The translations under genes were made by a program, and so were the position numbers. Below are positions 1 through 64,000 of a stretch of DNA of 64,000 nucleotides, one piece after another. The stretch lies in NCBI RefSeq assembly GCF_000794385.1, contig NZ_JTJB01000001.1, positions 1 through 64,000 on the forward strand, written 5' to 3'. Each line of letters opens with the position of its first letter. The first letter of the stretch is position 1. A model generated the notes under the pieces. The model was not told where the DNA came from. It did not search any database and saw only the letters and a program-made list of their open reading frames with translations. This DNA is from Thermus sp. 2.9 (GTDB lineage: Bacteria; Deinococcota; Deinococci; Deinococcales; Thermaceae).

Positions 1-85
1 GGGCCTCGGTTCTCGCCGGGGAAAGCCGCGCTTGCCCATGGCGCTGAGATGCATACTGCAGGCGAAGTTTGCAAGGTAAGCCCGG
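1..85 (-). mobile_element. End fragment of an IS copy (same element as at 9683-10133)
   Basis: The first 85 bases closely match 10051-10133, the promoter end and first codons of a small IS transposase. An ATG at position 39 on the minus strand would open the same N-terminus ([11 protein letters not shown]) running off the left edge of the window. The outer end (about 75-85) is a diverged version of the 11-bp terminal repeat seen intact at 10123-10133. The rest of the element lies outside the window. Confidence 0.6.
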
Positions 86-146
86 TCTGGGTTCCCGGAC
101 CAGGGAAGCCCGAGAAGGCTAAGGGTCGCCTTGCTAGGCTAGAGGC

Positions 147-494
147 ATGCGCGGGCTTTTGGTGAGGCTACTCCTCAACACCCTGGCCCTTTGGCTCGTG
201 ACCCTCCTTTACCCGGGGGTCCGGTTTGACCCGGGGGCGGGGCTTTTGGACTACCTGGTGGCGGGGGCTATCTGGGGGTTGGCCAACGCTCTTCTAAGGC
301 CCATTCTTCTCTTCCTCACCCTGCCTTTGAACCTCCTCACCTTGGGGCTTTTCACCCTGGTGGTGAACGGGGCGGTGCTCTACTTGGTGGCGGAGGTCAC
401 GGCGCTTTCCGTGCAGGGCTTCGGCGGGGCCTTGGTGGGAGCTTTGATCCTCTCCTTGGTAAGCCTCCTCCTCAACTGGCTCTTCCGGGACTAG
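147..494 (+). CDS. Phage holin family 4 superfamily-like small membrane protein
   Basis: The 115-residue protein is almost entirely hydrophobic, with about four transmembrane segments separated by short loops. The pattern ANALLRPILLFLTLPLN in the middle is typical of the Phage_holin_4_2 / YvlD-type family of four-helix membrane proteins. The function of these chromosomal homologues is unknown, and the holin name reflects sequence similarity only. A -10-like TAGGCT at 135-140 lies 6 bp before the ATG, so the message is probably leaderless. Its stop codon overlaps the end of the convergent CBS gene by 4 bp. Confidence 0.85.
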   Translation: MRGLLVRLLLNTLALWLVTLLYPGVRFDPGAGLLDYLVAGAIWGLANALLRPILLFLTLPLNLLTLGLFTLVVNGAVLYLVAEVTALSVQGFGGALVGALILSLVSLLLNWLFRD

Positions 495-922
495 CGGTTT
501 TCCGTCACGTAGCGGGATAGCTCCCCGATGAGCACCTCCTGCTCGCTGATGATGGCCTTCACCACGTCCCCGATGGACACCACGCCCACCACCTTGCCCG
601 CTTCCACCACGGGCAGGTGGCGCACCCGGTGCTCGGTCATGAGGCGCATGGCCTGGGACAAGTCCGCCTCAGGGGGGATGGTGATGGGGTCTTGGGTCAT
701 CACCTCCCCCACCCGGGTGTCCTTGGAGAAGCGGCCCAGAAGAACCAGCTTGCGGGCGTAGTCCCGCTCGGAGAAGATGCCCAGAAGCCGCTCGCCTTCC
801 ATGACCAAAAGGGCCCCGATGTCGTGCTCGGCGAGCTTCCGCAAAGCCTCCAGCACCGTGGCCTCGGGGTGGATGGCGTAGACCTGGCTCCCCTTGTGGA
901 GCAACACCTGGCGTACCGTCAT
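491..922 (-). CDS. CBS-domain protein
   Basis: The 143-residue protein consists of two CBS motifs in tandem (about residues 8-60 and 74-128), forming one Bateman module with no attached catalytic domain. Characteristic segments are LLGIFSERDYARKL and VVGVVSIGDVVKAI. Such stand-alone modules bind adenine nucleotides such as AMP or ATP and sense energy state; the partner here cannot be inferred. The gene has a real 5' untranslated region: the purine-rich GGGAAAGGGGGG precedes the ATG, and a TATAAT box lies about 26 bp upstream. It converges on the holin-like gene. Confidence 0.88.
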   Translation of the reverse strand: MTVRQVLLHKGSQVYAIHPEATVLEALRKLAEHDIGALLVMEGERLLGIFSERDYARKLVLLGRFSKDTRVGEVMTQDPITIPPEADLSQAMRLMTEHRVRHLPVVEAGKVVGVVSIGDVVKAIISEQEVLIGELSRYVTENR

Positions 923-954
923 GAACCCCCCTTTCCCTTTAGGGGTTCATTATA
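922..954 (-). promoter_or_regulatory. Promoter of the CBS gene with an 8-bp inverted repeat
   Basis: On the minus strand TATAAT (954-949) is followed by an inverted repeat, TGAACCCC (949-942) and GGGGTTCA (929-922). One arm overlaps the -10 box and the other abuts the ATG. Because transcription should start near 942, the 5' arm would not be fully in the mRNA. The palindrome is therefore more likely a DNA operator than an RNA hairpin. This is inference from geometry. Confidence 0.45.
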
Positions 955-971
955 CCAAGGGGGCCTAAACC

Positions 972-1778
972 TTATCGCACGGTGAGGACGGGGCCCACGG
1001 CGTGGCGCACCACGTACTCCGCCGTGCTCCCCAAGACAAGGCGCCGCACCGGGGCCCCGAGGGCCAAAAGGTCCTCCGGGCCCTGGAGGGCGAGGAGGTG
1101 CTCCGCCGGGTCACCGGAGAAGGCCAAGGCCTCCGTGGGAAGGCCCTGGTCCTTGAGGTACGCCTCGGCCTCGAGGGCCCAGGCCGAGGCCTGCACCGGG
1201 TCGTCGTGCACGCTCACCACCCGCACCGCTAGCCCCAAGGGCTTGGCCAAGGCCGCCAGGGTGTGGAGAGCGCGCACGGCGCTTTCCGAGGCGTTGTAGC
1301 CCAAAAGGGCCCCCGTGAGCTCCACGTATTCCACGGGAGCCACCAAGACCGGGGTGGGGGAAGCCCTCAGCACCCGGTCCACGGTGCTCCCTAGGCCGGC
1401 GAAGCTTCCCCCGTGGGCCTCCCCGCTCCGCCCCAAGACCAGGAGATCCGCGGTTCGGGCGTGGCGCAGGATCACCTCGTGGGGAAGCCCGGTTTCCATC
1501 AGGGTTTCCACGGGGATCCCCGCCTCCTTGGCGCTTTTCGCCAGGCGCGAGAGAAGGGCTTCCCCTTTGGCGGTGAGGGCCTTTTCCAGCTCCTCCCGGT
1601 AAGCGGGAACCGGGATGGTCAGGGCGCCGAAGTCCAAAAGCTCCGGCACCCGCACCAGCCGCACGTCCCGCACGAAGAGGATCAGGAGCTTGGCGCCAAG
1701 CTTGTAGGATAGCCACTCCGCCAGCACCTCCGCCCCCCGGGCCTGGGGGGAACCATCCGTGGCCAAGAGGATTCTCAT
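972..1778 (-). CDS. Universal stress protein, tandem UspA type
   Basis: The 268-residue protein holds two Usp domains in tandem. The N-terminal one begins MRILLATDGSPQARGAEVLA and carries the ATP-binding type G-x2-G-x9-G-S/T motif around residues 115-135 (LGRSGEAHGGSFAGLGST). The C-terminal half (about 150-268) is more diverged but ends with LVLGSTAEYVVRHAVGPVL. Usp proteins help cells survive starvation and stress through nucleotide binding; the exact target is unknown. TAAGAT lies 6 bp before the ATG, so the transcript is probably leaderless and independent of the upstream MFS gene. Confidence 0.9.
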   Translation of the reverse strand: MRILLATDGSPQARGAEVLAEWLSYKLGAKLLILFVRDVRLVRVPELLDFGALTIPVPAYREELEKALTAKGEALLSRLAKSAKEAGIPVETLMETGLPHEVILRHARTADLLVLGRSGEAHGGSFAGLGSTVDRVLRASPTPVLVAPVEYVELTGALLGYNASESAVRALHTLAALAKPLGLAVRVVSVHDDPVQASAWALEAEAYLKDQGLPTEALAFSGDPAEHLLALQGPEDLLALGAPVRRLVLGSTAEYVVRHAVGPVLTVR

Positions 1779-1787
1779 AAAGCCATC

Positions 1788-2921
1788 TTACGCTTCCTGA
1801 GTCCTCACCCCCCGCACCCTCCGGGCGAGCTCCCAAGCGGGCAGGAGCAAAGCCCCCAAGGCCAAAAGAACCGGCATCACCCCCAGGCGCTCAATCAGGT
1901 GGCCGATGGGGGCGTAAAAAAGCCCGGCGAAGCCCCAGGTGAAGCCCATGAGGAGGCCGGAAACCGTGGCGGTCTGGGTGGGCTCCAGCTCCTGGGCCAG
2001 GGCCACCGCCACGGGGATGCCGGCGTTCATCAAGGCCCCCGTGACGGCCAGAAGGAGGAGGTAGAGGGGGTTTTCCGGGGGCAAGAGAAGCAGAGCCAGG
2101 TAAAGGGGAAGGCCGAAGCTCAAGGTGCCCACCAGCACCCTTTTGCGCCCGAAGCGGTCGGATAGGGTGCCGCCCAGGAAGGCCCCTAAGGTGGCGGAAA
2201 GACTATACGCGGAAAGGCTGAAGGCGGTGTAGGCGTCGGAAAGCCCCCGGGTGGCGTACCAGTAGGGCAAGGTGGTGGAAAAACTCATGAAGACCAGGCT
2301 CCGCAAGGTGGCCATGCCCCAAAGCCGGGCCACGTCCCCCCGGAAGACCCGGAGGAAGTCCTTAAGCCCGGCGGGCTTCCCCCGCCCCTTGACCGGGGGC
2401 AGGCGGAGGAGGAAAAGGGCCGGGATAAGGGCCAAAGGGGTGAGGAGGATGAGCCCTTTGAGCCCCAAGGCACCCACGGCGAAGAGGGCCACCATGGGCC
2501 CCAGGGAAAGCCCCAGGTAGCCGGCGGAGCCGAAAAAGGATAGCCAAAACCCCCGCCTTTGGGCCGGGGCGAACTCCCCCACCAGGCTGGCCCCCGAGGC
2601 GTGGAAGAGGGCCGAGCCGAGCCCCGCCACGCCCAGAACCAAGAGCAAAACCTCAAACCTAGGCCAAAGCCCTAAGGAGCCCATTCCCAAGGCCACCAGC
2701 ACCGGGCCCAAGGCGGCGAGGAGCCTCCGGTCCACCCGGTCGGCCACCAGGCCGGCGAAGGGCTGGAGGAGGCTTCCCGTGAGGGAGTAAGCGGAAACCA
2801 AAAGCCCCGCGGTGCCCAGGCCCACCCCGAAGTGGGCCATGAGCTTGGGCAAGAGGGGGGTGAGGAAGTTGGAGAAGAGGTCGTTCACCGTGTGAAGCCA
2901 GGCAAGGAGGAGGGGCAACAC
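1788..2921 (-). CDS. Major facilitator superfamily transporter
   Basis: The 377-residue protein has about 12 hydrophobic segments, the usual MFS size. It carries the loop 2-3 signature as GLVADRVDRRLLAAL (near residue 60) and its second-half counterpart GTLSDRFGRKRVL (near 255). The overall pattern resembles drug or fosmidomycin-resistance (Fsr-type) exporters, but the substrate cannot be told from sequence. The start is taken as GTG at 2921 because TAGGAT (2929-2934) lies 6 bp upstream, giving a leaderless message. The tRNA-Arg gene lies beyond its 5' end on the same strand. Confidence 0.88.
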   Translation of the reverse strand: MLPLLLAWLHTVNDLFSNFLTPLLPKLMAHFGVGLGTAGLLVSAYSLTGSLLQPFAGLVADRVDRRLLAALGPVLVALGMGSLGLWPRFEVLLLVLGVAGLGSALFHASGASLVGEFAPAQRRGFWLSFFGSAGYLGLSLGPMVALFAVGALGLKGLILLTPLALIPALFLLRLPPVKGRGKPAGLKDFLRVFRGDVARLWGMATLRSLVFMSFSTTLPYWYATRGLSDAYTAFSLSAYSLSATLGAFLGGTLSDRFGRKRVLVGTLSFGLPLYLALLLLPPENPLYLLLLAVTGALMNAGIPVAVALAQELEPTQTATVSGLLMGFTWGFAGLFYAPIGHLIERLGVMPVLLALGALLLPAWELARRVRGVRTQEA

Positions 2922-3004
2922 CCCTCCATCCTAAACCGGTTTCTCACGGGGAGTGTGCTAAAATCCCTTCGTGCTACGGGCTTTCCGGGGTCTAAAAAGA
3001 AAAA

Positions 3005-3081
<77 letters not shown>

Positions 3082-3094
3082 ACTCAGCGGGAGC

Positions 3095-3125
3095 TATCCT
3101 AGCACGCACAGGAGGAGGCGGTCAA
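3095..3125. promoter_or_regulatory. Overlapping divergent promoters: tRNA-Arg (-) and foldase gene (+)
   Basis: On the minus strand TTGACC (3125-3120) and TAGGAT (3101-3096) form a promoter with 18-bp spacing for the tRNA. On the plus strand TATCCT (3095-3100) overlaps the same -10 site and precedes a strong ribosome-binding site, AGGAGGAGG (3110-3118), for the gene starting at 3126. Both starts share one DNA face, so the two promoters may compete. Confidence 0.6.
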
Positions 3126-4931
3126 GTGTTTGGCATCAACAGACGGATCATCACCATCCTCTTCGGTTTACTGGCCTTGGCCTTCGCCGTGGGGGCCATC
3201 CTCCTCTTCACCCCAAAGGCGGGGCAGCAGGCGCGGGGCAAACCTGTGCTCTGGGTAAACGGGAAGGCGGTCTACGAGCTGGACCTCCTTAGGCTCCAGG
3301 GGAACGACCCCCTCTACGCCGCTAACCCCCAAGGGCTCTTGAAGACCCTGGTGGACACCCACTTCCTGGAGCAGGTGATCCTCACCGAGGCCCTGAAGCA
3401 GGATGCTGCCCGCGTCCGGGTGGGGAGCGCCGAGGTGCGCAAGGAGGTGGACCGGATCCGGGAGCAGTACGGCCTGAAGGATAAGAAGGCCTACGAGCAG
3501 TTCCTGAACCAGATCGGCTTCACGGACGCGGAGCTCAGGGGAGAGATCAAGACGCAACTCCAGATCCAAAAGCGCCTGGAGCAGATCCGGTCCAGCGCCA
3601 AGCCCACCCCAGAAGAGGCACGTTTCTACTTTGAGGTCCACCAGGAAAACTACAAGGGCGAGCCCCGGGTGAGGGCGCGGCAGATCGTTTTGGACGACAA
3701 GAAGCTGGCGGAGGAGGTGGCCGCCAAGGCCAAGTCCGGGGAGGACTTCGCCGCCTTGGCCAAGCAGTACTCCAAGGTGGGGGCGGAGCAGGGGGGCGCC
3801 TTGGGGGCAGGCCCCGGGGAAAGCGAGCCCAAGCCCGTGACCAAGGTGGTCTTCCCCGAGAAGGTGGCCGAGGCGGTCTTCGCCCTCAAGGGCCCGGGTC
3901 TGGTGGGGCCCATGGAAGCCGGGGGGCGCTACTACCTGGTGAAGGTGGAGGAATACCTCCCCGCCAAGGCCCCGAGCTTTGAAGAGGTCAAGGATCAGGT
4001 GGAGAAGGACGCGGCGCAGGCCAAGGGGAACGGGGCCCTCGAGGCCTACCTGGAAGAGCTCCGCAAGAAAGCCCAGGTACGCTTCGCCGAGGACAGCCCC
4101 TACACCTACCAAAACCCCGTGGTGGCCACGGTGAACGGGAAGGAGATCCTCCTTTCCCAGGTGCTCCAGCCCGTCTTTTCCAACCAGCAGACGGCGGCGC
4201 TCATTCAGCAGGGCCTGGGGGAGCTGGCGGTGCAGTTCTTCCTGCCCCAGACCCTGGAGAGCCTCATTGACCGGGAACTCCTGGTGGAAGAGGCCAAGAA
4301 AAGCGGCCAGCCCTTCATCGGCAGCAAGGACGAGATCGCCCAGGCCTACGTCCTTTACGCCACCCGGGACGTGACCGCCACGGAGGAGGAGGCCAGGCGC
4401 TACTATGCGGAAAACCCCGCCCTCTTCACCGTGCCCGCCAGCGCCGAGGTGGTGGGGGTGGTCTTCCAGAACGAGGCCAAGGCCAAGGCCTTCCGCGAGG
4501 CCGCCCTGAGGGGCGGGGACCTCCAGGCCCTGGCCAAAGCCCAGGAGGGAACGGTGACGGAGTACGGCACCGTAAACCCCAACCAGCTTCCCGCCGTCCT
4601 GGACCGCCTGGTCTTCAAGGTGAAGGAAACCTTCCCCAAGGGGCCTTTGGGCGAGGTGAGCGAGGTGGTGAAGCTGGAGGACGGCACCTTCGCCGTGCTC
4701 CTCGTTAAGAACCGCCAGGCGGAGGTCCTAAAGCCCTACCCCCAGGTGGCGGAGGAGGCCCGGGAAGGGATCATCGCCCGGAAGCGGCAGGCCAAGGCCC
4801 AGGCCCTCATCCAGGACCTGAGGAAGGGGGCTAAGGTGGAAAACCGCCTGAGCCAGGTCCTGGCGGAACTCACCCCCAAAATGGAGGAAAAGCCCAAGGA
4901 GGCTCCCCAGGAAACCCCCGCCAAGCCCTAG
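3126..4931 (+). CDS. Membrane-anchored SurA/PpiC-type peptidyl-prolyl isomerase (foldase)
   Basis: The 601-residue protein has one N-terminal transmembrane segment (about residues 9-30) and then a large extracytoplasmic part. A SurA-N-like helical region (about 45-170) is followed by a parvulin-type rotamase domain (about 175-270, from RVRARQIVLDDKKLAEE). A second SurA-N/rotamase-like repeat follows (about 325-570). A Lys/Glu/Pro-rich tail ends the protein. The likely role is chaperoning or prolyl isomerisation of exported envelope proteins. The GTG at 3126 is chosen because AGGAGGAGG lies at the right distance and the membrane anchor starts just after it. Confidence 0.88.
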   Translation: MFGINRRIITILFGLLALAFAVGAILLFTPKAGQQARGKPVLWVNGKAVYELDLLRLQGNDPLYAANPQGLLKTLVDTHFLEQVILTEALKQDAARVRVGSAEVRKEVDRIREQYGLKDKKAYEQFLNQIGFTDAELRGEIKTQLQIQKRLEQIRSSAKPTPEEARFYFEVHQENYKGEPRVRARQIVLDDKKLAEEVAAKAKSGEDFAALAKQYSKVGAEQGGALGAGPGESEPKPVTKVVFPEKVAEAVFALKGPGLVGPMEAGGRYYLVKVEEYLPAKAPSFEEVKDQVEKDAAQAKGNGALEAYLEELRKKAQVRFAEDSPYTYQNPVVATVNGKEILLSQVLQPVFSNQQTAALIQQGLGELAVQFFLPQTLESLIDRELLVEEAKKSGQPFIGSKDEIAQAYVLYATRDVTATEEEARRYYAENPALFTVPASAEVVGVVFQNEAKAKAFREAALRGGDLQALAKAQEGTVTEYGTVNPNQLPAVLDRLVFKVKETFPKGPLGEVSEVVKLEDGTFAVLLVKNRQAEVLKPYPQVAEEAREGIIARKRQAKAQALIQDLRKGAKVENRLSQVLAELTPKMEEKPKEAPQETPAKP

Positions 4932-4949
4932 GCCCTTGGGCACGGCATG

Positions 4950-4980
4950 GGGGGAGGCCTTTGGCCTCCCCCTTTAAGAT
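4950..4980 (+). terminator. Intrinsic terminator overlapping the pgm -10 box
   Basis: A perfect 10-bp stem (4950-4959 with 4963-4972, loop TTT) ends in CTTTAAGAT. It should terminate the foldase transcript. The T stretch runs into TAAGAT (4975-4980), which sits 6 bp before the pgm ATG and looks like its -10 box, so terminator and next promoter are fused. Confidence 0.75.
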
Positions 4981-4986
4981 GGGGCC

Positions 4987-6564
4987 ATGGACCTTGTGCA
5001 ACTCCTCACCCTGTATTATGAGGAAATCCCCGACCCGCAAGACCCCCTAAAGCGGGTGGCCTTCGGCACCAGCGGCCACCGGGGAAGCAGCCTCAAGGGC
5101 ACCTTCACCGAGGCCCATGTCCTCGCCATCGCCCAGGCCATCGCCGACCTCAGGGCCTCCTTTGGGGCCACGGGGCCCCTCTTCCTGGCCAAGGACACCC
5201 ACGCCCTCTCCACCCCCGCCTGGGCCACGGCCCTGGAGGTCTTCGCCGCCAACGGGGTGGAGGTGTTCGTGGAGGTGGGGGAGGGCTACACCCCCACGCC
5301 CTTGGTTTCCTTGGCCATCCTGGAGCACAACGCCCGCCACACGGCCAAGGCCGACGGGGTCCTCCTCACCCCAAGCCACAACCCCCCCGAGGACGGGGGC
5401 TTCAAGTACAACCCCCCCACGGGCGGCCCCGCCGACACCCGCCTCACCAAGGCCATTGAGGCCCGGGCCAACGCCCTTTTGGCGGAGGGGCTTAAAGGGG
5501 TGAAGCGGATCCCCCTCAAAGCGGCCAAGGAACGGGCCAAGCCCTTTGACTTCGCCGGCCTTTACGTGGAGAAGGTGAAGGAGGCGGTGGACCTCGAGGC
5601 CATCCGGGCAAGCGGCCTCAGGATCGGGGTGGACCCCCTGGGAGGGGCAAGCCTCCAGGTGTGGGAACGCCTGGCGGAGGCCTACCGCCTGAACCTGGAG
5701 GTGGTGAACCCCACCCTGGACCCCACGTTCCGCTTCATGCCGCCCGACCACGACGGCAAAATCCGCATGGACTGCTCCAGCCCCTACGCCATGGCGGGGC
5801 TTTTGGCGCTGAAGGAGCGGTTTGACCTGGCCATCGGCAACGACCCCGACGCCGACCGCCACGGCATCGTCACGCCCCGGGGCCTCATGAACCCCAACCA
5901 CTACCTGGCGGCCGCCGTCCACCACCTCTACACCACCCGCACCTGGCCGGGGGCCAAGGTGGGCAAGACCGCCGTGACCAGCGCCCTTCTGGACCGGGTG
6001 GCCCAAGCCCTGGGCCGGGAGGTCTACGAAACCCCCGTGGGCTTCAAGCACTTCGTGGAGGGGCTTTTGGCGGGCTGGCTCGGCTTTGGCGGGGAGGAAA
6101 GCGCCGGGGCGAGCTTCCTGCGCTTTGACGGGAGGCCCTTCACCACCGATAAGGACGGGATCCTCTTGGGGCTTCTCGCCGCCGAGCTCCAGGCCAAGCG
6201 GGGCGAGGCCCCCGACCTCGTCTACGAGGCCCTCGCTCGTTCCTTGGGCCGCCCCTTCTACGCCCGCAAGGACATTCCCATGAGCCCGGAGGCCAAGGCC
6301 CGGCTGGCCCGGCTATCCCCGGAAGCTCTTGGGGAAAGGATCCTGGCGGGGGAGCCCATCCTCGAGGTCCTCACCCGCGCCAAAGGCAACGGCGAGCCCC
6401 TGGGGGGCCTCAAGGTGGTGACCCAAAGCGCCTGGTTCGCCGTGCGGCCGAGCGGCACCGAGGACGTGGCCAAGGTCTACGCGGAAAGCTTCAAGGATGA
6501 GGCCCACCTGGAGGAGGTCCTCCGCTCGGCCCTCGCCCTTTTGGAGCGGGCCCTGGCCTCCTAG
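4987..6564 (+). CDS. pgm: Phosphoglucomutase (alpha-D-glucose phosphate-specific)
   Basis: The enzyme interconverts glucose 1-phosphate and glucose 6-phosphate, linking glycogen/trehalose and nucleotide-sugar metabolism to glycolysis. The 525-residue protein shows the N-terminal GTSGHRG segment and the active-site phosphoserine loop [15 protein letters not shown] (about residues 128-142). It also has the metal-binding loop [10 protein letters not shown] (about 284-293), the sugar-binding GGEESAG (about 363) and the phosphate-binding loop RPSGTED (about 485-491). Length fits the bacterial Pgm (E. coli type) family. The transcript is probably leaderless. It converges on the sugar ABC transporter with a 4-bp overlap. 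Confidence 0.95.
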
Positions 6565-7403
6565 CCCTTCACCGCCCCCGCGGTGAGGCCCGCCACGATG
6601 CGCCCCTGGAAGATGAGGACCAGAACCACCAAGGGGACCGTGACCACCACGCTGGCCGCCATGATGGAGCCCCAGGGGATCTCAAAGGGGGTGGCCCCGC
6701 CGAAGCTGGCGATGGCGGGGGGAACGGTCTTCACCGCGTCCCCCACGGTGAAGGTGAGGGCGAAGAGGTACTCGTTCCAGGCGGCGATGAAGGCCAAAAG
6801 CCCCGTGGTCACCAGCCCAGGCCCGGTGAGGGGGAGCATCACCTTTAGGAGGGTCTGCAAGGGGGTGGCCCCGTCCACGTAGGCCGCCTCCTCCAGCTCC
6901 CGGGGAAGCCCCCGGAAGTAGCCCACCAGCACCCAGACCGTGAAGGGCAGGGTGAAGAGGAGGTAGGTGAGGATGAGGCCCAGGTGGGTGTTGAAAAGCC
7001 CCGTCTGCCTCAGGAGCATGAAAAGCCCCCCCAGCACGGAGATCTGGGGAAACATGGTCATGGCCAAGACCAAGTACAAGACGGCGTTCTTGGGGGGGAA
7101 GGGAAGCCGGCCCAGGGCGTAGGCGGCCAGAACCCCCAGGACCAAGGAGAGCAGGGTGGCACCCCCGGCCACGATGAGGGAGTTCAGCAGGTTGCGGCCG
7201 AAGTTGGCCTGAAGGAAGACGTTCTTGTTGTGATCCAAGGTGAAGGGAATGGGCAAAAAGCTGGGGTCGGGGGAAAAGAGGGCATCCGAGGGTTTAAAGC
7301 TAGAGATCACCGCCCAGTAGAAGGGAAAGACGCTATACACCACCACGAAGACCACCAGGAGGTAGAAAAGCCCCCGGTTGGCCGCGCGCCAAAAGGCCTT
7401 CAC
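6561..7403 (-). CDS. malG: Sugar ABC transporter permease, MalG type
   Basis: The 280-residue inner-membrane permease has six predicted transmembrane helices. The ABC docking loop is seen as [21 protein letters not shown] (EAA motif, about residues 190-210). It is the second permease of a binding-protein-dependent importer with the MalF-like gene upstream; the GTG start overlaps that gene's stop by 4 bp. The binding protein of the set resembles the Thermus trehalose/maltose-binding protein, so alpha-glucosides are the likely substrates. No ATPase gene lies in the cluster; a shared MalK/MsmK-type ATPase elsewhere is expected. The gene symbol is by analogy. Confidence 0.87.
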
Positions 7404-8275
7404 TTGAGGGCCTCCTTTCCGATGGTGCGCATGTAGAGGATCACGAAGACGAAGATGAGGGCCAAAATGGCCACGCTGATGGCCGAGCCGTAGCCTAGGT
7501 CCTGGAAGTCAATGAGGGTCTGGCGGTTGTAGATGGCCAGGGAGCGGGTGGCGGGGTTGGCCCCGCTCATGACGAAGATCACGTCAAAGACCCGAAGCGC
7601 ATCCAGGGTGCGGAAGATGAGGGCCACCACCAGGGCGGGGGTGAGGAGGGGCAGGGTGATGGTCCAAAACTGCTGCCAGCGGGTGGCCCCGTCTATGCTG
7701 GCCGCCTCGTAGAGCTCCTCGGGGATGAGCTGGAGGCCCGCCAGGAGGAGGAGGGCCATGAAGGGGGTGGTCTTCCACACGTCCACGGCGATGATGGAGG
7801 GGAGGATGAGCTCGGGGCGGGCCAAGAAGGCCACCTTCTGCGACAGGAGGCCAAGCTTGACCCCGATCACGTTGATGACCCCGTACACGTCGTGGAGCAT
7901 CCACTGCCACATCTTGGCGGAAACCACCGTGGGGATGGCCCAGGGGATGAGGATGGCGGTGCGCACCAGGCCCCGGCCCCGGAAGTTGGAGTGGATGACG
8001 AGGGCGATGGCCAGGCCCAAGAGGGTTTCCAGGCCCACGGAGATCACGGTGAACTTCAGGGTGTTCCAAAGGGACTGGCGGAAATCGGGGTCCTGGAGGA
8101 GGAATCGGTAGTTTTCCAGGCCCACGAACACGGGGGGCTCCACGAAGGCGATGTCGGCCTTGAAGAAGGACCAGTAAAAGACCTGGGCCAAGGGGTAGCC
8201 CGCCACCAGGACCACCACCAACAAGGTGGGAAGGACCAGGAGCCAGGCCAGGCGGACCTGCCTTTGGGTGAGCAT
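7400..8275 (-). CDS. malF: Sugar ABC transporter permease, MalF type
   Basis: The 291-residue permease has six transmembrane segments and the EAA docking loop EELYEAASIDGATRWQQFWT (about residues 190-210). It forms the channel with the MalG-type partner encoded immediately downstream. Its length is that of the short MalF/UgpA-type permeases, without the large periplasmic loop of enterobacterial MalF. It lies 50 bp downstream of the binding-protein gene, separated by a strong hairpin that should lower permease expression relative to the binding protein. An alpha-glucoside substrate is inferred from the binding protein. Confidence 0.87.
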   Translation of the reverse strand: MLTQRQVRLAWLLVLPTLLVVVLVAGYPLAQVFYWSFFKADIAFVEPPVFVGLENYRFLLQDPDFRQSLWNTLKFTVISVGLETLLGLAIALVIHSNFRGRGLVRTAILIPWAIPTVVSAKMWQWMLHDVYGVINVIGVKLGLLSQKVAFLARPELILPSIIAVDVWKTTPFMALLLLAGLQLIPEELYEAASIDGATRWQQFWTITLPLLTPALVVALIFRTLDALRVFDVIFVMSGANPATRSLAIYNRQTLIDFQDLGYGSAISVAILALIFVFVILYMRTIGKEALK

Positions 8276-8289
8276 GGCTTTAGGGTAAA

Positions 8290-8314
8290 CCCGGGGGGCT
8301 CACCGCCCCCCGGG
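8290..8314 (-). terminator. Intra-operon hairpin between binding-protein and permease genes
   Basis: A perfect 10-bp stem (8290-8299 with 8305-8314, 5-nt loop) lies just after the binding-protein stop codon, followed on the minus strand by TTTACC. It fits either a partial terminator or a 3'-end stabiliser that keeps binding protein more abundant than permeases, a common arrangement in ABC importer operons. Confidence 0.65.
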
Positions 8315-8325
8315 AAAGGGGTTTT

Positions 8326-9613
8326 TTACCGCAGGATGCGGCGCAGGCGGGCCTCGAGGTCCCGCACCGCCACCTCGCCCGTCTTCCGCCCGGTGAGGGC
8401 GCTATGCACCTCGGTCCAGATGGCCTCGGAAACCTGGTTGTACCTGGCCCCGGCCACATCGGAGGGGCGGGAGACGGCGTTTTGGAAGACGGGAAGGAGG
8501 CTACGGAACCAGGGGTTTTTGGCCAAAACGTCCCGGTCGGTGTAGAGGGCGGGCCGGGTGGGAAGCCGGGAAAGGCGCACGGCGTTGTCCTTCTGCACCT
8601 CGTAGGAGGCCAGGTACTTGACCAAGTCCGCGGCCTCCTTGGGGTAGCGGCTGTAGGCGGAGACCATAAGCTGCCAGCCGCCAGGGTGGCGGCGTTGGGG
8701 GCGTCGGCGGCGCCTTGGGCAGCACGGTCACGGCGAACTTGCCCCGGATGGGGCTCCCCTCCGCCTGGCCCAGGGCGTAGGCGTAGGGCCAGTTGCGCAT
8801 GAAGAGGGCGTTGCCCTGCTGCCAAACGTTCCTGGCTTCCTCCTCGGCGTAGGAGGTGACCCCCTGGGGGGCGATGGTGCCCACGTAGCGCCGGACGGTG
8901 TTCAAGGCCAAGGCGGCCCGGCCGTTGTTCACGCTGATGGTGCCGTCGGGCTCTATGATGCGCCCGCCCTTGTGGGAGTAAATCCACTCTAGGGCGTCGC
9001 AGGTGAGGCCCTCGTAGGGCTTGCCCTGGAAGACGAAGCCAAAGAAGTCCCGGTTGCCCGCCCGCCGCTCGCCCTCCATGACCTTCTGGGCCATCTGCTC
9101 CAGCTCGGCCCAGGTGCGGGGCGGGCTTTTGTAGCCGTATTTCTGCAAGAGGTCGGTGCGGTAGTAGAGGATGCCGGCGTCGGTGAAAAAGGGGATGGAG
9201 GTGAGCTTGCCGCGGATGGTGTTGTTCTGGACGATGCGGGGGAAGAACTCCTTGAGCTCGGCCTCGCTGAAGTACCCCTTCAGGTCCAGGGCGTGGGGGG
9301 CCACGATGCCCGGCCAGATGACGTCAATCATGTAGACGTCCACGTCGGGGCTTTTGGCCGCCCAGTACTGCTGGTAAAGGGCCAGGCGGTCGTTGGTGTC
9401 CGCGGGGGAGTCAATGTACTCCACCCGGGTGCCCGTCTTCTTCCCCCAGGCCTCCACCATCTCCTTCATCCAGCGGCCGCCCTCCCCCACGGCGGTGGAG
9501 TCGCCCGCCACCCGGATGACGGGCCCGGCCTGGGCCCGCACCACCGCCGGGCCCAGCACCAGGCTCGCCGCCAGGCCCACCCCTGCCTTCTTAAGAAACT
9601 CCCTGCGCCTCAT
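8326..9613 (-). CDS. malE: Trehalose/maltose-type ABC substrate-binding protein, two apparent frameshifts
   Basis: A secreted sugar-binding protein that should deliver alpha-glucosides to the MalFG-type permeases. It starts with a twin-arginine-like signal peptide ([20 protein letters not shown]). The body is a family 1 extracellular binding protein that I recognise as close to the Thermus trehalose/maltose-binding protein. The frame breaks twice within 40 bp: one G is missing after LPK (about 8717) and one in CTGGCGG (about 8684). Restoring both gives the continuous stretch [20 protein letters not shown] and a 429-residue protein. Sequence error is more likely than decay because both halves are well conserved. 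Confidence 0.85.
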
Positions 9614-9619
9614 ACGAAA

Positions 9620-9676
9620 CCTCCTATGGAAGCTTTTCCAGGGTGGATTTTACCCCCCACCCCCTGCCCCTGTCAA
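9620..9676 (-). promoter_or_regulatory. Promoter and ribosome-binding site of the sugar importer operon
   Basis: On the minus strand TTGACA (9676-9671), an 18-bp G-rich spacer, and TAAAAT (9652-9647) form a strong promoter. The Shine-Dalgarno AGGAGG (9625-9620) sits 6 bp before the ATG at 9613. The IS remnant begins at 9683, only 6 bp upstream of the -35 box, so any upstream activator site has been displaced. Confidence 0.75.
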
Positions 9677-9682
9677 CCAGCT

Positions 9683-10133
9683 GTGGGCTTGCCTAGTAAA
9701 TCGCCTTGTACCCCGGAGGAGGGGGGAGGAGGGAAAAGAGAACCCTGAGGCCATAAGCCAAAAGCTCCAAGAACGCCCGCACCATCGCCGTCTTGGGCTT
9801 CCTTTCCGCCAAATACCCACCCCTAAGCCCCGTCTTCATCCCCCGCTCCCACCGCACCAGGGCCAGGAGCCGGCTATGCCCCCGCACCCGCCGCACCTCC
9901 TCCCCCCTGCGGTACCGCAGTACCTGGTCCTTGCTCCGGTAGCTCAGGCCGGTGGTGTCCATGAGGTAAAGGGGGGGTCGGGGTCTTGGTGTGCGAGGTG
10001 GGCCTCCACCTCCTGGGCGAGGCGGAGGCGGTGGGTGAGGACCTCTTTGGGGCTTGGTTCTCGCCGGGGAAAGCCGCGCTTGCCCATGGTGCTAGGATGT
10101 ATACCGTAGACGAGGTTTGCAAGGCAAGCCCAC
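9683..10133 (-). mobile_element. Small IS remnant (about 450 bp) with 11-bp terminal inverted repeats
   Basis: The element is bounded by GTGGGCTTGCC (9683-9693) and its inverted copy GGCAAGCCCAC (10123-10133). It is flanked by a CAGCT duplication (9678-9682 and 10134-10138). It encodes a short transposase-like frame on the minus strand. At only 451 bp it is shorter than typical autonomous elements, so it may be an internally deleted copy. A related end lies at 1-85. The GTGGGCTTGCC end repeats at 10139-10149, directly after the right-hand CAGCT, suggesting insertion into or next to another copy. Confidence 0.65.
9693..10087 (-). pseudogene. Short or truncated IS transposase, apparent frameshift
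   Basis: From the ATG at 10087 the frame reads [17 protein letters not shown] and continues, after one added C in the C-run near 9973, into LMDTTGLSYRSKDQVL and a basic C-terminal part ending PPGYKAIY. The corrected product is 131 residues. The D in LMDTTGL and the basic stretch resemble part of a DDE transposase, but a complete catalytic triad is not visible and the family is not assigned. A promoter-like TTGCAA / TATACA precedes the ATG, inside the element end. Confidence 0.55.
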
Positions 10134-10172
10134 CAGCTGTGGGCTTGCCCCAGACTTGACCGCTATACAAGC

Positions 10173-10619
10173 CTTGAGGTAGCCCTAACCCCGCGCGAGG
10201 TACTGGCCCAAGTCCCCGACCCCGGGGCAAGAATCGGCAATACCCCCTGTGGAGCCCGTTGGCCCTCATCACTCCTGGCCTTCCTTCGCCGCGTGGACTC
10301 ACTTCGCGGCGTGGCCTGCTTCGCCCGCGCCAACCCCCCGGGGCACCACGCCATCGCCTCCCTCCTCCCCCGCCTGGGCCCCAAAGGCCTGCAAAAGACC
10401 CTCCTCTCCCTCTTCCCCAAAGCCCAACTGGATGCAGTGTGGGTGGTGGACGGGAAGACCCTAAGGGGGAGCCGGGAGGGACAATCCCCCCAGGTGCGGC
10501 TCTTGCGGGTCTTGGCTCCGCACCCGCGGACCACCCTGGCTTAGGCCCAGGTGGAGGGACGGGCGATCTGCCGGGATGGTCGTTTCCTGGCGAGGAAGGA
10601 TCAGAGCGAGAACTCCTAG
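10173..10619 (+). pseudogene. ISAs1-type transposase N-terminal remnant
   Basis: One reading frame (LEVALTPREVLAQVPDPGAR, then MDSLRGVACFARANPPG and VVDGKTLRGSREG) matches the N-terminal part of ISAs1/H-repeat-associated transposases, where D-G-K-x-L-R-G-S carries the first catalytic Asp. A stop codon at 10542 breaks the frame, which continues weakly to 10619. The catalytic C-terminal half is absent and no start codon is convincing, so this is a dead fragment. It fills the space between the small IS and proB. Confidence 0.7.
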
Positions 10620-10672
10620 ACAGATAGACAGAATCGGGGTAGGGGGATAAGGGGGTGCTATCCTGAACCTTA

Positions 10673-11776
10673 ATGCGGCCGGGGCTTTCCGCAAAAAGGC
10701 TGGTGGTCAAGGTGGGAAGCGCGGTCCTGGCGGGGCCTGGGGGGCTGGACCTAGGCGTCATGGCCGAGCTCGCCCGCCAGGTCTTGGCCCTGAAGGCGGC
10801 GGGGCGGGAGGTGGTCCTGGTTTCCTCCGGGGCGGTGGCGGCGGGGATGTCGGCCACGGGGCTTCCCCGCCCCCAGGACATGCCCTTAAAGCAGGCCCTC
10901 GCCGCCATCGGCCAACCCCTTCTCATGGCCGCCTGGAGGGAGGCCTTTCGGGGGGTTCCCGTGGCCCAGGTTCTGCTGACGGCGGAGGACTTGGCCTCCC
11001 GGGAACGCTACCTGAGCGCCAAGGCCACCCTGAAGGCCCTTTTGGACCTGGGGGCCATCCCCGTCATCAACGAGAACGACACCGTGGCCTTCCAGGAGAT
11101 CCGCTTTGGCGACAACGACCAGCTTTCCGCCCGGGTGGCGGCTTTGGTGGAGGCGGGGCTTCTTCTCCTCCTTTCCGACGTGGACGCCCTATACGAGGAG
11201 GACCCGAAGCAAAACCCCGAGGCCAAGCCCATCCTCGAGGTGCTAGACCCCACTTCCGTTCTGCGGCACGCTGGGGAGGGAAACCCCTTGGGAAGTGGCG
11301 GCATGCGCTCCAAGCTCCTCGCCGCCCGGCTTGCGGGGTGGGTGGGCATCCCCACCCTTCTTCTGCCCGGGAGGCGGCCCGGGGTCGTCGTGGAGGCCTT
11401 GGAAGGGAGGGCGCTTGGCACCTACTTCCACGCCCAAAGGCGCTACCGGGGGCAAAGGGCCTGGCTTTACGGCCTCCTGCGCCCCAAGGGGGAGCTCGTT
11501 TTGGACCAAGGGGCGGTGCGGGCCCTGAAGGAGCGGGGGGCAAGCCTCCTTCCCGCCGGGATCAAGGAGGTGCGGGGGCGGTTCGGCCGGGGCGAGGCGG
11601 TGCGCCTCCTCGCCGAAGGGGGGGAGGAGGTGGGGGTGGGGCTTGCCAACTACGCCGCCGAGGAGATCGCCCGGATCAAGGGGCGAAAGAGCAGCGAGAT
11701 TGAGGCCATCTTGGGCTACCGCTACACCGAGGAGGTGGTCCACCGGGACCACCTGGCTCTAAAGGAGGAAGCATGA
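10673..11776 (+). CDS. proB: Glutamate 5-kinase
   Basis: This enzyme catalyses the first step of proline synthesis, ATP-dependent phosphorylation of glutamate. The 367-residue protein has the amino-acid-kinase fold (about 1-255) with VVKVGSAVLAG at the N-terminus, VLVSSGAVAAGM and the glutamate-binding region VINENDTVAF...FGDNDQLSA. A C-terminal PUA domain follows (about 275-355), as in E. coli ProB. Its stop overlaps the proA start by 4 bp (ATGA), so the two are one operon. A TATCCT box about 8 bp upstream of the ATG is the likely -10. Confidence 0.95.
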   Translation: MRPGLSAKRLVVKVGSAVLAGPGGLDLGVMAELARQVLALKAAGREVVLVSSGAVAAGMSATGLPRPQDMPLKQALAAIGQPLLMAAWREAFRGVPVAQVLLTAEDLASRERYLSAKATLKALLDLGAIPVINENDTVAFQEIRFGDNDQLSARVAALVEAGLLLLLSDVDALYEEDPKQNPEAKPILEVLDPTSVLRHAGEGNPLGSGGMRSKLLAARLAGWVGIPTLLLPGRRPGVVVEALEGRALGTYFHAQRRYRGQRAWLYGLLRPKGELVLDQGAVRALKERGASLLPAGIKEVRGRFGRGEAVRLLAEGGEEVGVGLANYAAEEIARIKGRKSSEIEAILGYRYTEEVVHRDHLALKEEA

Positions 11777-13010
11777 CCTTGGGGTTGAGGGAACTGGCGG
11801 AAAGGGCGAAGGCCAAGTTGCCCCTCCTCGCCAAGGGGAGGCGGGACGAGGCCCTTTTGCGCATGGCGGCGCTTCTTTCCGAGCGCTGGCCGGAGGTGCT
11901 ACGGGCCAACCAGATGGACCTGGAGGAGGCGGAAAGGGCGGGGCTTCCCAAGGCCAAGCTGGACCGGCTCGCCTTAAAGGAGAAAGACCTCAAGACCCTC
12001 ACGGAGGGCCTCAGGCAGATCGCCGCCCTGCCCGACCCCTTGGGCCGGATTGAGGGCTTAAGCAAGCGGCCCAATGGCCTTAGGGTGGGCCGGATCCGGG
12101 TGCCCTTGGGCCTTATCGGCTTCATCTACGAGGCGCGCCCGGGGGCCACGGTGGAGGCGGTGGCCGTGGCCTTGAAGGCGGGAAACGCCATGCTCCTAAG
12201 GGGCGGCAAGGAGGCCTTCCGCTCCAACCGGGCCTTGGTGAGCCTCTGGCACGAGGCCTTGCGGGAAGCGGGGCTTCCCGAGGAGGCGGTCTCCCTGGTG
12301 CCCACCACGGACCGGGAGGCCATTTTGGAGATGTGCCGCCTGGAGCTTTTGGACCTCCTCATCCCGAGGGGAGGGGAGGAGCTCATCCGCCTGGTGCAGA
12401 AAGAGGCCCGGGTGCCCGTCCTAGCCCACGCCAAGGGGGTGAACCACCTCTACGTGGACGAGAAGGCGGACCTTTCCATGGCCCTCCGCCTGGCCCTGAA
12501 CGGCAAGACCCAGCGCCCCGCCGTGTGCAACGCCCTCGAGGCCCTCCTGGTCCACGAGAAGGTGGCGGAGGCCTTCCTGCCCCTTCTGGAAGGGGCCATG
12601 CGGGAAAGGGGGTGGAGCTTCGGGCCTGCCCCCGGGCCCTTCCCCTCCTCAAGGAGGCGGTGCCCGCCCGGGAGGACGAGTGGGACCGGGAGTACCTGGA
12701 CCTCATCCTCCGGGTCAAGGTGGTCTCGGGCCTGGAGGAGGCCTTGGCCCACATCGCCCGCTACGGCTCCCGGCACACGGAGGCCATCTGCACGGAGGAC
12801 CCCAAGGCGGCTTGGCGCTTTTTGGAGGAGGTGGACGCCTCCTTGGTCCTTTGGAACGCCTCCACCCGCTTCAACGACGGCTTTGAGCTAGGCCTGGGGG
12901 CGGAGATCGGCATCAGCACCTCCAAGCTCCACGCCTACGGCCCCATGGGCCCCCTAGAGCTCACCACCTTGAAGTGGGTGGCCCTGGGGGAGGGGCAGGA
13001 GAGGGCTTAG
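11773..13010 (+). CDS. proA: Gamma-glutamyl phosphate reductase, apparent frameshift
   Basis: It reduces gamma-glutamyl phosphate to glutamate semialdehyde with NADPH, the second step of proline synthesis. Both halves are well conserved: [13 protein letters not shown] and the nucleotide-binding region in the N-terminal part, and [20 protein letters not shown] with [20 protein letters not shown] in the C-terminal part. The frame breaks in the G-run at 12608-12612, where five Gs are present and six are needed for [15 protein letters not shown]. The corrected protein is 412 residues, normal for ProA. The catalytic Cys region (around [12 protein letters not shown]) is intact. Confidence 0.92.
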
Positions 13011-13018
13011 GCGTTCCC

Positions 13019-13144
13019 ATGGGCGGGGAAAGGGGGTGGGCGGTCCGGGCCCTTGGGGAGGTGGGCCGTTACGGGGAGGTCCAAGCTGCGGTCTACCGGG
13101 GCCTTGGGGCGCTGGACCCGGAGGGGGTGGTGTTCCCTGTTTAG
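13019..13144 (+). CDS. Possible small ORF of unknown function (41 aa)
   Basis: An ATG 8 bp after the proA stop opens a 41-codon frame with Thermus-like third positions, reading MGGERGWAVRALGEVGRYGEV and ending VVFPV. It overlaps the presumed start region of the YihY gene in another frame. I do not recognise it. A one-base indel near its end (the CCC at 13135-13137) would fuse it to the YihY protein as an N-terminal extension, and indels of that kind are common in this window. Whether it is separate, fused or not coding is open. Confidence 0.3.
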   Translation: MGGERGWAVRALGEVGRYGEVQAAVYRGLGALDPEGVVFPV

Positions 13145-13919
13145 GCGGCTCTTGGCCCTCTACACCGAGGCCCACGTTCCTTTCTTCGCCGCCGCCCTCG
13201 CCTACTACGCCCTTCTCTCCCTCATGCCCCTTCTTTTCCTCCTGGTGGGGGTTTTTGGCCTGGTATTGGCGGGGAACCCCCTTTGGCAAAAGGAGCTCCA
13301 GGAAGCCCTGGAGGGGCTCACCTTGTCCCTTTTCCCCGCCCGGCCCGAGCTCGCCCAGGACCTCCTCCGCTTCCTTTCGCAAAGCGCCTTTCCCCTCACC
13401 CTGGGAAGCGGCCTCCTTTTCCTTTGGTCCGGGAGCAACTTCTTCGCCGCCCTGAGCTACGCCTTGGGCCTCCTCTTCGGCCGGCCCCCGGGGGTGCGTC
13501 ACCGGCTTTTAGGCCTTTTCATGCCCTTTCTCCTCGGCCTCGCCCTCATCCTCCTCTCCCTTTTGGGGTTGGCCCTAGGCTTTTTCCTCCGCTACCTGCC
13601 CCCGGCCTGGCGGGGCCTTTTGGGGCCTTTGGAGCTCCTCCTACCCCTCTTTGCCGCCTTTTGCCTCTTCCTTCTGACCTACGCCTTTTTCCGCGGGGTG
13701 CGGGGCCTACGGGACCTCCTTCCCTTAAGCGTGGGGGCGGGGATGGCGGCCCTCCTCTTTGAGGGGGTGCGGCTTGGGCTTCCCGCGCTCCTTCCCCGCT
13801 CCCAGTACGAGCTCCTCTACGGCCCCCTGGCGGGGTTCGTCCTGGCCCTCCTCGGGCTTTACCTGCTCCTCCTTTCCCTTCTCCTTGGGGCCTTGGCGGC
13901 CCGGGTCCTGGAAGACTAG
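13107..13919 (+). CDS. YihY/virulence factor BrkB family membrane protein
   Basis: A polytopic membrane protein with about six transmembrane segments. The family signature appears at the start of the mature frame, RRLLALYTEAHVPFFAAALAYYALLSLMP. It was once annotated as RNase BN; the true role, perhaps transport, is unknown. The start is uncertain: in-frame TTG codons at 13053, 13107 and 13149 are candidates and none has a clear ribosome-binding site. The family usually begins only a few residues before the RRLL motif. The gene is downstream of proBA and ends just before the leuS promoter. Confidence 0.8.
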   Translation, partial: GRWTRRGWCSLFRRLLALYTEAHVPFFAAALAYYALLSLMPLLFLLVGVFGLVLAGNPLWQKELQEALEGLTLSLFPARPELAQDLLRFLSQSAFPLTLGSGLLFLWSGSNFFAALSYALGLLFGRPPGVRHRLLGLFMPFLLGLALILLSLLGLALGFFLRYLPPAWRGLLGPLELLLPLFAAFCLFLLTYAFFRGVRGLRDLLPLSVGAGMAALLFEGVRLGLPALLPRSQYELLYGPLAGFVLALLGLYLLLLSLLLGALAARVLED

Positions 13920-13959
13920 CGCCTTTTCCCCAGGAAGCAAAAAGGGGTAAGATGGGGGC

Positions 13960-13986
13960 ATGCGCCCGGCCAGGCTAGCCCCCTAA
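13960..13986 (+). CDS. Putative leuS leader peptide (MRPARLAP)
   Basis: An eight-codon ORF whose ATG is placed 6 bp after a -10 box, as in leaderless Thermus mRNAs. It contains one Leu codon, CTA (13975-13977), a codon that is rare in this GC-rich sequence. The Leu codon lies directly after the 5' arm of helix P1, and the stop codon touches the 5' arm of the antiterminator. A ribosome stalled at CTA would cover P1 and leave the antiterminator free. A single control codon is weak evidence, so the coding assignment is tentative. Confidence 0.45.
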
Positions 13987-14006
13987 AGGGAAGGGGCCTG
14001 GCCGTC

Positions 14007-14035
14007 CCCTTCCCTTACCGGGAAGGGTTTTTTTT
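14007..14035 (+). terminator. Intrinsic terminator in the leuS leader
   Basis: A perfect 8-bp stem, CCCTTCCC (14007-14014) and GGGAAGGG (14020-14027), with loop TTACC, is followed by eight consecutive Ts (14028-14035). The leuS Shine-Dalgarno GAGGAGG begins immediately after (14036-14042). It could end read-through from YihY, but as placed it must also act on any leuS transcript. Confidence 0.85.
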
Positions 14036-14047
14036 GAGGAGGCGAAC

Positions 14048-16682
14048 ATGGAGAAGTACAACCCCCACGCCATAGAGCCCAAGTGGCAACGCTTCTGGAA
14101 AGAGAAGGGCTTCATGAAGGCCAAGGAGGAGCCGGGGAAGCGGGGCAAGCAGTACGTCCTGGTCATGTTCCCCTACCCCTCCGGGGACCTGCACATGGGC
14201 CACCTGAAGAACTACACCATGGGGGACGTCTTGGCCCGCTTCCGGAAGGTGCAGGGCTACGAGGTCCTTCACCCCATGGGCTGGGACGCCTTCGGCCTGC
14301 CGGCGGAAAACGCCGCCTTGAAGTTTGGGGTCCACCCCAAGGAGTGGACCTACCAGAACATCCGCCAGGCCAAGGAGAGCCTGGAGCTCATGGGCATCCT
14401 CTACGACTGGGACCGGGAGGTCACCACCTGCGAGCCCGACTACTACCGCTGGAACCAGTGGATCTTCCTCAAGATGTGGGAGAAGGGCCTGGCCTACCGG
14501 GCCAAGGGCCTTGTGAACTGGTGCCCCAAGTGCCAGACGGTCCTCGCCAACGAACAGGTGGTGGAGGCGGCGTTGCTGGCGGCACGAGGACACTTTGGTG
14601 GAAAAGCGGGAGCTGGAGCAGTGGTACCTGCGCATCACCGCCTACGCCGACCGGCTCCTTCGGGACCTCGAGGGCCTGGACTGGCCCGAGAAGGTGAAGG
14701 CCATGCAACGGGCCTGGATCGGCCGCTCGGAAGGGGCGGAGATCCACTTCCCCGTGGAGGGGCGCGAGGAGAGGATCACCGTCTTCACCACCCGCCCCGA
14801 CACCCTCTTCGGGGCCACCTTCATGGTCCTGGCCCCCGAGCACCCCTTGACCCTGGAGCTTGCCGCCCCCGAGCGCCGGGAGGAGGTCTTGGCCTACGTG
14901 GAGGCGGCCAAGCGCAAGACGGAGATTGAGCGCCAGGCGGAAGGGCGGGAGAAGACGGGGGTTTTCCTGGGGGCCTACGCCCTTAACCCCGCCACCGGGG
15001 AGCGGATCCCCATCTGGACCGCCGACTACGTGCTCTATGGCTACGGCACCGGGGCCATCATGGCCGTGCCCGCCCACGACAGCCGGGACTACGAGTTCGC
15101 CAAGAAGTACGGCCTCCCCATCAAGAAGGTGATTGAACGCCCCGGCGAGCCCCTTCCCGAGCCCCTGGAGGGGGCCTACGAGGAGCCGGGCATCATGGTG
15201 AACTCCGGCCCCTTTGACGGCACGGAGAGCGAGGAGGGCAAGCGGAAGGTCATCGCCTGGCTGGAGGAAAAGGGCTTGGGTAAGGCCCGCATCACCTACC
15301 GCCTGCGGGACTGGCTCATCAGCCGCCAGCGCTACTGGGGCACCCCCATCCCCATGGTCCACTGCCCCGCCTGCGGCGTGGTGCCCGTGCCCGAGGAGGA
15401 GCTTCCCGTCCTCCTGCCCGACCTCAAGGACGTGGAGGACATCCGCCCCAAGGGAAAAAGCCCCCTGGAGGCCCACCCCGAGTTTTACGAGACCACCTGC
15501 CCCCGGTGCGGAGGCCCCGCCAAGCGGGACACCGACACCATGGACACCTTCTTTGACAGCTCCTGGTACTACCTGCGCTACACCGACCCCAAAAACGAGC
15601 GCCTACCCTTCGCCCGGGAGAAGGCGGACTTCTGGATGCCGGTGGACCAGTACATCGGCGGGGTGGAGCACGCCGTGCTGCACCTCCTCTACAGCCGCTT
15701 CTTCACCAAGTTCCTCCACGACCTGGGCATGGTGGGGGTGGAGGAGCCCTTTAAGGGCCTCTTCACCCAGGGCATGGTCATGGCCTGGACGGACTTCGGC
15801 CCGGTGGAGGTGGAAGGGGATCGGGTGCGCCTGCCCGAGCCCACCCGCATCCAGCTGGAGATGGCCGAAAGCGAGCTCTCCCTGGAGGACGTGAAGAAGA
15901 TGGGGGCCGAGCTCAGGCCCCACAAGGACGGCACCCTCCACCTCTGGAAGCCCGCGGTGATGAGTAAGTCCAAGGGCAATGGGGTCATGGTGGGGCCCTT
16001 CGTGAAGGAGGAGGGGGCGGACATCGCCCGCATCACCATCCTCTTCGCCGCCCCGCCCGAGAACGAGATGGTCTGGACCGAGGAGGGGGTGCAAGGGGCC
16101 TGGCGCTTCCTGAACCGGGTGTGGCGGCGGGTGATGGAGGACAAGGAGGCTCTTTTGGCCACCACGGGGAAGTTCCGGAAGGAGGACCTGGAGGGGGAGG
16201 ACAAGGCCCTTTATGGGAAGCTCCACGAAACCCTGAAGAAGGTGACGCAGGACCTCGAGGCCCTCCGCTTCAACACCGCCATCGCCGCCCTCATGGAGCT
16301 CCTGAACGCCCTTTACGAGTACCGCCGCCAGCGGCCCGTGACCCCGGTGTACCGCACCGCCGTCCGCTACTACCTGCAGATGCTCTTCCCCTTCGCCCCC
16401 CACATCGCCGAGGAGCTTTGGCACCAGTTCTGGCCCGATAGCCTCTTTGAGGCGGGCTGGCCTGAGCTGGACGAAAGCGCCCTGGAGAAGGACGTGGTGG
16501 AGGTGGCGGTGCAGGTGAACGGGCGGGTGCGGGGCACCATCCGGATCCCCAAGGACGCCCCCCTGGAGGTGGCCTTGACGGAGGCCAAAAAGGTCCCCAA
16601 CGTCCAGGCCCACCTGGAGGGTAAGGAGGTGGTGAAGGAGATCTACGTGCCGGGGAAGATCCTCAACCTGGTAGCGCGCTAA
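14048..16682 (+). CDS. leuS: Leucyl-tRNA synthetase, apparent frameshift
   Basis: It charges tRNA-Leu with leucine. Visible features are the HIGH-type motif in [20 protein letters not shown] (about residue 40), a zinc-type [14 protein letters not shown], the CP1 editing domain ([24 protein letters not shown]), a second zinc motif (CPRCGG) and the KMSKS loop [12 protein letters not shown]. The frame breaks at about 14567-14575, just after ANEQVVE, where one extra base (or two missing) separates it from [15 protein letters not shown]. The corrected length is about 877 residues, right for Thermus LeuRS. Since leuS is essential and the rest is intact, a sequence error is much more likely than inactivation. 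Confidence 0.95.
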
Positions 16683-17364
16683 GGGTAAGGCCTAGGCGGG
16701 TGGGCACCACCTGGGCCACCTCGCCCTGGGCGGGGGTGAGGAAGAGGCCCTCGCCCTGGGCAGAGGCTAAAAGCCGCCCGTAGCCCAGGAAAAACCCCTC
16801 AGCGTCCAGGAGGCCGTAAAGCCCTTCCGGCTCTAGGGAGTGGGAGAGGGGCAGGACCCTGGGCCTCGCCTCCTGGAAGTGGGCAAGGAGGCGCTCCAAG
16901 CGGTTTTGCCGCCTGGCTTTGGCGCTTTTCCGGCGGGCTTCGGGCAAGGGGGGAACGAGGCGCACCTTCAGGTCCTTGCGCCAGGCGAAGGCCCGGTAAA
17001 GCGCTTCCGAACCCAGGACGAGGACTTCCGCCGGGCTTAGGGCCTCCGCTTGGAGGAGGCGGAACTCCGGGTCCAGAAGCCCGTCCGTGTCCGCCACCGC
17101 CGGGCTTCCCCGGGGGATGAGGCGGGCTAGGCGTAAAGCCCCCACCACCGCCCGGGCCGTGGCCCCGGCGGGGGAAGTGGCCCCCAGGAGGTAGCGGCGC
17201 ACGGGGGTGAGGACGCCTTCGCGGTAGCGGAAGAGGGTGAAGGTTCCCGGAAGCGCTCCTTGCCCCGGGTCCAGGTCCAGGAAGTAGGCCTCCCCGAGCC
17301 TTTCCAGGAGCCGATGGGCCAAGGTGGTCTTGCCCACGTCCGTGGGGCCTACGAGGAGGAGCAC
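16663..17364 (-). CDS. Clp1/Grc3-like P-loop kinase-type protein
   Basis: The 233-residue protein opens with a Walker A motif right at its N-terminus ([20 protein letters not shown]) and continues with [18 protein letters not shown], the pattern of the Clp1/Grc3/NOL9 polynucleotide 5'-hydroxyl kinase family. VADTDGLL (about residue 90) is a probable Walker B region. In archaea and eukaryotes relatives phosphorylate RNA 5' ends; the bacterial role is not established. GTG at 17364 is chosen because TAGAGT lies 7 bp upstream (leaderless). The gene converges on leuS with a 20-bp overlap and diverges from the acyl-CoA dehydrogenase gene. Confidence 0.75.
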
Positions 17365-17370
17365 GAGGAA

Positions 17371-17431
17371 AACTCTAGCACCCCTTTGTGGTCTGACGCC
17401 TTTTTGCGGATTCGCAAGAAAGTGATATACT
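17371..17431. promoter_or_regulatory. Divergent promoters of the Clp1-like and acyl-CoA dehydrogenase genes
   Basis: Plus strand: TTGCGG (17404-17409), 16-bp spacer, TATACT (17426-17431), ATG at 17441, so the 5' leader is a few bases at most. Minus strand: TAGAGT (17376-17371) sits 7 bp before the GTG at 17364. Both transcripts look leaderless or nearly so. Confidence 0.65.
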
Positions 17432-17440
17432 TGGCGCACC

Positions 17441-18604
17441 ATGGAGCTCTGGTTTGAGGAAACGGGGGAGGAGCGGCAGGTCCTGGGGCCCTTCCGGGAG
17501 TTCCTGAAGGCGGAGGTAGCCCCGGGGGCGGCGGAAAGGGACCGCACCGGGGCTTTTCCCTGGGAGCTGGTGCGCAAGCTGGCGGCCTTTGGCGTCTTCG
17601 GGGCGGTGGTGCCCGAGGCCTATGGGGGGGCGGGGCTCTCCACCCGCCTGTTCGCCCGCATGGTGGAGGAGATCGCCTACCACGATGGCTCCCTGGCCCT
17701 CACCGTGGCGAGCCACAACTCCTTGGCCACGGGGCACATTCTCCTGGCGGGGGACGAGCGGCAAAAGGAGACCTTCCTTCCCAAGCTGGCCTCGGGGGAG
17801 CTCCTTGGGGCCTGGGGCCTCACCGAACCCGGCTCGGGTTCGGACGCGGCGGCGCTCAAGACGCAGGCAAGGAAGGTGGAGGGGGGCTTTGTCCTCAACG
17901 GCACCAAGCAGTTCATCACCCAGGGGAGCGTGGCCGGGGTCTACGTGGTCATGGCCCGCACCGACCCCGCCCCAAGCCCCGAGAAGAAGCACCTGGGCAT
18001 CTCCGCCTTCGCCTTTTTCCGCCCGGAGAAGGGCCTGAAGGTGGGGCGCAGGGAGGAGAAGCTGGGCCTAAACGCCTCGGACACGGCGCAACTCCTTTTG
18101 GAGGACCTGTTTGTGCCCGAGGAGGGGCTTTTGGGGGAGCGGGGTAAGGGCTTTTACCACGTGCTCCAGGTGCTGGACGGGGGGCGGATCGGCATCGCCG
18201 CCATGGCGGTGGGCCTGGGGCGGGCCGCCTTGGACTACGCCCTGCGCTACGCCAAGGAGCGGGAGGCCTTCGGCCGGCCCATCGCTGAATACCAGGGGGT
18301 TTCCTTCAAGCTGGCGGAGGCGGCCACGGAGCTGGAGGCGGCGAGGCTTCTTTACCTGAAGGCGGCGGCCCTCAAGGACGCTGGGCGGCCCTTTACCCTC
18401 GAGGCCGCCCAGGCCAAGCTCTTCGCCAGCGAGGTGGCGGTGAAGGCCTGCGACGAGGCCATCCAGATCCTGGGGGGCTACGGCTACATCAAGGACTACC
18501 CCGTGGAGCGCTACTGGCGGGACGCCCGCCTCACCCGCATCGGCGAGGGGACGAGCGAGATCTTGAAGCTCGTCATCGCCCGGCGTCTTCTAGAAGCGGT
18601 GTGA
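17441..18604 (+). CDS. Acyl-CoA dehydrogenase
   Basis: An FAD flavoenzyme that introduces the alpha-beta double bond in acyl-CoA during fatty-acid or branched-chain amino-acid breakdown. The 387-residue length is typical of the soluble family. Signatures seen are [15 protein letters not shown] (about residues 125-140, FAD and substrate binding) and [22 protein letters not shown] (about 343-364). The C-terminal [20 protein letters not shown] carries the usual GTSEI segment. The chain length handled cannot be told. The gene stands alone under its own promoter and overlaps the convergent rlmN by 32 bp. Confidence 0.92.
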
Positions 18605-19622
18605 AGGTGAGGGACTGGGGGGCCTTGAGGGCGAGCTGTCCGCAGGCCGCCCCCACGTCCTGCCCGCGGCTGAAGCGGATGGAGGTGGGCACCCCCAGGC
18701 GCTTTAGCTCCTCGGCGAAGGCCAAAATCCCCGCCTTGGGCGTCCCCTCCACCGGGGCCCCTTCCCAAGGGTTAAAGGGGATGAGGTTCACGTGGGCGCT
18801 GATCCCCTTGAGGAGCTTGGCGAGGAGCCTGGCCTGCCAGGGGTGGTCGTTGAGGCCCTTCAGGAGGGTGTACTCAAAGGTCACCCGGCGCTTGGTCTTG
18901 GCGTAGTAGTGGCGCACCGCCTCCATGATTTCGGCGATGGGGTAGCGGTGGGCCGTGGGGATGATTTTCCGCCGCGTCTCGTCGTCGGGGGCGTGGAGGG
19001 AAAGGGCAAGCCGCACCCCCAAATCCTCCTCCGCCAGGCGGTAAATCCCCCGGGGGATGCCCACGGTGGAGAGGGTGATGCGCCTTGGGCTCATGGCGAG
19101 GCCCTTGGGGTGGAGCATGACCCGCACCGCTTTTAGGACGTTTTTGAGGTTCAGAAGGGGCTCCCCCATGCCCATGAGGACCACGTTGCGGATCTCCCGG
19201 GGGGAGATGCCCTGGTGGTGAGCGATGGCGAGGAGCTGGTCCAGGATTTCCGCCGCGGTGAGGTTGCGGCCAAAGCCCAAGGCCCCGGTGGCGCAGAAGG
19301 TGCACCCGGCGGGGCAGCCCACCATGCTGGAGAGGCAGACGGTCTTGCGGTTCTTGTAGGGCATGTAGACCGCCTCGGTCTTCTTCCCGTCCAGGAGGGT
19401 GAAGAGGTACTTCACGCTCCCGTCACGGCTCGGGTAGGCCTCCACCAAGGCGAACTCCGAGAGGCGCCACTCCCTGGCTAGGGCTTCCCGCAGGGCCTTG
19501 GGCAGGTCCGTTATCTCGGCGAAGTCCCGCACGCCCCGGGCATAAAGCCAGTGGGCGATCTGGGCCTTGCGAAATCCCTCGCCGGGGAGTTCTTCCGGGG
19601 ACAATTCTAGGATTGGCTTCAT
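18573..19622 (-). CDS. rlmN: 23S rRNA (adenine-2503-C2)-methyltransferase, dual-specificity RlmN type
   Basis: This radical-SAM enzyme methylates C2 of A2503 in 23S rRNA, and in many bacteria A37 of some tRNAs. The 349-residue protein shows the cluster motif [11 protein letters not shown] (about residue 108), the [11 protein letters not shown]-binding segment, [10 protein letters not shown] and a C-terminal conserved Cys in [12 protein letters not shown]. The start is ATG at 19622 rather than a far-upstream codon, because the upstream extension is Pro/Arg/Gly-rich non-coding translation. The ATG overlaps the stop of the Uma2 gene (ATGA), making a two-gene operon. Confidence 0.94.
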
Positions 19623-20158
19623 GCGACTCCCTCGTAGATGGCCTCGAGGCCGAGGGTTCCCTCCAAGCAAGGAAGGGTGAAGGCCTCCTTGAGGGTTTCT
19701 TCCCGGAAACCCTCCGGGGTTCTTCGGTAGAGGACACCTCCCCGTCCCTCGCTTTCCAGGATCAGGTAACCCTGGAGGCTTGGCAGGCTGAGGTAGCGGG
19801 AGCGCTTTTCCCTTTTGTCTTGGGCTTCCGTGCCCCGGGAGAGCACCTCCACAACCAGGCAGGGGGCGGTCTCGTAAAGGGGGTGGGCTTTGGGGCCGCA
19901 CACCACCATGACGTCCGGGTAGTAGAAAGTGTCTTCGGAAAGCTTAAGCCGGGCGGTTTCGCTATAGACCCTGCAGCCCTTGGCCCGGGCCAGCGGCTTT
20001 AGAAGGGCTACCAGATTGGTGACGATGAGGTTGTGGTCCAGGCTGGCCCCGGCCATGGCGTAGGGGTAGCCCCCCAGGAGTTCATGCCGGATGGGGCTCT
20101 CTTCCTCCAGGGCCAGGTACTCCTCCTCGGTGAGGGGGTGCAGGGCCCGCTCGGTCAT
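19619..20158 (-). CDS. Uma2 family endonuclease-fold protein
   Basis: The 179-residue protein has the PD-(D/E)xK nuclease pattern of the Uma2/DUF820 family: YYPDVMVVCGP provides the Asp and CLVVEVLSRGTEAQDKREK the Glu and downstream Lys. N-terminal LTEEEYLALEEESPIRHELL is also typical. These proteins are numerous in Thermus and cyanobacteria, and their targets are unknown. TATAAT (20170-20165) lies 6 bp before the ATG, giving a leaderless transcript. It is followed by rlmN with an ATGA overlap, though no functional link is evident. Confidence 0.85.
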   Translation of the reverse strand: MTERALHPLTEEEYLALEEESPIRHELLGGYPYAMAGASLDHNLIVTNLVALLKPLARAKGCRVYSETARLKLSEDTFYYPDVMVVCGPKAHPLYETAPCLVVEVLSRGTEAQDKREKRSRYLSLPSLQGYLILESEGRGGVLYRRTPEGFREETLKEAFTLPCLEGTLGLEAIYEGVA

Positions 20159-20170
20159 CCCCCCATTATA
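20159..20170 (-). promoter_or_regulatory. Consensus -10 box of the Uma2-rlmN operon
   Basis: TATAAT (20170-20165 on the minus strand) is a perfect -10 box only 6 bp from the ATG at 20158. This is one of the clearest leaderless promoters in the window. It lies just past the end of the small hydrophobic gene. Confidence 0.7.
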
Positions 20171-20171
20171 G

Positions 20172-20396
20172 CTAGCGGAGGCGGCCGTAGCCCAAAAGGA
20201 GCCCAACCAGAAGGAGGAGGAGTCCCAAGGGCCTGGGCCTGGCCAGAAGGCCCAGGAAGCCACCAAAGAGGAGAAGACCAAGCCCCACCCGGCCCCTTCC
20301 TTCCCGGAAGGCCCTCCCCGCCAAGAAGCCCAGGAGGAGGGGAAGGGCGAAGAGGACGAGGAGGAGAAAGCCCGCCAGGAGGGTGAAGGAGGTCAA
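20172..20396 (-). CDS. Small hydrophobic membrane protein (74 aa)
   Basis: The protein is made mainly of Leu, Gly, Phe and Val, with two to three short transmembrane stretches separated by Arg-rich turns (FLAGRAFREGRGRVGLG; LLARPRPLG). No family is recognised. The TTG start overlaps the stop of the MoaD-MoaE fusion gene by 4 bases, so it is translationally coupled to it. That coupling and the codon usage support a real gene, but low complexity makes this less certain. Confidence 0.55.
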   Translation of the reverse strand: MTSFTLLAGFLLLVLFALPLLLGFLAGRAFREGRGRVGLGLLLFGGFLGLLARPRPLGLLLLLVGLLLGYGRLR

Positions 20397-21064
20397 AGGC
20401 GGTGCTCCTCCGGGGCGGAGCCCTCCACCCAGAAGCTCCCGTCCTGGCGGTACTCTTTTTTCCAGACGGGGAGGATCTCCTTCACCCGGTCAATGGCGTA
20501 CTGGCAGGCGGCGAAGGCCTCCTTGCGGTGCCGGGCCGAGACCACGATGGCGATGGAGGCTTCCCCCGGGCCCACCCGGCCCAGGCGGTGCCAGAGGGCC
20601 ACCCGGCCCAAGGGCCACCGCTCCCGCATCTCGGCGACCACCTGGGCCATGACCTTTTCCGCCATCCCCGGGTAGGCCTCGTACTCTAGGTAGGCCACCT
20701 CCTCCCCCCGGTTGGGGCTCCGGGTGGTGCCCAGGAAGCTCACCACCGCCCCGTACTCGGGGGCCGTGGCCCAGTCCACCAGGGCCTTTAGGTCCAAGGG
20801 GCCCTGGGTGAGGCCGAAGGAGTCCTGGCCCCCGGACACGGGGGGCAAAAAGGCCACCTCGTCCCCTTCTTTTAAAGGGGTTTCCGCCCCGGCGAGGGCC
20901 TGGTTCACCGCCGCCATGCCCCCGGAGAGGGAAAGGCCGGGGAAAAGCCTTTCTAAAGCCTCCTTCGCCTCCTGGACCCGGGCCCCTTCCGGCAGGTCCA
21001 AGGGAAGGCGGTCCGTTCCCGCCCGTTCCCGGTACAGGGCGAAGAGCCTCACCTCAACCCGCAT
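20393..21064 (-). CDS. moaDE: Molybdopterin synthase, MoaD-MoaE fusion
   Basis: Molybdopterin synthase inserts two sulphurs into precursor Z (cPMP). Here both subunits are one 223-residue chain. Residues 1-80 form the ubiquitin-like MoaD part, ending FLPPVSGGQDSF, with a GG that would normally be the C-terminal thiocarboxylate carrier. Residues about 85-215 form MoaE, with LEYEAYPGMAEKVM, HRLGRVGPGEASI, RHRKEAFAACQYAIDRVKEILPVWKKE. In a fusion the GG is internal, so activation requires cleavage or a different mechanism. The start overlaps the end of hrcA by 11 bp. Confidence 0.88.
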   Translation of the reverse strand: MRVEVRLFALYRERAGTDRLPLDLPEGARVQEAKEALERLFPGLSLSGGMAAVNQALAGAETPLKEGDEVAFLPPVSGGQDSFGLTQGPLDLKALVDWATAPEYGAVVSFLGTTRSPNRGEEVAYLEYEAYPGMAEKVMAQVVAEMRERWPLGRVALWHRLGRVGPGEASIAIVVSARHRKEAFAACQYAIDRVKEILPVWKKEYRQDGSFWVEGSAPEEHRL

Positions 21065-21956
21065 GGCCCCCAGTATAGACCTGGGAAAGGCCCAGGGCCA
21101 CGGAGAGGGCCTCGGGGTAGCGCATGCGCATGGGACCGATGAGGGTGAGCTCCCCAAGCCACTCCCCCTTCTGGAAGCCCGCCTGCACCTGGGCCAGCCC
21201 CTCCACCTCCCCCACGCGCACGTCCACCCGGCCCGGGGGGGTGAGGACCTCCCCGTCCTCGGCCTCGTAGAGCCTAACTAGGCGTTCCAGAAAGCCCGGG
21301 TCTTGGGCCTCGGGCTCCTTTAGGGCCTCGGCGAGGCCTTCCCGGTAGGAGAGGGAAAGCCCCACGTTTAAGGCCCGGACCAGGTGGGCGAAGAGGTCTT
21401 CTAAACCTCTGGGAGGCGGGGGGAGCTCGGAAAAGGGCCCCGCCAAGACCGTCTCCGCCTCCCTAAGCCGCTCGGGGGAAAGAGCGAGGGGAAACCGCGC
21501 CTCCCTTACCCGCCCCCCCTCCAGAACGAAGACGGCCAAGGTGCCCTCGCCCAAGGAGGAGAGGTGGACCTGGAGCACCTTGGGGGTCTTGCGGGGCCGG
21601 AGGCGCAGGAGGGCAGGGTAGCCGGAAAGCCCCACCGCCACCTTCACCAAGAAGGCCTCGGGCTCCTTGGCCCCAGAAAGGGCCCGCTCCAGGCGCTCCC
21701 GGACGCTTTCGGGCAGGGGTTTGGGGGGGAGGAGGGAGAGGGAGTACTGGCGGAAGCCCTGCCGGGTGGGCACGCGGCCGGCGGAGGCGTGGGGCTTGGT
21801 GAGGTAGCCCATCTCCTCGAGGGCGATGAGCTCGTAGCGGGCCAGGGCGGGGGAAAGCCCAAGCCCCTCGGCCAGCCTGGCCGAGGGCACCGGGGCTTGG
21901 GTCTTGATGTATTCCTCCACCAAGAGGTGAAGGATGGCCCGCTGCCGCGCCGTCAC
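21054..21956 (-). CDS. hrcA: Heat-inducible transcription repressor HrcA
   Basis: HrcA represses chaperone genes by binding CIRCE operators. The 300-residue protein has the winged-helix N-terminus (TARQRAILHLLVEEYIKTQAPVPSARLAE, then ALEEMGYLTKPHASAGRVPT), which is diagnostic. The GAF-like core and C-terminal part are shorter than in Bacillus (about 340 aa). No groE or dnaK gene and no CIRCE element is seen nearby, so it acts elsewhere. The GTG start has TAAAAT 6 bp upstream (leaderless). Confidence 0.88.
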   Translation of the reverse strand: MTARQRAILHLLVEEYIKTQAPVPSARLAEGLGLSPALARYELIALEEMGYLTKPHASAGRVPTRQGFRQYSLSLLPPKPLPESVRERLERALSGAKEPEAFLVKVAVGLSGYPALLRLRPRKTPKVLQVHLSSLGEGTLAVFVLEGGRVREARFPLALSPERLREAETVLAGPFSELPPPPRGLEDLFAHLVRALNVGLSLSYREGLAEALKEPEAQDPGFLERLVRLYEAEDGEVLTPPGRVDVRVGEVEGLAQVQAGFQKGEWLGELTLIGPMRMRYPEALSVALGLSQVYTGGHAG

Positions 21957-21960
21957 ACCC

Positions 21961-22311
21961 TTATTTTACCGGGGTGACCGCCGCCTCGTCCTCTTCCCCG
22001 GTGCGGATGCGGTAGACCTTCTCCACCGGGATCACGAAGACCTTGCCGTCCCCCACCTCCCCGGTGCGGGCCGCCTTGAGGATGGCCTCCACCGTGGGCT
22101 TGACGAAGGGTTCGGAAACCCCGATCTCCAGGCGCACCTTCTCGTGGAGCTCCATCTTCACCGTGGTGCCCCGGTAGGTTTCCACCTTTTCCGTTTCCCC
22201 GCCGTGCCCCTGGACCCGGCTCAGGGAAAGCCCCCGCACCTCGGCCCGGAAGAGGGCTTCTAGGACCTCTCCCAGCTTCTCCGGGCGGATGATGGCCACG
22301 ATGAGCTTCAT
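21961..22311 (-). CDS. glnB: Nitrogen regulatory protein P-II
   Basis: A 116-residue PII signal-transduction protein that senses ATP/ADP and 2-oxoglutarate and typically blocks the adjacent ammonium channel. The T-loop sequence VETYRGTTVKMELHEKV lacks Tyr51, the uridylylation site of proteobacterial PII: residue 51 is Val, with Tyr at 46. Covalent control of the classical kind is therefore not expected. The B-loop TGEVGDGKVFV and C-loop YRIRTGE are intact. Its ATG overlaps the amt stop (ATGA), the standard amt-glnK arrangement. Confidence 0.95.
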   Translation of the reverse strand: MKLIVAIIRPEKLGEVLEALFRAEVRGLSLSRVQGHGGETEKVETYRGTTVKMELHEKVRLEIGVSEPFVKPTVEAILKAARTGEVGDGKVFVIPVEKVYRIRTGEEDEAAVTPVK

Positions 22312-23645
22312 GCTTTACCTCCCAGGGGCTTGAGGGCGGGCGGGGAAGCCTCGGAGAGCACCAGAATGGCCCCTTCCCCGCTGGCGTAAGCCTCTTCCCC
22401 GTGTTGGGTCACGTCCAGACCCAAGCCCTCCTCCTTGGGGCTTGCCCGCAAGGGGGTGAGGAGGGCCACCAGCTTCAAGAGGACAAAGGTGCCCAAGGCG
22501 GAGTAGCCCACCGCGGCCAGGACCGCCAACGCCTGGACGCCGAGCTGGGCGGGGTTGCCGAAGAGGAGGCCATCCGCCACCCCGTTCCAGGCCTTTTCCG
22601 CCAGGACCCCCGTGAGGAGGGCGCCGGTGATGCCCGCCAGGCCATGGGCTCCGAAGACGTCCAGGGAGTCGTCCAGCCGGGTTCTAGGCCGGTAGAGGAG
22701 GAAGAAGTAGCTGGGTAAGGCGGAAACCGCCCCCAGGAGCAAGGCGGAAAGGGGCGAAATGAGGCCCGCCGCTGGGGTGATGGCCACCAGGCCCACCACG
22801 ATGGCCGTGGCCAGGCCCACCGCCGTGGCCTTGCCCGTGCGCAGGAGGTCTAGAAGGGTCCAGACGGCCAGGGTGGCCGCGGGGGCCAAGAGGGTGTTGA
22901 CGAAGGCCAAGGCCGCCGCCTCCCCCGAGGCGAGGGCGCTACCCCCGTTGAAGCCGAACCAGCCAAACCAGAGGAGCGCCGCCCCCAGGAGGACGAAGGG
23001 CACGTTGTGGGGCAGGATGGCCTGCCGCCCGTAATCCTTGCGGGACCCCAGGACCAAGGCTCCCACCAAGGCGGCGATCCCGGCGTTGATGTGCACCACG
23101 GTTCCCCCGGCGAAGTCCAGGGCCCCCAAGGCTCCCAAAAACCCCCCACCCCAGACCCAGTGGGCCAAGGGGGCGTAGACCAAAAGCCCCCACAGGGTGA
23201 GGAAGAGGAGGAGGGCGGGAAAGCGCATCCGCTCCACCAAGCCTCCCGTTAAGAGGGCGGCGGTGATGATGGCGAAGGTGCCCTGGAAGGCCATGAAGAG
23301 GAGGTGGGGGATCTCCCCCTTGGCCGCCAGGTCCACGCCCCTTAGCAGGGCGTGCCCCAAGCCTCCAAGCCAGGGGCTTCCCTCGGCGAAGGCCAGGCTG
23401 TAGCCCAAAAGGGCCCAGCCCACCCCCACGAAGCCCAAGGCGGCGAAGCTCATCATCATGGTGTTCAAGGCGTTCTTGGAGCGCACCAGCCCCCCGTAGA
23501 AGAAGGCCAAGGCCGGGGTCATGAGGAGGACCAGGGCGGTGGACACCAGCATCCACGCCGTGGCCGCCTTGTCCACGCCTTCCGCCCAAGCCAGCCCTGA
23601 AAGCCCGATCACCACCAATCCCCAGAAGGTCCTGTGCCTTTGCAT
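22308..23645 (-). CDS. amt: Ammonium transporter
   Basis: A 445-residue Amt/Mep/Rh channel with a signal-like N-terminus (QRHRTFWGLVVIGLSGLAWAEG) and 11 transmembrane helices. Seen are FFYGGLVRSKNALNTMMMSF, GTVVHINAGIAALVGALVLG (first pore His) and the second pore-His region DVFGAHGLAGITGALLTGV. It takes up ammonium and is gated by the PII protein encoded next to it. ATG at 23645 is chosen because it begins the signal peptide; upstream in-frame codons overlap the promoter. Confidence 0.95.
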   Translation of the reverse strand: MQRHRTFWGLVVIGLSGLAWAEGVDKAATAWMLVSTALVLLMTPALAFFYGGLVRSKNALNTMMMSFAALGFVGVGWALLGYSLAFAEGSPWLGGLGHALLRGVDLAAKGEIPHLLFMAFQGTFAIITAALLTGGLVERMRFPALLLFLTLWGLLVYAPLAHWVWGGGFLGALGALDFAGGTVVHINAGIAALVGALVLGSRKDYGRQAILPHNVPFVLLGAALLWFGWFGFNGGSALASGEAAALAFVNTLLAPAATLAVWTLLDLLRTGKATAVGLATAIVVGLVAITPAAGLISPLSALLLGAVSALPSYFFLLYRPRTRLDDSLDVFGAHGLAGITGALLTGVLAEKAWNGVADGLLFGNPAQLGVQALAVLAAVGYSALGTFVLLKLVALLTPLRASPKEEGLGLDVTQHGEEAYASGEGAILVLSEASPPALKPLGGKA

Positions 23646-23664
23646 GGCCACCCCCTCGAGGGTG

Positions 23665-23693
23665 AGGCTAGCACCCGGGATGCATATTGTCAA
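23665..23693 (-). promoter_or_regulatory. amt-glnB promoter
   Basis: TTGACA (23693-23688), a 17-bp spacer, and TAGCCT (23670-23665) on the minus strand form a near-consensus promoter about 20 bp before the amt ATG. Copies of the same TGTCAA hexamer recur at 23762-23767 and 23784-23789 upstream. Confidence 0.75.
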
Positions 23694-23856
23694 GTAAGAG
23701 CTGTACATTTAGCCAAGACTTTTGGTACAAGAAACGCAAAAGAGAGCCAATACGCGCGTGATGTCAATCTAAAGATGCGCATATGTCAAGAGAATGTTTT
23801 ACACTATGCAATCCCGCATCCCTGCCCCCGGTTCCCGTCCCGCTAAACTGGGCCCC
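23694..23856. other. AT-rich intergenic region between amt and the AlbA-type gene
   Basis: This stretch is clearly richer in A and T than its surroundings. It holds TGTCAA at 23762-23767 and 23784-23789, in addition to the one forming the amt -35 box, with start-to-start distances of 74 and 22 bp. GCATATTGTCAAG (near 23682) and GCATATGTCAAG (near 23779) are near-repeats. TAAACT (23843-23848) lies 8 bp before the GTG of the next gene. No convincing ORF is present. Confidence 0.5.
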
Positions 23857-25392
23857 GTGACGTGGGAAGAGCTACTTGAGCGCCTGGCGCAGGGGCAAGA
23901 CGAGCGCACGGTGTTCTTGCCCCCAGACCTTTCCCCCGAGGAGCTCGCCCGCCACGCCGCGGGCCTGGCCAACCACAAGGGCGGCACCCTTTTCCTGGGG
24001 GTCAGCCGGGAGGGGAACGTCCTTGGAGCCTCGGACATCCACCCCCTCCAGGTCACCCACGCCCTCTTTGAGCTCACCCAGGGCCTTCTTTTGCCCTACG
24101 TGGAGGCGGTGGAGGGGCCTATGGGAAGGGTTTTGGCCCTGCACGTGCCGCAAAGCCCAGCGGCCATCGCCGTGGGGGCGGGGCGGGTGCCCTTTTGGAA
24201 CGGGCAGCGCCTCACCGAGCTCCGCATGGGCCAGGCCCTGCCCGAGCCCGACTTCACGGCCCAGGTCCTGCCAGCGGCGAGCCTTTCCGATCTGGACCCG
24301 GTGGAGGTCTTGCGCCTGCGGCGCATCCTGGAGGAGCGGGGAAGCGCCTTGGCCGCCCTGCCCGATCTGGAGCTCCTCTTTGCCCTTGGGCTTTTGGAGC
24401 GGGTGGAGGGGGAGGCGAGGCCCACGGTGGCGGGGCTTCTCCTGGCGGGGACCCCCCTGGCCTTAAGGCGGCTTCTGCCCCAGGCGGAGGTGAGTTACTA
24501 CTTCCACGAGGAGGAGGAGGGGTATAGCTTCCGGGAAGACCTCCTCAGGCCCATCCCCGCCCTATTGGAGCGGCTTCGGGACCTCATCCAGGCCCGGAAC
24601 CGGGTGCGCTACCTCACCGTGGGCCTATTCCGCATAGAGGTTTGGGACTTTGACCAGGAGGTCTACCGGGAAGCCCTCCTGAACGCCCTAGTCCACCGGG
24701 ACTGGCAGAGCAGGGACGCCATCCAGGTCCACCACCACCGGGACCGGTTGGAGATCTCCAACCCCGGGGGCTTCCCCCCGGGCATCACCCCGGAAAACGT
24801 CCTGCGCCACCCCCCCAAGCGGCGCAACCCCCGCCTGGCGGAGGCCCTGTACCGCCTGGGCTACGTGGAGCGGGCGGGAAGCGGGGTGGACAAGATGTAC
24901 CGCCTCCTCCTCAAGCACGGCAAGGAGCCCCCGGAGTACCGGCTTTTCCCCGAGGCCCTAACCCTCATCCTCTACAACCCCGAACTGGACGAAGCCTTTG
25001 TGCGGGAGCTCGCCGAGGCCCAGGAGCGCTTCGGGGCCTTCAGCCTGGACCACCTCATCGCCGTGGGCCACCTGAGGCGGGTGGGGGAGGCCACCTTGGC
25101 GGAGCTCGCCCGGGCCTTGCAGCTTTCCGAGGAGGCGAGCAAGAAGGTGCTCGCCCGCATGGAGCGCATGGGCCTTTTGCGCAAGGAAGGGGGGCGGTAC
25201 CACCTGGCCCGGCGGGACCCCTTGGCGGAGCGGGCCCTGGCGTTTTTGGCCACCCCTCGGTCCAGGCGGGAGGTGGAGGCCCACCTGGGCCTGCGCCCTA
25301 GGGCCGCCTTGGCCTTGCTGAACCGGCTCCTCCGCGAGGGGCAGGCGGAGCGGGTGGGCCGGGGTACGGCCACCCGGTACCGGAGGCGGTGA
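23857..25392 (+). CDS. ATP-binding AlbA_2/Schlafen-type regulator with HTH domains
   Basis: The protein (511 residues from GTG 23857) has an AlbA_2/Schlafen-like N-terminal domain (about 1-120), with GLANHKGGTLFLGVSREGNVLG. A central GHKL-type ATP-binding region follows (about 255-340), with REALLNALVHRDWQ, RLEISNPGGFPPGI and YRLGYVERAGSGVDKM. The C-terminal part holds winged-helix segments (about 390-511). The architecture matches COG2865-type putative transcriptional regulators, whose ligands and targets are mostly unknown. The GTG is preferred over upstream ATGs because TAAACT lies 8 bp before it. trmL overlaps its stop. Confidence 0.82.
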   Translation: MTWEELLERLAQGQDERTVFLPPDLSPEELARHAAGLANHKGGTLFLGVSREGNVLGASDIHPLQVTHALFELTQGLLLPYVEAVEGPMGRVLALHVPQSPAAIAVGAGRVPFWNGQRLTELRMGQALPEPDFTAQVLPAASLSDLDPVEVLRLRRILEERGSALAALPDLELLFALGLLERVEGEARPTVAGLLLAGTPLALRRLLPQAEVSYYFHEEEEGYSFREDLLRPIPALLERLRDLIQARNRVRYLTVGLFRIEVWDFDQEVYREALLNALVHRDWQSRDAIQVHHHRDRLEISNPGGFPPGITPENVLRHPPKRRNPRLAEALYRLGYVERAGSGVDKMYRLLLKHGKEPPEYRLFPEALTLILYNPELDEAFVRELAEAQERFGAFSLDHLIAVGHLRRVGEATLAELARALQLSEEASKKVLARMERMGLLRKEGGRYHLARRDPLAERALAFLATPRSRREVEAHLGLRPRAALALLNRLLREGQAERVGRGTATRYRRR

Positions 25393-25841
25393 TGGTCCAC
25401 CTGGTCCTTTACCAGCCGGAAATCCCCCAGAACGTGGGGAACATCGCCCGCACCGCCGCCGCCTTGGGGTGGCCCCTGCACCTCATCCGCCCCTTGGGCT
25501 TTCTCCTTTCCAGCCCTAAGCTCAGGCGGGCGGGGCTGGACTACTGGCCCCATGTGGACCTCCGGGTCCACGACGATTGGGCGGCCTTCCTCGCCTCCCT
25601 CCCCCCTTCCGCCCGGGTGTGGGCCTTCAGCGCCCGGGCTGGGAAGGACCTTTACCATGCCCGTTTTCAGGAGGGGGACTACCTCCTCTTCGGACCCGAA
25701 ACCCGGGGGCTTCCGGATGCGGTGCTGGCCCAGTTTCCCTCCCTCAAAATCCCCATGCCGGGGCCGGTGCGCTCCCTCAACCTGGCAGTGGCCGTGGGGG
25801 TGGCGGCCTACGAGGCCTACCGCCAGCTCCAGAGCCCTTAG
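25392..25841 (+). CDS. trmL: tRNA (cytidine/uridine-34 2'-O)-methyltransferase, TrmL type
   Basis: A 149-residue SPOUT-family enzyme predicted to methylate the ribose of the wobble base of tRNA-Leu isoacceptors using SAM. The trefoil-knot motifs are clear: PEIPQNVGNIARTAAALG (motif 1), LLFGPETRGLP (motif 2) and IPMPGPVRSLNLAVAVGVAAYE (motif 3). Its length is the standard for stand-alone TrmL. The ATG overlaps the stop of the AlbA-type gene, and a GTG one codon earlier is an alternative. It converges on tupC with overlapping stops. Confidence 0.92.
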   Translation: MVHLVLYQPEIPQNVGNIARTAAALGWPLHLIRPLGFLLSSPKLRRAGLDYWPHVDLRVHDDWAAFLASLPPSARVWAFSARAGKDLYHARFQEGDYLLFGPETRGLPDAVLAQFPSLKIPMPGPVRSLNLAVAVGVAAYEAYRQLQSP

Positions 25842-26518
25842 GGGAGGAGGCGGCCTTGCAAAAAGGCTTGGGTCCTAGGGTCCTTGGGGTTTTGGAAGAA
25901 GGCCTTGGCCTCCCCTTCCTCCACCACCTGGCCCAGGTAGAGGAAGACCACCCGCTTTGCCAGCCGCTTAGCCTGGAAGAGGTCGTGGGTGGCGAGGATC
26001 ACCGCCCGCCCCTCCAGCGCCGCCTCGGCGAGGAGGGCCTCCACCTGGGCGACGTTGGCCGGGTCCAGGCTGGCGGTGGGTTCGTCCAGAAGGAGGACCT
26101 CGGTCTCCACCAAAAGGGTGCGGGCCAGGGCTAAGCGCACCGCTTCCCCGCCCGAGAGGAGGTGGGCGGGCTGGCGCGCCTTTTCCGCCAAGCCCACCCG
26201 CGCCAACAACCTTCGCGCCCGCTCCCAGGCCTCCCGCTTGGCCACGCCCTGGAGGCGGAGGCCAAAGGCGGCGTTTTCCAAAACGCTCCGCCGCAGGAGG
26301 GGCGGGGCCTGGGGCAGGTAGGCGGCACGCCCCCCCTCCACCCGGCCTCGCTCGGGTTGGAAGAGGCCCGCAAGAAGGCGGAGCAGGGTGGTCTTGCCGC
26401 TACCCGAGGGGCCTAGGACCGCCAGGATCTCCCCGGGGTAGACCTTAAGGTCTTCCACCTCCAGGCGAAACGTCCCGTGGCGGTGGAAAAGCCCCTTGGC
26501 CCAAAGCACTGGCCTCAT
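25838..26518 (-). CDS. tupC: Tungstate-type ABC transporter ATP-binding protein
   Basis: The 226-residue ATPase shows Walker A GPSGSGKTTLLRLL, signature LSGGEAVRLALARTLL, Walker [13 protein letters not shown] and the switch His (ILATHDL). It powers the importer formed with the permease and binding protein encoded upstream; the three genes overlap in the order binding protein, permease, ATPase. Assignment to tungstate, rather than molybdate or another oxyanion, rests on the TupA-like binding protein. The short form lacks the C-terminal TOBE domain of ModC. Confidence 0.82.
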   Translation of the reverse strand: MRPVLWAKGLFHRHGTFRLEVEDLKVYPGEILAVLGPSGSGKTTLLRLLAGLFQPERGRVEGGRAAYLPQAPPLLRRSVLENAAFGLRLQGVAKREAWERARRLLARVGLAEKARQPAHLLSGGEAVRLALARTLLVETEVLLLDEPTASLDPANVAQVEALLAEAALEGRAVILATHDLFQAKRLAKRVVFLYLGQVVEEGEAKAFFQNPKDPRTQAFLQGRLLP

Positions 26519-27150
26519 TCCCGCTCCAGGATAACGAGAAGCCCGGTGACCAAAAGGGCAATGCCCATAAGGACCATCCCCAAGGCCAACGCCGCCTCCA
26601 ACTCCCCTTTGCGGGTTTCCACCACAATGGCGGTGGTGAGAACCCGGGTGTGGTGGCGGATGTCCCCACCCACCAGGGTGGCCGCCCCCACCTCGCTGAT
26701 GGCCCCGCCAAAGCCCGCGGCCAAGGCAGCGGCCAGGGTGCGGCGGCTTTCCCAAAAGAGGGTGGGGAAGACCTGGGCCTCCGTGCCGCCCAGGCTCCGC
26801 ACCAAAAGGCGCACCTCCTCCACCCGGGCCCGGGCCCCGGAAAGGACAAAGGCGGCGATGAGGGGGAAGGCCAGGATGGCCTCCGCCAGGACCATGGCGT
26901 AGGGGGTGTAGAGGAGGCCGAGGAAGCCCAAGGGCCCGGAGCGGGATAGGAGGAGGTAGAGGAAAAGCCCCACCACCACAGGGGGCAGGGCCATGCCCGC
27001 ATAGAGGAGCATCCGTCCCCAGGCCCCGCCCCCGCCCCGGAGGGCGAGCCAAAGCCCCAGGGGGACGGCGGGGAGCGCCGCAAGGAGCGTGGCCACCCCC
27101 GCCACCCAGAGGCTCCGCCAGGCGATCTCCCAAAGCTCAGCGGCTTCCAC
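26515..27150 (-). CDS. tupB: Tungstate-type ABC transporter permease
   Basis: The 211-residue permease has five to six transmembrane helices. The docking loop is VRSLGGTEAQVFPTLFWESRRTLAAALAAGFGGAISEVGAATLVGG. The segment GGAISEVGAATLVGGDI is typical of TupB/WtpB-like permeases. It forms the channel with TupC and receives substrate from TupA. The gene starts with GTG inside the 3' end of tupA and ends with an ATGA overlap with tupC, so all three are translationally coupled. Confidence 0.83.
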   Translation of the reverse strand: MEAAELWEIAWRSLWVAGVATLLAALPAVPLGLWLALRGGGGAWGRMLLYAGMALPPVVVGLFLYLLLSRSGPLGFLGLLYTPYAMVLAEAILAFPLIAAFVLSGARARVEEVRLLVRSLGGTEAQVFPTLFWESRRTLAAALAAGFGGAISEVGAATLVGGDIRHHTRVLTTAIVVETRKGELEAALALGMVLMGIALLVTGLLVILERE

Positions 27151-27933
27151 CTGGAGGAAGGATACACCGCCCCCGGAGGGGCTGGAAAAGGCTTTGCCCC
27201 TCCACCTTTAGGCCTGCGGTGAGCCGGGCCGCCTCCTCGGAGGCCAAGAAGGCCCGAAGCCGCCTGGCCTCCTCAGGGTTTTTCCCCTTGAGGGCCACAT
27301 AGTAGCTGTACTGGTTGATAAGTAGAGGGTCGCCCCGTTCGTAAAGGGCAACCAGGCCCCTCTTTTTCCCCACGGTGAGGTAGGTGGCCAAATCGGAGAG
27401 GGTGTAGGCTCCTTTTTCCGCCGCCAGGACCAAGGTCTGGCCCATGCCCGCCCCCGACTCCAGGTACCAGGGGGGGGTCGGGGTGACGCCTGCCTCCTTC
27501 CAGAGGGCGAGTTCCTTGACGTGGGTGCCCGAGCGGTCCCCCCGGGAAACGAAGGGGGCTTGGGTCTTGGCGATCTGCCGCAGGGCCTCCAGGACGGTGG
27601 GGGCTTCCCGCACCCGGGCGGGGTCTTCCGGTGGCCCCACCAGGAGGAAACGGTTTTGCGCTAGGCAGAACCCTTCGGCCAGGTGGCCTTGCCGCACCGC
27701 CTCCGCCTCGAGGTCCGGGGCGTGGACCAAGACGGCATCCACGTCCCCGCGGGCCGCCAAGGTCAGGGCTTGGCCCGTGCCCACCGCCAAGACCTCCACC
27801 TGGATCCCCGTGGCCTTCTGGAAGGGGGGAAGAAGCTGGTCCAAAAGCCCGGAATCGTAGACGCTGGTGGTGGTGGCCAGGCGCAGGGCCACCGCCAGGA
27901 TAAAAAGGGGAGGAGAAAGGCTCCGAGTCGCAT
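27137..27933 (-). CDS. tupA: Tungstate-type ABC substrate-binding protein, apparent frameshift in the signal peptide
   Basis: The mature part begins LRLATTTSVYDSGLLDQLLPPF, the hallmark of the TupA family, with the oxyanion-binding segment FVSRGDRSGTHVKELALW and a conserved SYYVALKG near the end. In the sequence as given, a downstream GTG opens a protein without a signal peptide. One added base in the CCCCTTTTT run (27906-27914) restores an ATG at 27933 and a normal signal peptide, MRLGAFLLP..ILAVA, running into the mature protein (265 residues). TATATT lies 7 bp before that ATG. The IS982 element sits 17 bp upstream of the start. Confidence 0.82.
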
Positions 27934-27950
27934 AGACCTAAATATAGCTT

Positions 27951-28843
27951 AACCCAAGTTGCTACCCAGCCATCTTCTGGGTCAGGAGACTGATGTTATG
28001 GGCCAGGACGAAGGTGAGAACTTTGATGACGAAACCCTCCTGGGTCACGGCGTGGATGCGCCTGGGGAAGAGGTGATGGAGCATGCTCCCCACCGTCTCC
28101 ACCACCCTCCGCCCCACGATGGCCAGGTACTGCATCCAAGGGAGATACCGCCGGCTGTTCCTCCTGCGGATGACCATGGGAACAACCTCCTGGGCCTCCC
28201 GGAGGAGGTCCTCGTACAGATGGCTCTCGTACCCCCGGTCCAGGTAGAGCTCCGCCCCCTCGGGAAGGTCCAGGGGAAGGAGGAGAAGCGAAGCGAGGTC
28301 GTGGAAGCTCCCCGGGGTCAGGTTCACCTCGTGGACGAACTTCCCGTCGTCCACCAGGAGGTGGAGCTTGAGGCCGTGGAAGTAGACCCGCTTGCTGGGG
28401 ATGAAGCCGCGGTAGGCCTTGTCCGGGAAGAGGCGGGAGCGGGGGGCGCGGATGTTCTCGCAGGCGGGGAGGGGGAAGGTGTCCAAGGCATACGCCTGGG
28501 CCTGGTGGAGGTGCTTCCAGACCTGGGCCAGGAGGTGGAGGAGGGGGAGAAGGAGGGGGTAGAGGGCGTGGAGCCTGCGGTTGAAGCGGCTTGGGGAGGG
28601 GACGTGGGTGAAGAGGCCGAGGTCTTTGGCGAGGGCCAGGGCCTTGTTGTGCTTGCCGCCGAACTCTAGGGCGGCAAGGAGGGCGAGGGTGAGGATGGCG
28701 GAGGCGGGCGTTTTGGCTTGGGGGTCATCCTTGTAGCCCATGGCTTGCAGGGCGTCGTCTATAATGCAAAAGGCCGCTATGAGACGGGAAAGCATAGCGG
28801 CCACTATTTTTTCAGATCCAGGGGATAGGTAGCAACTTGGGTT
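27951..28843 (-). mobile_element. Complete IS982-family insertion sequence
   Basis: The 893-bp element has perfect 16-bp terminal inverted repeats, AACCCAAGTTGCTACC (27951-27966) and its complement (28828-28843). It is flanked by a 5-bp duplication AGCTT (27946-27950 and 28844-28848). It contains one transposase gene. The insertion lies between the tupA promoter and the DUF309 gene, so it removes whatever sequence once lay directly upstream of the tup -10 box. Confidence 0.93.
27962..28804 (-). CDS. IS982-type transposase
   Basis: The 280-residue protein matches the IS982 family: N-terminal helical region with PSPSRFNRRLHAL, a DDE core with ALDTFPLPACE (first Asp), LYLDRGYESHLYEDLL (second Asp) and a C-terminal VETVGSMLHHLFPRRIHAVTQEGF (Glu region). 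The frame is uninterrupted and the ends are perfect, so the element may still be mobile. GTG start at 28804, with the CDS filling nearly the whole element. Confidence 0.9.
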   Translation of the reverse strand: MAAMLSRLIAAFCIIDDALQAMGYKDDPQAKTPASAILTLALLAALEFGGKHNKALALAKDLGLFTHVPSPSRFNRRLHALYPLLLPLLHLLAQVWKHLHQAQAYALDTFPLPACENIRAPRSRLFPDKAYRGFIPSKRVYFHGLKLHLLVDDGKFVHEVNLTPGSFHDLASLLLLPLDLPEGAELYLDRGYESHLYEDLLREAQEVVPMVIRRRNSRRYLPWMQYLAIVGRRVVETVGSMLHHLFPRRIHAVTQEGFVIKVLTFVLAHNISLLTQKMAG

Positions 28844-28866
28844 AGCTTAAGCTTTAAGAGGGGAGG

Positions 28867-29140
28867 ATGTTGGAGGAGGCCTTGGCCCTTTGGCGGGAGG
28901 GGCGCTACTTGAGGTGCACGAGGTTTGGAAGCGGCCTGGCTTCGGGCAGAAGGGGAAGAAAAACGCTTTCTCCAGGGGCTTATCCTCCTCGCCGCCGCCC
29001 TGCACCAAAGGTCCTTGGGCAAAAGCGGCCAAAGAAACCTCAAGAAGGCGGAAGCCCGGCTAAAGGGCCTGCCAAACCCCTATGGGGGCGTGGACTGGCA
29101 GGCGCTTTTGGCGGAGGCCCGGCGTAGACTTGGGGCGTGA
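28867..29140 (+). CDS. DUF309 domain protein, two apparent frameshifts
   Basis: DUF309 proteins are small helical proteins with an HxxxE motif of unknown, possibly metal-dependent, function. As given, the frame breaks twice within 30 bp: one G is missing after CGCTACTTG (about 28910) and one in GTTTGGAAG (about 28928). Restoring them reads GRYLEVHEVWEAAWLRAEGE, containing the family motif EVHEVWE, and gives a 91-residue protein ending RRRLGA. Its stop overlaps the GTG of the asparaginase gene. Two single-base losses in one short gene again point to sequence error. Confidence 0.75.
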
Positions 29141-30117
29141 ACGCTTGGGTCTACGCCTACCGCGGCGGGCTGGTGGAAAACCGCCACCGGGCTTCCCTGG
29201 TGGTCTTCGGCCGGGAAGGGGTTTTGGCCTATGCTGGGGAGCCGGACCTTTGGGCCTACATGCGCTCCTCCGCTAAGCCCTTCCAGGCTTTGGCCCTTTA
29301 CCTCACGGGGGCCGTGGAGCGCTTCGGCCTTGGGGAGGAGGAGGTGGCCTTGGCCACGGCGAGCCACGACGGCACCGAGGCCCACGTGGCGGTGGCCGCC
29401 CGCTTTCTCGCCAGGCTCGGCCTGGGTCCGGAGCACCTGGTCTGCGGGGTCCACCCTCCCTTTTCCAGGGAGGCCCGGAAGGCTCTGGAAGGGGCAGGGC
29501 TTTCCCCAACCCCCCTCCACCACAACTGCTCGGGCAAGCACGCCGGCATGCTGGCCGCCGCCTTGGCCATGGGGGCGCTTCCGGAGGGCTACCACCTGCC
29601 CGACCACCCGGTGCAGCTTCTGAACCGCAAAACCCTTAAAGACCTTTCGGGGACCGAGCCCCTTTACGCCACCGACGGCTGCAGCGTCCCCACCTTCGCC
29701 CTGCCCCTTTCCCGGGCGGCGCGAGCCTTTTATTTTTTGGCGGCCCCGGAAGAGGCCCCCGAAGGGTATGTGGAGCCTTTGAGGAAGGTGCGGGAGGCCA
29801 TGCGCCGCCACCCCCACCTGGTGGCGGGGCCCGGAAGCATTGACACCTGGCTCATGGAGCGGCTTCCGGTGGTGGCCAAGCGGGGGGCGGACGGCTACTA
29901 TGGCTTGGCTCTCTTGGAAAGCCCCAAGGGGCCTTTGGGCGTCGCCCTCAAGGTGGAGGACGGGGCTACCCAGGCCCGGGAGGTGCTGGTGGTGGCCCTT
30001 CTCCGGGCCTTGGGCCTGGACCCCGGCCCCACCCCCTGGGACCAACCCGAGATCCGGAACCACCGGGGCCTGGTGGTGGGCCGCCTCGAGGCCCATCTGG
30101 CCTTAACCTGGCTCTGA
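29137..30117 (+). CDS. L-asparaginase II family protein
   Basis: The 326-residue protein belongs to the AnsA-unrelated asparaginase II family (Pfam PF06089), first described in Rhizobium. It shows YRGGLVENRHRASLVV at the start, MRSSAKPFQALALYLTG, ATASHDGTEAHV and HHNCSGKHAGMLA with the conserved Ser/Lys/Cys residues typical of this beta-lactamase-like fold. YATDGCSVPTFALPL and GPGSIDTWLME are also conserved. Asparagine hydrolysis is the expected activity. GTG at 29137 overlaps the DUF309 stop, and the 3' end overlaps the convergent DciA-like gene by 15 bp. Confidence 0.88.
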   Translation: MNAWVYAYRGGLVENRHRASLVVFGREGVLAYAGEPDLWAYMRSSAKPFQALALYLTGAVERFGLGEEEVALATASHDGTEAHVAVAARFLARLGLGPEHLVCGVHPPFSREARKALEGAGLSPTPLHHNCSGKHAGMLAAALAMGALPEGYHLPDHPVQLLNRKTLKDLSGTEPLYATDGCSVPTFALPLSRAARAFYFLAAPEEAPEGYVEPLRKVREAMRRHPHLVAGPGSIDTWLMERLPVVAKRGADGYYGLALLESPKGPLGVALKVEDGATQAREVLVVALLRALGLDPGPTPWDQPEIRNHRGLVVGRLEAHLALTWL

Positions 30118-30861
30118 CCGGCGGAGGAGGCTTTGTACGCCTTCGGGTAAAGGCTCCTCCGGGAAAAGGGTCTTATGGCGCTGGGCTAAGTCTTGGAGCA
30201 AGGGGATAAGGCTCCTTTCCCGCAGGGCCTCGGGGTAAAGCTCCCGCATTTCGGCCAAAAGCCTTTCCCGGGCCAGGTGCTGCGCCACGAGGAGCGCTTC
30301 CCCTTCCAGCCGGGCGGCCTGCCCCCGGCGTAGCCTTTCCGCCTCCTTACGCACGGCGGGGCTTTCCAGGAGGCGGCGGCAGGTGGGGCAGGGGTGGCGT
30401 TCGCTCGGGGCGCCGCAGATGGGGCAGGGGCTTCCCGTCTGGCGGGCGAAGAGGGCCAAGGCGGCCCGGGCCACCTTTTCCCGAAGCTCGGGCGGGGCTT
30501 CTTGGGCCAGCCTGATGGCCTGGCGCGCCGCCTCGGGGTTTTCCGGGGGCTTGGGGGGAGGCGGGGGCGGGGTTTGCAAGGGCCCCACCAGGAAGCGGAT
30601 TTCCTCCACCACCCCAGGAAAGCGCTCCTGGTAGCGGCGGAGGAGGGCGAGGCGGCTATAGGCGAGGTGGTGGGCGGTGAGGGGGTCGGCCACCCGCACC
30701 AGCAGCGTGCCCCCCTCCAGGCCCACCGCCTCCGTGAGCCGGGCGAGCTCTTTGCCCACCACCTCCTTCCAGGCGGCGAGCACAAGCCCGCGCCGGAGCT
30801 TTTCCTTGCCCCCCGCCTTCTTCAGGGCCTCGGGCACCAGGTCCTTTAGCCGCCAGGGCAT
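30103..30861 (-). CDS. DciA-like (DUF721) protein with C-terminal zinc-ribbon-like region
   Basis: The N-terminal about 90 residues (LKDLVPEALKKAGGKEKLRRGLVLAAWKEVVGKELARLTEAV) match DUF721/DciA, the ancestral loader of the replicative helicase DnaB. A proline-rich linker (PPPPPPKPPENPEAA) leads to a segment with two CxxC pairs, CPICG and CPTC (about residues 140-165), then a helical tail. The extension makes the protein 252 residues, longer than usual DciA. The gene overlaps the end of recF by 16 bp, a recF-dciA pairing seen in other phyla and consistent with a replication role. Confidence 0.8.
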   Translation of the reverse strand: MPWRLKDLVPEALKKAGGKEKLRRGLVLAAWKEVVGKELARLTEAVGLEGGTLLVRVADPLTAHHLAYSRLALLRRYQERFPGVVEEIRFLVGPLQTPPPPPPKPPENPEAARQAIRLAQEAPPELREKVARAALALFARQTGSPCPICGAPSERHPCPTCRRLLESPAVRKEAERLRRGQAARLEGEALLVAQHLARERLLAEMRELYPEALRERSLIPLLQDLAQRHKTLFPEEPLPEGVQSLLRRSEPG

Positions 30862-31877
30862 AGCACCACCCCTCCTTCCATGGTGCACACAAGGACGCCT
30901 TCCGGGGCCCAAAGCCCCGCCAAAACCGCCTGGGGAAGCCCTTGGGCGTAGGCCAGGACCGCCCGCCTTCGCGCCTCGTCCAGCTCCTCGCTCCACTCGT
31001 CCACCAGGAGGAGGGGCGCCTCCCCGTGGTGCTCCCAAAGGAGGCGGTGCTCCGCTAGCCGCAGGGCCAGGGCCAGGGCCTTGGCCTCCCCCCGGCTGGC
31101 GAAGCGGTGGGCGGGGCGGCCCGCCAGGAGGAAGACGAGGTCGTCCCGGTGGGGGCCCACCAGGGTCTGCCCCCGCTCACGCTCCTCTTCCCGCCGCTCG
31201 GCCAGCGCCTCCAGGAAGTTCCCCCGCACCGTTTCCTCCAGGGTAAGGCCCGCCTCGAGGGAAGCCAGGCTTCGGTGCACCTCCTGGAAAGTGGGCAGAA
31301 AACGCCGCAAAAAGCGGCGCCGCAAGGCCATGATCTCCTCCCCGTAGCGGGCGAGCTCCCGGTCCCAGGCCTGAAGGCCCTCCCCTCCCGCCTTAAGCAG
31401 GGCGTTCCGCTGCCTCAGGGCCTTCTCGTAGGCGGAAAGGAGGGCGGTGTAGCGGCGGGAAAAGCGCCCGATGAGCCGGTCCAGGAAGCCCCGACGCTCC
31501 TCCTTGGCTCCCAGGACCACCTCCACGTCCTCGGGGGAAACCAGCACCGAGCCGGGAAGCTCCCAAAGCGCCTTCAGGCTCACGGCTTTCTCGTTCAGGA
31601 AAACCATCCTTCCCTCGGGGGCAAGGCGCTGCTCCACCCGGAAGACCCCCAGCTCGGTTTCCACCTCGGCGAAGAGCCAGGCCTCCTCCTCCCCAAAGCG
31701 CACCAGGTCCCCCAAGGTGGCCCGCACCTCCCCCCCGAGCACGAGGTGGATGCCCCAAAGAAGCCCCGTCTTCCCCTGGGCGTTTCCCCCCACCAGGGCG
31801 AAGAGGCCCTGGGGCGGCCGGAAGGCGGAAAAGGCCAGGTTGCGGAAGTTCTTCTGCCGAAGGAGGAGAAGGCGCAT
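30846..31877 (-). CDS. recF: DNA replication/repair protein RecF
   Basis: An SMC-like ATPase that loads RecA at gaps through RecOR. The 343-residue length is typical. Walker A is GGNAQGKTGLL (about residues 30-40, with Gly-Asn-x-x-Gly-Lys-Thr), the signature region is SPEDVEVVLGAKEERRGFLDRLI, and Walker B is PLLLVDEWSEELDEARR near the C-terminus. FRNLAFSAF near the start is also family-typical. It is encoded directly after an MFS gene (stop and start share a base) and overlaps the DciA-like gene downstream. Confidence 0.93.
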   Translation of the reverse strand: MRLLLLRQKNFRNLAFSAFRPPQGLFALVGGNAQGKTGLLWGIHLVLGGEVRATLGDLVRFGEEEAWLFAEVETELGVFRVEQRLAPEGRMVFLNEKAVSLKALWELPGSVLVSPEDVEVVLGAKEERRGFLDRLIGRFSRRYTALLSAYEKALRQRNALLKAGGEGLQAWDRELARYGEEIMALRRRFLRRFLPTFQEVHRSLASLEAGLTLEETVRGNFLEALAERREEERERGQTLVGPHRDDLVFLLAGRPAHRFASRGEAKALALALRLAEHRLLWEHHGEAPLLLVDEWSEELDEARRRAVLAYAQGLPQAVLAGLWAPEGVLVCTMEGGVVLCPGG

Positions 31878-33049
31878 CAGAGCTTTACCCGCCGGAAAAG
31901 GGCGGGAAGGAGGAGAAGGGAAAGCCCCAAAAGCCCCGCCCCAAGGAGGTAAGGGGCCTCGGGGGCCGTGCGGTATAGCCCGGTGCCTAAAATGGGTCCA
32001 AGCATCCGCCCCAGGGCCTGGGCGGCGCTATTTAACCCCGCCACGAGCCCCTGCTCCCCCTCCCCCACCGCCAGGGAAAGGGCCGCGGTCACCCCCGGTC
32101 CCGCCAGGGCCGCCCCCGCCCCCTGCAGGGCAAGGCCTAGAGCGAGGAGGGGAAAGGTGTGGGCCACCGCCAATAGGGAAAACCCCAAAATCCCCACGGG
32201 AAGCCCCAAAAGGAGGAGCGTCCTTGGGGGCCAAGCGAGCTTCCGCACCAAAACCCCCTGGATGAAGACCGCCACAAGCCCGTAGAGCACCAAGGCCATC
32301 CCCACCTTGCGGGCGGTTTCCACCCCACCCAGGCCCAAGCGGTCCTGGAAGTAAAAGGCGATGGTCTGCTCCAGGGCCACGCTGGAAAGGCTCAGGGCGA
32401 AGCCCAAGAGCAAAAGCGGGAAAACCCTCCCGTCCCATGGGGAAAGCCGCCCTTTGGGCGCTTCCCCTTGGGGGCGGGACTCGGGCAGGACCAGGGCCAC
32501 GAAGAGGGCGTTGAAAAGGGCCAGGCCGCTAGCGAAGAAGACCGGGGCCAAGAGCCCAAAAACCGCAGCGAGCCCCGCCCCCAAGGCCGGCCCCAGGATC
32601 ACCGCCAGGCCGAAGGCCGCCCCCAGAAGGGCCATGCCGGCGGTGCGGTCTTCCCGCTCCGTCACGTCCGCCACGTAGGCCTGGGCCGTGGGCAAGGTGG
32701 CGGAGCTAAAGGCCCCGCCCAGAAGCCGGGCCAGGAGGAGGAGGGGAAAGAGGAGGCCTGGGGAGAGGAGGCCCTTCTGCCCCAAGAGGGCGAAGAGGCC
32801 GAAGAGGAGGAAGCTTAGGGCGAAGCCCAGGATCCCCAAAAGGAGCACCGGCTTTCGGCCCCTTTCGCTTCGCCTACCCCAGTAGGGGGAAAGGAGGAAC
32901 TGCATGAGGGCGTAGCCCGTGGAGAAGAGCCCCACCTGGACCTCGCTCAGCCCCAGCTCCCGGCCCAAGGGCCCCAGGATGGGGAAAAGGAGGGAAAGCC
33001 CCAGGACGCTGTTGAAGAGGGTGAGGAAGAGGAGGGTGAGGGTGGACAT
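31877..33049 (-). CDS. MFS transporter, TetA-type efflux family
   Basis: The 390-residue protein has 12 predicted transmembrane segments. Signatures are YWGRRSERGRKPVLLLG (loop 2-3) and LLGGAFSSATLPTAQAYVADVT (helix 5 antiporter-type motif), matching the tetracycline-proton antiporter branch. The substrate is unknown. TAAACT lies 7 bp before the ATG at 33049, so the gene has its own leaderless start even though it is next to pstB; recF and the DciA-like gene follow without gaps. Confidence 0.87.
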   Translation of the reverse strand: MSTLTLLFLTLFNSVLGLSLLFPILGPLGRELGLSEVQVGLFSTGYALMQFLLSPYWGRRSERGRKPVLLLGILGFALSFLLFGLFALLGQKGLLSPGLLFPLLLLARLLGGAFSSATLPTAQAYVADVTEREDRTAGMALLGAAFGLAVILGPALGAGLAAVFGLLAPVFFASGLALFNALFVALVLPESRPQGEAPKGRLSPWDGRVFPLLLLGFALSLSSVALEQTIAFYFQDRLGLGGVETARKVGMALVLYGLVAVFIQGVLVRKLAWPPRTLLLLGLPVGILGFSLLAVAHTFPLLALGLALQGAGAALAGPGVTAALSLAVGEGEQGLVAGLNSAAQALGRMLGPILGTGLYRTAPEAPYLLGAGLLGLSLLLLPALFRRVKL

Positions 33050-33059
33050 GCCCTAAAGT

Positions 33060-33842
33060 TTAGCCGAAGCGGCCGGTGATGTAGGCCTCGGTGCGGGGGT
33101 CCTTGGGTTTGGTGAAGAGGTTCTCCGTGGGGCCGAATTCCACCATTTCCCCATTTAGAAAAAATGCAGTAAAATCGGATATTCGGGCAGCTTGTTGCAT
33201 GTTGTGGGTGACGATTACGATGGTCACATGGTCTTTAAGGGAGAGGAGGAGGTCCTCAATGGCCTGTGTAGAGATGGGGTCCAGGCTGGCTGTGGGTTCG
33301 TCCATTAAGAGAACTTCTGGTCCCACCGCCAAAGCCCGGGCGATGGTAAGCCGCTGCTGTTGTCCCCCCGACAAACTGCTAGCTGGGGTGCGAAGGCGGT
33401 CCTTAACCTCGTCCCATAGGGCGGCGGCCCGGAGGGCTTTCTCCACCGCCTCGTCCAGGCGGGCCTTGTCCCGGACCCCCACCAGCTTGAGCCCAGCGGC
33501 CACGTTGTCGTATATCGAAAGGGTGGGAAAAGCCGTGGGTTTCTGAAAGACCATCCCCACGCGACGCCGCACCAGCACAGGGTCTACCCCCGGCGCGTAG
33601 ATGTTTTCTCCGTCCAGGAGAACCTCACCATCCACTTTGGCGATGGGGGTGAGATCGTGCATGCGGTTCAAGGCTCGGAGAAAGGTGGTTTTGCCGCATC
33701 CTGAGGGCCCAATAAGGGCCGTGATCTTGTGGCGGTAGATGGGCAAGGTGACCCCACCCCCTAGACCCACGCCCACCCGCTGGCCGTAGCGAACCACCAA
33801 CCTTCTGGACTCCATGTGTACGTCTAGGGCTTCCGTGACCAT
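33060..33842 (-). CDS. pstB: Phosphate ABC transporter ATP-binding protein
   Basis: The 260-residue ATPase shows Walker [21 protein letters not shown], the PstB-typical signature [17 protein letters not shown], Walker [16 protein letters not shown] and [13 protein letters not shown]. It drives high-affinity phosphate uptake with PstSCA encoded upstream. The start codon follows the pstA stop directly. Codon use here contains more A- and T-ending codons than in the neighbouring genes, suggesting a different origin. No phoU follows; an MFS gene does. Confidence 0.95.
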
Positions 33843-34688
33843 TTAGAACCTCCTCGAGGCCCAGCGAGCGAGAAGACTGGTTAGGGCGATGAGGGCGAAG
33901 AGCACAAGGCCTGCAGCCCAAGCCTGGCGATGCCAGTCCTCGTAGGGGCTGATGGCAAAGTTGAAGAGCCGTAAGGGCAGGGTGTCCATGGGCTTGAATG
34001 GGTTCAGTTCTAGGAAGGGGTTTCCGAAAGCGGTGAAGAGGAGAGGTGCCGCCTCGCCCGCCGCGCGGGCAAAGGCCAGGAGCGTACCGGTGATGAGCCC
34101 GGAGCGAGCGGCGGGTAGCACCAGGGATAGGATAACCCGCCAGCGGGGTAAGCCTAGGGCGAGTCCAGCCTCGCGAATTTCTTTGGGCACCAGACTTAGG
34201 ACGCCTTCAGTGCTCCGGGCCAGGATGGGGATCATGAGAAAGCCCAGGGCAAAGGCTCCGGAAAGGCCCGAGAACCCGCCCATGGGTTTGACCACCAGGA
34301 CGAAGGCCAAAAGGCCGAAGAGTATGGCGGGCATGCCGTTTAGGGTATCGGAAAGGAGACGGAGGTAGGGGTTGATGGGGTGGTCCGGGTATTCGGCCAG
34401 GAGGATACCGGCGGCGAGGCCAAAGGGCAGGGCGATGAGAAGCCCAAGGCTGTCCACGATAAGGGTCCCCACGATGGCCTGACGCAAGCCCCCACCCCTT
34501 TCCCCGGGGGGACGCATGTCCTGGAGGAAGAAGTCTGGGTTTAAGGCTCCCACCCCTTGGACAAGGGCGTAGACGAGAACCAGAAGGAGGACCAAAAACG
34601 CAAGGAGGGTGCCGAAGGCCACCAAAGCCTTCATTAAGCGCTCCACTCGGTAACGCCGCTTCAAAACGATCCCCTCTTCCCGGTTCAT
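33843..34688 (-). CDS. pstA: Phosphate ABC transporter permease PstA
   Basis: The 281-residue permease has six transmembrane helices, with the docking region LVPKEIREAGLALGLPRWRVILSLVLPAARSGLITG (EAA-like loop). DTLNGMPAILFGLLAFVLVV and LPLRLFNF match PstA. It pairs with PstC, whose stop overlaps this start (ATGA), to form the phosphate channel. Base composition deviates from the chromosomal norm as for the whole pst operon. Confidence 0.94.
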   Translation of the reverse strand: MNREEGIVLKRRYRVERLMKALVAFGTLLAFLVLLLVLVYALVQGVGALNPDFFLQDMRPPGERGGGLRQAIVGTLIVDSLGLLIALPFGLAAGILLAEYPDHPINPYLRLLSDTLNGMPAILFGLLAFVLVVKPMGGFSGLSGAFALGFLMIPILARSTEGVLSLVPKEIREAGLALGLPRWRVILSLVLPAARSGLITGTLLAFARAAGEAAPLLFTAFGNPFLELNPFKPMDTLPLRLFNFAISPYEDWHRQAWAAGLVLFALIALTSLLARWASRRF

Positions 34689-35629
34689 AAGGCTCCCTTC
34701 ACTAAGCGTTCCTGGCGCCTTAGCACGTAGGCGGCGGTGAAGTTAACCAGCATTGCCACCAAGAACAGCAGGAAACCCACGGCGATCAGGGCAGATAGGT
34801 GCAGGTCTTCCACCGCCTCCGTGAATTCATTGGCAATCACGCTGGGCATGGTGGCCGCGCCGCCGAAAATCGTGTAGGGGAGCTTGTGGGAGTTTCCAAT
34901 CACCATGGTCACCGCCATTGTCTCCCCCACCGCCCGGCCCAGGGCCAAAAAGGCCCCAGCCAGGATGCCGCCCCGGGCCAAGGGGAGGATGGCCAAGCGC
35001 AACACCTCCCAATGGGTGGCTCCTAGGGCATAAGCGGCTTCCCGATGTTCCTTGGGTACCAAGGCGATGGCGTCTCGGGCTAGGGCGGCCGTGTAGGGCA
35101 CCACCATGGAGGCCAGGATCAAGATGGCGGACATAAGGCCATACCCTGTGGGTACGCCGAGAAGGGGAAGAAGGGCTGGGGCGTGCTCCGACGCCCAGAA
35201 GTACAGGGGAAGCTGGACCTTGTCTCTAAGCCAAGGGGCAAGGACAAAGATGCCCCAAAGTCCGTAGACCACACTCGGTACGGCCGCCATCAGGTCCAAA
35301 AGAAAGTTAATGATCTGGGCAAGCCACTTGGGGGCGTACTCGGCCACGAAGATGGCTGTTGCTAGGGCGGGGAAAAAGGATAGGAAGAGGGCGGAAAGGC
35401 TGACGATCAGCGTACCCAAGATGTATGGCCAAGCCCCAAATTTTCCCCTAACCGGATCCCACTGTGTGTCCAGGGCGAACCCGAGGAGCCCGAAGCCGTG
35501 TAAAACGGGGCTACCCCCTCGGTAGAGCTCGTAGGCCATGAGGAGGGCTAGGGCCATCACCCCCGTGGCCAGCAGGAGGAGGATAAAGGCAAAAATCCGG
35601 TCGCCGAAATGGGTGTAGAGCCAGCGCAT
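34685..35629 (-). CDS. pstC: Phosphate ABC transporter permease PstC
   Basis: The 314-residue permease starts MRWLYTHFGDRIFAFILLLL and has six transmembrane helices. Family-typical segments are LMAAVPSVVYGLWGIFVLAP and ALVPKEHREAAYALGATHWEVLRLAILPLARGGI. ATG at 35629 is chosen because upstream in-frame codons run into the hairpin after pstS. The hairpin at 35652-35677 separates it from pstS and likely reduces permease levels relative to the binding protein. Confidence 0.93.
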   Translation of the reverse strand: MRWLYTHFGDRIFAFILLLLATGVMALALLMAYELYRGGSPVLHGFGLLGFALDTQWDPVRGKFGAWPYILGTLIVSLSALFLSFFPALATAIFVAEYAPKWLAQIINFLLDLMAAVPSVVYGLWGIFVLAPWLRDKVQLPLYFWASEHAPALLPLLGVPTGYGLMSAILILASMVVPYTAALARDAIALVPKEHREAAYALGATHWEVLRLAILPLARGGILAGAFLALGRAVGETMAVTMVIGNSHKLPYTIFGGAATMPSVIANEFTEAVEDLHLSALIAVGFLLFLVAMLVNFTAAYVLRRQERLVKGAL

Positions 35630-35651
35630 CCTTACCCTTCTACAAAGATAA

Positions 35652-35677
35652 GGGGTGGCCTGCGAGAAGACCACCCC
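35652..35677 (-). terminator. Intra-operon hairpin between pstS and pstC
   Basis: GGGGTGG (35652-35658) and CCACCCC (35671-35677) form a 7-bp stem with a 12-nt loop, followed on the minus strand by TTATCTTTG. The weak U-tract suggests partial termination or mRNA 3'-end protection downstream of pstS. Confidence 0.6.
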
Positions 35678-35690
35678 TGTTAGGCCCGCT

Positions 35691-36764
35691 TTAGCGGTTC
35701 ACGATCTCCTTGCCAATAGACTTGCCCTTGTAGGTTACCCGGGAAAGGAGGGCCAAAGCCCGCTGTTGGGCAACGGGGGAAAGGGCCCCGTAATTCAGGG
35801 ACTCGTTGTACCTCTGCCCTTCGGTGAGGATCCAGTTCACAAACTGCACCAGGGCGCGGGCCTCCTCCTCCGACGCCACTGCTTTGTTAGCAGAAAGCTC
35901 CTCGTAGAGGAGGAGGTAAGTAAAGCTGGCAATGGGGTAGCCCTCCGGGGCGGCCGTGTTGGTGAGGGAGACCCGCATGTCCCCGGGTAGGGGAACGTTG
36001 GCCGCCGCTTTAATGGAGGCGAGATCCGCTAGAACAAAGCGCCCCGCTTTGTTCTGCACTGCGCCATAGGCGAGGCCGTTCTGCTTGGCGTAGGTGAGCT
36101 CCACGTAGCCCAAGGCCCCGGGAGTTTGCCGCACCACCCCGGCTACCCCCTCGTTTCCTTTGGCCCCGACTCCCACAGGCCAGGCCAAGCTGGTGCCCCG
36201 GCCCACCTTCTGTGCCCATTCGGGACTTACTTTGGAAAGATAGTCTGCCCAAACGTAGGTGGTGCCGGATCCGTCGGAACGGTGGACCACGGTGATGGGC
36301 AAGGGCGGGAGCTTGACTCCAGGGTTCAGCTCCTGGATGGCGGGATCGTTCCAGGTCTTTATCTTGCCCAAGAAGATGTTGGCTAAAACCTGACCGGTGA
36401 AGCGCAGGGGCTCCTGGACCCCGGGTAGGTTGTAGGTGGGTACCACCGCCCCCAGGGCATAACCGATATTTAGGGCGTTGGTCTTGAAGCGTCCTCTTAT
36501 CTCCTTCATGCGCTGGTCATCCAGGGGGGCGTCGCTTGCTCCGAAGTGTACGGTTTGCTCCAGAAACTGCCGGATCCCGCCGCCGGAGCCGATGGACTGG
36601 TAGTTGATGCGCACCTTACCCCCCGTGAGCCGAACGTACGCATCGGCGTACTTGGCTACCAGCGGATAGGGAAAGGTGGCGCCGGCGCCCACCAACGTGA
36701 CGCTTTGCTGGGCCCAAGTGAGGCCCAAAAGAACCAAAACCCCAATAAAACCGCGTTTCCTCAT
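35691..36764 (-). CDS. pstS: Phosphate ABC transporter substrate-binding protein
   Basis: The 357-residue secreted protein begins with a signal peptide (MRKRGFIGVLVLLGLTWAQQ) and then SVTLVGAGATFPYPLVAKYADAY, the PstS hallmark. Phosphate-binding segments are visible: NYQSIGSGGGIRQF, FGASDAPLDD and HRSDGSGTTYVWADYL. It captures phosphate for PstCAB. GGGAGGT precedes the ATG at 36764. The gene lies 37 bp downstream of mnmA on the same strand; a promoter between them is likely, but I see no clear Pho-box. Confidence 0.95.
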   Translation of the reverse strand: MRKRGFIGVLVLLGLTWAQQSVTLVGAGATFPYPLVAKYADAYVRLTGGKVRINYQSIGSGGGIRQFLEQTVHFGASDAPLDDQRMKEIRGRFKTNALNIGYALGAVVPTYNLPGVQEPLRFTGQVLANIFLGKIKTWNDPAIQELNPGVKLPPLPITVVHRSDGSGTTYVWADYLSKVSPEWAQKVGRGTSLAWPVGVGAKGNEGVAGVVRQTPGALGYVELTYAKQNGLAYGAVQNKAGRFVLADLASIKAAANVPLPGDMRVSLTNTAAPEGYPIASFTYLLLYEELSANKAVASEEEARALVQFVNWILTEGQRYNESLNYGALSPVAQQRALALLSRVTYKGKSIGKEIVNR

Positions 36765-36801
36765 CGCGCTACCTCCCACGGAACACTGTGCACGCCCCAT
36801 G

Positions 36802-37911
36802 TCAGGAGACGGTCAGGACCTTGGAGCTTACCTCGTCCAGTCCCGCCAGGTTGTAAAGCCCCCGGCGGATCACCGCTCCACCCAAAAGCCTTTCCCCCTG
36901 GTAGAAGACAGCGCTTTGCCCGGGGGTGACGGCGAAGACGGGCTCTTGGAAGCGGAGGCGCAAGGGGCTCAGGGACTCCACCCGGGCCCGCACGGGGGGG
37001 GTGCGGTAGCGCACCTGCACCTCCACCTCCTCGGGGAGCTCGGCCAGGAGGTTCAGGCCTTCCCCTTCCAAGCCCTGCCAGAAGGTGGCCTCCTTAGGTC
37101 CCACGTAGACGATGTTGGCTTCGGGGTTTAGTCCCACCACGTACCGCTCCAGGTGGGGCTTGAAGAGCCCAAGCCCCTTGCGCTGCCCCAGGGTGTAGAG
37201 GCTAGCCCCCTGGTGCTCCCCCACCACCTCCCCCGTGAGGGCGTCCACCACGGGGCCGGGGCGGGTCTGGAGCCGGCTTTGCAGGAACTCCCTTATGTCC
37301 CCGGCCACGAAGCAGAGGTTCTGGCTTTCCGGCTTCCTGGCCGTGGGGAGGCCCGCCCGCTCCGCCAGGGCCCGCACCTCGGGCTTGGTGAGGTGCCCCA
37401 CGGGGAAGAGGAGGTGGGGGATGGCCTCCTTGGGGGTGCCCCAAAGGAAGTAGGTCTGGTCCTTCCTGGGGTCCAGCCCCCGGAGGAGGGCTTGCCCCTC
37501 TTTACGCACGTAATGCCCGGTGGCCACGTAGTCCAGGCCGAGCCGCCTCGCCTGCTGGAGGAGGGCCCCGAACTTCACGTGGGTGTTGCAGCGGGCGCAG
37601 GGGTTGGGGGTGCGCCCCTGGGCGTAGTCCTGGAGGAAGGGCCCGATGATCTCCTCCTCAAAGACCTCGCGGTAGTCCAGGAGGTAGAAGGGGATGCCAA
37701 GAAGCTCCGCCACCCGCCTCGCCTCGTAGGCGGCGTCGGGGCTGCAGCAGCTTTCCCAGGCCCTGGGCTTTCCCCCCTCCAGGCGCACGGGGGGCAGGTC
37801 GGGCCAGAAGCGCATCATGGCCCCCACCACCTCGTAGCCCGCCTCCTTGAGGAGGAGGGCGGCCACGGAGGAGTCCACCCCCCCGGACATGGCCACCAGG
37901 ACCCGCTTCAT
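36802..37911 (-). CDS. mnmA: tRNA-specific 2-thiouridylase MnmA
   Basis: It makes 2-thiouridine at wobble U34 of tRNA-Lys/Glu/Gln. The 369-residue protein has the PP-loop AMSGGVDSSVAALLLKEAGYEVVG, the catalytic Cys in TPNPCARCNTHVKF (about residues 97-110), and the persulfide Cys in ESQNLCFVAGDIREFL (about 190-205). FAVTPGQSAVFYQGERLLGGAVI at the C-terminus is also typical. Its start overlaps the DUF1385 gene's stop (ATGA), so the two are cotranscribed. Confidence 0.95.
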   Translation of the reverse strand: MKRVLVAMSGGVDSSVAALLLKEAGYEVVGAMMRFWPDLPPVRLEGGKPRAWESCCSPDAAYEARRVAELLGIPFYLLDYREVFEEEIIGPFLQDYAQGRTPNPCARCNTHVKFGALLQQARRLGLDYVATGHYVRKEGQALLRGLDPRKDQTYFLWGTPKEAIPHLLFPVGHLTKPEVRALAERAGLPTARKPESQNLCFVAGDIREFLQSRLQTRPGPVVDALTGEVVGEHQGASLYTLGQRKGLGLFKPHLERYVVGLNPEANIVYVGPKEATFWQGLEGEGLNLLAELPEEVEVQVRYRTPPVRARVESLSPLRLRFQEPVFAVTPGQSAVFYQGERLLGGAVIRRGLYNLAGLDEVSSKVLTVS

Positions 37912-38798
37912 GCCACCACCTTCTCCTTAAGCGCCGCCTCCGTGCTCCGGATGGCCACCTCCACCATCTCGGGGGGGGGCTCGGCCACGGTGAGGGCCTG
38001 GAAGCGGAAGCCAAGCTCCCTTAGGAGGCGGGAGAGGGGATCGTGGTGCCGGGCGGAGAAGTAAAGGAGCTCAAAGGCCAAGGCGGCCACCACCGGGAGG
38101 AAGAGGACCCGGGCCAGAAGCCGCCACCAGAGCACCTCGGGGGCGGGAATGAAGCTATAGACCAACACGGAAACCACGATGACGAAGGCCAGAAAGGTGG
38201 TGCCGCAGCGGGGGTGGAAGCGGGGCTGGGCCATGACGTTTTCCACCGTGAGGGGCAGGCCCTTCTCATAGGCGTGGATGGCCTTGTGCTCCGCCCCGTG
38301 GTACATGAAAAAGCGCTGGATCTCCGGCATGCGGCCGATGAAGCGGAGGTAGCCCAGGAGGATCCCCACCTTGATGAGGCCCGCCAGCCCGTTGTAGAGG
38401 ACGGGGTGGCGGCTTGGGTCCACTAAGAGCCCTGAGAGGAAGCCGGGGAGGACGATGAAGAGGGCGATGCCCAAGAGGAGGCTAAAGGCCACGGTGCCCC
38501 AAAGCGCCCCCTTGGGCACCTCCTCTTCCCCGGCGAGCTCGGCGCTCCGGGCTAAGGCGCGGTAGCTCACGGAAAGGGCGTCAAAGAGGGCCACCACCCC
38601 ACGGAGGAGGGGGAGGCGGGCGAAGGGGTAGCGCTCGGTGAGGGCGGGCTCCTCGTGGCGCTCCACGTGGATCTCCCCGTTCTTGAGCCGCACCGCCAGG
38701 GCCCAGGCCCAGGGAGCCTTCATCATCACGCCCTCGAGGGCCGCAGCCCCCCCCAAGGCCGCCTGTTTGGCCAAAAGCAAGAAGCGCATCCTTCCCAT
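37908..38798 (-). CDS. DUF1385 (YqhQ-like) membrane protein
   Basis: The 296-residue protein matches DUF1385/YqhQ: GGAAALEGVMMKAPWAWALAVR near the start, several transmembrane helices (about 90-150 and 205-245), and the conserved metal-site-like region RFFMYHGAEHKAIHAYEKG plus HPRCGTTFLAFV with His and Cys residues. It is annotated in other bacteria as a putative metal-dependent enzyme of unknown reaction. Coupled to mnmA downstream and divergent from pepA. Confidence 0.86.
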   Translation of the reverse strand: MGRMRFLLLAKQAALGGAAALEGVMMKAPWAWALAVRLKNGEIHVERHEEPALTERYPFARLPLLRGVVALFDALSVSYRALARSAELAGEEEVPKGALWGTVAFSLLLGIALFIVLPGFLSGLLVDPSRHPVLYNGLAGLIKVGILLGYLRFIGRMPEIQRFFMYHGAEHKAIHAYEKGLPLTVENVMAQPRFHPRCGTTFLAFVIVVSVLVYSFIPAPEVLWWRLLARVLFLPVVAALAFELLYFSARHHDPLSRLLRELGFRFQALTVAEPPPEMVEVAIRSTEAALKEKVVA

Positions 38799-38830
38799 TC
38801 TGCCACGGGCGGCGTGGTATAACCCTAGGC

Positions 38831-40227
38831 GTGATCACCCTAAGCGCTAGCCAGGCGACGCTTTTGGAAGCGGAAGCCCCCTTGAAGGTGGCCTTCGTGC
38901 AAAAAGGAGCCCTCCTGCCCCAGGGAGAAGCCCTGGACGCCCGCCTGGGCGGGCTTTTGCGCCGTGCCTGGGAGGGGGCGGGGCTTAAGGAGGCGGGGGA
39001 CCATCTCCTCCTCGCCACGCCCGAAGGGCACGTCCTCCTCTTCGCCCTGGGGGAGGACCTGCGGGCGGCGGGGGGTCGGCTGGCCCAGGTCCTCACCCGG
39101 CTTTCCTTCCCCCGGGTTTTGGTGGAGGGGGTGGGAGAGGCTTACCCCTTGCGGAGGGGCTGTACCTCGGGGCCTACCGCTACACCCGCCACAAGACGGA
39201 AAAAGAGGAGAAGCCCCTAACCCTGGAGCTTTCCGGCGCCCAGCCCGGGGATTTGGAGCGGGCGAGGAAGGTGGCGGAAGGGGTCTACTTCGCCCGCGAC
39301 CTGGTGAACGAGCCCCCGAACCTCCTCACCCCAGAGGCCCTGGCGGAGGCGGCCCTTTCCCTAAAGGAGCTCGGGGTGGAGGTGGAGGTCTTGGACGAAG
39401 GGGCCATCCAGGCCTTGGGCATGGGGGCCTTCTTGGCGGTGGGGCAAGGCTCGGAGAATCCGCCCCGCTTCATCCACCTCCGCTACCGCCCGGAAGGGGC
39501 CAAGGGCAGGCTGGACCTGGTGGGGAAGGGCCTCACCTTTGACTCCGGGGGCTACTCCCTAAAGCCCACGGAGAGCATGGCCACCATGAAGTCGGACATG
39601 GCGGGGGCGGCGGCGGTGCTCGGGGCCTTTAGGGGGGCCGCCCTTTTGGGCCTGCCACTGGAGCTTCGGGGGTACATCGCCGCCTGCGAGAACCTGATCT
39701 CGGGCCGGGCCTACCGGGTGGGGGACGTGCTCAAGACCCTTTCCGGCAAGACCGTGGAGGTGATGAACACCGACGCCGAGGGCCGCCTCACCCTGGCGGA
39801 CGCCTTGGCCTTCGCCGAGCGGCAGGGGGCCCAGCGCATCCTGGAGCTTTCCACCCTCACGGGGGCGGCGGTGGTGGCCCTGGGGGAAGAGGTGGCGGCG
39901 CTCTTCGCCACGGAGGCGGGCTTTGGGGAGGCGGTGCGCCGGGCGGCGGAGGAGGTTGGGGAGAAGGTCTGGCCCATGCCCTTGGAGAAGTCCTACCGGG
40001 AAAAGCTCAAAAGCGCCGTGGCCGACCTAAAGAACGTGGGGGACCGCAACGGGGGCGCCATCACCGCCGCCCTCTTCCTGGCGGAGTTCGTGAAGATGCC
40101 CTTGGTCCACCTGGACATCGCCGGGCCCGCCTTTTCCAAGAAGGCCCACGCCCTGGGGCCGGAAGGAGGGACGGGCTTCGGCGTGCGCACCATCCTGCGC
40201 CTGGCCGAGTCCCTGGTTCAGGGGTAA
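38831..40227 (+). CDS. pepA: Leucyl aminopeptidase (M17), apparent frameshift
   Basis: A metallo-aminopeptidase of the M17 family. The catalytic half is intact: VGKGLTFDSGGYSLKPTESM, the metal-ligand segment VMNTDAEGRLTLADAL and LSTLTGAAVVALG. The N-terminal part is joined only after adding one G at 39150/39151 (CCCTTG-GCGGAGGGGCTG), which yields EAYPLAEGLYLGAYRYTRHK. The corrected length is 465 residues. TATAAC (38818-38823) 7 bp before the GTG indicates a leaderless message. A strong bidirectional hairpin follows the stop. Confidence 0.92.
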
Positions 40228-40230
40228 GGA

Positions 40231-40257
40231 AAGGGCCCGGGGCACCCCCGGGCCCTT
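40231..40257. terminator. Bidirectional hairpin between pepA and the Fur-type gene
   Basis: A perfect 12-bp stem, AAGGGCCCGGGG (40231-40242) with CCCCGGGCCCTT (40246-40257), has a 3-nt loop. It lies between two convergent genes and can form in either transcript. T-runs are short, as in many GC-rich genomes. Confidence 0.8.
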
Positions 40258-40269
40258 AGGTAGCCCCCC

Positions 40270-40713
40270 TTAGCCCTGGCAGTTCGGGCACTTCCCCCTA
40301 AACTCCAGGCGGAAGCCTTCCAGGGCCCAGCCCGTGCGCTCGGCGGCCGCCTTGAGGGCGGGCTCGAGGTCCAGCTCGGGAAGGTTCTTCAAAAGGAGGT
40401 CTTCCACCTTGCCGCAGGAGGTGCAGACCAGGTGCGCGTGGGGCTCGTTGTAGCCGTCGTAGCGGGTGTAGCCCTTGGGGTCCTTGAACTCGTAGATGAG
40501 GCCGTGCTCCCGCAGGACGTGGAGGTTCAGGTAAACGGTGGAAAGGCCGATGTCGTAGCCCCGCTTCTTCAGGCCCTGGTAGAGCTCCTCCGGGGTGGGG
40601 TGGACGTTCTTGCGGTCCAGGAAGCTTAGGATCCGTTCCCTGGGCAGGGTGTGCCGGAGGCCCACCGCCTTTAGCCGCGCCCGGTAGTTTTCCTTTTCCT
40701 TGGTCCTTGGCAT
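40270..40713 (-). CDS. Fur/PerR/Zur family metalloregulator
   Basis: The 147-residue protein has the winged-helix part (LPRERILSFLDRKNVHPTPEELYQGLKKRGYDIGLSTVYLNLHVL) and a C-terminal metal part with HAHLVCTSCGKVEDL and KCPNC, forming a CxxC...CxxC structural zinc site. Whether it senses iron, zinc, manganese or peroxide cannot be decided. AGGAGG precedes the ATG. A palindrome near its own promoter suggests autoregulation. It is distinct from the second Fur-type gene at 47360-47755. Confidence 0.88.
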   Translation of the reverse strand: MPRTKEKENYRARLKAVGLRHTLPRERILSFLDRKNVHPTPEELYQGLKKRGYDIGLSTVYLNLHVLREHGLIYEFKDPKGYTRYDGYNEPHAHLVCTSCGKVEDLLLKNLPELDLEPALKAAAERTGWALEGFRLEFRGKCPNCQG

Positions 40714-40736
40714 GGCTCCTCCTTCCTTTCAATTCC

Positions 40737-40779
40737 AGTATACACAGGCCATGTGCAAATGCAACACTTGAGCCGTGTT
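40737..40779 (-). promoter_or_regulatory. Promoter and candidate operator of the Fur-type gene
   Basis: TTGCAT (40764-40759) and TATACT (40742-40737) with 16-bp spacing form the promoter on the minus strand. The inverted repeat AACAC-N7-GTGTT (40763-40779) touches the -35 box and is a candidate metalloregulator site. Confidence 0.5.
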
Positions 40780-40786
40780 AAACGAG

Positions 40787-40857
40787 TACAATCAATAGTT
40801 TGCACGGAAGAATGCTTCTTCTGGAGGAGATTTTGCTAAGCTTCTCCTTTTTATTTT
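40787..40857 (+). other. AT-rich hairpin block; possible small RNA or leader
   Basis: TACAAT (40787-40792) could serve as a -10 box. Downstream, GAAGAA-TGC-TTCTTC (40807-40821) is a perfect hairpin. A second stem, AGGAGA (40825-40830) with TCTCCT (40843-40848), runs into TTTTATTTT. Hairpin plus T-tract looks like an intrinsic terminator, so a transcript of about 55-60 nt ending near 40857 is possible. The ftsB-like gene has its own -10 box later (40896-40901). Confidence 0.3.
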
Positions 40858-40910
40858 GGAGAAAATTTTCTAAAACCGCAAGGGCCCGTCCAGGGTATAA
40901 TGGGCCCACC

Positions 40911-41174
40911 TTGGAGCGGCCCATCTACCGCATCCTGCACCTGGTCTTCGCCCTGGGCGTGGCCCACGCCCTTTTTCTCCTGGGGCAGGAGGGGGTGCGG
41001 GCCTACCGCTTGGCCCAGGAAAGGGCTAGGCTGGAGGAGGCCCTTTCCCGGGCCGAGGCCCGGGTGGCCGAGCTCAAGGCGGAGCTTGCCGCGGCCCAGG
41101 ACCCCGCCCACCTCGAGGCCCTGGCCCGCAGGCTCGGCCTGGTGCGCCCAGAGGAGACGTTAAAACGGCGATGA
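40911..41174 (+). CDS. FtsB/DivIC-type septum formation initiator
   Basis: The 87-residue protein (TTG start) has one N-terminal transmembrane segment (IYRILHLVFALGVAHALFLL) followed by a coiled coil (YRLAQERARLEEALSRAEARVAELKAEL, heptads of Ala/Leu). It ends with the short LARRLGLVRPEE segment characteristic of FtsB/DivIC. It would join FtsL and FtsQ/DivIB in the divisome. TATAAT (40896-40901) precedes the TTG by 9 bp. Longer in-frame starts upstream run through the AT-rich hairpin block and are rejected. Confidence 0.82.
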   Translation: MERPIYRILHLVFALGVAHALFLLGQEGVRAYRLAQERARLEEALSRAEARVAELKAELAAAQDPAHLEALARRLGLVRPEETLKRR

Positions 41175-41428
41175 GGGAAGACCCGGCCCACCTGCTTTTG
41201 GAAGACGAGGCCTTGACCGACGGCCTCACCGACGAGGAGGCGGAAACCCTCCTCTCTTGGCTTTTGGAGTTGGCCCACGAGGCGAGCCCCGCCCAGCTCG
41301 CCCACCTGAGGCGGCTGGGCCACGAGATCACCCGCCTTTCCCGGGATTACGGCGTGCCCGTGGAGGAGCTCATCGGCCTGGTGGAGCTGAGCTGGGGGGA
41401 AGGGGAGCCCCCGGGCCTCCAGGCCTAA
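41171..41428 (+). CDS. Conserved-looking acidic small protein (85 aa), unknown
   Basis: The ATG overlaps the FtsB-like stop (ATGA), so the two are translationally coupled. The protein is acidic and mostly helical, with DEALTDGLTDEEAETLLSWLL and AHLRRLGHEITRLSRDYGVPVEELIGLVELSW. I recognise no family. The second half reads like a short helix-turn-helix-like or regulatory segment, but this is only an impression. Its position suggests a cell-division-linked role. It converges on the LysR gene with a 4-bp overlap. Confidence 0.7.
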   Translation: MREDPAHLLLEDEALTDGLTDEEAETLLSWLLELAHEASPAQLAHLRRLGHEITRLSRDYGVPVEELIGLVELSWGEGEPPGLQA

Positions 41429-42282
41429 AGGACCAGGGCTTTCAGGAGTTCCCGCACCTCCTCGAGGCGGGGCGGGGGCGGGCTTTTGCGGTAGATGAGG
41501 GAAACCTGCAAGGCCGCCTCCTCGGCCAGGGGCTTGAGCACCGTGCCCGGGTGGGGGAAGACCCGGTAGGGGGCCAGGGTGAGGTAGACCCCCACCCCGG
41601 CGGCCACCAGGCTCACCGCCTGGGGGAAGCGGGCCACCTCCCGGGCCACCTTGGGGGTGAACCCCGCCCGGCGGAACACCTCCATGAAGGCCTCGTGCAA
41701 AGGGGGGAGGGTCTCCTTGGGCAGGAGCAGGAAGGGCTCGTCCCTCAAGGCGGCGAGGGGCACCCGCGCTTCCCGGGCCAGGGGGTGGCTTTCCGGGAGG
41801 AGGACCACGATGGGCACCTTCAGAAGAGGCTCCTCCCCGACGGCGGGGTCGGCCACCTTGAGCCCGGCGAGGCCGTAGTCCAGCCTCCCCTCCTTCAGGG
41901 CCTTCACCTGCTCGGGGGTGTGCATCTCCAGGACCTCCACCGCCTGGCCCAACCCCCGGCGCAGGTGGTCCAGAAGGGGCATGAGGTCGGGAAGCAGGTT
42001 TTCCGGCACCCCGAAGCGGAGGGCCTGCCAGCCCGCCCGGCGCACCCTTTCCTTTAGCGCCTCCACCTCTTGGAGGAGGCGGCTTCCCTCCTCCTTGAGC
42101 ACCTCCCCCGCGGGGGTGAGGCGGAAGGGCTTCCTTTCCAAAAGCCGCACCCCGAGCTCCTGTTCCAGGGCCTTGATCTGCTGGGAAAGGGCGGGCTGGG
42201 AGAGGTAGGCCCGCTCCGCCGCCCGGTGGAAGTTTCCCTCCTCCGCCAACACGAGGAAGAGCCGCAAGCGGCGCAGGTTCAT
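41425..42282 (-). CDS. LysR family transcriptional regulator
   Basis: The 285-residue protein has the N-terminal LTTR helix-turn-helix (NLRRLRLFLVLAEEGNFHRAAERAYLSQPALSQQIKALEQELGVRLLER) and a type 2 periplasmic-binding effector domain (about 90-285) with LLPESHPLAREARVPLAAL. It is divergent from aceE, so pyruvate dehydrogenase is a plausible target, besides itself. The effector is unknown. The start codon lies within a palindromic LTTR-type box. Confidence 0.9.
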   Translation of the reverse strand: MNLRRLRLFLVLAEEGNFHRAAERAYLSQPALSQQIKALEQELGVRLLERKPFRLTPAGEVLKEEGSRLLQEVEALKERVRRAGWQALRFGVPENLLPDLMPLLDHLRRGLGQAVEVLEMHTPEQVKALKEGRLDYGLAGLKVADPAVGEEPLLKVPIVVLLPESHPLAREARVPLAALRDEPFLLLPKETLPPLHEAFMEVFRRAGFTPKVAREVARFPQAVSLVAAGVGVYLTLAPYRVFPHPGTVLKPLAEEAALQVSLIYRKSPPPPRLEEVRELLKALVL

Positions 42283-42300
42283 GATAAGAAAATCCTATCA
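42282..42300. promoter_or_regulatory. LysR-type palindrome at the regulator's start
   Basis: TGATA-N9-TATCA (42282-42300) has the dyad shape of LTTR recognition boxes (T-N11-A core) and overlaps the lysR start codon. On the minus strand TAGGAT (near 42297-42292) may be the -10 box. Binding here would repress lysR and could reach the aceE promoter about 60 bp away. Confidence 0.5.
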
Positions 42301-42395
42301 CTCCACGCCCCACCTTTCTATTGGACAAGCCGCCTCCTTTGCCCCAGACTGGGGAATGAGTCGGTGTAGTGTAGTTGGCGCCAAAAGGGGGAAGC

Positions 42396-45112
42396 ATGAC
42401 GGAGCGCGCGCTAAGGGAAGCCTGGATGGCCCTATCCGAGGAGGAGCGGGCCCGCTTCCTGGAGGTGGAAAACCGGGAGTGGCTGGAGTCCTTGGAGTAC
42501 GTCCTCCGGGTGGAGGGATTTGAGCGGGTGGAGGAGCTTTTGCGCCTTTTGGACGAGTACCTTTACCTGCAGGGGTACTTCCCGCAAAACCGCCTCTCCA
42601 CCCCCTACCTGAACACCATTCCCAAGGAGAAGGAGCCGCCTTACCCGGGGGATCTGGAGCTGGAACGGCGCATCGTCAACATCCTGCGTTGGAACGCCGC
42701 GATGATGGTGGCCCGGGCCAACCAGAAGGCGGACGGCATCGGGGGGCACATCTCCACCTACGCCTCCATCGCCGAGCTTTTTGAGGTGGGGTTCAACCAC
42801 TTCTTCCGGGGGCCGGAGGCGGGGCTGGACCGGGACCTGGTCTTCTTCCAGGGGCACGCCTCCCCCGGGATTTACGCCCGGGCCTTCTTGGAAGGGCGGC
42901 TTAAGGAGGCGGACCTGGAGAACTTCCGCCGGGAGGTGCACCCCCCGGTGCCGGAGGGGCGGGGGCTTTCCAGCTACCCCCACCCTTGGCTCATGCCGGA
43001 TTTCTGGGAGTTTCCCACGGTTTCCATGGGCCTTGGGCCCATCCAGGCCATTTACCAGGCCCGCTTCATGCGCTACCTCGAGGACCGCGGCCTCAAGCCC
43101 AAAGCTCCGCCAAGGTCTGGGCCTTCCTGGGGGACGGGGAGCACGACGAGCCGGAGACCATCGGGGCCCTCCACCTCGCCGCCCGGGAGGGGCTGGACAA
43201 CCTGATCTTCGTGGTGAACTGCAACCTCCAGCGCCTGGACGGGCCCGTGCGGGGCAACTCCAAGATCATCCAGGAGCTGGAAAGGCTTTACCGGGGAGCG
43301 GGCTGGCGGGTGATCAAGGTCGTCTGGGGCTCCGCTTGGGACGAGCTCATCGCCAAGGACCGGGAGGGCCACCTCCTCCGGCGCTTTGAGGCCTTGGTGG
43401 ACGGGGAGAGCCAGCGCTACGCCGCTTTTGGGGGGAAGGAGCTCAGGGAGCGCTTTTTCAACACCCCGGAGCTAAAGCGGCTCATTGAGGGCATGACGGA
43501 CGAGGAGCTCACCGAGCTCACCCGTAGCCGTGGGGGCCACGACCTCAGGAAGATCTACGCCGCCTACAAGATGGCGGTGGAGCACAAGGGAAGCCCCGTG
43601 GTCATCCTGGCCCGCACCATCAAGGGCTACGGCATGGGGCCCACGGCCATGGCCAAGAACGTGGCCCACCAGGTGAAGAAGCTCACGGAGGAGGACCTAA
43701 GGGAGGCCCGGGCCTTTTTGGGCATCCCCATCCCCGAGGAGAGGCTCAAGGACCTCCCCTACTACCACCCCGGGGAGGACGCCCCCGAGGTGCGCTACCT
43801 GAAGGAGCGGCGGAAGGCGCTGGGGGGGTTCCTCCCCGAGCGTCGGGTGCGCTTCAAGGGGGGCCTCGAGGTGCCGGGGGAGGACTTCTTCCGGGAGTTC
43901 TACGAGGGCTCGGGCGGGCGGGAGATCTCCACCACCATGGCCTTCGTGCGCATCCTGGCCAAGCTCCTCCGCCACCCCACCATCGGCAAGCTCATCGTGC
44001 CCATCGTCCCCGACGAGGCGAGGACCTTCGGCATGGAGGCCCTGATCGCCCAGGTGGGCGTCTACTCCCCCCAGGGGCAGCTGTACATCCCCGTGGACGC
44101 CGGCACCCTCACCGCCTACAAGGAGAGCAAGGAGGGCCAGATCCTGGAGGAGGGGATCACCGAGGCCGGGGCCATGGCGGACTTCATCGCCGCCGGCACC
44201 GCCTACGCCCACTGGGGCATCCCCACCATCCCCTTCCTCATCACCTACTCCATGTTCGGCCTGCAACGGGTGGGGGACCTGGTCTGGGCCGCCGCCGACC
44301 AGCGCACCCGGGGCTTCCTCCTCGGGGCCACCGCCGGGCGCACCACGCTCCTCGGCGAAGGGCTTCAGCACCAAGACGGCCAAAGCCACGTCTACGCCCT
44401 GGCCGCCCCCAACCTCCTGGCCTACGACCCCGCCTTCGCCTACGAGTTCGCCGTGATCCTCGAGGACGGCCTGAGGCGCATGTACGGGAAAGGGGAGGAC
44501 GTCTTCTACTACATCACCATAGAAAACGAGAACTACGTCCACCCCCCCATGCCCGAGCCCCGGGAGGAGGTGAAGGAAGGCATCCTCAAAGGGCTTTACC
44601 TCTTCCGCAAAGGGGAGGGGAAGGGCCCCAGGGTGCAGCTATGGGGCACGGGGCCCATCCTCCCCGAGGCCATCAAAGCCCAAGACCTTCTGGCCCAGTA
44701 CGGCGTGGTGGCGGACGTTTGGAGCGCCACCAGCTACAAGGCCCTTTACTACGACGCCATGGAGGCGGAACGGGAAAGGAGGCTCCTCGGCAAGGCGCGA
44801 ACCCCCCACGTGCGGGCGGTGTTGGAGGGGCACGAGGGCCCGGTGGTGGCGGCCACGGACTACCTCAAGGCCCTGCCCAACCTGGTGCGGGACCACGTGG
44901 GCCGCCCCTTCTGCGCCTTGGGCACCGACGGCTTCGGCCGCTCCGACACCCGGGAGGCCCTAAGGGACTTCTTTGAGGTGGACGCCCGGCACATCGCCTA
45001 CGCCGCCTTGGCCCTGCTCCACGAGGAGGGGAAGGTGGGGGCCGAGGTCTTGGAGCGGGCGCGGGGGGAGCTCGGCCTTAAGCTAGAGGAAGTGCCGCCC
45101 CACCGGCGCTAG
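42396..45112 (+). CDS. aceE: Pyruvate dehydrogenase E1, homodimeric type, apparent frameshift
   Basis: The thiamine-diphosphate E1 component decarboxylates pyruvate and transfers acetyl to E2. The single-chain form (corrected 905 residues) has the thiamine-binding [18 protein letters not shown] (about 235-252) and many AceE-typical blocks, such as [26 protein letters not shown] and [13 protein letters not shown]. The frame breaks at 43100-43103, where three As stand and four are needed to read [20 protein letters not shown]. The GAAGC-ATG start follows a G-rich Shine-Dalgarno. aceF follows after 10 bp. Confidence 0.94.
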
Positions 45113-45122
45113 GAGGCCAGGC

Positions 45123-46397
45123 ATGGAACTCAAGCTTCCCGAACTGGGCGATAACGTGAGCGCGGCCACGGTGGTGGGGGTTCTGGTCAAGGAGGGCGAC
45201 CGCATAACCCCCGGCCAGCCGGTTTTGGAGTTGGAAACGGACAAGGCGGTGATGGAGGTGCCCGCGGAGGCGGGCGGGGTGGTGCGGCGGGTGCTGGTGA
45301 AGGTGGGGGACGAGGTGCGCCCGGGCCAGCCCTTCTTGGAGTTGAGCGAGGAAGGTGGGGAGGCCCCCACCAGGGCGGCGGAGACGCTCCCCGAGGCGGC
45401 GCCCGCTTCTTCCAATAAGGCGGAGGCGCAAGCCCTCGAGGCCCCTTCCCCCGGGGCGCCCAAGCCCGAGCCGCCAAAGCCTCTTCCTCCTGAAGAGCGC
45501 CGCCTCATCCCCGCCGCCCCCTCCATAAGGCGGCTTGCCCGGGAGCTCGGGGTGGACCTCGCGGGGGTGCGGGGCACGGGCCTCGCCGGGCGCATCACGG
45601 AGGAGGACGTACGCCGGGCGGCGGGGCTTCTGGAAGCGCCCAAGGAGGGGGTGGCCCTTCCGGTCCCCAAGCTTCCCGACTTCGCCAAGTGGGGCCCGGT
45701 GCGCACCGAGCCCATGAGCGGGGTGCGCAAGGCCACCTTACGGGCCATGGCCCAGGCCTGGGCCCAGGTGCCCATGGTCACCCACTTTGACGAGGCGGAC
45801 ATCACCGAGCTGGAGGCTTTGCGCAAGCGCTACGCCAAGAAGGCGGAGGAAAGGGGCTTCCGCCTCACCCTCACCGCCTTCCTCCTCAAGGCCCTGGCCC
45901 TCACCTTGAAGGCCTTCCCCAAGTTCAACGCCTCCATAGATGCGGAAAAGGCCGAGGTCATCTACAAGGACTACGTGCACATCGGCGTGGCCGTGGACAC
46001 CCCCCACGGCCTCCTGGTCCCGGTAATCCGGGACGTGGACCAGAAGGGGGTTTTGCGCCTGGCCCAGGAGCTTCAGGAGGTTTCCGAACGGGCCAGGGAG
46101 CGGAAGCTTGCCCCGGAGGAGATGCAGGGGGGGACCTTCAGCCTCTCCAACCTGGGGGGGATTGGCGGGGTGGGCTTCACCCCCATCGTCAACTGGCCCG
46201 AGGTGGCCATCCTCGGGGTTTCCCGCTCCCAGATGAAGCCCGTCTGGGATGGGGAGCGGGAGGCCTTCGTGCCGCGGCTTGTCATGCCTTTTAGCCTCAC
46301 CTACGACCACCGCCTCATTGACGGGGCCGAGGCCGCCCGCTTCTGCCGGCACCTGGCGGGGCTTCTGGAGGACCCCTTGGGCCTCGCCCTGGAATAA
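45123..46397 (+). CDS. aceF: Dihydrolipoamide acetyltransferase (E2 of pyruvate dehydrogenase)
   Basis: The 424-residue E2 has one lipoyl domain (1-75) with the lipoylated Lys in [14 protein letters not shown], then an Ala/Pro/Glu-rich linker. A peripheral-subunit-binding domain follows (about 128-165, [21 protein letters not shown]), and then the catalytic core with [34 protein letters not shown] and the active-site [12 protein letters not shown]. It forms the core of the complex with AceE. AGGAGG lies before the ATG. No E3 gene is present here. Confidence 0.94.
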
Positions 46398-46422
46398 GGG
46401 CCCTCGTGTACTATGGGAAAGT

Positions 46423-47334
46423 ATGCGCGTCATCGTGGTGGGAACCCGGGGTAGCGCCCTTGCCCTGGCCCAGACCCGGTGGGTGGTGGAGCGCCTCAAG
46501 GAAAGCTGGCCCGAGGCGGAGTTTAAGGTCAAGACGGTGAAGACCCGGGGGGACCAGGGGGCGGACCCCAGGGAGCAGGCCATCTTCGTCAAGGAGCTCC
46601 AGGAGGCCTTGCTTTCCCGGGAGATTGACATCGCTGTGCATTCCCTCAAGGACCTGCCCACGGAAGAGCCCCCGGGGCTTAAGATTGCCGCCATCCCCCG
46701 GCGGCAAGACCCCCGGGACGTCTTTTTGGGCAAGACCTACAAGCGCCTGGAGGACCTGCCCCAAGGGGCGGTGGTGGGGACGAGCTCCGTGCGCCGTAAG
46801 GCCCAGCTTCTCGCCCACCGGCCGGACTTGGTGGTGAAGGAGCTTAGGGGAAACGTGGACACCCGCCTGGCCGCCTTGGGCAATGGGGAGTACGACGGCA
46901 TCATCCTGGCGGCGGCGGGGCTTTTGCGCCTGGACCTCCGGAACCGCATTGACCAGTTCCTGGAGCCCGAGGTGATGCTTCCCGCCCCCGGCCAAGGCGC
47001 CTTGGCCCTGGAGGTGCGGAAGGGGGACGATCTGGCGGAGGAGCTCTGCTACGCCCTCCACCACCACCCCTCCCACGACCGGGTGCGGGCGGAAAGGGCT
47101 TTCCTCAAAGGTCTTGGGGCGGGTTGCCTGGCCCCCGTGGGGGCCTTGGCCCAAGTGGCGGAGGACGGCACCTTGGTCCTGGAGGGGGGGCTTTTCTCCC
47201 CTGACGGCAAGAGCTTCATCCGGGCGGAGATTGAGGGGGACGCCTCGGAGGCGGAGGAGCTGGGTTTGGAACTCGCCCAGGACGTGTTGGAGCAGGGAGG
47301 GCGGGAGATCCTCGCCCAAACCCGAGCGGTTTAG
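46423..47334 (+). CDS. hemC: Hydroxymethylbilane synthase (porphobilinogen deaminase)
   Basis: It polymerises four porphobilinogens in tetrapyrrole synthesis. The 303-residue protein shows [16 protein letters not shown] at the start, [68 protein letters not shown] and the dipyrromethane-cofactor Cys in [13 protein letters not shown] (about 235-247). ATG at 46423 is chosen because TACTAT (46409-46414) lies 8 bp upstream. It overlaps no other gene and is followed by a Fur-type gene. Confidence 0.95.
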
Positions 47335-47359
47335 TGAGGTTTGGGGTATAGTGGAGCTG

Positions 47360-47755
47360 ATGGCGCTGAAGCGTCTGACCCGCCAGCGCAAGGCCATTCT
47401 GGAGGTGGTGCGGCAGGCCCACCACCACCCGGACGCCGCCTGGATCTACCAGGAGGTGCGCAAGGTGGTGCCCAAGGTGAGCCTGGGCACCATTTACCGC
47501 ACCCTCGAGGCCCTGGTGGCGGAGGGGTACCTGGTGCCCATCACCAAGGCGGGGGAGGCCACCCGGTACGACGCCAACCTCCACCCCCACCTGCACCTGG
47601 TCTGCGAGGCCTGTGGGGCCATCGTGGACCTGGAGGTGGACCTCCCCGACCTGGTGGCCCTGGCCCGGGAGGCCCACCCCGGGGTGGAGGTGCGGGCGGC
47701 TGAGGTCACCTTCAAGGGGCTTTGCCCCACCTGCAAGGCGGCCCCCAAGGGCTAA
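47360..47755 (+). CDS. Fur/PerR family regulator (second copy)
   Basis: The 131-residue protein has the family winged helix (LTRQRKAILEVVRQAHHHPDAAWIYQEVRKVVPKVSLGTIYRTLEALVAEGYL) and the metal-binding HLHLVCEACGAIVDLEV and LCPTCKA. Its N-terminus is short and PerR-like. Lying just downstream of hemC, it may link haem synthesis to metal or peroxide status, which is inference. TATAGT (47347-47352) 7 bp before the ATG gives a leaderless message. folC starts immediately after its stop. Confidence 0.88.
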   Translation: MALKRLTRQRKAILEVVRQAHHHPDAAWIYQEVRKVVPKVSLGTIYRTLEALVAEGYLVPITKAGEATRYDANLHPHLHLVCEACGAIVDLEVDLPDLVALAREAHPGVEVRAAEVTFKGLCPTCKAAPKG

Positions 47756-48994
47756 ATGGACCCTTTGGCCTGGCTCTACGCCCGCCAGGGGGTGGTGACC
47801 CTGGGCCTGGAGCGCATCCGGGCCCTTCTCGCCCGCCTGGGCCACCCCCAGGAGGCCTACCCCGTGGCCCTGGTGGGGGGGACGAACGGCAAAGGCACCG
47901 CCGCCCGGGCCCTGGCGGCCATCCTGGAGGAGGCGGGCCTTAAGGTGGGGCTTTACACCAGCCCCCACCTGGTGGACTTCCGTGAGCGCATCGCCCTCCA
48001 GGGGGAGCCCATTCCCGAGGCCCGCCTCCACGCCCTCTTGGAGGAGGTCCGCCCCCACGCCGAGGCGGTGGGGGCGAGCTTCTTTGAGGCGGTGACCGCC
48101 CTGGCCCTCCTCCACTTCGCCCGGGAGGGGGTGGAGTTCGCGGTCCTCGAGGTGGGCCTTGGGGGGCGCCTGGACGCCACCAACGCCGCCGAGCCCGTCC
48201 TCTCCCTCGTCACCAACATCGGGCACGACCACCTGGAGGTCCTGGGCCCCACCTTAAGGGACGTGGCCCGGGAGAAGGCGGGGATCTTCCGGGGCGGCGT
48301 CCCCGCCCTCACCGCCGCCCGGGGGGAGGGCCTGGAGGAGCTCAAGCTCCAGGCCAAGGCCCGGGGCACGCCCCTATGGGTCCTGGGGGAGGACTTCCGC
48401 CTGGAAGGGGTGGCCCCCACCCCCACGGGCCTCGCCTTCACCCTCGTCCTGAGGGGGGAAGGCCAGGCCTTCCAGGCCCCCCTCCTCGGCCCCCACCAGG
48501 CGGAGAACCTGGCCCTGGCGGCGGTGGGGGGAAGGCTTTTGGGGGTGGGGTGGGAGGCCATAGGGAGGGGCCTTGCCCGCGCGGAGAACCCGGGCCGCCT
48601 GGAAAGGCTTCGCCTGGGGGAAAAGGAGCTCATCCTGGACGGGGCCCACAACCCCGAGGGCGCACTTGCCCTGCGGGAGGCCCTCCGCTTCCACGGCCTC
48701 CTGCCCGCCGCCTTCGTCCTTGCCTTCACCAAGGGCAAGGCCCACGCCCCCATGGCGGAGGCCCTCCGCGGCCTTGGCCCCGTGGTCCTCACCCGTTACG
48801 CCTCCCCCCGCGCGGAGGATCCTAGGGCCCTTCTTCCCCTCTTCCCCGGGGCGGCGGTGGAGGAGGACCCCCTAAGGGCCTTGGAGCGGGCTTGGGCTTG
48901 GGAAAGCAGGGTGGTGGTGGCGGGAAGCCTCTACCTGGTGGGGGAGGTGAAGCGGCGCCTCAGCGGTTTGCTCCCCGAGGAGCGCCTTCAGTAG
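47756..48994 (+). CDS. folC: Folylpolyglutamate synthase / dihydrofolate synthase
   Basis: It adds glutamate to dihydropteroate or folates. The 412-residue protein has the Mur-ligase fold: ATP loop VGGTNGKGTAARALAAIL (about residues 39-56), TSPHLVDFRERI, VLEVGLGGRLDATNAAEP, and VTNIGHDHLEVLGPTLRDVAREKAGIF. The C-terminal domain contains ILDGAHNPEGALALRE. It starts directly on the TAA of the Fur-type gene, and overlaps the convergent aminotransferase gene by 35 bp. Confidence 0.94.
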   Translation: MDPLAWLYARQGVVTLGLERIRALLARLGHPQEAYPVALVGGTNGKGTAARALAAILEEAGLKVGLYTSPHLVDFRERIALQGEPIPEARLHALLEEVRPHAEAVGASFFEAVTALALLHFAREGVEFAVLEVGLGGRLDATNAAEPVLSLVTNIGHDHLEVLGPTLRDVAREKAGIFRGGVPALTAARGEGLEELKLQAKARGTPLWVLGEDFRLEGVAPTPTGLAFTLVLRGEGQAFQAPLLGPHQAENLALAAVGGRLLGVGWEAIGRGLARAENPGRLERLRLGEKELILDGAHNPEGALALREALRFHGLLPAAFVLAFTKGKAHAPMAEALRGLGPVVLTRYASPRAEDPRALLPLFPGAAVEEDPLRALERAWAWESRVVVAGSLYLVGEVKRRLSGLLPEERLQ

Positions 48995-50117
48995 CGAGGG
49001 CCCGGATGCCCTCCGCGGCCCGGAGGAGCTCCGGCAAGGGGCGCACCAAGGCGATGCGGATAAAGCCCTTCCCCCCAGGGCCGAAGCCCCGTCCCGGGGC
49101 CACGGCCACGCCCCGCTCCACCAGGCGGAGGGCGAAGTCCAAATCGTCCAGCCCCTCGGGAAGCCTTCCCCAGAGGTACATGGTGGCCCGGGGGGGTAGG
49201 AGCTCCAGGGCCCCCTCCAGGGCCTTTGCCATCCCCAAGGCCCTCTCCCGGTACACCTGGGCGAAGCCTTGGGTCACCTCCTTAGGGGTCTTGAGGGCCT
49301 CCACCCCCATGCGCAGGATGCCGGCGTACTGGTTGAAGTCTATCACCCCCTTCACCCGCTCCAGCCTTGTCAAGGCCTCCTCGCTTCCCAGGGCGAAGCC
49401 CAGGCGGAAGCCCGCCAGGTTGTAGCTCTTGGATAGGGAGAAGAGCTCCACCACCCGCTCCTTGGCCCCGGGGAGGGCCAGCGGGGAAGGTGCCTCCCCC
49501 TCGTAGACCTGGTCCACGTAGGGGTTGTCGTGGATGAGCCAAAGGCCCTCCTTTTGCGCCAGGGCCAGGGCCTCCTCAAAGTAGGCCCAGCCCGCCACCG
49601 CCCCCGTGGGGTTGTTGGGATAGTTGAGGAGGAGGACCTTGGCCTTTTGCCAGACTTCCTCCGGCACCTTGGCGAGATCGGCCAGGCCGTCTTGGCGCAG
49701 GGGGATGAGGAAGGTCTTTAGGGAGGCCACCTGGGCCGCGCCGAAGTAGCTGGGGTAGGCCACCTCGGGGAGGAGGAGGAGGTCGCCCGGCTCCGTGAGG
49801 GCGAGGAGGAGGTGGGCGAGGCCCTCTTGGCTTCCGATGAGGGCGAGGGCCTCCCGCCTGGGGTCTAGGCGGACCCCGTAGCGCCCTCGGTACCAGGCGA
49901 TGGCGGCCTCCAAAAAGGGCAGGGTGCAGCTTTTCAGGCAGTAGCCGTAGGTGCTGGGGTCCAAGAGGGCCTCCTGGAGGGCCTTTAGGGGGGCCTCGGG
50001 GGGTGGGAGGTCCGTGGAGCCGATGGAGAGGTCTATGAGCTTCAAGCCCCTCTCCCGGGCCCTTCGCTTGGCCTCGTCCACCACCAGGAAAATGGAAGGC
50101 TCCGGGACCCTACTCAT
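48960..50117 (-). CDS. PLP-dependent aminotransferase, class I/II
   Basis: The 385-residue fold-type I aminotransferase has the PLP lysine in ELFSLSKSYNLAGFRLGFALG (about residue 230), LLNYPNNPTGAVA (Asn contacts) and IHDNPYVDQVYEG. GSTDLPPPEAPLKALQEALLDPSTYGYCLKS resembles the diaminopimelate-type aminotransferases (DapC/DapL), but substrate specificity cannot be fixed from sequence. Its start overlaps the end of moaB by 8 bp, so it is cotranscribed with moaB. Confidence 0.85.
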   Translation of the reverse strand: MSRVPEPSIFLVVDEAKRRARERGLKLIDLSIGSTDLPPPEAPLKALQEALLDPSTYGYCLKSCTLPFLEAAIAWYRGRYGVRLDPRREALALIGSQEGLAHLLLALTEPGDLLLLPEVAYPSYFGAAQVASLKTFLIPLRQDGLADLAKVPEEVWQKAKVLLLNYPNNPTGAVAGWAYFEEALALAQKEGLWLIHDNPYVDQVYEGEAPSPLALPGAKERVVELFSLSKSYNLAGFRLGFALGSEEALTRLERVKGVIDFNQYAGILRMGVEALKTPKEVTQGFAQVYRERALGMAKALEGALELLPPRATMYLWGRLPEGLDDLDFALRLVERGVAVAPGRGFGPGGKGFIRIALVRPLPELLRAAEGIRALATEGAPRGANR

Positions 50118-50613
50118 GGTGCCCCTCCTTCCAGGCCTTGCCCGTGACGAGGCTTAGGGCGTGGGGAAGGACGGGGAGGACGGCCTCCAAGGACTCCCTC
50201 GCCCCCTTGGGGCTTCCCGGGAGGTTGAGGATGAGGGTCTTCCCCCTAACCCCCGCCACCCCCCGGGAAAGGGCGGCCATGGGGGTCTTCTCCAGGCCCC
50301 TTAGGCGCATGAGCTCGGGTAGGCCCGGCACCTCCCGCTCCAGGACCTCCCGGGTGGCCTCAGGGGTCCGGTCCCGGGGGGAAAGGCCCGTGCCCCCGTT
50401 GGTGAGGATAAGGTCCACGCCTTCCCGGTCCGCCCAAAGCCGGAGGACCTTCTTGATCATGGGGGGCTCGTCGGGCACCACCTCGTAGGCCACCACCTCG
50501 TAGGGCCCGCCCTTTAGGGCTTCCCTAAGGGCCAGGTGGGTAGTGTCCTCCCGCTCGCCCCGGAAGCCCTTGTCGGAAACCGTGAGGATGCCCACGCGGA
50601 ACATTTGCCTCAA
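50110..50613 (-). CDS. moaB: Molybdenum cofactor biosynthesis protein MoaB/Mog type
   Basis: The 167-residue protein has the MogA/MoaB fold: VGILTVSDKGFRGEREDTTHLALRE at the start, VVPDEPPMIKKVLRLWADREGVDLILTNGGTGLSPRDRTPEAT with the GGTG loop that binds molybdopterin, and KTLILNLPGSPKGARESLEAVLPVLPHAL. The family adenylates molybdopterin before metal insertion; in thermophiles MoaB is linked to tungsten cofactor synthesis. This fits with tupABC and the Mo/W oxidoreductase also in this window. Confidence 0.9.
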   Translation of the reverse strand: MRQMFRVGILTVSDKGFRGEREDTTHLALREALKGGPYEVVAYEVVPDEPPMIKKVLRLWADREGVDLILTNGGTGLSPRDRTPEATREVLEREVPGLPELMRLRGLEKTPMAALSRGVAGVRGKTLILNLPGSPKGARESLEAVLPVLPHALSLVTGKAWKEGHHE

Positions 50614-50637
50614 GGTACCACACGAAAAAGGCGGCTA

Positions 50638-50669
50638 TGACGCAAACCTAACGCACCTTCCCTTACTCT
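50638..50669 (+). promoter_or_regulatory. Candidate SARP operator and promoter, site 1
   Basis: TGACGCA (50638-50644), 4 bp, TAACGCA (50649-50655) is a heptamer direct repeat with an 11-bp period. TACTCT (50664-50669), a TANNNT -10 box, starts 8 bp after the second heptamer. This is the known geometry of SARP operators. A near-identical arrangement is found at 51737-51768. It would drive the gene at 50721. Confidence 0.65.
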
Positions 50670-50720
50670 GAAGGGGCAGATAAGGATTTGGGTCCTTAGG
50701 GTTGCGGAAAGGAGTTCAGC

Positions 50721-51002
50721 ATGACGTCGTTTGTGGTCCGATTGCAGGTGGGGGATTTTGAGGCTTGGAAGCAGGTGTACGACCGGTTCGCGGACATGCG
50801 GCGGGAACAAGGGGTGGTTTCCTCCATGGTTTTCCGGGACCCCGGGGACCCCCATGCGGCCTGGGTGGTCCACCACTTTCCCACGGCCGAAGGGGCCCAG
50901 GCCTTCGCCCGCTCCGCGGACCTCCAAGAGGCCATGCGCCAATCGGGGGTGTTTAACCACCAGATCTGGTTGCTGCAGGAGGTGGAGCGCTTCACCTACT
51001 AA
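50721..51002 (+). CDS. Small alpha/beta-barrel protein, antibiotic-biosynthesis-monooxygenase-like
   Basis: The 93-residue protein reads like a dimeric ferredoxin-fold (ABM/DUF1330-like) protein: SFVVRLQVGDFEAWKQVYDRF, a middle strand SSMVFRDPGDPHAAWVVHHFPT, a helix AQAFARSADLQEAMRQSG, and a final strand QIWLLQEVERFTY. No catalytic residues are recognised, and binding or monooxygenase functions are equally possible. AAAGGAG lies before the ATG. The 5' leader is about 45 nt from the predicted start. It is the first gene of the SARP-controlled candidate regulon. Confidence 0.65.
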   Translation: MTSFVVRLQVGDFEAWKQVYDRFADMRREQGVVSSMVFRDPGDPHAAWVVHHFPTAEGAQAFARSADLQEAMRQSGVFNHQIWLLQEVERFTY

Positions 51003-51113
51003 AGCCCTTCTGCTTCGGTGCTACGCTGGGGATAGAGGCGGGGTGTGCGCGCCGGATGGCGGCTGTTAAAGGGCCCGGGGGCATGGTGGCCTGCGCCCTG
51101 GTCTTCGGGCGGG

Positions 51114-51731
51114 TTGCTTTGGCTTAACGTCCTGGGGCCCCTCACGTTGGGAGGGGTTCCCCTGCGGGGCCGGAGGCGGAGGATTCTCTTGGTGGCCTTG
51201 TTGGAGGCCCGGGCCGCGGGTCGGGCAGGGCTTACGCCCTTGGCCCTTCAGGACCTCCTTTATCCGGGCCAGGAGGAGGTCCGGGCCTTTGGGGCGCTTC
51301 GGGAGCTGGTTTTCGCCTTGCGCCGGCAGTTTGGGACGGGGGTGATTGAGCGAAGGGGCACCTTGTACACCCTGGGCGACCGGGTGGCCTCCGACCTCGA
51401 GGTGTTTTTGGAAAACCCTCAACCTTGGCTTTGGCGGGGGCCGTACTTGGATGGCCTGGGCACGGATCAAATCCTTTGGGCCCGGGTGTACCGGCGGGCC
51501 CTGGAAGCGGCGCGGCGGGCAGAGCCCCTGGAGGCGTGCCGCTTGCTTTTTAGCCTTTTGCAGGAAGAGCCTTACGACGAAACCACCTTGATGCTCCTTT
51601 TGCGCCACTTGGAAGCCGTGGGTTCCCGAAGCGCTCTGGAGGCGGTATACCTTCAGGCAAGAAACCGCTTCCAGGAAGTGGGCCTGAGCCTACCCCCTAC
51701 CCCTGGCGAGTTTCTGCGGGGCGGTTCTTGA
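51114..51731 (+). CDS. SARP-type transcriptional regulator (OmpR-like wHTH plus BTAD)
   Basis: About 205 residues. The N-terminal half is an OmpR-like winged helix (LNVLGPLTLGGVPLRGRRRRILLVALL, AFGALRELVFALRRQFGTGVIERRGTLYTLGD). The C-terminal half is a bacterial transcriptional activation domain of TPR-like helices (QILWARVYRRALEAARRAEP, EPYDETTLMLLLRHLEAVGSRSALEAVYLQARNRFQEVGLSLPP). SARP proteins activate by binding heptamer repeats next to the -10 region; two such sites flank this gene. The start is uncertain; TTG 51114 directly precedes the conserved LNVLGPL. A TACGCT at 51022-51027 may be its -10. Confidence 0.8.
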   Translation: MLWLNVLGPLTLGGVPLRGRRRRILLVALLEARAAGRAGLTPLALQDLLYPGQEEVRAFGALRELVFALRRQFGTGVIERRGTLYTLGDRVASDLEVFLENPQPWLWRGPYLDGLGTDQILWARVYRRALEAARRAEPLEACRLLFSLLQEEPYDETTLMLLLRHLEAVGSRSALEAVYLQARNRFQEVGLSLPPTPGEFLRGGS

Positions 51732-51736
51732 AAACG

Positions 51737-51793
51737 TGACGCAACCCTAACGCCCACCTGTTTAGCATTGAGGGTGCAACCCCAAACGGTTGC
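51737..51793 (+). promoter_or_regulatory. Candidate SARP operator and promoter, site 2, with 5' hairpin
   Basis: TGACGCA (51737-51743), 4 bp, TAACGCC (51748-51754), then 8 bp, then TAGCAT (51763-51768) as the -10 box. Spacing matches site 1 exactly. Seven bp after the -10 box lies GCAACC-N6-GGTTGC (51776-51793), which would fold at the very 5' end of the mRNA or act as an operator. It precedes the ScyD/ScyE-type gene. Confidence 0.65.
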
Positions 51794-51809
51794 CTGAGGA
51801 AGGTGAGGC

Positions 51810-52865
51810 ATGGGAAAGCTATGGGCGGGTGCATTCTTGGCCCTGGGCTTGGCGGTGGCCGCCCAGGGGGTGCCGGTCATTACCGGCTTGAACGGGCCCA
51901 TGGGGCTTCTTTTTGCCCCCGATGGGCGGCTTTACGTGGTGGAATACGGCCTGGGCGGGGATACCGAGGTGGAAGCGGTAAACCCGGAAACCGGGGAGAA
52001 GGTGGTGGCTCGCGTGGGGGCCACCTCCCGGGTCTTGCGCCTGGAACCGGGTGGGGAGGTCCAGGAGGTGGCCCGTTTCCCCTCCGTGGCCTTGGGCCAG
52101 GAGTCCAGCGGGGCCTCGAGGCTGGCCTGGCTCGGGGGGCTTTTGGTCACCAGCGGGGGCTGGAACCAAGCGGACAGGGACCCCATGCCCTTCATGGGGG
52201 TGGTGGCGCGGGTAGGGCCTGAGGGGCCCGAGAAGGTGGCGGACCTTTGGGCCTTTGAGAAGGCCCAGAACCCCGATGGCTTCCACCGGGAGACCCACCC
52301 CTACGGCCTCACCGTGGGCGCCGATGGCTACGTTTACGTGGCCGACGCCGGGGCCAACGACCTTTTGAAGGTGAACCCCTCCACGGGTGCGGTCAGCTTG
52401 GTGGCGGTCTTCGCCGGGCTCCCGGGGCCTTTCGCCAACCCCGCCCGGGGCGGGGCCATGGAGATGGACCCAGTGCCCACGGCGGTGGTGGTCAAAGACG
52501 GGGTTTTCTACGTGAGCCTCCTTTCGGGGGGTTCCTTCCTCAAAGGCGCCGCCAAGGTGGTGAAGGTGGAGGGGGGTAAGGTGAGCGACTACGCCACCGG
52601 GGCCACCATGCTCACCGATCTCCAGGAGGGGCCGGACGGCCAGCTCTACGCCGTGCGCTTTGCGGAAACGGGGGAACGGGGGCCCATCCCAGGTACTGGG
52701 GCGGTCCTCAGGGTGCGGCCTGGGGGGTTTGAGGTGGTGGTGGATGGGCTTTCCTTCCCCACGGCCTTGGCCATCGCCCCAAGCGGCGACCTTTACGTGA
52801 CGGTAAACGGCGTGGGGGCTCCGGGTAGCGGGGCGGTCTTGAAGTTCGCTGGAGCGATCCGGTAG
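51810..52865 (+). CDS. Secreted ScyD/ScyE family beta-propeller protein
   Basis: The 351-residue protein begins with a signal peptide (MGKLWAGAFLALGLAVAAQG) followed by NHL-like beta-propeller repeats such as GLNGPMGLLFAPDGRLYVVEYG, THPYGLTVGADGYVYVADAGANDLLKV and LSFPTALAIAPSGDLYVTVNG. This is the ScyD/ScyE pattern, named after cyanobacterial scytonemin genes but widespread and of unknown activity. It is exported, so a cell-surface or periplasmic role is likely. The GAGGAAGG-type Shine-Dalgarno precedes the ATG. A strong terminator follows, making it a single-gene unit under site 2. Confidence 0.82.
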   Translation: MGKLWAGAFLALGLAVAAQGVPVITGLNGPMGLLFAPDGRLYVVEYGLGGDTEVEAVNPETGEKVVARVGATSRVLRLEPGGEVQEVARFPSVALGQESSGASRLAWLGGLLVTSGGWNQADRDPMPFMGVVARVGPEGPEKVADLWAFEKAQNPDGFHRETHPYGLTVGADGYVYVADAGANDLLKVNPSTGAVSLVAVFAGLPGPFANPARGGAMEMDPVPTAVVVKDGVFYVSLLSGGSFLKGAAKVVKVEGGKVSDYATGATMLTDLQEGPDGQLYAVRFAETGERGPIPGTGAVLRVRPGGFEVVVDGLSFPTALAIAPSGDLYVTVNGVGAPGSGAVLKFAGAIR

Positions 52866-52884
52866 GTGGGGTCATCCCCGCTTT

Positions 52885-52919
52885 GGCTTCCCAGCCGGGC
52901 TGGGAAGCCTTTCCTTTCC
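52885..52919 (+). terminator. Intrinsic terminator after the ScyD/ScyE-type gene
   Basis: A perfect 11-bp stem GGCTTCCCAGC (52885-52895) with GCTGGGAAGCC (52899-52909), loop CGG, followed by TTTCCTTTCC. Confidence 0.88.
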
Positions 52920-52956
52920 GGGGTCAGAAGCTAACCCAAACCTGGGCCTGCCGGCC

Positions 52957-52987
52957 TACGCTGAGCGTAGCAACCCATTTTGGTTGC
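52957..52987 (+). promoter_or_regulatory. Promoter with GCAACC-N6-GGTTGC hairpin, second copy
   Basis: TACGCT (52957-52962) is a TANNNT -10 box. Seven bp later comes GCAACC-CATTTT-GGTTGC (52970-52987). Sequence and spacing match the element before the ScyD/ScyE-type gene, but no heptamer SARP repeat is found here. It precedes the small ORF at 53006. Confidence 0.55.
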
Positions 52988-53005
52988 GGGAACTAGGAGG
53001 TGGGT

Positions 53006-53113
53006 ATGCGATTGCAGTTTGCGGTAGACCGGCCATTGCCGGCGAGGTTCAGGGGAGGTTGCCTTGGGCAAGCCCGCGGGGCTCCACGCTGGAGGGAGTA
53101 TGTGGTTTCCTGA
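53006..53113 (+). CDS. Small ORF of unknown function (35 aa)
   Basis: An ATG 5 bp after a strong Shine-Dalgarno (AGGAGG) opens 35 codons reading MRLQFAVDRPLPARFRGGCLG and ending REYVVS. It follows the promoter at 52957 directly and overlaps the next ORF's start by 14 bases. The protein is basic and not recognised. Promoter, ribosome-binding site and position support translation, but it is too short to judge by codon use. Confidence 0.45.
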   Translation: MRLQFAVDRPLPARFRGGCLGQARGAPRWREYVVS

Positions 53114-53399
53114 TCCCGTTTCCTTGGAGGCGGGCGTTCGCGAGCGGCAAGCGGTGCTTCGGCGGGAAGCGGAGCGGGAACGGCTTATCCGGGAAGCGTT
53201 GGTGGTTAGGCGGTCTGGGCTCATGCGGCTTTGGCAAGCCTTCGTGTGCCGCAGGGAGGTGCCTTGCGTGCGCCGGGCCGTCCGCGCCTTCCTCGCCGAG
53301 CACCCGGAATGGCAAGGGTTTTTTCCGGATGAAGCCTTTCTTGGCCGCCTTATTCCCCGCTTCCCCCACATTCCGCACCCCCTTCACTCCAGCAGGTAA
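53100..53399 (+). CDS. Unknown Arg-rich ORF, probably truncated by the IS1634-type element
   Basis: From the ATG at 53100 the frame reads MWFPDPVSLEAGVRERQAVL, a charged helix (RREAERERLIREALVVRRS) and VRRAVRAFLAEHPEWQGFFPDEAFLGRLIPRF, then enters the IS left end (53368) and stops at 53399 inside it. The last residues are therefore IS-encoded, and the native C-terminus is missing. I recognise no domain. It is downstream of the 35-aa ORF, overlapping it, in the candidate SARP island. Confidence 0.45.
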   Translation: MWFPDPVSLEAGVRERQAVLRREAERERLIREALVVRRSGLMRLWQAFVCRREVPCVRRAVRAFLAEHPEWQGFFPDEAFLGRLIPRFPHIPHPLHSSR

Positions 53400-55050
53400 T
53401 ATCGCCCGGCCCCCAGGAGGCGCGCCGCGGTCTCGTGATGGGGAGCCAGGTTGAGGACGAACCACCTGCCCCCCAGCTCCACCAGTCGGACCCACATAAA
53501 GAGTTGAAACACCCAGCGCAAGGTGGGCTTGGCTGTGGGTCTCCCCTTCTGGTCCGGCAGGCTGGACCCCGCCTCCCAAAGCCTCCGCCTCAGCGCCCAC
53601 TCCCCCAGGGCGTACACCAGAAGGGCCAGGGCCATCACCATCCCCAGGGCCATCACCCGCTCGGGCCGCTTCAAGAAGGTGCTCTCCGCAAAGAACAGGG
53701 GGTCCTTCAGAAACCGGAACCCCCGCTCCACCGTCCGGGCCTGGTCCTTGTACCGCCTCAGCACCTCCTGAGGGGGAAGCCCCTCCCGGTCCAGCACGTT
53801 CGTGGCCAGGAGGAATCGCCCCAGGCCCCGCCTCGCCCGCTCCAGCTTCTCCTGATCCACCTCCAGGCGGGCCCGCAGGCGGTAGACCACCGCCAAGGGT
53901 CGCTCCCCCTTGCGCGGCCGGCCCACCCGCTCCCATTGGCGTTCCTCCTGCACTCCCAGGTAGACCAGCCGGTGCGAAGGAAGTCGGCCGCTGGCCTCGC
54001 TCAGGGCCCGCCGGGCGTCCGCCTCACAGGCGAAGGTCCGAGCCGTCAGCCGGCCCAGGACCTTCCGCGCCTCCCCTTCGGCCCGCGCTATCCGCTGCTG
54101 GAGGCTCGCTTCCTCCATCCTGGCCCGCTCCTGGCTCTCCACCAACAGCCAGCGCTGCCGCACACCCCCGTACTCGCTCTCCACCTCCAGCCCCCGGTAG
54201 CCCGGCAGCAGAGGCCTCCAGGCCTCCTGGGGTAACTCCTCGCGTAGCAGGACCTTGGCCTCCTTTAGGGTGGCCGGCACCCGCATGACCCAGGAGAACC
54301 CACGCAGGGCCCCCAGGTTCTCCTGGCTGTAGCTGGCCCCGTCCAGCACCACCACCTCCCCCAGTTCCAGGCTCTGGCGGTAGCGCGCCAGCAGGGGAAC
54401 CAAGGCCTCCTGATCCGACTGGTTCCCATCCCCAGGAGCGAAGAGCAGGGGAATCCCCCCGGTATCGGCGCAGATCAGGTTCATCACCCACTGCTTGAGG
54501 TCTGGGCGGTGGTCCCGGCTGTAGCCGTGGGTGAGGCGGATGACCAGGGGCTCGTCCCCCGTATCGGTCTGGCCCTCTTCCCCGCTCCCGTACACCCCGT
54601 GGACGTGAAAGCTGGTGGAGTCCACGTGAAGAGCCCGCACGGGAAAGGGAAAGGCTCTGCGGGCAGATTTAGCCACCTCCACGAACAGCTCGGTGACCCC
54701 GGCCGCGTACAGGCTGTCCAGCATGCGGCCCATGCGGTCGTCGTTCAAAGTTCGGGGGTGATGCCGGGCCCCAGGAGCAGCTCGGTGGGCTTGTCCTGGA
54801 AGAAGTGGCCGAAGAGGTAGAGGGGAGAGGTGACGAAGCCCAGGGCGTTCAGTATGGCGGCCTTGAGGGCCATGCCAGTGGAGACCTTTTCGCCCGGCCT
54901 TGGGCCCACGAACCGGTCTACGGTCTGTACCAGTCCTATCTGATCCAGGATGCTGGCCACCAGGCCCAGGTGGCCCAGGTCGTACACCTGTAGGTTGGGT
55001 GTGGTTTCCATCCCAAAATCCTAAGGCCAAGGGAGAGGGGTGCGGAATGT
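53368..55050 (-). mobile_element. IS1634-type (IS4 group) insertion sequence, 1.68 kb
   Basis: The element is bounded by ACATTCCGCACCCC (53368-53381) and its inverted copy (55037-55050). It contains one long transposase gene on the minus strand. I find no clear target duplication at the edges: the flanks differ, so one end may have been rearranged. ORFs on both sides are cut at its edges. Confidence 0.8.
53384..55011 (-). pseudogene. IS1634-type transposase, one apparent frameshift
   Basis: The protein begins METTPNLQVYDLGHLGLVASILDQIG and, after one added T in the run at 54747-54749, continues LNDDRMGRMLDSLYAAGVTELF. It carries the DDE parts ALHVDSTSFHVHG (first Asp), VVVLDGASYSQENL (second Asp) and a YKDQARTVERGFRFLKDPLFF segment with the Y-x2-R-x-x-E-like motif. 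The corrected length is 542 residues, normal for the family. Because the break is a one-base homopolymer change like those in housekeeping genes, the transposase may really be intact. Confidence 0.85.
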
Positions 55051-55210
55051 CGGCTTCCGCCACGGCGGAATGGGGGCGGAAGCCCTGGCTACCCTTTGGG
55101 CGCAGTACCTGGGCCTAGGAGCCAAGACCGCCGCGGACTGGCGGGGCCCCATGGTGCAGGGTGCGGCGGCGTTCTTGGCCCTTCTGGCCCGGGAGCCGGG
55201 GTTTGCCTAG
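55051..55210 (+). other. Short unrecognised ORF remnant right of the IS
   Basis: The stretch between the IS end and the M28 gene holds one plus-strand frame, ATG 55070 to stop 55210 (46 aa), reading MGAEALATLWAQYLGLGAKT and ending LLAREPGFA. It opens upstream into the IS edge without a stop, so it looks like the C-terminal remnant of a longer gene. No family is recognised. Confidence 0.35.
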
Positions 55211-56277
55211 GGCGTGGCGTCCCACACCCGGGCCAAAAGCGCCCGGCCGTAGGCCAAGGTATCCGCCACGGCCTCGAGGTCCAGGCGGGCGAAGGTGTCC
55301 GTGGGCCAGTGCCAGTCGGGGGGTACGCCCCCTTCCAACCGGATGAGGGTGAGGGTGGGAAAGCCCCTTTGCGCCAGGGGCAAGGCGTCAAAGTAGGCCA
55401 GGCGGTAGCGGAGGGGTTGGGCCCCCGGGGTTTTGCGGGCGGCTTCCAGAAGGGGCCCGCGATAAGGGGTGTAGCGGAGCATGCCCTCTCCCTCCACGTA
55501 GAAAAGCTCCCCCCGGCCCACGTTGTCCAGGTTGAGGAGGAGGGCCCCTTGGGGCAGTCGGCGGGCCAGGGCCTTGGCCCCCAGGGCCCCCACCTCCTCG
55601 CACCCCGTGAGGGCGAGGCCGAGCCGCCACCCCTTGGGGGGCTCGGTGGCGAGGAAAAGGGCCGTGGCCACCGCCACCCCGCTGGCGTTGTCGTTGGCCC
55701 CTTCCACGTAGGCCGCCCTTAACTCCCGGTGAAGGAGAAGGGTTGCTTGCAGGAGGAAGTAAAAGCCTAGGGGCCACTTCAAGGGGGTAAATGCCAAGAG
55801 GGGGCTTAGAAAGGCGATAAGGGCGTTTGCCAAGAAGTTTTGCCGGAAGCTCCTTACCCGTTTGGGGTGGTAGAGGAAAAAGGTCTTGGCGGTGTCCACG
55901 TGGGCTATGAGGACGAGCGCCCGTTCCCCTGTTCCCTTCCAGGCCAAGAGGTTTTGCGAGGGGTAGCGGTCCAGGAGGAAGCTCCAGGGGCGCTGGCCGC
56001 TGAAGTAAAGGAAAAAGCCGAGGGCCCCCAGGAGGGGGAGGATGGGGGAGAGGGGGCTTAGGGCGAGGAGGAGGCTAATGGCGAGGAGTTCCGTGCCGTA
56101 GCTCCTCACCCCCCGGAAGGGGAGGGTTTCCGCCTGGATGCCCTTCTCCGCCAAGAAGGCCTTGAGGCGCCGGAAGGCTTCGGCCTCGAGGTCCGTGGCG
56201 CTTCCCCGGTGGGGGAGGTGGAGGAGGGCTAAGACCGCCTTTAGGGTTTCCACGCTTTCCCAGGATAATGGGTCCAT
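55207..56277 (-). CDS. M28 family zinc peptidase with membrane segments
   Basis: The 356-residue protein has the M28 metal ligands in order: LVLIAHVDTAKTFF (His, Asp), YVEGANDNASGVAVA (Asp), GCEEVGALGAKAL (Glu-Glu), LLNLDNVGRGEL (Asp) and PDWHWPTDTFARLD (His). Unlike typical soluble M28 aminopeptidases it carries hydrophobic stretches at about residues 63-92 and 150-185, placing it in or at the membrane. Substrate unknown. Its ATG overlaps the divergent GNAT gene's ATG within one CATG. Confidence 0.87.
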   Translation of the reverse strand: MDPLSWESVETLKAVLALLHLPHRGSATDLEAEAFRRLKAFLAEKGIQAETLPFRGVRSYGTELLAISLLLALSPLSPILPLLGALGFFLYFSGQRPWSFLLDRYPSQNLLAWKGTGERALVLIAHVDTAKTFFLYHPKRVRSFRQNFLANALIAFLSPLLAFTPLKWPLGFYFLLQATLLLHRELRAAYVEGANDNASGVAVATALFLATEPPKGWRLGLALTGCEEVGALGAKALARRLPQGALLLNLDNVGRGELFYVEGEGMLRYTPYRGPLLEAARKTPGAQPLRYRLAYFDALPLAQRGFPTLTLIRLEGGVPPDWHWPTDTFARLDLEAVADTLAYGRALLARVWDATP

Positions 56278-56848
56278 GTGGACCTTTCCCGAGCGCGTGG
56301 AGGGGCGGTACGTGCGCCTAGAACCCTTAAGCCTGGCCCACCTTCCCGGTTTCCTCGCCCACTACGATCCCGAGGTCTACCGCTTCCTGAGCGTTCCCTC
56401 GGGGCCCACGGAGGAGGCCTTGAGGGCCCACCTGGAGGCCCTGCTTTCCGAGCCCGGCCGGGTGAACTGGGCGGTCTACCTGGGGGAGGCCCTGGCGGGG
56501 CGCATCTCCGTCATCGCCCCCGAGCCCGAGCACGGGAAGCTGGAGATCGGCACCATGATCTTCAAGGCCTTCTGGGGCAGCCCCGCCAACAAGGAGGCCA
56601 AGTACCTTCTCCTCCGCCACGCCTTTGAGGTTCTTGGGGTGGAGCGGGTCCAGTTCAAGGTGAACCGGAACAATGAGCGGAGCCAAAGGGCCTTGGAGTC
56701 CTTAGGGGCGGTGCGGGAGGGGGTGCTCCGGAAAAACCGCAGGCTCCCCGATGGGACCTTTCGCGACGACGTGATCTACAGCATCCTGCGGGAGGAGTGG
56801 CCCCAGGTGAAGGCCCGCCTCGAGGCCCGCCTTTATGGAAGCCCTTAG
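56276..56848 (+). CDS. GNAT family acetyltransferase (RimJ/RimL-like)
   Basis: The 190-residue protein matches the GNAT/RimJ-L group: VEGRYVRLEPLSLAHLPGFLAHYDPEVYRFL, EIGTMIFKAFWGSPANKEAKYLLLRHAFEVLGVERVQFKVNRNNERSQRALESLGAVREGVLRKNRRLPDG, the last blocks containing the acetyl-CoA-binding and RNxRSxRALExLG signatures. Target (protein N-terminus or small molecule) unknown. GATAAT (56264-56269) 6 bp before the ATG indicates a leaderless transcript. The following transporter overlaps its end by 14 bp. Confidence 0.88.
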   Translation: MWTFPERVEGRYVRLEPLSLAHLPGFLAHYDPEVYRFLSVPSGPTEEALRAHLEALLSEPGRVNWAVYLGEALAGRISVIAPEPEHGKLEIGTMIFKAFWGSPANKEAKYLLLRHAFEVLGVERVQFKVNRNNERSQRALESLGAVREGVLRKNRRLPDGTFRDDVIYSILREEWPQVKARLEARLYGSP

Positions 56849-58013
56849 GCTCTCGGTGGTTCTCCTCGCCTACCTGGGCCTCGCCCTGGGGGGGCTTCCC
56901 GGCTTCCGCATGAACCGGGCCGGGGTGGCGCTCGTGGGGGGGAGTTTTCTCCTCCTCCTCGGGACCTTTGACCTGGAGGAGGCCTGGCACGCCCTGGACG
57001 CCGAAACCCTGGCCTTCCTCTTCGGGGTCATGGTCCTAAACGCCCAGCTTTCCTACGCCGGCTTCTTCGGCCTGGCGGCGGAGGCCCTCTTGCGCCTGGC
57101 GAAAAGCCCCTTCTCCCTCCTCGTCCTCCTCACCTTTGGGGCCGGGCTCCTTTCCGCCCTCTTCCTCAACGACACCATGGCCCTCCTCCTCACCCCCCTG
57201 GTGGTGCGGGTGGTCCAGGGGGTTGGCCTGAACCCCGTGCCCTACCTTCTCGCCCTCATGGGGGCGGTGAACACGGGAAGCCTCTTGACCCCCACGGGCA
57301 ACCCGCAGAACATCCTGGTGGCGAGCCTTTCGGGCCTTGGCTACCTGGACTTTGTCCGGAACCTTTGGCTTCCCGCCCTCCTGGGGCTTTGCCTCCAGGT
57401 CCTCCTCCTCGCCCTCCTCTACCCCGAGGCGCGCTCCCTAAAGCCCCTGCCGCCCCTTCCCCCCTTGCGCTACCGGCTGCACCCCGCCCTCCTCCGGAAG
57501 GGCCTCGCCGTGGCCCTTGGGCTCCTTTTGGCCTTCCTCCTGGGCTACCCCATGGCCCAGGGGGCCCTGGTGGCGGCGGGGCTTCTCCTCTTCACCCGGA
57601 GGCTCCGCTCCGAGCGCTACTTCCAGCGGGTGGACTGGGAGCTTTTGGTGATGTTCGGCGGGCTTTTCCTCCTCACGGAGGGAGTGAGGCGCCTGGGCCT
57701 GGCCGAGGCCCTTCTCCCCTTGGCGGCCACCCCCTTGGGGCTTCTCCTCGCCGCCACCTCGCTTTCCCTCCTCATCTCCAACGTGCCCGCGGTGCTCCTC
57801 CTCGCCCCCCTGGCCCAAAGCCCCGAGGACTGGCTCCTCCTGGCGGGGGGGAGCACCTTGGCGGGAAACCTCACCCTCCTCGCCAGCGTGGCCAACCTCA
57901 TCGTGGCCGAAGGGGCGGGGAAGGAAGGGGTGCGGATGGGCTTTAGGGAGCACCTCCGCTTCGGCCTTCCCCTCACCCTCTTAAGCCTAGCCCTCCTCTA
58001 CGCCCTACTTTAG
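56835..58013 (+). CDS. ArsB/NhaD-type ion transporter (IT superfamily)
   Basis: The 392-residue protein has about 11 transmembrane helices. ALFLNDTMALLLTPLVVRVV and LMGAVNTGSLLTPTGNPQNILVA are hallmark segments of the SLC13/ArsB/NhaD ion transporter superfamily; the second resembles the substrate-site SNT/GNP motif. LISNVPAVLLLAPLA is the repeat in the second half. Arsenite, sodium/proton or dicarboxylate transport are possible; no ars genes are nearby. Translation is likely coupled to the GNAT gene. Confidence 0.85.
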   Translation: MEALRLSVVLLAYLGLALGGLPGFRMNRAGVALVGGSFLLLLGTFDLEEAWHALDAETLAFLFGVMVLNAQLSYAGFFGLAAEALLRLAKSPFSLLVLLTFGAGLLSALFLNDTMALLLTPLVVRVVQGVGLNPVPYLLALMGAVNTGSLLTPTGNPQNILVASLSGLGYLDFVRNLWLPALLGLCLQVLLLALLYPEARSLKPLPPLPPLRYRLHPALLRKGLAVALGLLLAFLLGYPMAQGALVAAGLLLFTRRLRSERYFQRVDWELLVMFGGLFLLTEGVRRLGLAEALLPLAATPLGLLLAATSLSLLISNVPAVLLLAPLAQSPEDWLLLAGGSTLAGNLTLLASVANLIVAEGAGKEGVRMGFREHLRFGLPLTLLSLALLYALL

Positions 58014-59309
58014 GCGCTCCTCCAGCCAGCCCCCGATGGCGAGCACCCGGCCGTCCTCGGCGTAGGGCCCCACCACCTGGAGCCCCACGGGCATCCCCTC
58101 CACCCGGGCGAAGGGGAGGACCAGGGTGGGCACCCCCAAGAGGCTAAAGGGGAGGGTGAGGGTGATGAAGGCTTCCCGGTGGCTCTTCCTGCCCGATTCC
58201 AGCTCCACCTCCTCCGTGCCCAAGGGGGGGGCGGGGAGGGGTTGGGCGGGGAGGAGGAGGGCGTCCACCCCCCTCAGGGCCTTCATGAGCTCCAGGCGCA
58301 GGGCCTCCCGCTCCGCCACGGCGTCGCGGTAGTCCTTCTCCGTGAGGGCGAGGCCCGCCAGGAGGGCTTCCCGAACCGGGAGGGAGAAGCCTTCCGGGTG
58401 CCCCTTTAGGGCCCTTTCGTGGATGCGGGCCGCCTCGTAGCGCACCAGGCGGGTGTAGACCTCGTAGACCCCCTTAAGGGGCAGGGAAACCTCCTTCACC
58501 TCCGCCCGCAGGGTGGGGAGGTCCTCCAGGAGCCGCAGGAAGGCCCGCCTCACCCCGTGGCCCAGCCTGCCCTCCAAAAAGTCCGTGGGAACGCCGAAGG
58601 TGGGGTTCTGGGGGGCTTCTAGGGGTATGCTTTCCCCCGCCAGGATCTCCGTGAGAAAGTGGGCGTCCCGCACCGTCTTGGCGAGGGGCCCGGCGTGGTC
58701 GGTGGAGCGGGAAAGGGGCAAAGCCCCTTCCAAGGAGATGCGGCCGTAGGAGGGCTTGAAGCCCACCACCCCGTTGAAGGCGGCGGGGATGCGGATGGAA
58801 CCCCCGGTATCCGTGCCCAAGGAGGCGAGGCCGATGCCCAGGGCCACCGCCACGGCGCTCCCGCCGCTGGAGCCTCCCGCTTGGCGGGTGGGGTCAATGG
58901 CGTTGCGCACCGGGCCCGTCCAGGGGTTTTCCCCGGTGATCCCCAAGGCGATCTCGTGCATGTTGGCCTTGGCGAAGACCAGGGCCCCCGCCTCCCTTAG
59001 CCGCCGCACCGCCTGGGCCTCCTCGGGAAGGGGGGGAAGGGGGGCGCGGGTCCCCGCTCGGGTGGGCATCCCCTTCACGGGGAAGAGGTCCTTCACCGTG
59101 AGCGGCAGCCCGTGGAGGGGGCCTCGAGGCCGCCCCTGGCGAAGCTCTTCCGTGAGGGCCTCCGCCTCCTTGCGGGCGGCCTCTTCGTCCAGATAGGCCA
59201 AGGCGTTGCGGTCGGCGAAGGCCGTGGCCCGCTCCAGCGCCTCCTCCAAAAGGGCCAAGGGGGTGGTTTCGCCCCGTTCCAGAAGGGCTTTAGCCTCGAG
59301 GAGTTCCAT
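58005..59309 (-). CDS. Amidase (amidase-signature family)
   Basis: The 434-residue hydrolase has the Ser-Ser-Lys catalytic set: [11 protein letters not shown] (Lys, about residue 72), [48 protein letters not shown] (both Ser, about 145-195). It resembles GatA and other amidase-signature enzymes, but the lack of adjacent gatB/gatC argues for a general amidase. Its start overlaps the thiI end by 20 bp, so it is expressed with thiI and the Nudix gene. It converges on the ion-transporter gene. Confidence 0.88.
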
Positions 59310-60522
59310 GCTCCATTATAAAAGCCTTTTCCTCCGCCTCTCCCAGGGGCTTCCGCCCCGGCCAGGCGTAGGTGACCACCTCCCGCTCCTTCAGGGCCAA
59401 GGCCACGAGCTCCGCCGTGGGCAGGCGGGCCTCGGCCTCCAGGACCACTTCCAGCCTCGCCCGGGTCACGGGGTGCTTGGGGGCGAAGAGGGTGCAGCAC
59501 TCCTCGTCGGGGAGGATGGAGATGGGGTAGGTGCCGATGCGTTTGGCCTCGGCCATGATCTCCTGCTTGTCCAGCCCGATGAGGGGGCGGAAGACGGGGA
59601 GGGTGGCCGCCTGGTTCACCACGTGGAGGTTTTCCAGGGTCTGGGAGGCCACCTGGCCTAGGCTGTCCCCCGTGCAAAGGGCCAAGGCCTCCTCTTCCCG
59701 GGCGATGGCCTCGGCGATGCGGAGCATGTAGCGGCGGTAGAGGACCACCCGGTAGGGGGTGGGGGCCTCCACGATGATCCGCCGCTGCACCTCGCTGAAG
59801 GGCACCAGGTGGAGGCGGAGGCGGTGCTGGAAGCGGGCGAGGCGCTCGGCCAGGGCCATGGCCTTCTCCCGGCTTGCCCCGGAGAGGAGGGGGAAGGGGT
59901 GGAAGTGGACGAGGACCACCTCCGCCCCCCGGCGCATGAGGCGGTAGGCGGCCACGGGGGAGTCTATGCCCCCCGAGAGGAGGGCCACCACCTTCCCGGA
60001 AACCCCAGGGGGAAGCCCCCCTGGCCCCGGGTGGCGGGCCACCTCCAAAAGGGCCGCCCCCGGGAGGATGCGCACCACGAACTCCCGCTCCGCCCCCTTG
60101 AGCCGCACCTGGGCCCCCGTCCTTTCCTTCACGAAGGCCCCCAGGCGCCGCTCTATCTCGGGGGAGGTGAGGGGGAAGGTCTTGTCCGAGCGCTTGGCGG
60201 TGATGCGGAAGCTGTAGAAGCGCTCCTCCGCCAACACCCTCTCCAAGGCGCTTTCCAAGGCGGCGAGGCTTGGGGGCACCCGCAGGACCCGGGCGAAGCT
60301 TTCCACCCCCAGGGTGTCCTGGAGCCGGGACTGGGCCTCGAGCCAGGCCGCCTCCTCCAGGCGGAAGAGGAGGGCCATGGACCAGTCCGCCTCTAAGGTG
60401 GCCCCAAGCCCTTCTAGGGCCTCCCGCACGTGGGCCTTGGCCTTCTTCAGGAAAAAGGGGCGGTTCTGCCCCTTGAGGGCCAGCTCGTGGAAGAGGTTTA
60501 CCAGGACCAGGGTTTCCATCAT
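59290..60522 (-). CDS. thiI: tRNA 4-thiouridine synthase / thiamine sulphurtransferase ThiI
   Basis: It adenylates U8 of tRNA for thiolation and, in some bacteria, supports thiamine thiazole formation. The 410-residue protein has a ferredoxin-like plus THUMP region (about 1-165) and the PP-loop [22 protein letters not shown] (about 178-200). The C-terminal part holds [17 protein letters not shown] and [16 protein letters not shown]. There is no rhodanese domain, unlike E. coli ThiI (482 aa), so sulphur must come from another donor. ATG at 60522 overlaps the Nudix gene stop. Confidence 0.93.
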
Positions 60523-60947
60523 GGGCAAAGCCCTTTCACCGCCAGGTAAAGCCGGCTGCACAAGGAGCCCCGCCGGGCTGCCTCCTTGAGGTCCTCGGGG
60601 TGCCCATAGCGGAAGGCGGCGTAGTAGGTCTTGCCGGGTTTGGGCTCGGGGAGCTTGGGGGGAGCGGCGAGCCGCCCCTCAAAGACCCATAACTCCAGGG
60701 TGTAGCGGGGCCTCTCCTCCACGCCGAAGGCGAGGGGCTGGGCCTGGGCCAGGGCGGTGCCGAGCTTTTCCCGGGCCACGCGGAAGGCGGCCTCCTCCGG
60801 GGTTTCCTCCCCTTCCAGGCTCACGGCGGGAAGCCCCCAGGCCCCCCCGAACTCCGGGTCCTCCTCCGGCCGCAGGACGAGGAGCAGCCCCTCTTCCCCC
60901 CAGGCGGCTAGGGCCACGGAGCGCTTCCTGGGCACCCCCTCGCGCAC
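60519..60947 (-). CDS. Nudix-like protein with degenerate Nudix box
   Basis: The 142-residue protein has the overall Nudix fold pattern: [50 protein letters not shown]. The box reads G-x5-E-x7-R-V-x2-R-E-K-L-G instead of G-x5-E-x7-R-E-U-x-E-E-x-G, so two catalytic Glu positions appear changed and hydrolase activity is doubtful. It may bind rather than cleave nucleotides. TAGGCT lies 6 bp before the GTG (leaderless). First gene of a nudix-thiI-amidase operon. Confidence 0.72.
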
Positions 60948-60956
60948 CCCTTTAGC

Positions 60957-62997
60957 CTAGCAGGATTGTAGATCAGGCGCAAATCCGGCAAGGCGCAGGG
61001 GCTCCACCTCCACCGGGGTGCTGTGGAAGGTGCTCCCGCCCCCCAGGTCCGTGAGCCCCTCCCCGGTGAGGTGGTTCACCCCCTTGCCGTCGGGGGCCCA
61101 CTGCTCCCACCAGGTGCCCTCGAGGACCACCACCCCGGGCCTCGGGGCCTCGCTCACCCGGGCCTTCCGGGTGATCCGCCCCCAAGGGGAATGGATGTGG
61201 ACGAGCATCCCGTCCCGTATGCCCCGGGCCTCGGCGTCCAGGGGGTGGATGAGGAGCACGGGTTCCCCCCCTTCCGCCGCCACCAGGGCCTCCACGTTCC
61301 CGTAGGTGGTGTTGAGGAAGCGGTGGGCGGGCGGGGTGAGGAGGATCAAGGGGTAGCCGGGCCGGGGCTCCGTGGGGATGACCTCGGGAGGGGGGCTAAA
61401 GCGCACGGGGCCTTGGGCGAAGGGCAGGAAGGGCTTGGGCAGGTTGAGCTTGAGGAAGCCCTCCGCCTTGAGCCTTTCCAGGGTGATCCCCTCCAAGTAG
61501 GGGTGGTCCGTGGCCAGGAGGCTTCGGGCCACCTCCTCCGCCTCCCAGTAGAGGGTGGGCTCCTTCAGGCCGAGCCGCTTGGCGAGCTCCCGGAAGACCC
61601 AGGTGTTGGGCCTCGCCTCCCCCTCGGGCTCGGCCAAGGGCTCGTTCCAGGAGAGGTAGTAGTGGCCGTAGCTCGTGTAGAGGTCCGGGTGCTCGTAGAA
61701 AAAGGTGGCGGGGAGGAGGTAGTCGGCGAAGAGGGCGGTTTCCGTCCTTACCTGCTCCAGGACCACGGTGAAGAGGTCCTCCCGCGCCAGCCCCGCCCGC
61801 ACCTTCCCCGTGCTCGGGGCCACCACCAGGGGGTTGCTGTTGAAGACGAAGAGGACCCGTATGGGCGGGTCAAGCTCGGTGAGGGCGGTGCCGAGCTGGT
61901 TCATGTTGATGGCCCGGGCCTTGGGGTTGGGGCGGAAGTAGCCCTCGTGGGGGTGGCCTCCCTCCAGGAGGTGCCGCCCCCCGAGATGGCGCTTGTTGAG
62001 GAAAAAAGCTCCGCTGGTGGAGAGCATGGCCCCAGAGCCCGGGTAGCGCCAGGCCCCGAGGAGGGCGGGGAGGAGGATCACCGCCCTTAAGGCGTTCCCG
62101 CCCCCGGGGTGGCGGGTCATGCCATAGCCCACCCGCAGGAAAACCCGCTTGGCCTCGCCCAGCTCCCGGGCCAGGGCCTCTATGGCCTCCTTTTCTATTC
62201 CGGTAAGGGCGCTCGCCCGCTCCGGGGGCCAGGCCTCCGCCTCCTCCCGGAACGCCTCCACCCCCGTGGCCGCCTCCTCCAGGTAGGCCCAGTCCACCAG
62301 GCCCTCCCGGAAGAGGACGTGGGCCAGGGCGTAGGCCAAGGCGGCGTCGGTGCCGGGGCGGATCTTGAGGTGGAGATGGGCGAAGCGGCTTGTCCGGTTC
62401 TCGTAGGGGTCAATGTGCACCACCTTGGCCCCCCGGGCCTTGGCCTCCTTGAGGAAGGGGGTGAGGTGGCTGTTGGTGGTGAGGTTGTTGATGCCCCACA
62501 GGAGGATGTAGCGGGCGTTTTCCGGGATGTCCTCGGGGTCGGGGGCGAGGCGGGGGCCGTAGGTCATCTCCCAGGCGGCGGCCCCCGCCGTGGCGCAGAT
62601 GGTCTCCAGGAGCTCGCTCGCCCCGATGGCCCGGAAGAAGGCCAGGGGGTGCTGGTTCTCTATGAGCCCCATGGTGCCGGCGTAGTGGTAGGGCAGGACC
62701 GCCTCGCCCCCCGTGGGTGTCCAAGACGGCCTTGAGCCTATCCGCGATCTCGTCCAAAGCCTCTTCCCAGGAGACCCTTTCAAACCGCCCCTCCCCCTTG
62801 CGCCCCACCCGGCGCAGAGGGTGGCGTAGCCTTTCCTTAACCCTTTCGGGGTAGCGGTAGGTCTTGGCGCAGGCGAAGCCCCGGGTGATGGGGTGGCGGG
62901 GGTCCCCCTCCACCCGCGCCAGACGGCCTCCCTCCAGGGTGAGGAGGAGGCTGCAGGCGTCGGGGCAGTCCAGGGGGCAGGTGGCGCGGGCGCGCAT
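60957..62997 (-). CDS. Molybdopterin (Mo/W-bis-MGD) oxidoreductase, apparent frameshift
   Basis: The N-terminus carries a 4Fe-4S motif, CPLDCPDACSLLL...FACAK (C-x3-C-x3-C...C), followed by the bis-MGD-binding core of the DMSO reductase/formate dehydrogenase family (RYILLWGINNLTTNSH, VVHIDPYENRTSRFAHLHLKIRPGTDAALAYAL, NSNPLVVAPSTGKVRAGL). A C-terminal domain includes FLNTTYGNVEALVAAEG. Residues ETICATAG (about 130) may hold the metal-ligand Cys. One extra C in the run at 62707-62712 breaks the frame; removing it reads LDTHGGEAVLPYHYAG, 679 residues. Substrate unknown. TACTAT 6 bp before the ATG. Confidence 0.87.
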
Positions 62998-63001
62998 GCC
63001 C

Positions 63002-64000
63002 CTATAGTAGGCCAAGGGCCTCGAGGGGGCTACACCGCTCCTCATAAGGGTCGGGAAGAAGCCCTATAGGGACGTCCAGCCGCAGGAGGTATCCCTCCCG
63101 GTAGAGGGGCCAGCGGGGCCATCCCTTGGGCTCCCCCTCCTTGGCGAAGCCCGTCCAGTAGCGGCGCATCCGCTTCCCCAGCCACTCCCCCTTCTCCCAG
63201 GCCTCCGCTCCCAGGAAGAGGGGAAGGAAAGGGGAGGTGTGGAGGTGGCCGAAGAGGGGGGCAAGCTCCAGGCCGTGGAAGCTGCCTAGCCCCTCAAAGC
63301 CGGGGACACGGAAGGTGAAGAGGTAGGCGTAGGTGGGGGCATGGGGGCTTTGCAAGCGGGCCGCTTGCAGGGAGGGGCAGAGGAGGGTGAGGTCGGTCTG
63401 GAGCTCTCCCCAAGCGGCCTGGGGGCTTGGGTGGCGCTTCCGGTAGAGGGCGAGGAGGGCCTCCGCCTGTTCCGGGGAAAGCCCTGACTCCCCAAGCCTC
63501 CCCTTGGCCTCCTCCCAGTCTTTGGGCCCCAAAAGCCCCTGGAGGGCGGGGAAGGTGATCTCCTCAGCGTTGGCCCCGGCGATGAGGGGTAGGTCCTGGG
63601 CCTTTCCTTGCCGGAGGGCCTCCTTGGGGTCTTGGGGCAGGAGGGGAGAGCGGTGGGGCTTGAAGGGGCCTACGCGGAAGATGGAGGGCCGGGAGAGGAA
63701 GCGGTGCATGGCCTCCAGGGTGGGCTCGCGGGGGAGGAGGTGCTCCAGGGGCAGGTTCCGGAGGCAGGCGAGGTCCTTCGGGTTGCAGCCCCGCTCCTTG
63801 GCCCAGGCTTCCCCGAAGGGGAAGTCCTCCTCTAAGGGCCTCGTGTAGGTGCATCCTCCGGACTGGAGGATGGCCCGGTGGAAGAGCCCCTGGGCCTCGG
63901 GGGTGGCGAGGAGGGTGCAGACCATCATGCCTCCGGCGGACTCCCCGAAGAGGGTGACGTTCTTTGGGTTGCCCCCGAAGTGGCGGGCGTAGCGCTGCAC
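63002..64000 (-). CDS. Type B carboxylesterase, partial (5' end beyond window)
   Basis: The 332 residues seen are the C-terminal two thirds of a carboxylesterase/para-nitrobenzyl esterase. The nucleophile elbow GESAGGMMV lies near the left of the fragment (NPKNVTLFGESAGG), followed by HRAILQSGGC and the later NAEEITFPALQGLL (acid region) and GSFHGLELAPLFGHLHTS, where the catalytic His sits. The start is outside the window. Its stop lies 5 bp before the molybdopterin oxidoreductase start, so the two may be cotranscribed although that gene also has its own -10 box. Confidence 0.88.
   Translation of the reverse strand: MQRYARHFGGNPKNVTLFGESAGGMMVCTLLATPEAQGLFHRAILQSGGCTYTRPLEEDFPFGEAWAKERGCNPKDLACLRNLPLEHLLPREPTLEAMHRFLSRPSIFRVGPFKPHRSPLLPQDPKEALRQGKAQDLPLIAGANAEEITFPALQGLLGPKDWEEAKGRLGESGLSPEQAEALLALYRKRHPSPQAAWGELQTDLTLLCPSLQAARLQSPHAPTYAYLFTFRVPGFEGLGSFHGLELAPLFGHLHTSPFLPLFLGAEAWEKGEWLGKRMRRYWTGFAKEGEPKGWPRWPLYREGYLLRLDVPIGLLPDPYEERCSPLEALGLL

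Follow-up and report, generated by a model that had tools for sequence, protein, structure and literature searches.

A probable leaderless leader-peptide attenuator with a single leucine codon upstream of leuS in Thermus

The window, a 64,000-nucleotide stretch of the Thermus sp. 2.9 genome, carries directly upstream of leuS what is very probably a ribosome-mediated (leader-peptide) transcription attenuator with a leaderless leader ORF, as judged from comparative sequence analysis and RNA folding. We infer that transcription actually terminates within this leader and that termination responds to the charging of tRNA-Leu. A first-pass annotation of this DNA had proposed such an attenuator, and its three helices, T-run and eight-codon ORF are read directly in the sequence at the positions listed in Table 1; comparing the leuS upstream regions of relatives yielded an outcome favourable to the proposal.

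A −10-like hexamer lies ~6 nt upstream of the mini-ORF start, a spacing found in all Thermus leaders and one that points to a transcription start site near 13960; no consensus −35/−10 pair was found at the leuS leader. The antiterminator and the terminator share an arm (14006-14016 in the former, 14007-14014 in the latter) and are mutually exclusive, and an intrinsic terminator, comprising a hairpin and a T-run, separates the leader ORF from leuS in all Thermus leaders. When the leader is folded without constraints, P1 is extended such that the CT of the Leu codon pairs with GG at 13995-13996, and these two bases therefore have a structural role as well. The third base of the codon, A, is unpaired and invariant.

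Table 1. Positions of the leuS leader elements and adjoining genes in the window
Feature	Position	Strand	Basis or remark
yihY-type gene	13053-13919	same direction as leuS	ends ~110 bp upstream
TAAGAT, −10-like hexamer	13948..13953	+	sequence; predicted leaderless start near 13960
Leaderless mini-ORF, ATG CGC CCG GCC AGG CTA GCC CCC TAA	13960..13986	+	frame kept in 27/27 Thermus genomes
P1 5′ arm, CGGCCAGG	13967..13974	+	fold extends arm to 13976
Leu codon CTA, proposed stall site	13975..13977	+	invariant in all Thermus leaders
Antiterminator 5′ arm, AAGGGAAGGGG	13986..13996	+	exact 11-bp complement of 14006..14016
P1 3′ arm, CCTGGCCG	13997..14004	+	fold extends arm from 13995
Antiterminator 3′ arm, CCCCTTCCCTT	14006..14016	+	overlaps terminator 5′ arm
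Terminator 5′ arm, CCCTTCCC	14007..14014	+	8 bp with 14020..14027
Terminator 3′ arm, GGGAAGGG	14020..14027	+	sequence
Eight T	14028..14035	+	run ends 12 bp before leuS ATG at 14048
Shine-Dalgarno GAGGAGG of leuS	14036..14042	+	sequence
leuS, leucine--tRNA ligase	14048..16682	+	open frames; TIGR00396, 777 bits for the 14595-16682 part

In the proposed mechanism, RNA polymerase would start at the ATG at 13960, or right beside it, and a ribosome would load on the bare 5′ end. When charged tRNA-Leu is short, the ribosome would wait with CTA in its A site, covering the P1 5′ arm; most of the antiterminator 5′ arm would stay accessible, and GAAGGGG could pair with CCCCTTC. The antiterminator, once formed, would block the terminator and leuS would be transcribed. 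When leucine is plentiful, the ribosome would instead reach the stop codon and cover the antiterminator arm, the terminator would form, and transcription would end at ~14035. If no ribosome is bound, P1 would form and the terminator would be favoured as well.

We folded 25 distinct leaders in these three states at 37 and 65 °C, assuming a ribosomal footprint that extends 12 nt past the A site. With this assumed footprint, the modelled edge of the CTA-stalled ribosome lies where the antiterminator 5′ arm begins or in its first bases, and 7 of the 11 antiterminator pairs are still available in the window's own leader. The RNA left free by the stalled ribosome, before the terminator 3′ arm has been made, folds into the antiterminator in all 25 leaders at both temperatures. 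Under the same assumption, a ribosome placed on the stop codon masks the antiterminator arm and the terminator forms in the model. The free leader folds as P1 plus the terminator in most leaders, including that of the window. At equilibrium, the stalled state is near balance, the full-length terminator roughly matching or exceeding the antiterminator in stability in many leaders, again including the window's. Given this balance, antitermination would have to be kinetic, with the antiterminator forming first. Outside Thermus, leaders of the family mostly have an antiterminator that overlaps 3–5 pairs of the terminator arm, and the detail of the switch thus differs there.

The combination of a TANNNT hexamer, a mini-ORF and a terminator occurs once in the whole 64-kb window, counting both strands, while 20 dinucleotide shuffles of the window together yielded three matches, none with CTA. 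The terminator by itself is unremarkable (two terminator-like sites locally versus 2.0 expected in a simple scan), and the whole-leader fold has a z-score of −2.2 against shuffled sequences. The first-pass annotation had called CTA a rare codon; it makes up 4.8% of the Leu codons in the window's long ORFs, which is rare, but not extremely so. Evidence from this single sequence alone would be weak, and the weight of the argument rests on conservation.

We located leuS in 27 Thermus genomes and compared the upstream regions. All 27 share a common layout: TANNNT, ~6 nt, an ATG or GTG, seven or eight codons, a stop codon, hairpins, a T-run, a Shine-Dalgarno sequence and leuS. The mini-ORF, the CTA codon, the antiterminator and the terminator are likewise present in every one, so that the conservation of the mini-ORF's Leu codon that the first-pass annotation had put up for checking holds throughout the genus. 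The peptide M-x-x-A-R-L-x-P is encoded in 25 of the 27 genomes, and P1 has the form GGCCAGG/CCTGGCC in 25. In two Thermus genomes (L024 and L028), the P1 region has been rebuilt and an in-frame CTA is retained (GTG CGC GCG TCC CTA CGT CCC TAG).

Codon usage and P1 pairing were compared across 23 distinct leaders of the common type, 22 from Thermus and one from a sister genus. Codon 6 is CTA in all 23 of them, codon 7 takes seven values (GCC, ATC, ACC, GTC, AAC, TGC and CAC), and the stop codon interchanges among TAA, TGA and TAG. On this sequence comparison, the pattern is that of a selected codon and not of a conserved peptide. P1 pairing is retained across the same leaders, with five single changes that all produce a G-U pair, and the sister genus has one compensatory change from A-U to C-G, by which the Arg codon AGG becomes the Arg codon CGG. 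Covariation in the helices had been suggested as a check, and these P1 changes, five G-U and one compensatory, keep the pairing. The pairs were counted with the arms located by script, as automatic alignment misplaces two of the leaders (L027 and L112); each of these has one unpaired P1 position in an ungapped count.

At the level of the order, a strict scan that combined TANNNT, an ATG or GTG mini-ORF and a terminator gave positives upstream of leuS in 55 of the 69 genomes examined, although these share ancestry and the counts are not independent. An in-frame CTA is present in all 55 scan-positive leaders, often two or three times in distant relatives. In the other genera of the family, 18 of 22 leuS upstream regions pass the scan, with typical leaders encoding MQWFIHLELP (CTA GAA CTA) and MKFAGRLLELPGGPC (CTA CTA GAA CTA). 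In the other families of the order, 10 of 20 pass, and the leader peptides include MIWAGLART, MTRTGLPPA, and MIRSGLLSLGALLG and MKIKHTQRLLLAEGPGH with CTA CTA CTA. The single Leu codon had been named as the weak point of the proposal. This is true of Thermus, but it is answered by the distant relatives, where CTA xxx CTA, CTA CTA CTA or more Leu codons are found; with Leu codons multiplying there, the single-CTA version of Thermus looks like a trimmed form.

The leuS upstream regions of L114, L125 and L262-L265 lack the leader or have none that is recognised, and two others (L115 and L117) have a short ORF with CTA that does not pass the strict scan. In L114, L115 and L117, where the leader is absent or shortened, leuS directly follows an apparent tRNA-Leu gene (anticodon TAA, identified by eye). 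A second sample, 19 distant genomes outside the 69, gave five positives in a similar scan, and the leader is patchy there. As controls, the strict scan was positive in none of 54 upstream regions from 13 other Thermus synthetase genes, whose starts were anchored on motifs as automatic start choice is noisy, and in 1 of 77 leuS upstream regions from other phyla, where the single match lacks a Leu codon.

Within the same genome, T6 followed by a Shine-Dalgarno sequence and ATG was found in three places: leuS, metG and a sugar-transporter-permease-like gene. Among the metG upstream regions (L141, L142-L167 and L281-L300), the leader of 25 of 27 Thermus genomes consists of a leaderless ORF, M-K-G-M-P-x-x, whose fourth codon is an internal Met codon, followed by a terminator, and metG leaders of other genera read ...R-M-M-R-M-S-R-R, with up to three Met codons. 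When the free metG leader is folded, the mini-ORF itself supplies the antiterminator, and a ribosome on the mini-ORF mostly allows the terminator; this pattern of antitermination with no ribosome, which comes from the folding model only, is not clear in some leaders. Because a start codon needs charged initiator tRNA, the metG switch could read initiation. A broader reading is that leaderless mini-ORF attenuators are old across the order, that they serve generally to control its synthetase and amino-acid genes, and that metG senses initiation through initiator-tRNA charging, its antiterminator forming only where no ribosome has started; we consider it rather doubtful.

The behaviour of metG bears on whether the leuS attenuator might be tuned to general translation, either through the initiation rate or through a stalling peptide, rather than to leucine. 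The single Leu codon of the Thermus leader would suit such a device, the Pro codon before the stop could slow termination, and the related metG leader antiterminates in the model mainly without a ribosome. However, the leader peptides across the order have diverged almost completely around the Leu residue and have little else in common, whereas the Leu codons multiply in distant relatives. In addition, the free leuS leader of the window terminates in the folding model, whereas a sensor of initiation would require the reverse. We thus regard tuning to general translation as improbable. A nascent-chain arrest peptide was rejected, Leu being the only residue common to the leader peptides across the order.

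It is less probable still that the leader is a protein- or tRNA-bound RNA element, acting through LeuRS autoregulation or as a T-box, in which CTA is kept for structure or binding. Synthetase genes are often autoregulated, and ileS of the same genome (L235) has a T-box (RF00230; 78 bits against a gathering score of 93). Yet the ORF is under codon-wise constraint, and CTA is kept in unrelated leader sequences and at varying distances from the helices. Rfam searches with gathering and E-value thresholds gave nothing credible at leuS or metG, and a T-box at leuS was rejected as RF00230 has no match there. The LEU element of Actinobacteria (leuA), in which a run of Leu codons pairs with the Shine-Dalgarno box and a pseudoknot is formed, was rejected as well; in the fold of the Thermus leuS leader, CTA does not pair with GAGGAGG, and the leader has an intrinsic terminator.

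Intergenic terminators are common and the yihY-type gene ends shortly upstream in the same direction, but there is very little probability that the hairpin merely terminates that gene and that the mini-ORF is an accident of a short intergenic gap: a conserved ORF, preceded by a promoter-like hexamer, separates the two, the frame and CTA are kept together with the antiterminator and P1, and the leader still adjoins leuS in several genomes where the sequence upstream of it differs (L015, L024, L027 and L028), which indicates that the leader belongs to leuS.

Besides the probable leucine attenuator at leuS, a looser search of the same genome returned further leaderless ORFs followed by terminators. 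Upstream of a leuC-type gene (L314), which encodes the 3-isopropylmalate dehydratase large subunit, a leaderless MRRGILLDLDRAGPV contains CTG CTA GAC CTA before a strong terminator, making this a second Leu leader of the genome. Leaderless MNLPSALWWPG, with Trp-Trp, precedes a terminator at trpE (L326), and leaderless MLARGKKLGRRGVG, with Lys-Lys, precedes one at the homocitrate synthase gene (hcs; L305). The DAHP synthase gene (L312) is preceded by a leaderless MRRPGRYFGFYYPAGGALRSA with three Tyr and two Phe codons and a terminator, a candidate aromatic attenuator. Taken with the metG, leuC, DAHP synthase, trpE and hcs leaders, the leuS leader suggests that leaderless attenuators are a principal means of amino-acid control in this lineage. 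An attenuator is absent from most other Thermus synthetase genes in the upstream sequence read. With the T-box of ileS, the synthetase genes of this genome are served by two kinds of sensing system. At greA (L335), a hairpin and a T-run lie just before the start, with no mini-ORF seen; attenuation of greA, an elongation-factor gene, is possible from its sequence.

The trp and leu attenuators of E. coli and Salmonella switch between three states by means of pause, antiterminator and terminator hairpins, and the leu leader of Salmonella likewise makes use of rare CUA leucine codons. These leaders carry a ribosome binding site together with several control codons, whereas the Thermus leuS leader is leaderless, is eight codons long, has one control codon and targets a synthetase. 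Within the genus, Tsubouchi et al. reportedly described leader-peptide attenuation of the T. thermophilus hcs lysine cluster in the Journal of Biological Chemistry in 2005, which would share the mechanism, but with lysine biosynthesis, and not leuS, as its target.

The closest precedent comes from another phylum. Transcription attenuation of leuS has been predicted in S. coelicolor and S. avermitilis (PMC1262725), and the S. lividans leuS leader LeuL2, MRAVRLLLSEPR, is leaderless and followed by a hairpin and a U-run (PMC8079986); a leaderless leader for trpS, with just one Trp codon, is described in that paper as well. The Streptomyces leuS leader resembles that of Thermus in its gene, its leaderless short ORF with Leu codons and its antiterminator and terminator, but it has three adjacent Leu codons where Thermus has one CTA. 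Mycobacterial leaderless poly-Cys ORF attenuators are described as translational attenuation (PMC13236596, reference 47); they similarly employ a leaderless short ORF to sense one amino acid, but are poly-Cys and translational, in contrast to the single codon and intrinsic terminator of Thermus leuS. In a survey of five Deinococcus-Thermus genomes, ~40% of genes are leaderless (PMC3160421).

The first-pass annotation knew of no description for a Thermus leuS, and our literature search, which covered few subscription papers and leaves absence unproven, found none for a Thermus leuS or metG attenuator; however, leuS attenuation as such is not new, given the Streptomyces precedent (PMC1262725, PMC8079986). 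The Thermus leader adds a well-supported candidate regulatory device for an essential synthetase in a laboratory thermophile on which much of the structural work on ribosomes and polymerases draws. One codon would be able to suffice in a leaderless eight-codon leader, and the device appears to be retained, with more Leu codons, in distant relatives.

The leuS frame itself is split by one extra base near 14570 (14560-14600) relative to a close relative (L003). As leuS should be essential, an assembly error is the likely cause of the broken frame. A proA-like frame at 11773-13010 is also split, into overlapping ORFs at 11773-12891 and 12333-13010, and probably reflects a sequencing error similar to the one in leuS.
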